Source: a virus
Virus record (IMG/VR): IMGVR_UViG_3300030101_004648
Location: 1-28,349 of that record
DNA length: 28,349 nucleotides
Reading direction: 5' to 3' (one strand)
Shown in pieces: positions 1 through 28,349 of the stretch. Each line of letters starts with the position of its first letter. Positions within the stretch are counted from its first letter, which is position 1. The notes under the pieces were generated by a model. That model made no database searches. It saw only the letters and a program-made list of their open reading frames with translations, and was not told where the DNA came from. The position numbers and the translations under genes were made by a program.

Positions 1-99
1 ATGGATAAGCAAGCGCAAAGCGTTGGCACTGTTGACATGCTTACACAGCAGTTGGCAGAGATGCAACAAAAACTACAAAGCACCGAGCAAAGATATGCA
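1..99. repeat. Left copy of 99-bp terminal direct repeat
   Basis: Identical to the last 99 bases of the window (28251-28349). Joining the ends gives a 28,250-bp circle and restores one uninterrupted scaffold gene. An exact overlap of odd length at both ends of a contig is usual for a de Bruijn graph assembly of circular or circularly permuted DNA, so it need not be a physical terminal repeat in the virion. Confidence 0.95.
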
Positions 100-495
100 A
101 GGCATACAACCATATCAAAACATGGCTTGACGTCAGAAATTGCCGAGGCTGTGGAATGGGCATTTGACAAAGAAATGGCAACGTTAAAAAAGTCAGATCG
201 TATCGGTTTGTCTGACTGGCTTAAAATACACATTCAAGACCCAACAGGAGCCCCGGCAATTTTGCGTCCACATCTCAAAGGGTTACAAAGTGAAGCACCA
301 CAGCAAAGCCAGGCACCACAACAAACCGAGACAAAGACACAATACCCAAACGTAAATGCAAACGCTCGTCCGAGCATACCAGATGGCAAAGACTTGATTA
401 CTAGAGCAATGACAGATCCTGAATTTTACAAAGAAAACAGAGAAAAAGTAATTCAAGCATACAAAAACCAACGTAAAACACTGAGAGATAGATAA
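1..495 (+). CDS. Capsid scaffolding protein, C-terminal 164 residues (partial at window start)
   Basis: The ATG at base 1 is an internal Met and not the start; there is no ribosome site because the gene begins at 28110 across the circular joint. Here lie the end of the coiled coil (about residues 1-35 of this part), a mixed segment around the SDWLKIHIQDP motif, a Gln/Pro/Thr-rich linker (about 98-120), and a C-terminal tail rich in Lys and Arg that probably binds the inner capsid wall. Scaffold proteins organise the procapsid and then leave. No protease motif is visible, so exit without cleavage is possible. The stop overlaps the next start (TAATG). Confidence 0.7.
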   Translation: MDKQAQSVGTVDMLTQQLAEMQQKLQSTEQRYARHTTISKHGLTSEIAEAVEWAFDKEMATLKKSDRIGLSDWLKIHIQDPTGAPAILRPHLKGLQSEAPQQSQAPQQTETKTQYPNVNANARPSIPDGKDLITRAMTDPEFYKENREKVIQAYKNQRKTLRDR

Positions 496-815
496 TGGCA
501 CAAACAGACCTATCTAGCGTATCCGTATACCCTCACTATCAAGTTTTATCAATTAATACTGTAGCCAATGAGATTGTATTACCAGACAGCTGCGACCAAA
601 TAGAAATAGAAAACTGGCATAGCAGCGAAGATCTATACGTGGGACAAAACAACCAAACAGATAATGCAACATGGAATACAAACCACTATTTTGTAATACC
701 AGCAAAGCAAGCCAAAGCAATTTTGCTATCTAGGGGTGGAGCGCGTGCAAAAAGCATTTATGTTGCTGCTAGTGTTAATACAATACCTGTCCACATTGAA
801 TTGGTAAATAGATAA
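495..815 (+). CDS. Small beta-rich structural protein (possible head decoration)
   Basis: A 106-residue protein starting within the scaffold stop (TAATG at 493-497) and ending the same way into the next gene, so it is probably translated by coupling. The sequence alternates hydrophobic and polar residues with many Val/Ile, Asn and Ser and no signal peptide or membrane segment, as expected for one beta-sandwich domain. I do not recognise the family. Its place between scaffold and the small and large fibre-like genes suggests a virion part such as a capsid decoration or an adaptor for fibres. The function is inferred from position only. Confidence 0.6.
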   Translation: MAQTDLSSVSVYPHYQVLSINTVANEIVLPDSCDQIEIENWHSSEDLYVGQNNQTDNATWNTNHYFVIPAKQAKAILLSRGGARAKSIYVAASVNTIPVHIELVNR

Positions 816-1063
816 TGGTTTTCACCTTCACAACTCCGGCAAAATTAACTATGAAAAAAGAAAACCTATCGTCACAAATTGACGGAGAAAAAACAATATT
901 TGGAATATCTGAAAACTATGAAGCAGGATCTATACGCGTGTATTATAATGGCGTCCGACAGATTGTAGGTGTTACTTTTTCCGAGCTAAATACAACACAA
1001 ATACAATTGAACTTTACGCCGGCAACAGGGGAATTTTTAGCGGTTGAATATATACCGCTATAA
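815..1063 (+). CDS. Small protein with fibre-like C-terminal domain
   Basis: An 82-residue protein, TAATG-coupled to the gene before. Its second half carries the motif RVYYNGVRQ followed by a short beta-rich stretch and the ending VEYIPL. The neighbouring 538-residue fibre ends in the same way: QVYRNGLRL, a beta stretch, then VDYLF. Such V-Y-x-N-G-x-R domains are common at the ends of phage fibre and head-decoration proteins (from memory of such sequences). This gene therefore looks like a stand-alone copy of that domain with a short N-terminal extension. The exact role is unknown; a virion surface protein is the best guess. Confidence 0.6.
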   Translation: MVFTFTTPAKLTMKKENLSSQIDGEKTIFGISENYEAGSIRVYYNGVRQIVGVTFSELNTTQIQLNFTPATGEFLAVEYIPL

Positions 1064-1099
1064 CATACAAACAATCATACATCATAGGACAAAAAAACA

Positions 1100-2716
1100 A
1101 TGGCAATACAACTTGTTAGTAATCAGATAATTGATTCAATTATCACAACGGATAAATTGGGCGCAAACGTAGTTACACCCGCTAAATTAGACCTGTCACA
1201 GGTTTACAATTTTACCGCGCTGCCCACAGTTAACAGCGACCCCAGTGCCGCCAACGACCTTGTAAGAAAAAATTATGTAGATAATTTAATTTCCGGTTTG
1301 CATTGGAAAGACTCTTGCCGGGTCAAATCACCAACTAACATCGACATATCCGACGCACCCGCAACAATTGACGGTATCACAATGGCGGCAGGTCAGAGAG
1401 TTTTATTATCTGCTCAAACTACAACTAGTGAAATGGGCATCTATGACTATAATGGTTCAGGCTCTGCGATGACCCGCAGTGATGATGCAGATACTTTTCA
1501 AGAATTGAACGGTATTGCAGTATTTATCCGTGAGGGTACCAGTGCAAATGAAGGGTACACACAAACCGCAGAACTAACAAGCTTTGCCGGGCAGGTCTAT
1601 GCCCTTTTTACCAGCACACAAGGAGGCCGGCAAGCAGGTCTTGCTTTGTCTTTATCCTCTAACACTTTGAATGTAGACTTTGACAATGCAACAATTGGCG
1701 TAAATGGTTCAGACGCTTTGGAAATTAAAGCAAACGGAATTGGCACAGCGTTACTGCAAGACAATGCCGTCACCAATGCCAAGCTACAAAACGATAGCGT
1801 CACAATCTCGTCTGGTTCGGGACTTCAGGGCGGCGGAGCCGTTGCGCTTGGTGGCTCCCAAACCTTATCTATTTTGGCAAATGGTAGCTCGTTGGCTGTT
1901 TCAGGTAGCGGCATTAAAATTGCAGATGATGGGGTACAAACACAGCACATCGGAGATGCGCAAATTACTTCTGCACTTATTGCAGATGGTGCCGTGATAC
2001 TCGACAAACTTGCCAATTTATCATCAGCACAAATCATCTTAGGTAACGCTAGCAACAGACCTGCCGCAGTGTCAGTATCTGGAGATATTGCAATCAGCAA
2101 CGCAGGTGTGACAGCCATACAAGCATTGGCAGTTCAAACCGGTATGATTGCGGATAGTTCGGTAACAAACGCGAAATTGGCCTCGTCAGCCTTGAGCGTT
2201 ACCGCAGGAAACGGGCTATCCGGCGGGGGCTCAATTAGTTTAGGATCTTCGGGCGCGCTTGCTGTGCAGGCGGATGGCTCTACAATTTCGGTTAGTGCTT
2301 CAGGTGTCAAAGTTGCAGACGGGCAAATTGGTGCTGCGCAGATCACCAACGGCAGCGTGGGCAGCGATGAGCTTGCCAGTAATTCCGTCTTGTCGTCTAA
2401 AATAGCGGCCGGTGCTGTTTCATCTGCAAAGGTAGCGGATGATAGTTTGGGACTTGGCAAATTATCAATGCGTCCAAACACAGAGGCATTTAGCGGCACC
2501 AATGCAACCAAGTACGATTTGGCACAAACCGTTTTGGCAGCTTTTCACAAAGGCGTTCAGGTATACCGCAACGGCCTTAGGTTAGAATTTGTTGCATCAT
2601 CACCGAGCGGCCCAGATGAGTACACTGTCGCCAATGACGGCACCGGCGGAGTAACGGCAATTACTTTGGGTTCTGCGTCTTCTGGTTCTCGTTTTATCGT
2701 TGACTATTTATTTTAA
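1100..2716 (+). CDS. Long fibre protein, probably head or tail fibre
   Basis: A 538-residue fibre. The N-terminus (1-60) has the xxKLxxxxV(T/V)xAKL pattern often seen in phage fibres. About 65-175 is a compact domain (LHWKDSCRVKSPTNI, then a Gly/Thr-rich part) found in many tail fibres. Residues about 200-440 are low-complexity Ala/Ser/Gly/Asp repeats of the form DGxIxxAxIxDGSVxxxKLA, with two longer imperfect repeats starting near residues 234 and 367 (both GLxGGGxxxLG followed by VSxSGxKxAD). The last 60 residues form the VYRNGLRL domain. It sits between scaffold and capsid genes, away from the tail module, so a head fibre is as likely as a tail fibre. A weak AGGAC site precedes the ATG. 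Confidence 0.8.
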   Translation: MAIQLVSNQIIDSIITTDKLGANVVTPAKLDLSQVYNFTALPTVNSDPSAANDLVRKNYVDNLISGLHWKDSCRVKSPTNIDISDAPATIDGITMAAGQRVLLSAQTTTSEMGIYDYNGSGSAMTRSDDADTFQELNGIAVFIREGTSANEGYTQTAELTSFAGQVYALFTSTQGGRQAGLALSLSSNTLNVDFDNATIGVNGSDALEIKANGIGTALLQDNAVTNAKLQNDSVTISSGSGLQGGGAVALGGSQTLSILANGSSLAVSGSGIKIADDGVQTQHIGDAQITSALIADGAVILDKLANLSSAQIILGNASNRPAAVSVSGDIAISNAGVTAIQALAVQTGMIADSSVTNAKLASSALSVTAGNGLSGGGSISLGSSGALAVQADGSTISVSASGVKVADGQIGAAQITNGSVGSDELASNSVLSSKIAAGAVSSAKVADDSLGLGKLSMRPNTEAFSGTNATKYDLAQTVLAAFHKGVQVYRNGLRLEFVASSPSGPDEYTVANDGTGGVTAITLGSASSGSRFIVDYLF

Positions 2717-2732
2717 TCAATAATTGAAGAGT

Positions 2733-2761
2733 AAAAAAGGCGGCTTAATTGCCGCCTTTTT
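2733..2761. terminator. Bidirectional Rho-independent terminator
   Basis: The stem GGCGGC/GCCGCC has a TTAATT loop and is flanked by A6 before and T5 after, so it works from both sides. It closes the portal-scaffold-fibre operon on the plus strand and the reverse-strand gene at 2843-3319. Between it and that gene (2762-2842) there is only AT-rich DNA and a perfect small hairpin, TTGCCA-GAAT-TGGCAA at 2813-2828, without a T tract. Confidence 0.9.
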
Positions 2762-2842
2762 CGTATCACGCATTTTGTATTCCCAAACCTTCAAATTATT
2801 TTGATTGTTTGATTGCCAGAATTGGCAAAACAAATGTAACAA

Positions 2843-3319
2843 CTACAAATTAAACCCGCTACCTTTTTTCTTTAAAGCTTCTTTTGCCTCTAGGTATAAG
2901 GCACTATCTGCGGTTTTTGTTGTTTTGCCCTTTGATATAAAACTATAAACACGGGCCCGGGCCCATTGTGACTGCGTGGCGCCTGGTCTATGTCCAACGG
3001 CCCACGCTGCCAAACCTCGTTTGTATACTTTCCGGATAATTCTTGCTGGAACGTCTGTTACTTTTGCCACAGCGCGAATAAATCTTTCATCCTGTGGTCC
3101 TTTGCCTTTGCTCGTCTCTTTCAATATGGCATCACGCACGCCGGATCTGCTTAGTCGTTTTGTATATTTGCTAGGCTTTGTCTCTGCTTTGGCATCACCT
3201 GGCAATGGCTTAAAACTTTTTTTGCCTGCCGTTCGTTTGCGTATTTCTGCTTTGCGCCGTGCTGCGGTTGACTCTTTCAGCCCGGCAGTATACTTTTTTG
3301 GTACTTTACTTTTTGCCAT
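2843..3319 (-). CDS. Basic protein of a phage/giant-virus DUF family (cargo gene)
   Basis: A 158-residue, very Lys/Arg-rich protein on the strand opposite all head genes. The chosen ATG at 3319 has an AAAGGG site just upstream; an in-frame GTG at 3340 is less likely. N-terminal part: KYTAGLKESTAARRKAEIRK. C-terminal part: HRPGATQSQWARARVYSF followed by SKGKTTKTADSALYL. This W-A-x-A-R-V-x-S-F/G-K-T/D-x-x-L pattern is known to me from small uncharacterised proteins and C-terminal extensions in phages and giant viruses (DUF5824/DUF5872-like, from memory and not searched). The function is unknown. Basic charge suggests nucleic-acid or capsid-interior binding. It has its own promoter and terminator, as a moron-type insert would. 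Confidence 0.75.
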   Translation of the reverse strand: MAKSKVPKKYTAGLKESTAARRKAEIRKRTAGKKSFKPLPGDAKAETKPSKYTKRLSRSGVRDAILKETSKGKGPQDERFIRAVAKVTDVPARIIRKVYKRGLAAWAVGHRPGATQSQWARARVYSFISKGKTTKTADSALYLEAKEALKKKGSGFNL

Positions 3320-3345
3320 TTTTTGCCCTTTGGTGCACACAACAA

Positions 3346-3435
3346 TTATAAGGCTTTAGCAAAAACATTGGCAATTGTGTTGGCGCCTGCGGATAACCAT
3401 TTAGTGACGCGGCCAAGATTACCGATTTTTTGCAT
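3346..3435 (-). CDS. Possible 29-residue amphipathic peptide
   Basis: A short reverse-strand frame that begins after an in-frame stop and ends 26 bases before the start of the basic DUF protein. The product reads MQKIGNLGRVTKWL and continues in the same style. Ile4, Leu7, Val10, Leu14, Ala18, Ile21, Phe25 and Ala28 line one face of a helix while Lys/Arg/Asn/Ser sit on the other, and it has four basic residues and no acidic one. This resembles a membrane-active or structural peptide. There is no Shine-Dalgarno site, which counts against it. A competing 63-residue frame (3497 to 3306) covers the same DNA. Only one of them, or neither, is real. Confidence 0.3.
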   Translation of the reverse strand: MQKIGNLGRVTKWLSAGANTIANVFAKAL

Positions 3436-3497
3436 TTTTTACGCTTTGCTACATACAAGACACGGCCATTTTTTTGCAATGCTCTTATCTCTATCAT

Positions 3498-3526
3498 TTG
3501 CACATCTAACTTTAATTGTGTATATA
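3498..3526 (+). promoter_or_regulatory. Candidate sigma70-type promoter for the capsid operon
   Basis: TTGCAC (3498-3503), a 17-base spacer, then TATATA (3521-3526), placing transcription start near 3533 and a leader of about 80 bases before the capsid ATG at 3614. The same -35 hexamer TTGCAC occurs in the early promoter at 20845. This region is the only gap between the reverse-strand gene and the capsid, and a terminator stands before it, so a promoter is needed here. Confidence 0.55.
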
Positions 3527-3530
3527 CATA

Positions 3531-3558
3531 TATATACATAGCGTGCCCACGTTCGCAA
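3531..3558 (-). promoter_or_regulatory. Candidate reverse promoter for the cargo gene
   Basis: Read on the minus strand: TTGCGA (3558-3553), a 16-base spacer, then TATATA (3536-3531). It lies back to back with the capsid promoter within an alternating TA tract (3519-3540). Support is by hexamer match and spacing only. Confidence 0.4.
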
Positions 3559-3613
3559 CGGTAAAAGCTGGAAAGGGCGGCAAAAAACTACACACAATAC
3601 AAGGAGGCACATT

Positions 3614-4543
3614 ATGCCGTCAATCAATCCAATTAGTTTTGCCAATATGTCCGGCAATTTACGTCTTGCACAAATGATAAGCATGGAATTGTCTTTGCTC
3701 ATCCGTGACAGCGTATCACTCAGAAACACACCATATGTTGAATACTGCGGTAGTATTAACGGCATGGGAAGTAACACAATTAGAAAAAGGCTTGTCGGGC
3801 TTGGTCGTACTGCCATGAACAATATCGCAGAGGGCGGCACAGCCACAGCCGTTGGCCTTGACGTCGAAACCGCAGATGTAACCGTAGCACGTCAAGAGCT
3901 GGCGTATGCAATTACAGACCTGGCAAACATGTCGCAATTTGGTCAAGATGTCGACCCCATCGTAATTGCCAATAGCATGGCGGCCGCTTATGATGCGCGC
4001 TTTATGGAATTGACTGTAGCGGCTGGAACTTTTACTACTGCAAAGGGTTCCACAGGTGCCACTTTTAGCACAGATGCTTTTTTCGACGGAATCTACGTAT
4101 TAGAGCGTGCAGACAGCGAACGCGGCGCAAATGGCCCATTCGTCGCGGTTTTAGCCAGTAAGGCCCTCACAGAACTGCAAACGGATTTACGTAACGAAAC
4201 CAGCAATTCCATATCCTTAATGCAACCAGTTGCAGACATGTTGCAAGCACGTCCGCAAGGCATGGTAGGTTCATTGTTTGGCGTAGATGTTTACAAAACA
4301 TCTCACATTGATGGTAGCTCCGGACATTTTGACAATCTTATGTGGTCTGCCGGTGCTCTCGGATATGCAGATGGTGCAGTAGGTCAAATTCTTGGTGCAG
4401 ATGGTCAAGTACAAGCCGGACCCGTAACCGTGGAATTCGTGCGTGACGGTCTGAGCGCGACCACCACGGTACTTGGACACGGGTACCTTGGAATTGCAAA
4501 GATAATTGATGCCAAAGGCGTGAAAATTCAATCCGTAGCTTAA
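3614..4543 (+). CDS. Major capsid protein (HK97-fold type)
   Basis: A 309-residue protein with the strongest ribosome site in the window (AAGGAGG at 3601-3607), as expected for the most abundant virion protein. Early residues (LRLAQMISMELSLLIRDSV) form the N-arm or spine-helix start. The GRTAMNNIAEGGTATAVGLD region is the typical E-loop/P-domain entry, and the VARQELAYAITDLANMSQFG stretch matches the spine helix of many HK97-like capsids. The A-domain would be in the C-terminal third, with GSLFGVDVYKTSHI and GHGYLGIAKIIDAKGVKI near the end. It follows terminase, portal and scaffold on the circle and precedes the connector and tail genes. It lacks an evident N-terminal delta domain, which agrees with a separate scaffold. 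No search was run; the call is from pattern and context. Confidence 0.85.
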   Translation: MPSINPISFANMSGNLRLAQMISMELSLLIRDSVSLRNTPYVEYCGSINGMGSNTIRKRLVGLGRTAMNNIAEGGTATAVGLDVETADVTVARQELAYAITDLANMSQFGQDVDPIVIANSMAAAYDARFMELTVAAGTFTTAKGSTGATFSTDAFFDGIYVLERADSERGANGPFVAVLASKALTELQTDLRNETSNSISLMQPVADMLQARPQGMVGSLFGVDVYKTSHIDGSSGHFDNLMWSAGALGYADGAVGQILGADGQVQAGPVTVEFVRDGLSATTTVLGHGYLGIAKIIDAKGVKIQSVA

Positions 4544-4551
4544 TTTATTTT

Positions 4552-4636
4552 GTGCGCAGGGGGTTAGGCTTAATCTCCTGTGCCACGGTAACCCCTTTGC
4601 GCACCTTTTAAAATAATAGCATATAAAACAGGAGAT
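4552..4636 (+). promoter_or_regulatory. Hairpin with anti-Shine-Dalgarno loop after the capsid gene
   Basis: Left arm 4552-4566 and right arm 4589-4604 pair over 15 positions (GTGCGCA with TGCGCAC, then GGGGTTA with TAACCCC, one bulge and one G-U). The 22-base loop contains ATCTCCTGT (4573-4581), the exact reverse complement of ACAGGAGAT (4628-4636), which is the ribosome site of the next gene at 4640. Loop-to-site pairing would form a pseudoknot-like fold and block ribosomes. The hairpin is followed by only four T residues, so a partial terminator is an alternative or additional role. Confidence 0.6.
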
Positions 4637-4639
4637 GAT

Positions 4640-5290
4640 ATGCAGATGACTAATTACGATACAATAGCACAGCCATGGGCAGAGACGCCCAACAGGGTAA
4701 AATTGCCAACGTTGGCCAATGCGCCTTGGTTTTATGCTCACCACCCACTATCATGGGACGTAGTAGAATTTAAAAAAGTTGAACACGTTACAAAAAACAA
4801 AAAGGTAACGCAAGTAGAAACAACGAAGTTTTTGCTATTGCCAAAGGTTGAGAAAATACCAATGGTGCCAGGCGTTAACAATGTAAGAGATGGTGGGGAT
4901 TTGGCTTTGATGCGTGGACAAATGCACAAAGAAGGTTGGGTAATTTTAGAACCACAGGACCATAATTATATAAATGTATATCCATGCCGCAATGGTAAAT
5001 ATTTCGCGCCTAGATTTACCAAAATGGAAACTTTAGCAAATCAATTGATACAAACATTTGACCATGAAGAATTTAACGAATGGCGAAAAAACCTAATTGC
5101 ATCACACAAAATAGCTTTGCCACATGAGCACGTTTGCAGACTAATGCAAATTGAACTAGAGCAAAAAATTAACAACTTGAAAGACACACACCTACCACAT
5201 ATGCAGGTCAAACAGCAAAAAATTAGCAATAGCATTGCCAACTTGAAAGAAGCAATAGAAAACGCCAAACAGGTGCAAAATTATGTCTAA
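4640..5290 (+). CDS. Conserved-looking capsid-neighbour protein, unknown function
   Basis: A 216-residue protein directly after the capsid gene. ATG at 4640 lies 4 bases from GGAGA; a second ATG at 4646 is possible. The first half is mixed with aromatic residues (NAPWFYAHHPLSWDVVEF) and the segment LLLPKVEKIPMVPGVNNV, followed by MHKEGWVILEPQDHNYINVY and a Lys/Arg-aromatic part. I recall a similar pattern (a PGVNxV block, then a GWxIIxP-like block) in uncharacterised proteins next to phage capsid genes. Residues about 165-216 form a coiled coil rich in Gln/Asn/Lys. It may be a minor head or inner-capsid protein. Translation is probably gated by the hairpin upstream. Confidence 0.7.
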   Translation: MQMTNYDTIAQPWAETPNRVKLPTLANAPWFYAHHPLSWDVVEFKKVEHVTKNKKVTQVETTKFLLLPKVEKIPMVPGVNNVRDGGDLALMRGQMHKEGWVILEPQDHNYINVYPCRNGKYFAPRFTKMETLANQLIQTFDHEEFNEWRKNLIASHKIALPHEHVCRLMQIELEQKINNLKDTHLPHMQVKQQKISNSIANLKEAIENAKQVQNYV

Positions 5291-5438
5291 AAATGTAGAC
5301 CATGCAGCAATGGATAGAGTAGCGCAAAAAATAGTAATACAAGGTCAAAAAACCGGCGCTAAAATTACACATGACCAGGCCAAACGTTTTTTGGCTAAAC
5401 AACTACAAACCGCAGAAAACAAACGCAAACGAGGCTAA
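5283..5438 (+). CDS. Small basic protein, 51 residues
   Basis: The frame starts inside the end of the previous gene (ATG at 5283 in a different frame, 8-base overlap) and stops one base before the next ATG, filling the gap exactly. The product starts MSKNVDHAAMDRVAQKIV, is mostly helical and ends in the basic run ENKRKRG. No membrane segment and no known motif. Exact fit between two genes in a tightly packed operon is the main evidence. There is no strong ribosome site, so translation by coupling is likely. The function is unknown; a head-assembly helper or an internal protein fits the place. Confidence 0.6.
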   Translation: MSKNVDHAAMDRVAQKIVIQGQKTGAKITHDQAKRFLAKQLQTAENKRKRG

Positions 5439-5439
5439 A

Positions 5440-5769
5440 ATGGCAGCTTACACAAGTAAAACAGCTTTTAAAATTCCACGCAGAAAACTAAACCCAGACG
5501 GCGTTAACACTGAAACAATATCAACAAATAAAACGCTGACATATGCAGATAGTCAATTCCAAGCAATAACTAATTCTACAAGCGGCTCTGTTAACGTTAC
5601 ACTGCCAGCAGAAGAAGACGGAGCGTTTTTTTGGATACGTTGCCAGGCCGGTTCCTCTGCTCAAATATCAGTTAATAACCCGGCCGCCTCTGGCGTTGTT
5701 GCTTTGACACCAGGACAGGCGGCATTAGTGGTTTGTGATACTGCCTGGCAAGTTTTCATCAAGGCATAA
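5440..5769 (+). CDS. Small beta-rich virion protein
   Basis: A 109-residue protein. I start it at 5440 (MAAYTSK) rather than at the in-frame upstream codon at 5371, because that extension would run through the 51-residue gene. After a Lys/Arg-rich N-terminus it has the pattern TLTYADSQFQAITNSTSGSV, NVTLPAEEDGAFFWIRC and a final ALVVCDTAWQVFIK strand. This alternating, Ser/Thr/Asn-rich layout is typical of small beta-sandwich domains that decorate capsids or end fibres. It shares this style with the protein at 495-815 but I see no direct homology. It is probably structural; no enzyme motif is visible. Confidence 0.65.
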   Translation: MAAYTSKTAFKIPRRKLNPDGVNTETISTNKTLTYADSQFQAITNSTSGSVNVTLPAEEDGAFFWIRCQAGSSAQISVNNPAASGVVALTPGQAALVVCDTAWQVFIKA

Positions 5770-5772
5770 AAA

Positions 5773-6549
5773 ATGTCAGATACGCCCTACAGTGCCAATA
5801 TTCGTTTTTTTGAATTGCTACAAAGAGACAAAGCGCAAACTACCACGCTAAAGATTTATCGTGACGGTGCGCAAGTTGTACCAACGGCAGGCAAATACAC
5901 TTTGCAAAAACCAAACGGTAAAAATATTGTGTTGGATGCCAGCTGCACAATTGATGTGCATGGTACTTGTAGTCATACAAACACAGCAGGCCAATTGCCC
6001 ACAACATTAATTTTGGGTGAGGGTTACATGCAATTGTGGACGTTGACAATTGCGGGCGTAGATTACACCTTTCGGCGTATGGCATCGTTAGTATTGCAAA
6101 GACTATACCCGGTTATCTCAGATACTGACTTAACCGCAGTATATAGCAACTTGGATGCCACGCGCCCCAGTAGCCTTACAAGCTACCAAAAATACATAGA
6201 TGATGCGTGGTACACAATTTTGCGCAAGATAAGAGGACAGGGCAAAGGCTTTGAATACCTTGTAACCTCACCAAGTGCATTTTATGAGGCACACAGGCAT
6301 CTATCTTTGTATTTAATCTTTCGTGATTTTCACAGTTCGTTAGGGCAGGGCTCAAACGGGCGTTTTTTGGATCTTGCCAACGAGCATAACCAAGCTTTCC
6401 ACATGGAATTTACGACAATAACATTTATCTATGATGAAGATCACGACAATGTACCAGATGATGCAGATACAAGGACACGCGCAACGCCTACAATATTTAC
6501 AACCCGGCCGGGCACGTATGGGCGTAATCGTTACAGGCGTTTTCGATGA
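5773..6549 (+). CDS. Putative head-tail connector (adaptor)
   Basis: A 258-residue protein starting 3 bases after the previous stop. Residues about 1-110 are beta-rich (TTTLKIYRDGAQVVP and YMQLWTLTIAGVDYTFRRMA), resembling a small immunoglobulin-like or carbohydrate-type fold. About 115-215 is helical (YQKYIDDAWYTILRKIRG, HRHLSLYLIFRDFHSSLG), like the helical bundles of gp6/gp15-type adaptors that attach below the portal. The end is an acidic segment (DEDHDNVPDDADT) followed by an Arg-rich tail. The gene lies between capsid-side proteins and the tail terminator, where connector genes lie in siphoviruses. The ATGA overlap couples it to the next gene. Adaptor function is inferred from place and helical content. 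Confidence 0.5.
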   Translation: MSDTPYSANIRFFELLQRDKAQTTTLKIYRDGAQVVPTAGKYTLQKPNGKNIVLDASCTIDVHGTCSHTNTAGQLPTTLILGEGYMQLWTLTIAGVDYTFRRMASLVLQRLYPVISDTDLTAVYSNLDATRPSSLTSYQKYIDDAWYTILRKIRGQGKGFEYLVTSPSAFYEAHRHLSLYLIFRDFHSSLGQGSNGRFLDLANEHNQAFHMEFTTITFIYDEDHDNVPDDADTRTRATPTIFTTRPGTYGRNRYRRFR

Positions 6550-6986
6550 GCGTATCAATATCTACAGTACGGCAAAAGGTTGCTGCACAAATTGCAACGC
6601 TGGCAGGCTATCATCAAATTAATTTACCACCGGAATATTTTGGACGCACACAAAACACAATTGCACACAAGGGCTTTGCGGTACAAATAGACCAAATCTC
6701 ATCCATACCAGATCGCCAACGTTTGCAGGTTGGCATTTATGTTGGCACCGGAATCACTGTAAAATTTGCATATCGTTTGCGACCAATGGACACCTATCCG
6801 ACAGATTACGACTTAAGCTTTGATGCCGTGCAAGATGTTATTCGCAAAGTGTTGGCATCATATCAAAGTCTAAACATTGGCATAACGCCAGTTTTCAACC
6901 AGGCACGCCACCAAATAGGCGACAGCTTAGAGTATATAATTCATGAATTACAATTTATTGTAAGACACACAATTAGCGGAGTATAA
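6546..6986 (+). CDS. Putative tail terminator / neck protein
   Basis: A 146-residue protein overlapping the previous stop (ATGA). It begins with a helix (STVRQKVAAQIATLAG), then strands and the block QVGIYVGTGITVKFAYRLRP, then a helix with DLSFDAVQDVIRKVLASYQ, and ends with strands (LEYIIHELQFIVRHTI). This alpha/beta order is that of the gpU/gp10-type tail terminator fold, which caps the tail tube and joins the head. It sits directly before the tail tube gene, the usual place. No catalytic residues are expected. The call is from secondary-structure pattern and order, not from a search. Confidence 0.6.
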   Translation: MSVSISTVRQKVAAQIATLAGYHQINLPPEYFGRTQNTIAHKGFAVQIDQISSIPDRQRLQVGIYVGTGITVKFAYRLRPMDTYPTDYDLSFDAVQDVIRKVLASYQSLNIGITPVFNQARHQIGDSLEYIIHELQFIVRHTISGV

Positions 6987-6988
6987 TA

Positions 6989-7489
6989 ATGGCTTATTCA
7001 ACAATTCCAAAGGTCCGGCGTGACGGGTCAATAGTATTAAGAGAGCAGGGCGGTACGTCGTTGCAGGTTGCTTTTGAAGAGGGCAATTTTAGCGTTGACG
7101 TACCAAAAGATGACCAAACAGTAATAAGAGACAGATCAACAATTGTAACAGTGCGCAGAGGCGATGAACAACCAATTACCGGGTCTTTCTCTTTCTTCTT
7201 TCGCGATTTTACCGATAACGAAGCTGGCAGCGTTAGAGACTTCATTAACAAAGAAAACTTTTATTCCGGCAATACATCTACAGGTAGCACCGGCACACCA
7301 TTTGTAGAATTCTACGCAATTGATATTGACTTTGAAGTGGATGGCACACTTGATGGCAATACCTCAGCCAATCCAAAATTGACACTATCAAAGGCAGTGT
7401 GTACATTTTCCCTATCTGAGGGAGATCCAGGCTCATACACTATCAACTTTACTGCATATGGCGGCGTATCTTATACCGCAGGATCATAA
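6989..7489 (+). CDS. Major tail (tube) protein
   Basis: A 166-residue, Ser/Thr/Gly-rich beta protein, the right size for a siphovirus tail tube subunit. It has N-terminal strands (GGTSLQVAFEEGNFSVDVPK), a loop with the block RRGDEQPITGSFSFFFRDFT, a small insert (SGNTSTGSTGTP), then strands ending in YTINFTAYGGVSY. The statement of a base range of allowed shapes (EGNFSVDVP, QPITGSFSF, GDPGSYTINFTAYG) matches tail tubes of small siphoviruses as I know them. It lies between the putative terminator and the frameshifted chaperone, and no sheath gene follows, which makes the tail non-contractile. The start follows the previous stop by 2 bases. Confidence 0.75.
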   Translation: MAYSTIPKVRRDGSIVLREQGGTSLQVAFEEGNFSVDVPKDDQTVIRDRSTIVTVRRGDEQPITGSFSFFFRDFTDNEAGSVRDFINKENFYSGNTSTGSTGTPFVEFYAIDIDFEVDGTLDGNTSANPKLTLSKAVCTFSLSEGDPGSYTINFTAYGGVSYTAGS

Positions 7490-7490
7490 A

Positions 7491-7595
7491 ATGCAATTGT
7501 TCTTTTGGGGCATGGTTGTTGGTGCAATTATCGCCCCGTTTGCATGGCAGGGCGCAAAGTGGTTATATACCAAATACCTAAAATTGTTAAAGTGA
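7491..7595 (+). CDS. 34-residue single-pass membrane peptide
   Basis: A short frame starting one base after the tail tube stop and ending before the ACAGGAGA site of the next gene, so it fills the gap. The product begins MQLFFWGMVVGAIIAPFAW: one hydrophobic helix (about residues 2-20), then a basic amphipathic end with Lys/Tyr/Leu. No Shine-Dalgarno site of its own; it would be translated by coupling. The place inside the tail operon is odd for a membrane protein. It may act in injection or lysis timing, but this is a guess. Confidence 0.5.
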   Translation: MQLFFWGMVVGAIIAPFAWQGAKWLYTKYLKLLK

Positions 7596-7616
7596 TAAAT
7601 AAACAGGAGATACACG

Positions 7617-7985
7617 ATGCAATTAGATTTAGGCCCATTTGGGCAATATGACACACAAAAACCGACTAGCTTGGCCGTTTGTTTTGAGTTTACATCATTG
7701 TGGGCAGGACAAACGGACAGTGCCATTATAGCGCGCCTTTGCGCTGGAGCTATAGGCATTTATCTTGATAAACGTGCAATACTACCAAAATATCGGCCAT
7801 TTGATCAAAAACCTACGGAGTATGGTCACAAGTGTTTAGACAGGCTTTTAGAGCGTGGTGTGCCGCCAAGATACATATATGATGCAGGCGCGCAATGCCT
7901 GGCAGACATGGCCACGCAAATACCAACTGAGGCAGAGGTCAAAGAACAGGCAAATTTTACAGCTTCGGCCCCGGCGGATACTTAG
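7617..7985 (+). CDS. Tail assembly chaperone, short form (G-like)
   Basis: A 122-residue protein with a good ribosome site (ACAGGAGA, 7603-7610), ending at the stop in frame 0. It is mainly helical (SAIIARLCAGAIGIYLDKRA, GHKCLDRLLERGVPPRYI). Position between tail tube and tape measure, plus an overlapping second frame entered by a -1 shift, is the pattern of the lambda G/GT pair. These proteins bind the tape measure while the tube is built and are absent from the finished tail. The short form is the main product in known systems. Confidence 0.8.
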   Translation: MQLDLGPFGQYDTQKPTSLAVCFEFTSLWAGQTDSAIIARLCAGAIGIYLDKRAILPKYRPFDQKPTEYGHKCLDRLLERGVPPRYIYDAGAQCLADMATQIPTEAEVKEQANFTASAPADT

Positions 7986-8197
7986 ATTTATTAGGCTTGC
8001 GAATATCGCAGCACTGGGGCAGGCATCCGCATTGGTTTGCTGGTTTGTCAAAAGAGGTGAAGGTGCAATTGGTTGCAGATCATCGTTTGCGCAATGAGAC
8101 ACAAAAAGAGTATGATAACCGCAAAAAAATGTATAATAATCAGGAGATACAAAAACGCATAGATAGCCAAAGGGCAAAGCATGGCAGTAACAATTAA
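7617..8197 (+). CDS. Tail assembly chaperone, -1 frameshift fusion (GT-like)
   Basis: If ribosomes slip back one base at A AAT TTT (7952-7958), the first 114 residues join to 79 residues read from 7958 to the stop at 8195-8197, giving about 193 residues. The downstream frame has been open since 7931 and reads on from the slip as YSFGPGGYLDLLG, then ISQHWGRHPHWFAGL and a charged C-terminal part. It has no ATG near its beginning, and the W-x-x-H-P-x-W block resembles the T part of small siphovirus chaperones. The end overlaps the next gene by 17 bases. Frameshifted G/GT is known in lambda and many siphoviruses; the shift here is inferred from sequence. Confidence 0.75.
7952..7958 (+). promoter_or_regulatory. 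-1 ribosomal slippery heptamer A AAT TTT
   Basis: Matches the X XXY YYZ rule in the zero frame (A, AAT, TTT), so both tRNAs can re-pair after slipping to AAA TTT. It lies 24 bases before the zero-frame stop (TAG, 7983-7985) and inside the region where both frames are open (7931-7985). I could not fold a convincing downstream stimulatory structure by eye; the following GC-rich stretch (7966-7977) is a candidate. Confidence 0.75.
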
Positions 8198-8651
8198 ATC
8201 TGACAGAGGCACACTAACCGTATCGGACACATTGGATAAAATGGTCCGTATGGTATTGGACAATTTGGCGCCAAATGTAGAGCAAATCTTGAAAGAAGAT
8301 TTGACAACCTTAATGCAAACCGCAAAAGAAAATTGGCTGGTGCGTAGCTATACCAACAAAAACGGTACTTTTCAAAGCGAATTCTCGCAAAATAGTGTTG
8401 ACCAATTCGAGATAACTACGCAAATTGTTGCGATGAGTGGCGCTTTGGGTATCAAAGGCACAATACGGAACAACGCACCATATGCATATGTTATACGCAA
8501 ATCAGCAAACAGTATTACGCAAAGCGGGCCAAGTGAATTGCCAACAGGTAGCCATTTATGGAGCAAAACAGTGCAAGAGCCATTTGTTGCCAACATCGAA
8601 AAAATTAACGCTAAAATTTTAGTCGACTTGAAAAAGTTACAGGAGCAATAA
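8181..8651 (+). CDS. Putative neck/tail-completion protein (HK97 gp10-like)
   Basis: A 156-residue protein starting inside the end of the GT frame and TAATG-coupled to the tape measure. It has a helical N-terminal half (VRMVLDNLAPNVEQILKEDL, AKENWLVRSY), strands around ITTQIVAMSGALGIKGTI, the block NNAPYAYVIRKSA, and a C-terminal helix (VANIEKINAKILVDLKKL). The APYAYxI block and helix-strand-helix order resemble HK97 gp10-type proteins of the neck. These usually lie before the tail tube; here the gene stands after the chaperone, which is unusual and lowers confidence. An alternative is a second tape measure chaperone. Confidence 0.5.
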   Translation: MAVTIKSDRGTLTVSDTLDKMVRMVLDNLAPNVEQILKEDLTTLMQTAKENWLVRSYTNKNGTFQSEFSQNSVDQFEITTQIVAMSGALGIKGTIRNNAPYAYVIRKSANSITQSGPSELPTGSHLWSKTVQEPFVANIEKINAKILVDLKKLQEQ

Positions 8652-10981
8652 TGGCCGATATATCACAAAGCGTAGAAATAAGTTACACGGCCGATATATC
8701 AGACCTGACTAAGCAGCTGGAAAGCTTGCCAGGCGTCACAAAAGAAAGCGCCGGCAAGATGGCAAAAGAGTTTTCAAAAGAAATGAAGGAGACAGAAAAA
8801 GCCACAAAGCGCGCGGCCTCGTCAAACAGCAAAAGCATGCAAAAAATAAGCAGGGACACAAAAAAGGCAAGCAATCAATTCCGGCAGATGAAAAGGTCCG
8901 CCAACGAGATTGGTAGAGGTTTGGGCGATTTGGCAATTATCTTTGGCGATGTCGACAGCCCTCTCGGTGATTTGGTTAACAAAACTGCCATGCTAGGAAT
9001 TGCCGCAGGTAGTATTTTGCCGGTTTTTGGGCATTTGCGTACTGCCGTTGTTGGCTTGGGTGTAAGCAGTGCAGCTGCTACAGGTGGCTTAACTTTGCTG
9101 GCAGGAGTTGCGGCAGGTTTAATTTTTAGCTTTGGCGGAGCAAATGAAGAGTTAGAAAAGCAAAAAAAAGAACTAGCAGAAAATGACAAGGCGTTTAAAA
9201 AGTATAATGACCAAATAGAGAAGTCAAAAACCAAAGTGCTGCAATTGGCAAAAGGTGTTTTGACGGCAAGAAATGCAATTGCATCGTTGCGTGATGAGAT
9301 AGAATTAGAAGCTTTGCGCCTGCGTGCAGAGGTTGACCCAAGCTTATTGCCACAACTGGCACAGCTAGAGGAACAATTAGCATTTAAGGGTATAGAATCA
9401 AGAGTAGAGGGCACCTTTGGCAAATTGTCCGATGCCCTAGACAAACAACTAGCCGAACAACAAAAAGCAGTACAAGCGGCAAGATCTGCCGCGTTCACAT
9501 CTTTGCGCGGCACTACATCTACCTTACAATCAATGGTTGGAATTATTGACCCTTCAGACGTTGATATGATGAGCAAAATAACCGAGCAATTGAAAACGCA
9601 AGATCGTATCAAAATAAAAATTGGTCAAAAAACTTTTATGGTTGACGATGACGATTTAGCGAGATCTGGCAGGCTACAAAGCGCCCTTGAAAAATTTGGA
9701 CAAGAACAAAACAAATTGGAATTGTTGCAACGTAGGCAAAAAGACACGGCAGAAGCACGCGGCGAATTGCAACGTCAAGCCATTATAGGTTTGAAAGAAA
9801 ATTTTCGGCTTGAAAAAGAAATAGAAAAGAGCAAAGAAAAGCAAGATAAAAGCGATGAAGCGGGCGAGGATACCCAAGAAAGGATAAATAAACTTCTGGA
9901 GATACAAAAGGAATTTGAAAAAATATCCGCAGGCATAAACGCAAGTACGCAAACGGCGCTAGAAAAACAATTACAATCTTTGTCAGACCAAGAAGATAAA
10001 TTAATAGAACTGGTAGAAAAACAACACGAATTACACCAAAATGACTTTGACCTTTTGGACATATCCAAAGAATTAAACATGTTGGCACAACAAAGGGTCG
10101 AACTACTAGACCAAGAAAATATCAAAAGCGTAGCACTACAACGTAGTAGCAGATTATCTTTGCTTGAGAAGGAAATTGCACTAACTCAAAATAAGGCAGA
10201 TTTAGAGGATAAAATTGCAGAACGCCACGCGCTACAACATGAGCAATTGCGCCTGGCATTTTTGATACGCAAAGAGGAATTGCAAAATGCCATTGCTATT
10301 GCAGAGCATCACGCAGACGATTTGGTAGCGCAAGATCTCAAAAATAATTTAGCAATAGAAACAAGTATATTCCAGCAAGAAGCAGACGCCCTGCGCCTGG
10401 CAAACGTCAAAAAATTACAAGACGAGGAGAAAAAACTTCGAGATATGCAAATGGGTGGCATTGGTTCAGTGATAAGCAATTTGCACAATATGACACAAAC
10501 AGCCATAAAAGGAAGCGAGGACCAAGCAAATGCAGACATGCAAGCACAGGATAGACTTTTCAGGATGCAACAAGGACTTGCCATTGCCAAAATAGCAATG
10601 GACGCGGCAAGCGGTGCGGTAAATGCCTTATCGCAATACGGGCCAATTTTAGGGCCAATTTTAGCGGGTACAATTGCAGCGTCTGCCGGCGTTCAATCTG
10701 CTGTTGTGGCATCGCAAAAACCGCCCAGTGCCAGCGCGCACATGGGGCAGGCAATGGCGCCGGATGAAAGGGTAATTCGTGTTTTAACAGGAGAGGCCGT
10801 GCTGGATAGGCAAACGGTGCAAAGAGTAGGCGGAGAAGAAGGCGTAAGACGGTTACAAGGCTACCAGTTTTTTGACCCAATAGGCGGTTTAATATTAGTA
10901 AATTCATTTAAACATTTTGATAAATACAACAAAAGTGCAAGGCGCATGCGCAGCACTAAGCAAGGTTCAGGGCGGTACTAA
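8651..10981 (+). CDS. Tail tape measure protein
   Basis: The longest helical protein of the tail module, 776 residues. Order: charged Lys/Glu-rich N-terminus (1-100), a hydrophobic stretch (about 125-165, including LTLLAGVAAGLIFSFGG), then long coiled-coil segments rich in Glu, Gln and Lys up to about 610. A hydrophobic Ala/Gly-rich part (about 640-690, with YGPILGPILAGTIAASAG) follows, then a C-terminal tail with DERVIRVLTGEAVLD. Tape measures set tail length and help DNA cross the membrane. By the rule of about 0.15 nm per residue, a tail of roughly 115 nm would follow (inference). It starts at the TAATG overlap and has no lysozyme or peptidase domain that I can see. Confidence 0.9.
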   Translation: MADISQSVEISYTADISDLTKQLESLPGVTKESAGKMAKEFSKEMKETEKATKRAASSNSKSMQKISRDTKKASNQFRQMKRSANEIGRGLGDLAIIFGDVDSPLGDLVNKTAMLGIAAGSILPVFGHLRTAVVGLGVSSAAATGGLTLLAGVAAGLIFSFGGANEELEKQKKELAENDKAFKKYNDQIEKSKTKVLQLAKGVLTARNAIASLRDEIELEALRLRAEVDPSLLPQLAQLEEQLAFKGIESRVEGTFGKLSDALDKQLAEQQKAVQAARSAAFTSLRGTTSTLQSMVGIIDPSDVDMMSKITEQLKTQDRIKIKIGQKTFMVDDDDLARSGRLQSALEKFGQEQNKLELLQRRQKDTAEARGELQRQAIIGLKENFRLEKEIEKSKEKQDKSDEAGEDTQERINKLLEIQKEFEKISAGINASTQTALEKQLQSLSDQEDKLIELVEKQHELHQNDFDLLDISKELNMLAQQRVELLDQENIKSVALQRSSRLSLLEKEIALTQNKADLEDKIAERHALQHEQLRLAFLIRKEELQNAIAIAEHHADDLVAQDLKNNLAIETSIFQQEADALRLANVKKLQDEEKKLRDMQMGGIGSVISNLHNMTQTAIKGSEDQANADMQAQDRLFRMQQGLAIAKIAMDAASGAVNALSQYGPILGPILAGTIAASAGVQSAVVASQKPPSASAHMGQAMAPDERVIRVLTGEAVLDRQTVQRVGGEEGVRRLQGYQFFDPIGGLILVNSFKHFDKYNKSARRMRSTKQGSGRY

Positions 10982-13900
10982 TGGGTAACAATAACACACC
11001 AACAGACATGCGCGGCTTTGTGGTGCCGTGGCCATTCAATTCAGATTATCTTTGGTCAAGCGAATCAACATTTAATCAACAAGGCCCACGCTCCGGCGTA
11101 GCAGAAGCACAGGGCAATTATGATTTGGTAATTAAAAGCACTGGCGACATGCAACAAAATGCAGATATAACAGTACAAACACAAAAAGCCGGGCATGTTG
11201 GCAAATCAAAATTTGTGTGGAAACATGCAAGTGATACTTTGTTTTATGGGCGTGATGGCGGTAACGTCTTGTCATATTGGGAAATTGTAGAGGCATCGAC
11301 AAGCAGCACAGATACAAAAGACATTAGCGCAGCTTTGGGGCTGCCTAGTGGTGAGGCATTGGCACTGGTTCGGCGCAGGTTGGTTGGGACAAATTACCAA
11401 TTATCAGTATTGCGAAGATCATCATCTGGAACATATCAAACAATCAATATCATATCACAAACCAATTCAAAACCAATGCACGGTGGTTTTTGTCTACTAC
11501 CTGACAATAGCATTTTATTGGCTCATTATGTAGCGGATACGACAACAAACCGCGCGCAAGTAGTTGTGCACAGGTCAACCAATGGCGGCATTGGCTGGAC
11601 ACAAATTAGTACCGAGGCACTACCTGACTTCATCGATATATCTGGCAGCTTTGGCGCAGGCAATGCAGGTTTTGATTTGTCCCGTTTGCGTATTGCGTAC
11701 GCACAGGGGCAAGTTTTGTTAATGGCTGGATTGCGAAAGCATGATACTTCTACGTCTGCAACAGACATAATCAAACAGTATGCAAGCACAGACAATGGCG
11801 GCAGTTTTACTTTGGTAGCGGACACAGATGGCGGCACTGGCTTTTTTAGCTTTGATATTTTGGTGAAAAATGATTTATTTTATCTTACATTTATAGACAC
11901 ACAAACCAGGGCAAGAATATTGCCTTTGTCGCATGCCTTTGTAAGTATTGACATAGTCCGCAGTTATGGTACGACATTCAATATTATTGGTTCAGGTGCC
12001 ATTAACATTGCTACTTTGGGCAGTGATAAATTTTTCACTGCCGGGCAGATGTCTTGCTGGACAGATGAGGACGGGCGTTTTTTTGCATCAATTGAAGATC
12101 TAGACCATAATTTAATGACCATAGCAATATCAGACGACACAGAGAATTTTTTCTTTTTGGCTGGCAATGGTACAAACACAACAAATTTAGAGGACGGCAG
12201 ATGGTATGCAATAGGCAGCGCAAACACGATGATAACAGCACACGCAGGTTGCAGCGCAAATGGTAGGCAGGTAGTATACCACAACTTCGAATTGCAAGGC
12301 AGCACAACCACATATAGCGCATCATTGTGCGCGGCCTACCTTGGCGGATATAGTGGCGTAACAATGCCACAAATCAGTAGCTACCCACAGAGTTATGATT
12401 ATGCAGGATGGCAATTTACTTGGCTTCCTTTCGACTTGCCAGATGACACAGGACATTACATAACATCCGGCGCAGGTACTGCGACTTTGGGATCTGGCAA
12501 AATAACAATAACATCAGCAACTTTGCAAGATAAATTTTATCAATCACCGAACTATTCTGCAAATACCCCGATAATTATACGTGCCCGCTTAAAGCCTCTT
12601 GGCTCGCAGGGGTCAATCACAGGCGGTCGAGGTTTTGAGTATCGTTCCGGTACTTATCATGTTGCTGTATACATTGACCAAAACCAACTTGCACTATACG
12701 ACGTGCACGCATCTGCACAAATTGGCTCGGTGTTTTCTTTCACTGCAAATTCAGAAATAGATATTTTATTTGGCATGGATGACAGCAACGTTTATTTATG
12801 GGCAATGGTAGCAAGCAAAATAGAGAAACAATGGGTATTGGTTGCCAATAGTACAACAGTTTCGGCCGGATCTGGTATAGCTAATGCCCGTGTACGCTTT
12901 GGCGTTATTTCTGCTTTGGTTATGCACGGAGGCGCATCGTTAGAAACAGAGTGGTACGAATTCCATTATTCAAACGATACATTTACGGGCGACGGCCTGC
13001 ACAATGGACAGATCAACCCAACACAATTGAAAGGCCGCCTGTATCCTCCTGTTACACAATTTGCATATTTGACCAATGGTACAAGAATTACAACTATAGA
13101 CGGGCCGGCCTACGAGCTAGAGCAATACCGCATACAAACAGCGTACGAGCATCCAATTGATAGAGTATTTTACAAAGCATCGCCGTCACCAAAAACGCAA
13201 TGGCGCAGTATTGCAGTGAGTAGTGGCGCATTGGCAGAGCAAAAAATTGCATTATACATGGACACAACCATAGCAAATGCAGATGGGGCAATGTTTGGCA
13301 ATGATTTGTTTGGTATCACATTGACAAATATAAATTTTAAGGACTTTGATTTGCATCGTTACGACGCGGCCGGATCTGCATGGGTCAGCTTGGGAACGTT
13401 TAGCAACCACATGCACACAGGTACTTTTTTACGAATTGGCCCAACCATAATATCTAACGATGCAACGGGCCCATATTTACAATTTGACGAGTGCCGGGAT
13501 TGGTATGCAATTCTAACAAGTGGAGAAACAAGCATAGTACGCAAGATCCGCACCAACTCGGAAGGTGTATTCAACAATGCAAGCGCGAATAAACGGGCGA
13601 TGTTACAATTGGCAGATGTAGAGGCATCGGACTTAGCAAGCGGTACAATTCACATTGTCCCAAATGCCTGCACTGTATTGGTAGATTTGCAGCAAAACAG
13701 CCCTGCCGCCTTGCGTATTACGCTAAAGTCACAAAAAACCAACGAGAATTATTTTGCCATTGGCAATTTGTGCATTGGTCCTGTTGTAATACCTGCGCAC
13801 CAATATGGCAGAGGCCGCACAATAGAATTTGATAGCCAAGTAGAAACAGACATTGCCAACGACGGCACACAAAGAACAACAAACCGCAACGCGGGCGGCA

Positions 13901-14262
13901 GATCGTACCGCATTGCATGGGCTGAAGGTGTGGATATACAAGACATCTACGAAGATCCTGCAAGCCCGGATTTTTACATGTTTAACACTGGGGCAACGCA
14001 CAGACCCGTTGCAAGCGTTGGCAGTGCACCAACGGCAATGATGGGCGTTATAAAATATTTGCAGGGCCCAGAAAATGCAATTGTATACTTACCACAAATT
14101 ACACCAGTAACAGGCGGCACCACATCTAGACTACTTAATAGACGCATGCAACATGCACTTGTCACACTGCAAAGCCCTGTAACAATTGAAAATGTTTTAG
14201 GTGACGAATTGCGCGATGAGGTTATGCGAGTTGGCACTATTCAACTGCGAGAGGTTAGATAA
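10981..14262 (+). CDS. Large tail-tip protein with Asp-box repeats (possible receptor binder)
   Basis: The largest gene, 1093 residues. N-terminal part (about 60-440) looks like a beta-propeller: Asp-box motifs S-T-N-G-G-I-G-W (199-206) and S-T-D-N-G-G-S-F (269-276) are the sialidase/BNR-type turn. About 490-690 is beta-rich (TATLGSGKITITSATLQ, then NTPIIIRARLKPLG), like a lectin or laminin-G fold. The C-terminal third is mixed, with an end resembling distal-tail proteins. No sialidase catalytic set (Arg triad, Tyr) was assigned. It lies between tape measure and hub, so it is part of the tail tip and may contact host sugars. Fusion of a distal-tail part with binding domains is possible. Confidence 0.7.
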   Translation: MGNNNTPTDMRGFVVPWPFNSDYLWSSESTFNQQGPRSGVAEAQGNYDLVIKSTGDMQQNADITVQTQKAGHVGKSKFVWKHASDTLFYGRDGGNVLSYWEIVEASTSSTDTKDISAALGLPSGEALALVRRRLVGTNYQLSVLRRSSSGTYQTINIISQTNSKPMHGGFCLLPDNSILLAHYVADTTTNRAQVVVHRSTNGGIGWTQISTEALPDFIDISGSFGAGNAGFDLSRLRIAYAQGQVLLMAGLRKHDTSTSATDIIKQYASTDNGGSFTLVADTDGGTGFFSFDILVKNDLFYLTFIDTQTRARILPLSHAFVSIDIVRSYGTTFNIIGSGAINIATLGSDKFFTAGQMSCWTDEDGRFFASIEDLDHNLMTIAISDDTENFFFLAGNGTNTTNLEDGRWYAIGSANTMITAHAGCSANGRQVVYHNFELQGSTTTYSASLCAAYLGGYSGVTMPQISSYPQSYDYAGWQFTWLPFDLPDDTGHYITSGAGTATLGSGKITITSATLQDKFYQSPNYSANTPIIIRARLKPLGSQGSITGGRGFEYRSGTYHVAVYIDQNQLALYDVHASAQIGSVFSFTANSEIDILFGMDDSNVYLWAMVASKIEKQWVLVANSTTVSAGSGIANARVRFGVISALVMHGGASLETEWYEFHYSNDTFTGDGLHNGQINPTQLKGRLYPPVTQFAYLTNGTRITTIDGPAYELEQYRIQTAYEHPIDRVFYKASPSPKTQWRSIAVSSGALAEQKIALYMDTTIANADGAMFGNDLFGITLTNINFKDFDLHRYDAAGSAWVSLGTFSNHMHTGTFLRIGPTIISNDATGPYLQFDECRDWYAILTSGETSIVRKIRTNSEGVFNNASANKRAMLQLADVEASDLASGTIHIVPNACTVLVDLQQNSPAALRITLKSQKTNENYFAIGNLCIGPVVIPAHQYGRGRTIEFDSQVETDIANDGTQRTTNRNAGGRSYRIAWAEGVDIQDIYEDPASPDFYMFNTGATHRPVASVGSAPTAMMGVIKYLQGPENAIVYLPQITPVTGGTTSRLLNRRMQHALVTLQSPVTIENVLGDELRDEVMRVGTIQLREVR

Positions 14263-15896
14263 TGTTAACACCAAACAACAGCACAGGCCGGCAAGCTGTT
14301 TTTTTATTGCAAATTGAATTCATGGGACAAACCTTTAGATTTTCAGAGCAAAAAATAACCATTGATGAAAAATCATTTGATGGTGATTTACGGGATTTTT
14401 CACACACTGAACAAAGTGAATTAATCGGTATAAACGTAGAGGCAAACGCGGTTAGTTGTGCTGTGGTATTTGATAGCCTGGATTTAGTAGAGCAATGGCG
14501 CAAAGGTCACACTTTAGAAGGTAGCGAAGCTGAATTGTCGTACGTGTTGACAAGAGATGAACAAGTAACGCCATACGATGAGCGTATAATTGTTTTTTCT
14601 GGCACAATAAATCAGCCTGTAATTGGAGACCCAGAAGAGGTACACGGCTTTGCAGCTTTCACAATTGAGCAAAGGCCGTTTGATTTTAGCCAAACCTTTT
14701 TGGACCCTGAACACGTTATAACCAAAGACACATTTGCACAACTTGACGAGGAGACAGCAGGCGGCAAGCCTTACCCGTTTGTATTTGGCGCACCTGGAAA
14801 ATCAAGAGACAGCACCGGCACGACACTTGATATTTTTTGTACGCCTGCTTATATGTCACGCAAGGCAAGTGGTAATTTTCACATGCTTATTGCAGGGCAT
14901 GCAGTAGAGGCAACGCAGGTTAAAATAAAAGACCAGGCCGGTAATTCTGCAACATTGCCAGTAGTAGAGGCAGTAGATGCCAAAGGGCAGGCTTATAGCT
15001 ATGTAGATGTTACAAGCAGCGCAATTGTTTACCCTGGTAAATTGTTAGTGGGTGGCGCAGAAAATGCCAGCGTTTCGGAGTGGTGGTGCGCCTGGACAAA
15101 TGGCGGCGGATTCAAAAACCCTTTTGGTAGTGGCCCATTGGAAGGTGCAGGCGACATTTGCACATATGCACTTTTGCTCACAAAGCAAAAAGTAGACTTT
15201 GGCGCATGGGGCAACGTTGCCAATATAATTAATGCGTACAAATTTGCCGGTTATGTCAATGATGCAGAAGTAACGGCATGGGATTGGATTAACAGTAACA
15301 TTTTGCCTTTTTTGCCTGTCGAGGTTGTAGCAGGCCCCAAAGGTATCAAACCAATATTAGCCAACATTTTTGCCAGTAGCTATTTGCAACCTGTTGCAAC
15401 AATTGACGCAAACAGAGAATTTTATCAGACAGGACCAATAACAACACAAACAGACATTGGTGACATAATTAACCATGTTACAATTCGATTTGGCAAAGCA
15501 GGCTTTGACCAGGACCATACACAAATTGTAAGAATTGGAAATTTTGAAGAATCAAATCAAGAGCAAAGGGCAGACATATATAGCCGGATAAGCACAAACA
15601 AATTTGGCAAAACAGAGCAAACAATTGATTCTGACTATCTCTACGATAGAGACACAGCGTTTTTAATTGGTCATACGATTATAAAGGCAAATTCAGCACC
15701 AATGTTACAAATTAATTACAGGGCTGACATTCATTTTGGATACTTGATGCTTGGTGATTTAATCAGTGTGACAGATGACAATTTATACTTGGATGATGTT
15801 TATTTTACTGTGGTTGCTAAACAATGGACAGGCTTATTTTGGGATTATATAATATCACTACAAGACACACCAATTGCGTTAGGCCGTCACACATGA
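14262..15896 (+). CDS. Tail hub / baseplate-like protein
   Basis: A 544-residue protein, TAATG-coupled to the gene before. N-terminal part (about 10-160) is beta-rich and contains the pattern FRFSEQKITIDEKSFDG and an ITIDEK-type strand seen in tail hub proteins. The middle (about 165-330) includes KPYPFVFGAPGKSRDSTG, which resembles a domain found in phage tail proteins of this size. The C-terminal part (about 330-540) has the helix WINSNILPFLPVEVVAGPKG and ends in MLGDLISVTDDNLYLDDVYF, a pattern common at the end of hub proteins. The hub holds the tail tip closed until adsorption. It precedes the lysis genes, the usual end of the tail operon. Confidence 0.65.
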   Translation: MLTPNNSTGRQAVFLLQIEFMGQTFRFSEQKITIDEKSFDGDLRDFSHTEQSELIGINVEANAVSCAVVFDSLDLVEQWRKGHTLEGSEAELSYVLTRDEQVTPYDERIIVFSGTINQPVIGDPEEVHGFAAFTIEQRPFDFSQTFLDPEHVITKDTFAQLDEETAGGKPYPFVFGAPGKSRDSTGTTLDIFCTPAYMSRKASGNFHMLIAGHAVEATQVKIKDQAGNSATLPVVEAVDAKGQAYSYVDVTSSAIVYPGKLLVGGAENASVSEWWCAWTNGGGFKNPFGSGPLEGAGDICTYALLLTKQKVDFGAWGNVANIINAYKFAGYVNDAEVTAWDWINSNILPFLPVEVVAGPKGIKPILANIFASSYLQPVATIDANREFYQTGPITTQTDIGDIINHVTIRFGKAGFDQDHTQIVRIGNFEESNQEQRADIYSRISTNKFGKTEQTIDSDYLYDRDTAFLIGHTIIKANSAPMLQINYRADIHFGYLMLGDLISVTDDNLYLDDVYFTVVAKQWTGLFWDYIISLQDTPIALGRHT

Positions 15897-16507
15897 GCAA
15901 AAAACTTTTAATCGGCATAGATAGGCAGCACACAGGACAGGCCGGTAAACACATTAACAGCGTAGGAGCTGCCAAAGACATTGACGGCAACGGCAATGCA
16001 GATCATTACGAGGGTGAGGCTATATGGACGGCCCGCTATGGCTTGCAAATGGAGATTGAATTACGCGGCATGGGGTATCATCCTTTGCCAATTAGTGACG
16101 GCAGCTACCAACAAAGGGCGGATAGGTTCAATTATTACGCTACGCATTATAATGGTGATGCCTGTTATGTAGCTTTGCATTGCAATGCGGGTGGCGGTGA
16201 TTATAGTGTATTTTTTTACGATTATCGCAGCAGTGAGGGCAAAAGACTTGCGCAGGCAATGGCGGACCAAATGGAGATTATGTGCCCGTATATTGGTGGG
16301 CATCGTATACGCGCTGCGCGTCCGGATGATTGGACAAAAAACGCATTTTACACCATAAAACATATTGGCAACCCCGTTGCAATATGCGCAGAGCCGTTAT
16401 TCTTGGATAACGTAAAACACAGGAGATATTTAACTCAAGCCGGCATGCTACAAATAGGCACGGCAATTGCAAAAGGAATTGACCAATGGATACAAACCAA
16501 ATCGTAA
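15893..16507 (+). CDS. N-acetylmuramoyl-L-alanine amidase endolysin (Amidase_3 type)
   Basis: I start at 15893 (MSKKLLIGID, 204 residues), where ATGA overlaps the hub stop; an upstream in-frame start at 15824 would lie wholly inside the hub gene. The zinc amidase pattern is visible: His13 in IDRQH, Glu42 in EGEAIW, His96 in YVALHCNAGG, and the catalytic Glu167 in AICAEPLFLDN. It cuts the amide bond between muramic acid and the stem peptide. There is no signal peptide and no wall-binding domain, so it is a single-domain enzyme that needs a holin. The next gene supplies that. Length suits a globular endolysin, as in phages of Gram-negative hosts, though this is weak evidence for the host. Confidence 0.9.
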   Translation: MSKKLLIGIDRQHTGQAGKHINSVGAAKDIDGNGNADHYEGEAIWTARYGLQMEIELRGMGYHPLPISDGSYQQRADRFNYYATHYNGDACYVALHCNAGGGDYSVFFYDYRSSEGKRLAQAMADQMEIMCPYIGGHRIRAARPDDWTKNAFYTIKHIGNPVAICAEPLFLDNVKHRRYLTQAGMLQIGTAIAKGIDQWIQTKS

Positions 16508-16812
16508 TGGACCTATTGCCGCAGGGTGGTTTTGCTGCCTTTTTGTTTTGGCTATACTTTACGCAAAAGAAAGACACTGAAAAATTAAGAGAGCAAAACA
16601 AATTAGAGCAGGACGCACTTAGAGAAAGGTACGCCAAGGTGATACAAGACTATCAAACAGAGCGTGACGAGGCACAAAAAGAAGTAAGGCGACAAATAAA
16701 AGAGCTGTCCGATAAAATAATGCAACTACAGACAAAGCTTGTAAAAGCAATTACAAAATTAGAACAATTCGCAATTAGTATGCGAGACATCAAAAAAAAA
16801 GTTGACAGGTAA
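16486..16812 (+). CDS. BhlA/UviB-like holin candidate
   Basis: A 108-residue protein overlapping the amidase end by 22 bases, with AAGGA 8 bases before its ATG. One membrane helix at about residues 12-27 (GGFAAFLFWLYFTQKK) follows a short N-terminal helix, and the rest is a strongly charged coiled coil (Glu/Lys/Gln/Arg-rich). This is the layout of the BhlA/UviB family: short N-terminal segment with one membrane span and a cytoplasmic tail (family from memory). The coiled coil is longer than in typical BhlA proteins. An alternative is an inner-membrane spanin. Its place after the endolysin supports a lysis role. Confidence 0.7.
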   Translation: MDTNQIVMDLLPQGGFAAFLFWLYFTQKKDTEKLREQNKLEQDALRERYAKVIQDYQTERDEAQKEVRRQIKELSDKIMQLQTKLVKAITKLEQFAISMRDIKKKVDR

Positions 16813-16835
16813 ACGAAATTACAATTAAAATAAAA

Positions 16836-16868
16836 CCGTGCTAAAAAAACAGAGGCTTTTTAGCACGG
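16836..16868 (-). terminator. Rho-independent terminator for the reverse strand
   Basis: A 12-bp stem (CCGTGCTAAAAA with TTTTTAGCACGG). On the minus strand the stem is followed by TTTTATTTT, so it stops transcripts that come from the 32-residue peptide gene. On the plus strand no T tract follows. Confidence 0.75.
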
Positions 16869-16880
16869 GTGAAGAAAAGT

Positions 16881-16917
16881 ATTATGGGCTGGTGGGGACT
16901 AGCCCATAATTTTTTTA
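16881..16917 (+). terminator. Rho-independent terminator of the tail-lysis operon
   Basis: A perfect 10-bp stem ATTATGGGCT / AGCCCATAAT with a 10-base loop, followed by T7. It faces the reverse-strand terminator at 16836-16868. Its right arm lies inside the last codons of the reverse-strand peptide gene. Confidence 0.9.
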
Positions 16918-16997
16918 TGGTCGACAACGAGCAAAGCCGTTGCCATGCAGCATAAAGCTATAATTATTGTTTTGGTTATCGCTGCTAAAATTATCAT
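16899..16997 (-). CDS. 32-residue membrane peptide, divergent to the regulator
   Basis: A short reverse-strand frame with a good ribosome site (TAGGAG at 17010-17005, about 7 bases before the ATG at 16997) and a promoter of its own. The product begins MIILAAITKTIIIALCCMA and ends near the basic HKKIMG: one hydrophobic helix with two Cys. Its last codons overlap the plus-strand terminator. A peptide placed divergently to a Cro/C1-type regulator and sharing one operator suggests a regulated function such as superinfection exclusion, lysis control or a signal peptide. This is inferred; small membrane peptides carry no family signal. Confidence 0.55.
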   Translation of the reverse strand: MIILAAITKTIIIALCCMATALLVVDHKKIMG

Positions 16998-17012
16998 AAT
17001 AAATCTCCTAAA

Positions 17013-17043
17013 ATATTAATGTCACACGTTTACAGTGTGTAAA
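17013..17043 (-). promoter_or_regulatory. Reverse promoter of the membrane peptide
   Basis: On the minus strand: TTTACA (17043-17038), a 19-base spacer, then TAATAT (17018-17013). The -35 hexamer is the right half of the shared palindrome at 17028-17044. The spacer is slightly long, so the promoter may need or resist a regulator. Confidence 0.5.
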
Positions 17044-17044
17044 C
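17028..17044. promoter_or_regulatory. Palindromic operator between divergent promoters
   Basis: GTTTAC-AGTGT-GTAAAC, a perfect 6-bp inverted repeat with a 5-base centre. Each half contains TTTACA, which serves as the -35 hexamer of one of the two divergent promoters. A dimer of the regulator encoded at 17092 bound here would block both. The flank also has CACAC (17023-17027) and GTGTG (17035-17039), a partly overlapping symmetry. Confidence 0.6.
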
Positions 17045-17057
17045 ATTATGTTATACC
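17029..17057 (+). promoter_or_regulatory. Forward promoter of the regulator-replication operon
   Basis: TTTACA (17029-17034), a 17-base spacer, then TATACC (17052-17057). It overlaps the palindrome and precedes a leader of about 28 bases with an AAGGAGAG site before the regulator ATG. The -10 hexamer is moderate. Confidence 0.5.
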
Positions 17058-17091
17058 AAGTATTGCATTGTCAATAAAAAAAGGAGAGAAA

Positions 17092-17346
17092 ATGCAAGTA
17101 AAAGACAAATTCCCCGACTACGTGGCAGATATAATCTATCAAGAAAATATTACACAGGCACACTTTGCAAAAAAATGCGGAGTAACACCCGGCGCAGTCA
17201 CACAATGGATTAACGGCACACGACGTCCAAAAATAACGAGACTGAAACATATTATCACTGCTGTAATGCTCATCAAAAAAATTGCTCGCGCAGATGCCAC
17301 AAAAGAGGTTTGCCAAGCATATCTTTTTGAATATGGAATTTTATAA
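17092..17346 (+). CDS. Cro/C1-type (XRE) helix-turn-helix regulator
   Basis: An 84-residue DNA-binding protein; the start at 17092 has AAGGAGAG close by, unlike the longer frame from 17035, which would run through the promoter. Helix-turn-helix: about residues 21-40, NITQAHFAKKCGVTPGAVTQ, followed by WINGTRRPKITRLKHI, the usual recognition helix and third helix. The C-terminal helical part probably makes the dimer. Its gene leads the RusA-primase-helicase operon and faces the reverse-strand peptide across a palindrome, so it is the likely ligand of that operator. There is no C1-type peptidase domain, so it is Cro-like in size. TAATG couples it to rusA. Confidence 0.85.
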   Translation: MQVKDKFPDYVADIIYQENITQAHFAKKCGVTPGAVTQWINGTRRPKITRLKHIITAVMLIKKIARADATKEVCQAYLFEYGIL

Positions 17347-17822
17347 TGTGGATTGACCATTTAGTAAGCGTTTTTTATGAGGTGCCTGTATCATCCGCCA
17401 GGCCGAGATTTAACAAGCACACCGGCCGCGCATACTTGCCGGCAAAGTCTGCCAACGAAGTCACAAGGATTAAAAACTTGATAAAAAAACGGATGAAAGA
17501 ACAATACGTTAGGCAAATACCAAAGCATGTGCCGGTTAGTGTAGTTCTGCATTTTGTGCATAAAAAACCACAAAACCAAAAAAAGTCTACGGAGCGAATA
17601 CCCAAAGTGACGCGGCCTGACATAGATAATTTGTGCAAAACATATTTGGACGCAGCAACCAAAGCACAATTGTGGGTAGATGATAGTCAAGTAAGTAAAT
17701 TACTTTGTGAAGATTACTATGCAGCTACAGACGAGGACCCACATGTAATTTTTAAGGCTAGCTATTGGCTAGATACAAAACAACCCAAGCCGGCTTGGCT
17801 TGAATTTGACCCGGATTTATAA
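17346..17822 (+). CDS. rusA: RusA-family Holliday junction resolvase
   Basis: A 158-residue endonuclease that cuts four-way DNA junctions. The RusA active-site block is present: Asp92 and Asp94 in RPDIDNLCK, Lys98 six residues after the first Asp, and Asp113 in WVDDSQV, 21 residues after Asp92. These spacings equal those of the known D70, D72, K76 and D91 of E. coli RusA. The N-terminus has the usual basic strand and helix (SARPRFN, RIKNLIKKRMKEQ). In phages RusA resolves recombined and replicated DNA before packaging. It is coupled to the regulator by TAATG and followed by the replication genes. Confidence 0.92.
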   Translation: MWIDHLVSVFYEVPVSSARPRFNKHTGRAYLPAKSANEVTRIKNLIKKRMKEQYVRQIPKHVPVSVVLHFVHKKPQNQKKSTERIPKVTRPDIDNLCKTYLDAATKAQLWVDDSQVSKLLCEDYYAATDEDPHVIFKASYWLDTKQPKPAWLEFDPDL

Positions 17823-17824
17823 AA

Positions 17825-18166
17825 ATGGAACGACTATATATTATTGTTAATGATGAAGAAGTAATTAGCGCAAAGAAAGACAAAAAAGAGCTTTTACTGT
17901 TGATTGACAAAATGATTAACCTAGCACAAAAAAACATACCAATGCGACTTTTGCGTGCTTCTAAAATTACAGACAAACCAGAAAAAAACCGCCTAACATT
18001 TGCAGATAGTGAGCATGTAATAATTAATCGTACCAACGAAAATTATACATTATCAAATATAAGAGATTATTTGGTCGCAAATAACTACCCCACAAAGCGG
18101 GGCGGCAGCTGGACAATAACAACAGTGCGCAGGATACAAGCGCGATTAACCAAAAAAAAGCAATAG
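17825..18166 (+). CDS. Small DNA-binding protein with recombinase-like C-terminal motif
   Basis: A 113-residue protein without a good ribosome site, 2 bases after rusA. N-terminal part: LYIIVNDEEVIS, then a Lys/Leu-rich helix. C-terminal part: LSNIRDYLVANNYPTKRGGS, then WTITTVRRIQARL, which matches the end of the Recombinase domain of large serine recombinases (the pattern I-x-x-Y-L-N-x-x-G-x-P-T-x-R-G-G-x-W-x-x-x-T-V-R-R-I-L). The catalytic resolvase domain is absent, so it is not an integrase. It is more likely a small DNA binder that works in replication or control. A decayed recombinase is less likely because the gene is intact and placed in an operon. Confidence 0.65.
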   Translation: MERLYIIVNDEEVISAKKDKKELLLLIDKMINLAQKNIPMRLLRASKITDKPEKNRLTFADSEHVIINRTNENYTLSNIRDYLVANNYPTKRGGSWTITTVRRIQARLTKKKQ

Positions 18167-18174
18167 GAGATACA

Positions 18175-19062
18175 ATGCTTTTATCATTCACCCACTACCC
18201 AAACAAATTTGCCACCAACGGAAAAGAAGAAAAATTAACATTCAGCCAATTTGCAAACGTATTTTTGCAAAGAGACATCCGCGCCAAGAAAGAAGGTAAA
18301 CTATTTGCGCCTGCTATATTTGACGGCAAACGAGCAAAGAAAAACGTGCAATGGGTTACAATGCTCTGCTTTGACATTGACGACGGCACACAATATCAAC
18401 CACCACAAACCAATTATGCCTTTGCAAGCTACACGACACACAGCCACACGCCCGATCTGCACAAATGGCGTTTAATTTTTCCACTAGAGAGACCAATACC
18501 CGCAGAGCATTGGAGATACGCATACAAGGCAGCAAACCAATTTTGGCGCACACTGTATAATACAGGGTCAATAGATACACAATGCAGTGATAGCAGTAGG
18601 ATGTATTATGCACCGTCCTGCCCTCCTAATATGTTAGAGCATGCAAAGGCAGACTACCAAGCCGGCGAAAAATTACAACTGTGCTACGACCATATTATAA
18701 GAGAGCAAGAAAAGAGACAAGAGGAATACAAACGCATACAGGCAGCAAAAGCAAAATTTAAACAACAAAACACACGCAGACACCCGACATACTGGGAACT
18801 TAAAAGAGAGGCACAGATAGAATATGCGACAAACGAGAATTACAGGCGGCATTTGGCGGAGAGTATCGGCACAATTAACGGTGATAAAGTGGAGAATTTT
18901 GATTGTCCTGTGTGCGGTCGCAATGATGCCACGTATTATTTTTTAGACCCAAATAACAATTCGCACAGGGCATATTGTGCACACGTTGAAAGCTGTGGAA
19001 CGCCTGGAGACATAACAAAATTTAGCGTATATTCGCTAGCTGCCTACAATGGTTTTGTATAG
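18175..19062 (+). CDS. Primase-like protein (archaeo-eukaryotic primase type)
   Basis: A 295-residue protein with a good site (TAGGAGAT before the ATG). Motifs: FDIDD (66-70), the metal-binding hhDhD motif of prim-pol enzymes; HSHTPDLHKWRLIFPLERPI (89-108), which resembles the second conserved block; and SDSSRMYYAPSC (138-149). A long charged helix follows, then a zinc-binding C-terminus with Cys244, Cys247, Cys268 and Cys274 in a CPVCG ribbon. It lies directly before a VirE/D5-like helicase, a common pair: the primase lays down primers and the helicase unwinds. No polymerase gene is visible, so elongation would rest on the host. The class is inferred from motifs. Confidence 0.8.
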   Translation: MLLSFTHYPNKFATNGKEEKLTFSQFANVFLQRDIRAKKEGKLFAPAIFDGKRAKKNVQWVTMLCFDIDDGTQYQPPQTNYAFASYTTHSHTPDLHKWRLIFPLERPIPAEHWRYAYKAANQFWRTLYNTGSIDTQCSDSSRMYYAPSCPPNMLEHAKADYQAGEKLQLCYDHIIREQEKRQEEYKRIQAAKAKFKQQNTRRHPTYWELKREAQIEYATNENYRRHLAESIGTINGDKVENFDCPVCGRNDATYYFLDPNNNSHRAYCAHVESCGTPGDITKFSVYSLAAYNGFV

Positions 19063-19071
19063 GAGATTATA

Positions 19072-20526
19072 ATGGGGGATTTAAAATTACTAGACAAAAT
19101 TGCAGAGGCAAAAAAAGAAGTTATTAACCCGCGACATTTTGGCATACCGACAAAAACGCAGATCGTTGGTAACACTGAATTTATGACGTTTAAAGCGTCA
19201 TTCTTTAATGGTTACATGCTTATATCCAAACACCCAAAATATATGGGCCGGGTTAAGTGGTGCAAATTTGACAATGCAATCCATATTGACGGCAAGAAAA
19301 TACAAAATGACTTTGTATTTGATGTTTGCATCTGGATTGCAGGCACATACTGCGTCAACTATCGCAAGGAGATACTGCTGGACATATTGCACAAAATAGC
19401 AATGGATAACGAATATAATAGCATAATGGCAATGCTCAACGGTGAAAAATGGGACGGCCAAAAAAGGATAGATGACTTTTTATATAAGCATTTAGGGGTA
19501 TCTCTTATCTATCACAAAGGCGAAGATATAAACGAGGATACATGCCCCAAAAGACGTGCCAAAATGGACAAAGAAAACAACAGGCGCACAAAGTTAATAC
19601 GCGCATATAGTCGCAAGTTTTTTCTGTCATCTATGGCGCGGATACTGTGGGCAAGTGATGACACACCAATAGACGTCCATACTGTTCTTTGTCTCTATAG
19701 TGGTGAGCAGGGAATCGGCAAAGGATTTACATTAAAAGCATTGTGCTTGAAGCCGCAATACTTTGGCAACACACCCTTTGATGTAGGGCAAAAAGATAGC
19801 ATCCTAATGATACAAGGCAAACAAATCTACGAGATTGCAGAGCTGGCAAAACGTGCAAAGGACGCAGAAATGGAGAAGGCATTTTACAGTGCCAGCGAAG
19901 ACCAAATCGTGATGAAATGGGAGAAATATGCGCGCACGATAGCCCGCAAATGCGTATTTGTTGCCACTACTAACAAGCTTAACATATTGCGAGACAGTAC
20001 CGGCTCGCGTCGTTGGTGGCCTGTCGTTGTTGGTGAGACGTTTGCACCTGGCGAAAAAATAGACATATTGGCAATTAAAAAAGTAGCCTTGCAATTGTGG
20101 TTAGAGGCAAAGCATATTTTGGAATCTGAGATAATACATGCAGGCATACGTTATCCAGCACGCAAGGCAATAGCCCAACAAATTCCAGGATATGAGCAAT
20201 TTATATGGTGGCTGAACGATGAAGAAGAGCAAGCACGAAAGGCAGACCGTGATTTATTTATGGCAGTGCATCCGTGGTTATCAAAGATAAAAAATTATCT
20301 ACAAAATGAGGATAAAATTCGTTTCCACATCAAAAGCGCAGGTGATGCCAGATATTTTGTATTCACCAACTTTGACGGCTTGTTTGAGCATTTGAATATT
20401 GATACAAGCCGGGCACGTCCAAGCGACAGAACAACAATTGAGATGCTACTAACTGAGATTGGTTTTCGCAAGGTCCGCAAACGTTTTGGCACTGAGCAAA
20501 TTACTTGTTGGATAAAAAAGTTATGA
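19072..20526 (+). CDS. VirE/D5-like replicative helicase (P-loop ATPase)
   Basis: A 484-residue protein, TAGGAGAT before the ATG. Walker A is GEQGIGKGF (211-219): after Lys217 comes Gly218 where Ser/Thr is usual; GKG is also known to me in D5/DUF5906-like helicases. Walker B-like IYEIAEL (252-258) follows, then a sensor block with CVFVATTN (294-301) and STGSRRWWPVVV (309-320), whose Arg residues are the arginine finger region of VirE-type ATPases. The N-terminal 130 residues are mixed and the C-terminal part has the helical DNA-binding end. It follows the primase, so unwinding of the origin is the role inferred. The last codons overlap the next small gene (ATGA). Confidence 0.85.
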   Translation: MGDLKLLDKIAEAKKEVINPRHFGIPTKTQIVGNTEFMTFKASFFNGYMLISKHPKYMGRVKWCKFDNAIHIDGKKIQNDFVFDVCIWIAGTYCVNYRKEILLDILHKIAMDNEYNSIMAMLNGEKWDGQKRIDDFLYKHLGVSLIYHKGEDINEDTCPKRRAKMDKENNRRTKLIRAYSRKFFLSSMARILWASDDTPIDVHTVLCLYSGEQGIGKGFTLKALCLKPQYFGNTPFDVGQKDSILMIQGKQIYEIAELAKRAKDAEMEKAFYSASEDQIVMKWEKYARTIARKCVFVATTNKLNILRDSTGSRRWWPVVVGETFAPGEKIDILAIKKVALQLWLEAKHILESEIIHAGIRYPARKAIAQQIPGYEQFIWWLNDEEEQARKADRDLFMAVHPWLSKIKNYLQNEDKIRFHIKSAGDARYFVFTNFDGLFEHLNIDTSRARPSDRTTIEMLLTEIGFRKVRKRFGTEQITCWIKKL

Positions 20527-20660
20527 AGATCTACGCATGGTTTTGCAAGATCCACAACAGGACAGGCGGAGAAAAGCATCTGCCAAAATGCCAGGACGAT
20601 AAAAAAAATTGCTGTTACAACAAAATATTTTTTGGTGAGCAATTAAAATTGTTTAAGTAA
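20523..20660 (+). CDS. 45-residue Cys-rich small protein (possible zinc binder)
   Basis: Starts at the ATGA overlap with the helicase stop and ends before the terminator. It has four Cys (8, 24, 31, 32) and two His (11, 19), with WFCKIHN and LPKCQDDKKNCC as the main blocks, so a small zinc-binding fold is possible. No family is recognised. Translation by coupling is likely, as there is no Shine-Dalgarno site. It is the last gene of the replication operon. Confidence 0.6.
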   Translation: MKIYAWFCKIHNRTGGEKHLPKCQDDKKNCCYNKIFFGEQLKLFK

Positions 20661-20664
20661 ATCC

Positions 20665-20850
20665 TGTGCAGTGTGTGCAGGGCATATTTTGAGACAGTGC
20701 ACGCTATTATCTTCGGATAGTAGCGTTTTTTTTATGCCTTGTGCAGATTTGCACTTAATTTCCCCTATCTCTTAATTAAAGATATAAATAGTAAAGATAA
20801 AGGTTTTTTGCTGCAATTGTGCACACAACTAAAAAAAATAAATGTTGCAC
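20665..20850. promoter_or_regulatory. Cluster of GTGCA/TGCAC motifs before the early genes
   Basis: GTGCA or TGCAC appears at least seven times: TGTGCAG at 20665 and 20674, GTGCAC at 20697 and 20819, the inverted pair GTGCA-GATT-TGCAC at 20741-20754, and TTGCAC at 20845. The stretch between (20755-20810) is AT-rich, with no gene. Such a cluster may be an operator array or a replication origin. Otherwise the 20661-20916 gap holds the terminator and the early promoter only. Confidence 0.4.
20701..20733 (+). terminator. Rho-independent terminator with UUCG loop
   Basis: An 11-bp stem (ACGCTATTATC with GATAGTAGCGT, one G-U pair) closed by the very stable cUUCGg tetraloop and followed by T8 (20726-20733). 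It ends the regulator-replication operon. Confidence 0.95.
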
Positions 20851-20872
20851 ACTTGTTGTACTGTGTTACACT
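20845..20872 (+). promoter_or_regulatory. Early promoter, copy 1
   Basis: TTGCAC (20845-20850), a 16-base spacer, then TACACT (20867-20872). It precedes a leader with the ATGAG-CTCAT hairpin (20879-20897) and ACAGGAGA. The -10 and the leader are repeated at 22572-22635. The -10 match is moderate, so the hexamers are a candidate only; the conserved repeat is the stronger evidence. Confidence 0.5.
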
Positions 20873-20921
20873 TAAAACATGAGAGACAAACGCTCATACT
20901 AAACAGGAGATTACAAATGAC
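20858..20921 (+). repeat. 64-bp promoter-leader cassette, copy 1
   Basis: 63 of 64 bases equal 22572-22635 (only 20866 T against 22580 A). It spans the -10 box, a hairpin with 5-bp stem, the ribosome site and the first codon and a half of the gene at 20917. Downstream coding sequence is not similar. A shared control cassette placed before two unrelated small genes. Confidence 0.95.
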
Positions 20922-21339
20922 TATAAAACAACTTATAAAAGCATGGACCACAAACCCAACAGACCACATTTTAGAATTAATCTTAGACGAGATAGACTGG
21001 CAAGCTGTTCTGAATGATATAACCAACGAAGCTGGCGGCGCTACCTTCTTAGAGTTCTATATTGATACTGAGGGCGTATATTGGTTAGAGGATGCTAATT
21101 TGCGCAGAGAAACGCGATATATCGGCCGTTTGCGTTGTGATAAAGGCGATTACGATTATCTTTGGAGTAACTACGCACACTACAACGTAGATACAGACCT
21201 ATACGACACAGAAGACGGCGAAAGTCTAACAAAACAAGAATTGCGCGCTTTATGTTTAGAGGATGGTTGTTTTGACCAGGAATACGAAAACATGCGCAAC
21301 AACCTTGCACACAGTGCAGTACACAACCTACTAGCATAA
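20917..21339 (+). CDS. Acidic early protein, 140 residues, unknown
   Basis: Starts at 20917, seven bases after ACAGGAGA; a longer frame from 20842 would use the promoter as coding sequence and is rejected. About 28 Asp/Glu against about 11 Lys/Arg, so it is strongly acidic; the middle has DKGDYDYLW and VDTDLYDTEDGES. Blocks include LELILDEIDWQAVLNDI (helix) and an Asp/Glu-rich C-terminal half. Being the first gene after a strong-looking promoter, small and acidic, it fits a host-takeover or anti-defence protein, and acidic DNA mimics such as T7 Ocr are known. That role is a hypothesis; I recognise no family. Confidence 0.75.
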   Translation: MTIKQLIKAWTTNPTDHILELILDEIDWQAVLNDITNEAGGATFLEFYIDTEGVYWLEDANLRRETRYIGRLRCDKGDYDYLWSNYAHYNVDTDLYDTEDGESLTKQELRALCLEDGCFDQEYENMRNNLAHSAVHNLLA

Positions 21340-21342
21340 CAG

Positions 21343-21363
21343 GAGATAACAAATGCCAGTAAT
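21343..21363 (+). repeat. 21-base leader-start repeat, copy 1
   Basis: Identical to 21962-21982. Each covers part of the ribosome site, the spacer and the first codons (MPVI) of a gene. The spacer form GGAGATWACAAATG occurs also before the genes at 20917, 21634 and 22631, so five starts of the early module share one leader design. Confidence 0.9.
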
Positions 21364-21622
21364 AAACGAAGCAATTACAAATTCACTAGATTCTTTTATA
21401 CATCTTGTTTCACAAAAGTACGACTTATCAATTGATGAACTAAATATCATGTGGGTAGAGGGATGTATACTCGTATTTGACAGATACTCACTGGTTGATT
21501 TTTACGTTGAAACATGGCCGGAGTACAAATTATCTAAAATTTTCAAACTTATAAAAGATGATTTAAAAGATGGTTTTCATCTGCAACAAATAACTAATAA
21601 TCTTTACACTTGGATAGGATAA
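21353..21622 (+). CDS. Small early protein, 89 residues, unknown
   Basis: Good ribosome site (CAGGAGAT). The product starts MPVINEAITNSLDSFIHL and is mixed helix and strand with several Asp/Glu and Trp (WVEGCILVFDRYSLVDFYVE). No membrane helix is clear, and no known motif. The gene shares its first four codons and leader with the gene at 21972. Position in the early module gives the only clue to a role. About equal numbers of acidic and hydrophobic residues suggest a globular protein that binds a host partner (inference). Confidence 0.7.
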   Translation: MPVINEAITNSLDSFIHLVSQKYDLSIDELNIMWVEGCILVFDRYSLVDFYVETWPEYKLSKIFKLIKDDLKDGFHLQQITNNLYTWIG

Positions 21623-21633
21623 GGAGATAACAA

Positions 21634-21981
21634 ATGCAAGAGAAAACACATTGTATTTTTTTGGTTTATGCCCAAGTCTACGAAAATAAAGGCTGGCCAG
21701 ATAGTCAAGACTGGCGACCAAAGTTTGGCCAGGAATTTAGTTTAAAGATTAATTATTCTGACCAAAAAAACTACGGAATCATGGATCCAAATGCGTATAG
21801 TGAATTTTTAGAATCCATTTTTAAGAAGTTACTAACTAGTCATAACTCAGATTTATATCTTTATGAATACATGAGCCATGACGTTTGGTTCGGCAACCCC
21901 GTAAAACTAGACAAAAAAAGATTTTATAAATTACTACATAACCAAATACACAATTTTTTAAGAGATAACAAATGCCAGTAA
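21634..21981 (+). CDS. Small early protein, 115 residues, unknown
   Basis: Good site (AAGGAGAT before ATG). It has aromatic-rich blocks (IFLVYAQVYENKGWP, PNAYSEFLESIFKKLL, YLYEYMSHDVWFGNPV) and a basic C-terminal helix. No signal peptide and no recognised domain. The end overlaps the start of the next gene by 10 bases, so both are made together. It is encoded between two genes that share a leader; as the family is unknown, I give no function. Confidence 0.7.
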   Translation: MQEKTHCIFLVYAQVYENKGWPDSQDWRPKFGQEFSLKINYSDQKNYGIMDPNAYSEFLESIFKKLLTSHNSDLYLYEYMSHDVWFGNPVKLDKKRFYKLLHNQIHNFLRDNKCQ

Positions 21982-21982
21982 T
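21962..21982 (+). repeat. 21-base leader-start repeat, copy 2
   Basis: Second copy of 21343-21363, lying in the end of the gene at 21634-21981. Its Shine-Dalgarno base pattern is weaker (AGAGAT instead of GGAGAT), so translation may depend on the gene before it. Confidence 0.9.
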
Positions 21983-22250
21983 CAAAGAAAAAGCAATAAT
22001 CATATCACTAAATAGCGGAGAGCAAATGGTTTTCCGTAACGAAACATTAAGCGACAAGGATGCCATTATCCAAGAGATACTAGACCAGATGCCATACTGT
22101 GAGATTTGCAGTGCTACTCTTGTAACACACAAACCAATAATGCAAATGGATGTAACAGATACAAGCTACGAGGATAACTTGATGCCAGATGATAGCCAAT
22201 ATAAAGAAGATGGGGAATGGCAAACGTATGGTCAAAATAAAATAAGATAA
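21972..22250 (+). CDS. Small early protein, 92 residues, unknown
   Basis: Overlaps the previous gene by 10 bases. It starts MPVIKEKAIIISLNSGEQMVF, has a pair of Cys (MPYCEICSATLV), then an acidic C-terminal half (DVTDTSYEDNLMPDDSQYKEDG). The CxxC pair could bind zinc but a second pair is absent. The shared first codons with the gene at 21353 suggest an origin by local duplication, but the rest does not align well. Function unknown. Confidence 0.7.
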   Translation: MPVIKEKAIIISLNSGEQMVFRNETLSDKDAIIQEILDQMPYCEICSATLVTHKPIMQMDVTDTSYEDNLMPDDSQYKEDGEWQTYGQNKIR

Positions 22251-22255
22251 ACAAC

Positions 22256-22270
22256 GGGCCTACATGGTCC
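22256..22270 (+). promoter_or_regulatory. Possible operator before the RHH gene
   Basis: GGGCC-TACAT-GGTCC, an inverted repeat (one G-U pair in RNA) 20 bases before the RHH start. It could be an operator for autoregulation or a small leader hairpin. Weak because of its short length. Confidence 0.3.
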
Positions 22271-22289
22271 ATAAAACAGGAGTGAACAA

Positions 22290-22469
22290 ATGATAATCAA
22301 TAAACCAAAGCAAGGCAGGCACGCGCACGGCCAAAAGAGCAAGCGGATTGCGTTGCGCTGCCCTGAAAACATTTGCTGCCAGCTGCAGTCCATTGCAGAC
22401 AAAAACAACGTGTCATTGTCTGCCGTTGTTCTGGCAGCACTCAAAGAGTTTATAGCAAATACAAAATAA
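22290..22469 (+). CDS. Ribbon-helix-helix DNA-binding regulator, 59 residues
   Basis: ATG at 22290 with an ACAGGAGT site. Arc/MetJ-like layout: basic N-terminus (PKQGRHAHGQKSKR), then the strand RIALRCP that would enter the DNA groove, a first helix (ENICCQLQSIADKNN) and a second helix starting VSLSAVVLAALKEFI. Size and order match a dimeric RHH repressor. It closes the operon of small early proteins just before a terminator, the place where autoregulators such as the Aca proteins of anti-CRISPR operons are found, although known Aca proteins are mainly helix-turn-helix. It probably represses the early promoter(s). Confidence 0.8.
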   Translation: MIINKPKQGRHAHGQKSKRIALRCPENICCQLQSIADKNNVSLSAVVLAALKEFIANTK

Positions 22470-22489
22470 ATTAAAAAACTTTTACCTTT

Positions 22490-22524
22490 AAAGGCTCCTA
22501 CTGTGGGGCCTTTTATATTTTTGT
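22490..22524 (+). terminator. Rho-independent terminator of the early operon
   Basis: Stem AAAGGCTCC / GGGGCCTTT (9 bp, one G-U pair) with a TACTGT loop, followed by TATATTTTT. It sits 20 bases after the RHH stop. After it, 22525-22571 holds only AT-rich DNA and the second promoter. Confidence 0.85.
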
Positions 22525-22557
22525 GGTAAAAAAAATGCTAATGATGCAAAATAACTG

Positions 22558-22586
22558 TGGCACACTTAAAAGTACTGTGATACACT
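22558..22586 (+). promoter_or_regulatory. Early promoter, copy 2
   Basis: TGGCAC (22558-22563), a 17-base spacer, then TACACT (22581-22586). It shares the -10 and leader with copy 1, but the -35 differs from TTGCAC, so strength probably differs. Confidence 0.5.
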
Positions 22587-22635
22587 TAAAACATGAGAGA
22601 CAAACGCTCATACTAAACAGGAGATTACAAATGAC
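22572..22635 (+). repeat. 64-bp promoter-leader cassette, copy 2
   Basis: 63 of 64 bases equal 20858-20921, 1,714 bases upstream. It also controls a single small gene (22631-22825) ending in its own terminator. The 14 bases CATACTAAACAGGA (22609-22622) occur in reverse complement at 22855-22868, just past that terminator. Confidence 0.95.
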
Positions 22636-22825
22636 AAATCAACAAAAACTAAACAATTATAAAAATATACTCAGTCAATTAATGAAGCTATCATATGCGC
22701 AACGTTTGAAATTAGAAGATCAAATTTACGATTTGAAAAGCGTTATTTATAAATTAGAATGGGACTCAATTAAAAAAGAAGATTATGTAAGACTTGATCT
22801 CTGGATAAAAAACTATAAACGATAA
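22631..22825 (+). CDS. 64-residue helical, basic small protein
   Basis: Start at 22631 after ACAGGAGA in the repeated leader. A Lys/Leu/Tyr-rich helical protein (NNYKNILSQLMKLSYAQRLK, DYVRLDLWIKNYKR), likely a small coiled coil. No family recognised. It has its own promoter copy and terminator, so it is a single-gene unit, possibly a moron that brought a copy of the control cassette or received it. Role unknown; regulated like the acidic early gene at 20917. Confidence 0.7.
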   Translation: MTNQQKLNNYKNILSQLMKLSYAQRLKLEDQIYDLKSVIYKLEWDSIKKEDYVRLDLWIKNYKR

Positions 22826-22830
22826 CAAAC

Positions 22831-22853
22831 GGCCCTAACGGGCCTTTTTTTTT
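22831..22853 (+). terminator. Rho-independent terminator
   Basis: GGCCC-TAAC-GGGCC followed by T9. It closes the single-gene unit at 22631-22825 and stands right before the next promoter. Confidence 0.95.
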
Positions 22854-22870
22854 GTCCTGTTTAGTATGTA

Positions 22871-22899
22871 TTGCAACCAATGGCAATGCGTACTATAAT
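22871..22899 (+). promoter_or_regulatory. Strong sigma70-like promoter of the packaging operon
   Basis: TTGCAA (22871-22876), a 17-base spacer and a perfect TATAAT (22894-22899), the best match to consensus seen in the window. Transcription would start near 22906, with AAAGGAG 8 bases before the first ATG at 22920. It would drive small genes, terminase, portal, scaffold and fibre. Confidence 0.8.
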
Positions 22900-22919
22900 C
22901 ATCTAAAAGGAGTAATACA

Positions 22920-23021
22920 ATGCCAAAAAAGTACGGTAACAAACCATCCAGCAAATCAAAGCCAAAACGACCAATGCCAAAGCCAAAGTCTACACCAATA
23001 AAGAAGAAACCAAAACGATAA
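22920..23021 (+). CDS. 33-residue Lys/Pro-rich basic peptide
   Basis: First gene of the packaging operon, with AAAGGAG site. Nearly all residues are Lys, Pro, Arg, Ser or Asn (MPKKYGNKPSSKSKPKR and similar), so it is unstructured and strongly basic. It overlaps the next gene by one base (TAATG). It may bind DNA or an acidic surface; function unknown. Confidence rests on a good ribosome site, the exact coupling and the leading place after a strong promoter. Confidence 0.65.
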   Translation: MPKKYGNKPSSKSKPKRPMPKPKSTPIKKKPKR

Positions 23022-23383
23022 TGCCAAAGTATAAGCTACCCAATGAGATTGCACGCAGTACGCAACGAGCAATACAATATAATCTATCCTTGCCAATGTC
23101 CAAACGTGCAAGCTACAAGGACGACAACGGCAAGCGGGTGCCCGGCACAGGTATGCGCACTGCACGGCGGATAGCTTCTGGCAGTGTAGACGAGGACCAA
23201 ATCAGACTTATGATAGCTTGGTTTGCCAGGCATGGCGAATCATCAAAGGAAAAGGAAGCACGGCGCGACAAAACCAGCAAGGCAAGCATTGCCTTTGCAT
23301 TGTGGGGCGGGCGTGCCGGTGAGCGTTGGGCAAAGGCGCAGCTGCGCAAAATAGAGAGGCAGAGAAGCAATGGCAAAGGATAA
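23021..23383 (+). CDS. Small phage protein with ARxIASG...FARH...LWGG domain
   Basis: A 120-residue basic protein. Blocks: GTGMRTARRIASGSV, then LMIAWFARHGESS, a Lys/Arg/Glu helix, and IAFALWGGRAGERWAKAQL. This is a domain I know from small uncharacterised phage proteins and from C-terminal extensions of prohead proteases (pattern A-R-x-I-S/A-x-G, M-x-x-F/W-F-A-R-H, W-x-L-W-G-G-x-x-G-x-x-W-A). It has no enzyme motif. It is next to terminase and portal genes, so a packaging or head role is possible. The reverse-strand gene at 2843-3319 carries the other common domain of this kind. Confidence 0.7.
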   Translation: MPKYKLPNEIARSTQRAIQYNLSLPMSKRASYKDDNGKRVPGTGMRTARRIASGSVDEDQIRLMIAWFARHGESSKEKEARRDKTSKASIAFALWGGRAGERWAKAQLRKIERQRSNGKG

Positions 23384-23690
23384 ACAGTTTACACCTGGCA
23401 TACGTACGCCACAGGATAACAAAGCAATACGTGACGCTGCCCAAGAATTTATGGGTGATGGTTACCCGCCTGAGCAGGCAATTGCAATTGCCTTTCGCAA
23501 GTGGGGTGACAATGAATTGCAACCCGCGCTAGTGCCAGTACTGACAGGAGAGGCAGAAGAATACAATAATAGTATACGAGAGGAAAGGATAAAGAGCACA
23601 AATCGTTTTGATATTGCCAGGCGCAGCGCCATTGCAAGATATAAACAATTGGTAAAGCTTAGAATGATAAAGGATAAATCAAAATTATGA
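23370..23690 (+). CDS. Small phage protein with P-x-x-QAIAIAF motif
   Basis: A 106-residue protein overlapping the previous gene by 14 bases. It has FTPGIRTPQDNKAIRDAAQE and GYPPEQAIAIAFRKW, a pattern often seen in short phage proteins near packaging genes (from memory). A helical, charged C-terminal half follows with SIREERIKSTNRFDIARRS. No catalytic motif is visible. Probably a DNA or protein binder; function unknown. The ATGA overlap couples it to the next gene. Confidence 0.65.
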   Translation: MAKDKQFTPGIRTPQDNKAIRDAAQEFMGDGYPPEQAIAIAFRKWGDNELQPALVPVLTGEAEEYNNSIREERIKSTNRFDIARRSAIARYKQLVKLRMIKDKSKL

Positions 23691-23884
23691 AAAAAAAACA
23701 CGCATCAAAAATAGATTTGAACACACAGGATATTAAATTGCTCATCCGCAGATATTGCCAGCAACAACGGCAGATAGACTGCTTAGACAATAAGATAGAC
23801 AGGCTCATCGCTTTACTTGTAGACATACAACTTAACCAAGAAAAAAACCTGTGTGTCGTAGAAAAAACGTACCGGGCTGACTGA
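23687..23884 (+). CDS. 65-residue coiled-coil protein
   Basis: ATGA overlap with the gene before. Lys/His-rich N-terminus, then a long heptad-like helix (IKLLIRRYCQQQRQIDCLDN, KIDRLIALLVDIQLNQEKN). No membrane segment. It is followed by an odd non-coding stretch (23885-23937) with runs of 9 and 8 T residues, with no convincing stem before them. Function unknown; a small multimer. Confidence 0.55.
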   Translation: MKKKHASKIDLNTQDIKLLIRRYCQQQRQIDCLDNKIDRLIALLVDIQLNQEKNLCVVEKTYRAD

Positions 23885-23937
23885 ACCGCACTTTTTTTTT
23901 GAGACGTTAAATTTTTTTTCAAAAAATTGGGGATAGC

Positions 23938-24174
23938 ATGGATGAAGACGACAAATTATTGCAATACCTGAAAACATTAAACGACCAAAAAATAATTTGT
24001 AATTTGTATTTGTCATACATGCAGGCAATTGATTTTATTATTGAGATTGGCTTTGATGAAGAGTACCAAGAATTTGCAGAAGCAGAAGAAAGGCGCAGGT
24101 CACAAAAAAAAATGTCACGTCGTTATCAAAAATACATTGCAGACATTAACAAAACGACAACAGGAGAAAACTAA
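23938..24174 (+). CDS. Small helical protein before terminase, 78 residues
   Basis: ATG at 23938 with GGGGAT 4 bases before it. Acidic N-terminus (MDEDDKLLQYLKTL), a mainly helical middle (NLYLSYMQAIDFIIEIGFDE) and a basic Arg/Lys-rich end (ERRRSQKKMSRRYQKY). The charge split suggests it bridges DNA and a partner. It stands just before terminase small subunit, whose ribosome site (AGGAGA) lies in its last codons. No family is recognised; a second terminase helper is a guess. Confidence 0.65.
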   Translation: MDEDDKLLQYLKTLNDQKIICNLYLSYMQAIDFIIEIGFDEEYQEFAEAEERRRSQKKMSRRYQKYIADINKTTTGEN

Positions 24175-24176
24175 CG

Positions 24177-24839
24177 ATGCCACGTAAAACAAAATTTATT
24201 GAACCAATAAAAAATCAAATCATCCAAGCAATATCGCAGGGCGCCACGTATCAAGTAGCAGCAGAGTGCGCGAGCATTACAGAGGCAACCTTATATAATT
24301 GGATAAGAAAAGGAAACAAACAGGCAAGCGGTGCTTTTAGGTTGTTTGTTGACGCACTTAAACAAGCTGAAGCACAAAGCGCAATGGGTGCCTTGCAATG
24401 TATACAAACAAACATTGCCAATGGCAATTTAAAAGCTGCCTTTTTTCTTTTGGAACGCCGGCACAACTACAAACGCGAAGAACGCCACGTTAGAGCAAAT
24501 CAAATTACAGACCAACCAAAGCAAAAGCAACAAGAAATAAGCATAGCCAAAGAACTACAAGACCAGGCAGCAGATTTGCGCAAGGCAATTAAAAGCGCTG
24601 CAAAAAGTGAAAGCTGGCAGGCGTACGCGGCACTAAATAGGCAGCTTTTGCAAACCATCAGCCAAATACAGCATGTCCAAGCTGAAACGGGGCAGATTGA
24701 CAAAATGGATGCCTACTCAGACGAGCAATTATTAAACGAGATAACCAACGTTATTTTTGCATTGCCACCATTGGCCCGGCAAAGAATACAGGAAGAATTG
24801 GGCTTGTTGACAAACAACGTTATACCAATATCGAAATAA
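24177..24839 (+). CDS. terS: Terminase small subunit (TerS-like)
   Basis: A 220-residue protein. Helix-turn-helix at about residues 17-45: QAISQGATYQVAAECASI, then TEATLYNWIRKG, the DNA-recognition part of phage small terminase subunits. A middle helical region (HNYKREERHVRAN and Gln/Lys-rich parts) would form the ring, and the C-terminal tail has LPPLARQRIQEELGLL, possibly the large-subunit contact. It lies two genes before an unmistakable large subunit. TerS binds the packaging site and regulates the motor. The ribosome site (ACAGGAGA) lies inside the end of the gene before. Confidence 0.8.
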   Translation: MPRKTKFIEPIKNQIIQAISQGATYQVAAECASITEATLYNWIRKGNKQASGAFRLFVDALKQAEAQSAMGALQCIQTNIANGNLKAAFFLLERRHNYKREERHVRANQITDQPKQKQQEISIAKELQDQAADLRKAIKSAAKSESWQAYAALNRQLLQTISQIQHVQAETGQIDKMDAYSDEQLLNEITNVIFALPPLARQRIQEELGLLTNNVIPISK

Positions 24840-25219
24840 TGGGGAATATCATGGAATTGATTATTGCTGGCATTGTGGGATTGCTAATTGGCGTTGGTGG
24901 TACAAAGGCAGTAGATGCCATTAACAAAAAAAATGCCCCACCAATAATTATTGAAGACAAACGCGGAGAAAAAGAGCAGGAGGTTGTCAAACAACTTACA
25001 AATCTTGACGTAACGTTGCAGCTGTGCGAGAACGACAAAGAAAGCGGCCTTTGTCGAGAGCTTGTATGTTATCAATTTGGCAAAGGCGTTGGCACACAAA
25101 CAAGCCAAAAGCAATGCGAGGCAATTACCAACATTAACAACAGTATTATTTTATTTGATTACTGCAAAAAACAGCCTGACTTTGACAAGTGCATAGACAT
25201 TTTTTGGCGTCGTAAATGA
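24839..25219 (+). CDS. Membrane-anchored Cys-rich protein inside the terminase operon
   Basis: 126 residues from the TAATG overlap at 24839; an ATG at 24851 with GGGGA in front is a possible alternative start, four residues later. A hydrophobic helix at about 6-22 (ELIIAGIVGLLIGVGG) is followed by a Lys/Glu-rich coiled part and then a compact domain with six Cys (63, 72, 77, 93, 109, 118) that could form three disulfides in the periplasm. This anchor-plus-Cys form resembles exclusion factors or inner-membrane spanins more than any packaging protein. It lies between the two terminase subunits and overlaps TerL by 4 bases. Function unknown. Confidence 0.7.
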   Translation: MGNIMELIIAGIVGLLIGVGGTKAVDAINKKNAPPIIIEDKRGEKEQEVVKQLTNLDVTLQLCENDKESGLCRELVCYQFGKGVGTQTSQKQCEAITNINNSIILFDYCKKQPDFDKCIDIFWRRK

Positions 25220-26649
25220 CAAGGCATTTGCTAACATTTGCCAAAAAAATTAAGCACTTGCAAGCCCGTGCAGATCGAGACCCTTTGCATTGGTGGCGTG
25301 GCACAATACCGCAAAACCAATTCCTGCGAGACCCGGCGCCCATCAAATTGCTTTTGGGTGGCAACCAGGTTGGGAAAACTTCAGCCAGTTGCGCACTTTT
25401 GGTCTATCATTGTTTAGGATTACACCCACACTATGCAGTAGACCCGCCACCCATAGAGGCATGGATTGTCACGCATAGCATTGAACAAAGCAGAACCATC
25501 CAGCAAAAGCTTTGGGACATGCTACCCAAAGACCAATTGGCGGACAGTGTAGAATTTGTTAGAGGGCGCGGCTTTCGTGGTGTTACACCTATTGTAACCT
25601 TTGCAAATGGCAGTATAATACGCATAAAAACCGCAAATCAGGGATTGGGCCTGGCGTCTGCCAGTTGTAGCTTGGTTGTTATTGATGAGCCCGTGCCCGC
25701 AGAAGTGTTCAACGAATGTCTTGCACGTACCTTGCGAGGAGGTGCCGGCGGCAGATCGGGCACGCTTGCAATTAGCATGACACCTGTAGGCAACGTAGAT
25801 GTGCATTATATCAAAGACATGGTAGACAAAAAGCAAATATCTTGCACGCGTGCACCTTTGACAGTGCAAGCGACTACGCCGGAGGGCTTGGCGCCTTTAC
25901 TTAGTCAGGCACAAATAGACAATATTACAGCAGGATATCTGCCAATAGATAGAGAGGCCCGCATAAGTGGCAGCTTTGACGTAACACCACACGGCGTAAT
26001 ATTTGATAAATTCGATCCTGCTACAATGATAATTAACCGACCATGTCCACCATCAAAAGTCTACAAATATTCTGTTGGCATTGACCACGGCACGGCACCG
26101 GGTAGCCAATGCGCAATATTAACGGCAATAAATATGCAAGATCCACAAAACCCAGAAGTATATATTCTTGGTGAGTATGTTAGTGGAGGCAGTGCCACGC
26201 CTGAGGACCACGCGCGCGGCATTTTAGCAATGCTAAAACGTCACCATATCAAGCCGGAGTTATGCCGCTGGACAGGTGACGGTGACCATTATGGCGGCAG
26301 AGGCAAAACAGGTATGCACATGTCAAATCTTGTTTTGATGCGCGCGTTCGAGCGTGTTATGGGATTACATCATAGGTGTTTAACATTTACAATACGCAAA
26401 GCAAAAAAGGCCCGGCACAGCGTTTATTTCAGCGCGTCAATGATATACGCTATTATGTCGAGAAAAAAATTCTTTGTGCATGCAGATTGCCAAAGATTAA
26501 TTCAGTCAATCCAAAATTGGACCATGAAAAGAGACAGTAGCCAAAGGTCGAAAGATAGGTGGGGGCATTGTATCGATGCAATGCGTTACGCGGTATTGCA
26601 AACCATCGATTATAAATATATAATACCTCAAACGATAAGGATTGCATAA
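25216..26649 (+). CDS. terL: Terminase large subunit (TerL), packaging ATPase-nuclease
   Basis: A 477-residue motor protein starting at the ATGA overlap. Walker A is GGNQVGKT (48-55), Walker B is LVVIDEP (153-159) with catalytic Glu158, and the coupling motif SMTPVG lies near 187. The RNase H-like nuclease domain has Asp290 in GIDHGT, Asp355/357 in TGDGDHYGG and Asp454 in GHCIDAMRYA. It pumps DNA through the portal and cuts it. It lies before the portal as usual. Terminase type (cos or pac) cannot be told from the sequence by eye; a phylogeny with TerL of known type would show it. Confidence 0.95.
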   Translation: MTRHLLTFAKKIKHLQARADRDPLHWWRGTIPQNQFLRDPAPIKLLLGGNQVGKTSASCALLVYHCLGLHPHYAVDPPPIEAWIVTHSIEQSRTIQQKLWDMLPKDQLADSVEFVRGRGFRGVTPIVTFANGSIIRIKTANQGLGLASASCSLVVIDEPVPAEVFNECLARTLRGGAGGRSGTLAISMTPVGNVDVHYIKDMVDKKQISCTRAPLTVQATTPEGLAPLLSQAQIDNITAGYLPIDREARISGSFDVTPHGVIFDKFDPATMIINRPCPPSKVYKYSVGIDHGTAPGSQCAILTAINMQDPQNPEVYILGEYVSGGSATPEDHARGILAMLKRHHIKPELCRWTGDGDHYGGRGKTGMHMSNLVLMRAFERVMGLHHRCLTFTIRKAKKARHSVYFSASMIYAIMSRKKFFVHADCQRLIQSIQNWTMKRDSSQRSKDRWGHCIDAMRYAVLQTIDYKYIIPQTIRIA

Positions 26650-28094
26650 TGGACACATACGAAATACCAGCAAAGCCAATGGCGCCAAATGGATACGAAC
26701 AAGAAAGATGGGACCATACAGCGATGCGCAGGAGGCAAATTCAAGGGCGCTACGAGGACGACTTAGAACACGAATTAGCAAGGCACCTGCCGAGCGACAG
26801 GCGCGAAGCGTGGGGGCCTCCTGACTTATCAAGTAACGTCTTAGAGAATGTTACTCGCCAATTATCCATGTTGTACCATGCCACGCCAACAGTAACACAC
26901 CCGGAATATGATGTTAGTCCTTTGTTTGGTCGAACTGGCATTGTAACAAAAGCGGGCCTGTGGCCAATGATGCAACGCGTGCAACAAATGGCACTTGGAT
27001 TGCGCGAATGTATTGTCAGGATAGATGCCCCAGCAAATGCAGGCTTGCAATATCGTTTGGTCACTCCTGACTTTGTATATGCCGAGGCAGACGCAGACGC
27101 GCCGGACGTGCCCGTGTATTATCAAGAACTAAGACTACGCTTTAACGCCAACAAAGGAAAAGGGGAATGGGTGGCGGATTGCCTTGATATTAGGGACCCA
27201 GAAAACCCAAGCTTTGCATTGCACAAAATAGATAGTGACGGCAGCAAAGGCGCAGACGTTACAGAGCAATATCTCGGACGCCCTGCCTTTGTTGGCGATG
27301 AATACCCGTACCGAGACAACGAAAACAAACCTTTTTTGCCGCTAGAAATATACAGGGCAGAAAAAACCGGTCAATTATTTAATCCATACGACCAAAGTGC
27401 CCTCGCGTTCGGCTCTTTATCGTCGGGCGTGCTTTTTAGTTTTTTTACGCACTGTTTACGGGACTCGTCATGGCCCCAAAGGTATACAGTAGGTTTGCAG
27501 GTTCAGGGGCTCACACAAGAAAGTCAAAACCTAGCAAGCCGAAGAGCGACAGTAACCACAGACCCCAGCACAATTTTAATGTTTGCAAATGACCCAGACC
27601 TAAGCGGGCAGGCAATGATTGGCCAATTCCAAGCAGGGTGCGACCCGTTGCACTTGTTAGAGGCTATATCAAAATATGAAGTACGTGTCAGCACTGCGGC
27701 CGGTATAAGTGGCGACATTTTGCGCCAAAGCGGCGACCCTAGATCTGGGTATGCGATTTCTGTTTCTAGGTCCGGGCAACGTGAAATGAGTAAAAGGTAT
27801 GCAATTATTTTTCGTGGCGTGGATGAGAGCCTTATTGGCAAATCTGCATTAATGGCCAATAAGTTTTTGGGATTACAACCTCAGGCACCACAGGACGGCT
27901 ACAGGGTAGTATATGCGCAAATCCCCCTATCACCTGAAGAAATGAAAGCACAAAGAGAGGACGTAATACAAAAACTCAGTGCCGGCCTTATATCGCCAGT
28001 GGATGCCATACAAATGCTTAATCCAGATTTGGACGTTGACGGCGCCAAGGCGGAGCTGATAAGAATACGAAGAGAAAGGGCAGAATTCATTTAA
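26649..28094 (+). CDS. Portal protein
   Basis: A 481-residue protein, TAATG-coupled to TerL. The first 90 residues are charged (helical), then the body with AGLWPMMQRVQQMALGLREC, the stem or wing region around PYRDNENKPFLPLEIYRAEK, and a long helix with STAAGISGDILRQSGDPRSG, a block similar to other portals (the xxSGxAL-type tunnel-loop region). The C-terminal part ends in helices (MKAQREDVIQKLSAGL, DGAKAELIRIRRERAE) that would form the crown. Twelve copies form the ring through which DNA passes. The place between TerL and scaffold is typical. Confidence 0.9.
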   Translation: MDTYEIPAKPMAPNGYEQERWDHTAMRRRQIQGRYEDDLEHELARHLPSDRREAWGPPDLSSNVLENVTRQLSMLYHATPTVTHPEYDVSPLFGRTGIVTKAGLWPMMQRVQQMALGLRECIVRIDAPANAGLQYRLVTPDFVYAEADADAPDVPVYYQELRLRFNANKGKGEWVADCLDIRDPENPSFALHKIDSDGSKGADVTEQYLGRPAFVGDEYPYRDNENKPFLPLEIYRAEKTGQLFNPYDQSALAFGSLSSGVLFSFFTHCLRDSSWPQRYTVGLQVQGLTQESQNLASRRATVTTDPSTILMFANDPDLSGQAMIGQFQAGCDPLHLLEAISKYEVRVSTAAGISGDILRQSGDPRSGYAISVSRSGQREMSKRYAIIFRGVDESLIGKSALMANKFLGLQPQAPQDGYRVVYAQIPLSPEEMKAQREDVIQKLSAGLISPVDAIQMLNPDLDVDGAKAELIRIRRERAEFI

Positions 28095-28109
28095 AACAGG
28101 AGAAAAAAA

Positions 28110-28349
28110 ATGGATGAAACAAACGAGAGTAAACCAACAGAACAAAGCTACAGTAAATCAGACGTTGAAAATATAATCAAGGACAGGATTGCAAAGGTAG
28201 CAAAGAGAGCAAACGAGGCAGAGGCAACTATCAAAGACCTGCGCGCGCAAATGGATAAGCAAGCGCAAAGCGTTGGCACTGTTGACATGCTTACACAGCA
28301 GTTGGCAGAGATGCAACAAAAACTACAAAGCACCGAGCAAAGATATGCA
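28110..28349 (+). CDS. Capsid scaffolding protein, N-terminal part (continues at base 1)
   Basis: The true start of the scaffold gene is this ATG, 15 bases after the portal stop, with an ACAGGAGA ribosome site at 28096-28103. The frame runs off the window end. Joined at the 99-bp overlap it gives a protein of about 211 residues (47 before the joint, 164 after). The N-terminal half is charged and heptad-like, rich in Lys, Glu and Gln, and predicted to be a coiled coil. The middle has a segment typical of phage scaffolds, and a Gln/Pro-rich linker precedes a basic C-terminal helix, the usual capsid-binding end. Portal before it and the head genes after it support the role. Scaffolds are not conserved enough to call by sequence alone, so the call rests on layout and coiled-coil character. 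Confidence 0.7.
   Translation, partial: MDETNESKPTEQSYSKSDVENIIKDRIAKVAKRANEAEATIKDLRAQMDKQAQSVGTVDMLTQQLAEMQQKLQSTEQRYA
28251..28349. repeat. Right copy of 99-bp terminal direct repeat
   Basis: Exact copy of bases 1-99. It lies inside the scaffold gene, and the reading frame from 28110 continues across the joint into the frame starting at base 1. Inference: circular closure of the assembly rather than a duplicated gene. Confidence 0.95.

Follow-up and report, generated by a model that had tools for sequence, protein, structure and literature searches.

An RNA hairpin directly after a phage capsid gene with a loop complementary to the next ribosome site: a candidate two-layer intercistronic element

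In the 28,349-nucleotide viral sequence analysed in this work (the window, meaning that whole stretch of DNA), a strong hairpin lies between the major capsid gene and a downstream gene encoding 216 amino acids, and nine bases of its loop are the exact complement of the ribosome site (SD) of the downstream gene. Tentatively, and with confidence just short of even, we favour an intercistronic RNA element that lowers the post-capsid gene with respect to the capsid in two layers: a hairpin present throughout the phage family, and an anti-SD sequence specific to one clade (the window phage and one close relative, L001). Phages need hundreds of capsid subunits and fewer copies of many of the neighbouring products, all from one late transcript; if true, the element would offer a small and testable case of the evolution of stoichiometry control, with a family-wide transcript-level form plus a clade-specific translational form.

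The flanking genes and the phage

The capsid gene (309 aa, plus strand, 3614-4543) was recognised from PHROG matches: the window protein itself matched a major-head PHROG weakly (PHROG 267, E 0.0048), and the assignment was made because 14 of the 16 members of the aligned capsid family matched PHROG 544, “major head protein” (best E 3e-8). The 216-aa gene (plus strand, 4640-5290), of unknown function, also follows the capsid gene in related contigs, and its product was aligned with 17 homologues encoded directly downstream of the capsid (18 phages). Its structural model was fair (alpha/beta, pLDDT 78.9) and the fold search with it matched nothing informative; the AlphaFold model of the capsid was unusable (pLDDT 35). 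No matches were obtained for either protein in Pfam, for the capsid among named phages, or for the capsid profile in the genome collection, and the 216-aa protein as sole query retrieved L001 only. Dozens of IMG/VR contigs carried the capsid together with its 216-aa neighbour, and the group of the window phage apparently consists of undescribed small phages (about 24-30 kb).

The two ends of the window are linked by an exact direct repeat of 99 nt (1-99 and 28251-28349) and a gene starting near 28110 spans the end junction, which makes it probable that the window is an entire genome, circular or permuted, of about 28,250 bp. A leader cassette, TACACTTAAAACATGAGAGACAAACGCTCATACTAAACAGGAGATTACAAATGAC, was duplicated at 20867-20920 and 22577-22633, before two otherwise different genes, and resembles an early promoter/leader, containing a small hairpin, that the two genes have in common. 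The segment ACGTTCGCAACGGTAAAAGCTG (around 3547-3570), which lies upstream of the capsid gene and includes a small inverted repeat (CGTT/AACG), was unchanged in L001 and may be a late promoter or a regulatory site.

Position, fold and parts of the hairpin

The capsid gene ends with a TAA codon at 4541-4543, and the hairpin (4552-4604) begins 8 nt past this stop, its outermost G-C-rich pairs ending at 4604. In the minimum free energy fold (-27.6 kcal/mol) its stem counted 15 bp and a single bulged nucleotide and was topped by an apical GGC/GCC, bearing out the position and stem length originally predicted. The fold had a z score of -2.05 for the 126-nt segment and of -5.1 for the intergenic body alone, and is thus the stable G+C-rich hairpin that characterises intrinsic terminators. 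The site was not listed by the terminator scan, whose rules accept only loops of up to 8 nt, and the Rfam scan of the whole window gave 0 covariance-model matches at the gathering score.

Three segments can be distinguished. Arm 1, the 5' arm GTGCGCAGGGGGTTA (4552-4566), is common to two alternative hairpins, named here states A and B. Arm 2, TAATCTCCTGTGC (4571-4583), is the loop of state A and the 3' strand of the 13-bp hairpin of state B, and contains the anti-SD sequence ATCTCCTGT (4573-4581). Arm 3, GGTAACCCCTTTGCGCAC (4587-4604), is the 3' arm of state A. The stem is followed by a weak U-tract, CTTTTAAA (4605-4612, 4 T in 8 nt), and by the SD of the 216-aa gene, ACAGGAGAT (4628-4636). 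The SD is also presented in the 13-nt loop of a weak hairpin (GCATAT/ATATGC, 4619-4643, -4.2 kcal/mol) which has the start codon in its stem; a similar weak fold was found in L001 (-4.1 kcal/mol), and it is a possible kissing-loop partner of the capsid hairpin. As the loop reads ACAGGAGAT on the minus strand, an SD-bearing minus-strand gene within the hairpin was considered, and was rejected for want of a start codon at a suitable distance.

Complementarity between the loop and the ribosome site

The nine-base, mismatch-free complementarity between the loop (4573-4581) and the SD (4628-4636), the core of the original prediction, was confirmed by the sequence: all nine pairs are Watson-Crick, and the duplex has a predicted energy of -12.6 kcal/mol, compared with -10.2 kcal/mol when the SD is paired to a generic 16S tail. 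A loop complementary to a downstream SD is the arrangement found in SD-sequestering H-type pseudoknots. Hairpin folds were computed as nested structures only; in our judgement the geometry would allow the loop:SD pairing in the form of either an H-type pseudoknot or a kissing loop, the former being tight (3-bp apical stem, 9-bp second helix and 3-nt first loop).

The SD core was also predicted to serve many genes of this phage, and this was found: ACAGGAGAT occurred six times on the plus strand of the window (0.15 copies expected on both strands), five of them preceding start codons as the ribosome sites of the genes starting at 4640, 7617, 20917, 21353 and 22631, which marks it as the consensus ribosome site of this phage. 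These five sites are exact targets for a different mechanism, in which capsid mRNA ending at the hairpin would display the anti-SD loop and act in trans on ACAGGAGAT messages, for instance shutting early genes late in infection, and the loop is the sole plus strand copy of ATCTCCTGT, the complement of ACAGGAGAT, in the window. A loop that matches one consensus SD, however, unavoidably matches the others, the partner in cis, at a distance of 47 nt, should have the kinetic advantage, and no sRNA family was matched in the Rfam scan of the whole window; we consider action in trans the least probable of the alternatives weighed here.

Several chance tests were made on the loop:SD match, all of them post hoc, devised after the match had been noticed. 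When the 21 nt between the stem arms were shuffled, a 9-nt match to the SD was obtained in 16 of 20,000 shuffles. Of the 33 gene starts in the window, that at 4640 alone had a 9-nt complement in the 100 nt preceding its SD region (the runner-up had 8). About 0.15 such 9-mers are estimated to occur by chance within 100 nt of any of the 33 genes, so the weight of the observation rests on the position of the match in the loop and on its conservation in L001.

Conservation in the close relative L001

L001 was the only close relative in the viral collection (capsid 91% identical; DNA identity of 74% and 70% in two aligned blocks), and three more capsid searches retrieved no relative between 45% and 91% identity. 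Despite this DNA divergence (~70-74% identity), the 20-nt block of the 5' arm (TATTTTGTGCGCAGGGGGTT), the loop 9-mer (within the unchanged ATCTCCTGTGCCA) and the SD (within the unchanged AAACAGGAGAT) were letter-identical, and the changes fell in the spacer and in the central part of the 3' arm (AACCCCTT to ATACTCCT). The loop:SD match is thus carried by two sequences only, with no compensatory change of loop and SD between them. In the viral contigs, a DNA pattern of arm plus loop matched the L001 contig (L022) and 14 others that looked unrelated and had no hairpin followed by a ribosome site, and were discarded. The exact 18-nt arm pattern was restricted to the L001 contig in the viral collection; two bacterial MAG contigs also matched it, in a set where several chance matches are expected.

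The identity of arm and loop in L001 exceeds the needs of pairing, as it would if the hairpin were a binding site for a protein (a phage or host regulator, RNase III or the capsid protein) and the conserved loop its recognition sequence. Such a site would leave unexplained both the exact SD complement and the wobble pairs that create it (see below), and the loops of more distant relatives had no common sequence, making this reading quite improbable.

Post-capsid hairpins in the wider family

The analysis was extended to 45 other distinct intergenic regions, from loci with capsids 38-45% identical. Including the window and L001, a hairpin was found between the capsid stop and the next SD in all 47 distinct regions (z from -2.4 to -7.4). 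Among the family stems, 26 different 5' arms were counted, and single stem positions showed as many as six standard pair types; this conservation of stems was judged from per-sequence folds, an approach biased towards finding stems, as the MAFFT alignment of the intergenic regions misaligned the hairpins and supported only 5 pairs. The 45 relatives had loops of 3-7 nt, as opposed to 12-13 nt in the window phage, and a loop:SD match never above 5 nt. The idea that the loop is kept in step with the SD therefore fails at this distance, and the predicted pseudoknot-type switch is supported in part: the pairing is exact and predicted to be strong, and both partners are unchanged in L001, but it is missing from the wider family. 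Comparison across related phages, the check proposed for it, gave the same divided result, identity in L001 and absence from the 45 distant relatives.

Since the distant relatives keep the hairpin without the match, pairing with the SD is not the general purpose of the hairpin. The sequences immediately past the stems point to a transcript-level role, which would be the more general explanation: at least 5 T in 8 nt were found in 35 of the 45 relatives, as against 20% of random positions in the same regions, and a T-run of 4 or more was present in 40 of 45. The U-tracts of the window and L001 were weaker than those of the family (4 T of 8 in each; longest run of 4 and 2, respectively). To judge from these sequences, the ancestral element looks like a leaky terminator or a 3'-end hairpin keeping the capsid's neighbour low, and the anti-SD loop is probably a translational addition in one clade. 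That the U-tract was weakened while the anti-SD loop appeared and was kept suggests a shift to, or the addition of, a translational layer.

The same data lend weight to a simpler reading, in which the hairpin is a plain attenuating terminator or mRNA-stabilising stem-loop and the loop:SD complement is coincidental. A hairpin in every relative, mostly with a U-rich tail and never with a loop:SD match, is what it predicts; post-capsid terminators have been annotated in other phages (PMC3765740, PMC3080317), leaky internal stem-loops have been shown to set stoichiometry in operons of Clostridia (PMC9045158), and coincidence is made easier by purine- and pyrimidine-rich arms, one strand being SD-like and the other anti-SD-like. 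It does not account for a loop of unusual length (12-13 nt vs. 3-7), for a 9-mer unchanged in L001 though the 3' arm drifted, or for a U-tract degraded in this clade, and the SD is not matched by the exact complement of arm 1 (see below). We regard this reading as a serious contender with roughly one chance in three, and retain the two-layer element as the preferred one.

In L129, L130, L135 and L148, four distant relatives belonging to another clade, the long hairpin has a 5' flank (GTTGTTA..GGTTGG) able to pair either with the hairpin's own 3' flank or with both sides of the SD (..AACC-GAGG-TAACAAC..), with predicted energies of -14.5 to -19.5 kcal/mol (z from -1.6 to -3.3). A possible alternative fold masking the SD is only a lead here, in low-complexity sequence; if true, the post-capsid hairpin would be tied to the next ribosome site in a second, independent way.

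A rival hairpin sharing the 5' arm

The original prediction described a single hairpin. Its stem was confirmed, but a rival hairpin using the loop segment had been overlooked: UAAUCUCCUGUGC (4571-4583) is complementary also to GCGCAGGGGGUUA in the 5' arm (4554-4566). The resulting state B is a 13-bp hairpin with the tetraloop GGCU, extended by UUAUU/GGUAA (4545-4549/4587-4591; TTATT and the GGTAA of arm 3 in the DNA). As arm 1 is common to both, states A and B are mutually exclusive. The two folds had similar energies in both phages. In the hairpin region of the window A was favoured (-27.6 vs. -22.4 kcal/mol for B), and in that of L001 B was favoured (-26.5 vs. -25.7 kcal/mol for A); in the most stable fold of L001, state B concealed the loop segment, and the SD was paired instead with 4-5 nt of arm 3. 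In silico, therefore, the element is bistable with an A/B balance that differs between the two phages, neither state being the favoured one in both. In the outer part of state B, one pair showed a compensatory change (U-A in the window, A-U in L001). In folds of growing prefixes of the window sequence, B was best up to ~60 nt from the stop codon and A thereafter.

Pairing with arm 1 does not by itself produce the SD match: a strand exactly complementary to arm 1 would match the SD over 4 nt only. It takes two G-U wobbles in state B to make arm 2 a 9-nt anti-SD, and just 4 of the 512 wobble variants reach 9. The rival hairpin alone was obtained in 40 of 20,000 shuffles, and an SD duplex together with a rival hairpin, both at least as strong as those observed, in 1 of 20,000. 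Arm 2 has the features that a strand under two pairing demands should have, a resemblance short of proof of function; it would be a case of one pyrimidine strand able to serve two partners through G-U wobbles.

Proposed mechanism

For the family layer, the strong hairpin just past the capsid stop would most likely be a leaky intrinsic terminator and/or a 3' end protecting the capsid mRNA. The clade layer (window phage and L001) would be translational, with arm 2 complementary both to the SD and to the 5' arm. During RNA synthesis, arm 1 would pair first with arm 2 (state B), and the SD would stay free; once arm 3 emerges, arm 1 could swap to it (state A), exposing arm 2 in the 12-nt loop. The exposed arm 2 might then form an H-type pseudoknot or a kissing loop with the SD, which lies 47 nt downstream, and block ribosome loading. 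A ribosome reaching the end of the capsid gene would interfere with arm 1 and could tilt the A/B switch. Termination, SD blocking, the order of events, the effect of the terminating ribosome and that on the capsid-to-neighbour ratio are what we infer from sequences and predicted folds.

A more elaborate version is conceivable, though we consider it unlikely: that in one clade the post-capsid terminator evolved into a bistable switch, whose transient 13-bp hairpin leaves the SD open until refolding exposes the anti-SD loop and closes it. The neighbour would thus be timed and limited by capsid transcription or translation itself, and the exposed loop may also act on other ACAGGAGAT messages.

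Comparison with known systems

Terminators have been reported downstream of gene 10 in a T7-like or related podovirus (PMC3080317) and downstream of the capsid protein gene in a phage (PMC3765740). What the window shares with these T7-like and related podoviruses (e.g. phiIBB-PF7A and JG068) is a hairpin that immediately follows the major capsid gene, interpreted there as a (partial) terminator. The element of the window differs in its tail of only 4 T, in a 12-nt loop complementary to the next SD and in the competing second hairpin, and there is no recognised relationship between those phages and the window phage. In ABC importer operons of Ruminiclostridium, internal leaky terminators set the stoichiometry (PMC9045158); as in those operons, a stem-loop with a long G+C stem and a short U-tract separates a highly needed first gene from less-needed followers. 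Those elements act through termination and RNA stability only, and are not known to include an SD-pairing loop (PMC9045158).

In translational class I preQ1 riboswitches, a hairpin loop pairs with downstream nucleotides containing the SD and translation is lowered (PMC11625349). The window hairpin resembles these H-type pseudoknots in having a loop complementary to a downstream SD; it differs in being intercistronic, in its much longer first stem (15-18 bp) and 9-bp SD helix, and in having no known aptamer (no Rfam match) and nothing to suggest a ligand. In attenuators and bistable leaders, one arm is common to two mutually exclusive hairpins and the choice between them sets the state of a downstream signal. 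Unlike these, the element described here has no leader peptide; the ribosome acting upstream would be the one that completes the capsid gene, and the arm shared by the two hairpins is the first.

Follow-up and report, generated by a model that had tools for sequence, protein, structure and literature searches.

In phage P22, the overlapping divergent promoters of the ant/mnt region are controlled by two small repressors, Arc and Mnt, which are ribbon-helix-helix rather than helix-turn-helix (HTH) proteins. Other published arrangements of this kind come from a plasmid, a bacterial chromosome and a temperate phage. On the Bacillus plasmid pLS20, the divergent promoters Pc and Pr overlap, one of them has an extended -10 box, and the Xre-family regulator Rco has binding sites that overlap and surround them; the two promoters are reported to have coinciding -10 and -35 boxes (PMC4207663). 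Rco is described as tetrameric, as activating its own promoter as well, and as looping the DNA to a second operator (PMC4207663). The bidirectional promoters reported for Escherichia coli share a -10 box to which RNA polymerase binds in either of two orientations, each excluding the other, with starts most often 18 bp apart and distances of 10 and 23 bp also common (PMC12825309). Phage PY54, which is temperate, is described as having a small Cro protein, a single palindromic operator and a CI repressor gene opposite cro (PMC4488713).

We analysed the virus record IMGVR_UViG_3300030101_004648 over its whole length of 28,349 nt (the window), in which a 94 bp gap separates a leftward gene for a 32-aa peptide from a rightward gene for an 84-aa HTH protein. 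The arrangement found in this gap looks like a compact version of a known control element rather than a new kind of switch, and it differs from pLS20, the E. coli bidirectional promoters and PY54 in detail. Positions 1–99 of the window are identical to positions 28251–28349, and because of this 99-base terminal repeat the record is probably a complete, circularly closed genome with a unit of 28250 bases. Pfam and PHROGs indicated terminase, tape-measure, head-decoration or tail-fibre-like and endolysin-type genes. The PHROGs scan covered 40 translations; the small-terminase candidate (24177–24836) was compared with Pfam only, and the part of a junction-spanning protein at 1–495 was left out. 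A phage DNA search with the sequence returned no match, and protein searches of phages and plasmids returned remote matches only, all below 60% identity. In searches of phage records, Pfam and PHROG, the terminase large subunit (25216–26649) had only remote matches, in 9 of 50,697 phage records, the best with 27% identity over 55%, and no Pfam or PHROG family was matched by the protein encoded at the portal position (26649–28094). On the strength of these two results, the searches indicate that the phage lineage is poorly sampled.

Scans of viral_contigs and genome_contigs revealed a single close relative, a 5913-base contig from the same lineage, whose VapE-like protein is 80% identical to that of the window. 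The gene order around the intergenic gap is the same in this relative, the HTH proteins are 65% identical, and the membrane peptides are of equal length and 69% identical (22 of 32 residues). Over 502 aligned columns, a fraction of 0.715 is kept between the two sequences. The intergenic comparison left out L002, in which the HTH match was 52% over 33 residues in a different context, as well as L010 (33%) and L011 (37% over 38 residues).

The two genes that the first-pass annotation had placed on either side of the gap are both present. The leftward gene (minus strand, 16997–16899) has 32 codons and encodes a small hydrophobic, membrane-type peptide, MIILAAITKTIIIALCCMATALLVVDHKKIMG. Its ribosome site, AGGAG at 17009–17005, lies 7 bases before the ATG and is conserved in the relative. 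The peptide matched no PHROG family and had no match in phage records. Because the relative keeps the ORF with a dN/dS of ~0.18 (6, 5 and 15 differences at the first, second and third codon positions), we regard it as a real gene. The rightward gene (plus strand, 17092–17346) has 84 codons, encodes a Cro/C1-type regulator and is the first of a replication operon, with RusA-like, primase-like and VapE-like genes downstream (Pfam, PHROGs). Its product belongs to Pfam family HTH_3, with a profile score of 33.5 bits where the threshold is 23. Differences from the relative number 20, 14 and 47 by codon position, with a dN/dS of ~0.08 and synonymous sites near saturation. By these codon comparisons, both proteins are under selection.

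The AlphaFold2 model of the 84-aa protein has five helices, the best of five models reaching a mean pLDDT of 85.6 and the others 61–71. A fold search with this model gave restriction-modification controller proteins (C-proteins) and P22 c2 as the best matches, all with E > 0.001; the controller proteins and c2 bind DNA as dimers. The hairpin scan placed two terminator-like hairpins between the peptide/HTH pair and the lysis genes. One (minus strand, 16836–16868) would end the leftward transcript and has a counterpart of the same shape and place, with a different stem sequence, in the relative; the other (plus strand, 16881–16910) would end rightward transcripts coming from the lysis genes.

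A mechanical promoter scan of the minus strand identified a putative leftward promoter, TTGACA-18-CATAAT (17074–17045), which matches the consensus at 11 of 12 positions, with its -35 box at 17069–17074 and its -10 box at 17045–17050. The pair ranked 5th in the window by a simple sigma-70 weight table, which serves for ranking only and whose consensus may differ from that of the host. In the relative, the -35 box is identical and the -10 box reads CACAAT, and by the same table no pair in the relative's gap scores better than TTGACA-17-CACAAT. A pair matching at 11 of 12 positions or better arose in 48 of 3000 shuffled gaps. Transcription from the predicted start at ~17038 would produce a leader of ~40 bases that includes the ribosome site of the peptide gene.

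The predicted rightward promoter takes as its -35 box the TTTACA in the left arm of a palindrome that we call O1 (plus strand, 17029–17034), followed at a 17 bp spacing by the extended -10 element TGT-TATACC (17049–17057, hexamer 17052–17057), with a predicted start at ~17064. The relative keeps TTTACA, the 17 bp spacing and the TGn, and reads TGA-TACTGT. By score the rightward promoter is weak (rank ~192 in the window), and its -10 box lacks the final T. From left to right, the order of the predicted boxes is rightward -35, leftward -10, rightward -10 and leftward -35. The two -10 boxes are only 1 bp apart and the two predicted starts are 26 bp apart. Given the usual footprint of RNA polymerase, -10 boxes this close should make polymerase binding at the two promoters mutually exclusive, and the interlocked boxes support the earlier proposal that polymerase could not occupy both promoters at once.

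The palindrome O1 (17028–17044; GTTTACAGTGTGTAAAC), the proposed operator, overlies both predicted promoters, at the start of the leftward one and the -35 box of the rightward one. It had been described with shorter arms, and is better parsed as 7 bp arms with a 3 bp spacer (GTTTACA-GTG-TGTAAAC); as originally noted, each arm contains TTTACA (plus strand, 17029–17034; minus strand, 17043–17038). The sequence is the sole match in the window with fewer than two mismatches. Symmetry alone says little for O1, since dinucleotide shuffling of the 94 bp gap gave arms of at least 7 with a spacer of 0–10 in 433 of 5000 cases. In the relative, 14 of the 17 columns of O1 are kept, and the surrounding block at 17019–17048 is identical in 26 of 30 columns; in the -10 region at 17049–17064 the figure is 9 of 16. 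The relative's counterpart of O1 is an imperfect palindrome, and there are no arms of at least 5 anywhere in its gap. Immediately ahead of a different gene's ribosome site, the relative carries GTTAACACAGTGTTAAC, which is identical to O1 at 14 of 17 positions. When the relative was shuffled, 11 of 400 versions contained a match of this quality; palindromes with arms of 9 and a spacer no longer than 3 arose in 29 of 200 shuffles.

A weight matrix built from three sites detected no second O1-like site above shuffle level in the window. The best other candidate (27442–27460) scored 16.7, lies inside a gene and was rejected, as shuffles reach 17.85. Set against the imperfect palindrome of the relative, the shuffle rates and the lack of a second site in the window, the conserved block and the additional O1-like site in the relative make it likely that O1 is an operator. 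A weaker dyad, AACAT-T-ATGTT at 17039–17055, overlaps O1 at a distance of 11 bp (one helical turn) from its centre, and the relative has a related site, matching at 13 of 17 positions, at the same place.

The explanation that we favour, and consider reasonably probable, is that this is a Cro-like autoregulatory operator set on interlocked, mutually exclusive divergent promoters in the region that controls the early genes of a small phage. The two promoters, both of sigma-70 type, would diverge and interlock, with polymerase on one of them at a time, and O1 would be the operator of the 84-aa Cro/C1-type protein, which is the natural candidate to bind it. The centre of O1 (17036) falls near +3 relative to the predicted leftward start and near -28 relative to the predicted rightward one, positions from which a bound dimer would block both promoters. 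In this respect the first-pass annotation, which proposed a divergent promoter pair with one palindrome so placed that a bound dimer would block both, agrees with the sequence. The regulator would thus switch the peptide gene off and restrain the early replication operon to which its own gene belongs, and the outcome would be Cro-like negative feedback rather than a decision between lysis and lysogeny. Promoter activity and start sites are predictions in this scheme, and from the same elements we infer the identity of the binding protein, the repression of both genes and the competition between polymerases.

How the palindrome contributes to the promoters is the point on which the earlier model needs revision. 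In that model, each arm provides the -35 box of one of two back-to-back divergent promoters, and TTTACA, present in each arm, does match the consensus at 5 of 6 positions. The rightward half stands, as this copy of the hexamer is kept in the relative together with its 17 bp spacing and TGn. The leftward half does not: the pair formed by TTTACA (17043–17038) and TAATAT (17018–17013) has a 19 bp spacer, its predicted start at ~17006 falls inside the AGGAG ribosome site, and it ranks ~167 in the window against 5th for TTGACA-18-CATAAT, which is kept in the relative. The hexamer itself reads TTAACG in the relative, where the pair lies outside the 12 best. We rejected this leftward promoter and consider the back-to-back model very improbable. 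It is conceivable that the palindrome is a by-product of chance, the stretch being conserved as promoter and leader with no dimeric protein binding to it; the proportion of shuffled gaps that equal O1 and the degraded symmetry in the relative fit such a reading. However, the relative has a 17-mer with this pattern ahead of a different gene, and conservation is higher across 17019–17048 than in the -10 region, and we judge a chance origin to be unlikely.

If O1 is an operator, it could serve a protein other than the 84-aa HTH protein, either a host regulator or the Arc-like protein of the phage (22290–22469). The phage does have this second candidate regulator, and binding of the 84-aa protein to O1 is a prediction. 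Yet small HTH_3 regulators commonly have a binding site next to their own gene, and the 17 bp, odd-centred form of O1 suits a dimeric HTH protein, as in lambda; attribution to another protein is, in our estimation, decidedly unlikely. Mutually exclusive promoters with a conserved peptide gene opposite the regulator would also be expected of a genuine two-state switch, with the membrane peptide acting against the regulator. An action of the peptide on the regulator is, however, supposition, the peptide is without a match in phage records, and the scan of 40 translations detected neither a CI-type repressor nor a catalytic integrase, which leaves such a switch with very little probability. We attach just as little to its specific form, in which the peptide would tether the HTH regulator to the membrane or inactivate it in some other way; the interlocked promoters, with a single operator and two very small genes, would then make a minimal bistable element in a phage without a CI-type repressor or an integrase.

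The locus had been put forward as a compact decision element, with the remark that no integrase was visible. The remark is correct, in that the PHROGs scan found no integrase with a catalytic domain among the 40 translations of this apparently complete genome. No CI-type partner repressor was found in it either, and because neither was found, a lysogeny decision is not supported. The lambda-type CI/Cro arrangement has a lysogeny repressor opposite cro, whereas the opposite gene here encodes a 32-aa hydrophobic peptide. As for an integrase or other means of stable lysogeny, there is one weak integrase-type match of 39 residues. It lies in a 113-aa protein (17825–18163) and corresponds to the region with which large serine recombinases bind DNA, with no match to the catalytic domain (Pfam Recombinase 21.5 bits, cut-off 21.1; phrog_95, E 0.00049). 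A lambda-like decision switch was rejected, as neither a CI-type partner nor a catalytic integrase was found in the translations scanned; extrachromosomal lysogeny is possible.

Compared with the known systems, the locus resembles pLS20 in its predicted overlapping divergent promoters, one with an extended -10 box, and in that the HTH regulator's own gene is one of the pair. Unlike the coinciding boxes reported for pLS20, those predicted here are shifted so that the -10 boxes adjoin, and one site is seen, the three-site matrix giving no second operator for looping. As described for the E. coli bidirectional promoters, polymerase in one orientation would exclude the other. Here, however, the predicted -10 boxes lie side by side rather than shared, with starts further apart than the distances reported as common, and the interlocked pair may work like a bidirectional promoter nonetheless. 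The small Cro-type protein, the single palindromic candidate operator and the divergent genes recall PY54, in which the reported opposite gene encodes CI rather than a 32-aa membrane peptide. With P22 ant/mnt the locus shares overlapping divergent promoters, and differs in having an HTH rather than a ribbon-helix-helix regulator. A literature search for this arrangement, including P22 ant/mnt, found no paper.

On its own, the arrangement would leave the present view of phage switches unchanged. Should the geometry prove correct, it would be a very compact natural case of two mutually exclusive promoters with one operator over both, for which a fragment of ~130 bp would suffice as an easy test. 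It would also offer a first starting point for functional work on this phage lineage, for which the collections searched held one close relative.

Other possible regulatory sites were observed away from the gap. The relative has a 19 bp palindrome, TGTTAACAC-A-GTGTTAACA (L003 2284–2302; L007 378–396, minus strand), flanked by a promoter-like pair on one side and by the ribosome site of a gene for 85 aa on the other. No counterpart of this gene was seen in the window, which has an ATGAG/CTCAT repeat at that place. The idea that this palindrome is an exact 17 bp insertion relative to the window leader at 20893 was dropped, as the gap appears in one alignment and not with MAFFT. The window contains two near-identical promoter and leader modules (20850–20925 and 22556–22640) with a common stretch ending in TACACTTAAAACATGAGAGACAAACGCTCATACTAAACAGGAGATTACAAATGAC. 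Directly after its -10 box, each module has the inverted repeat ATGAG-N9-CTCAT. These repeats are perhaps operators of a second phage regulator. A 59-aa Arc-like (ribbon-helix-helix) protein is encoded at 22290–22469 and is a possible second regulator.
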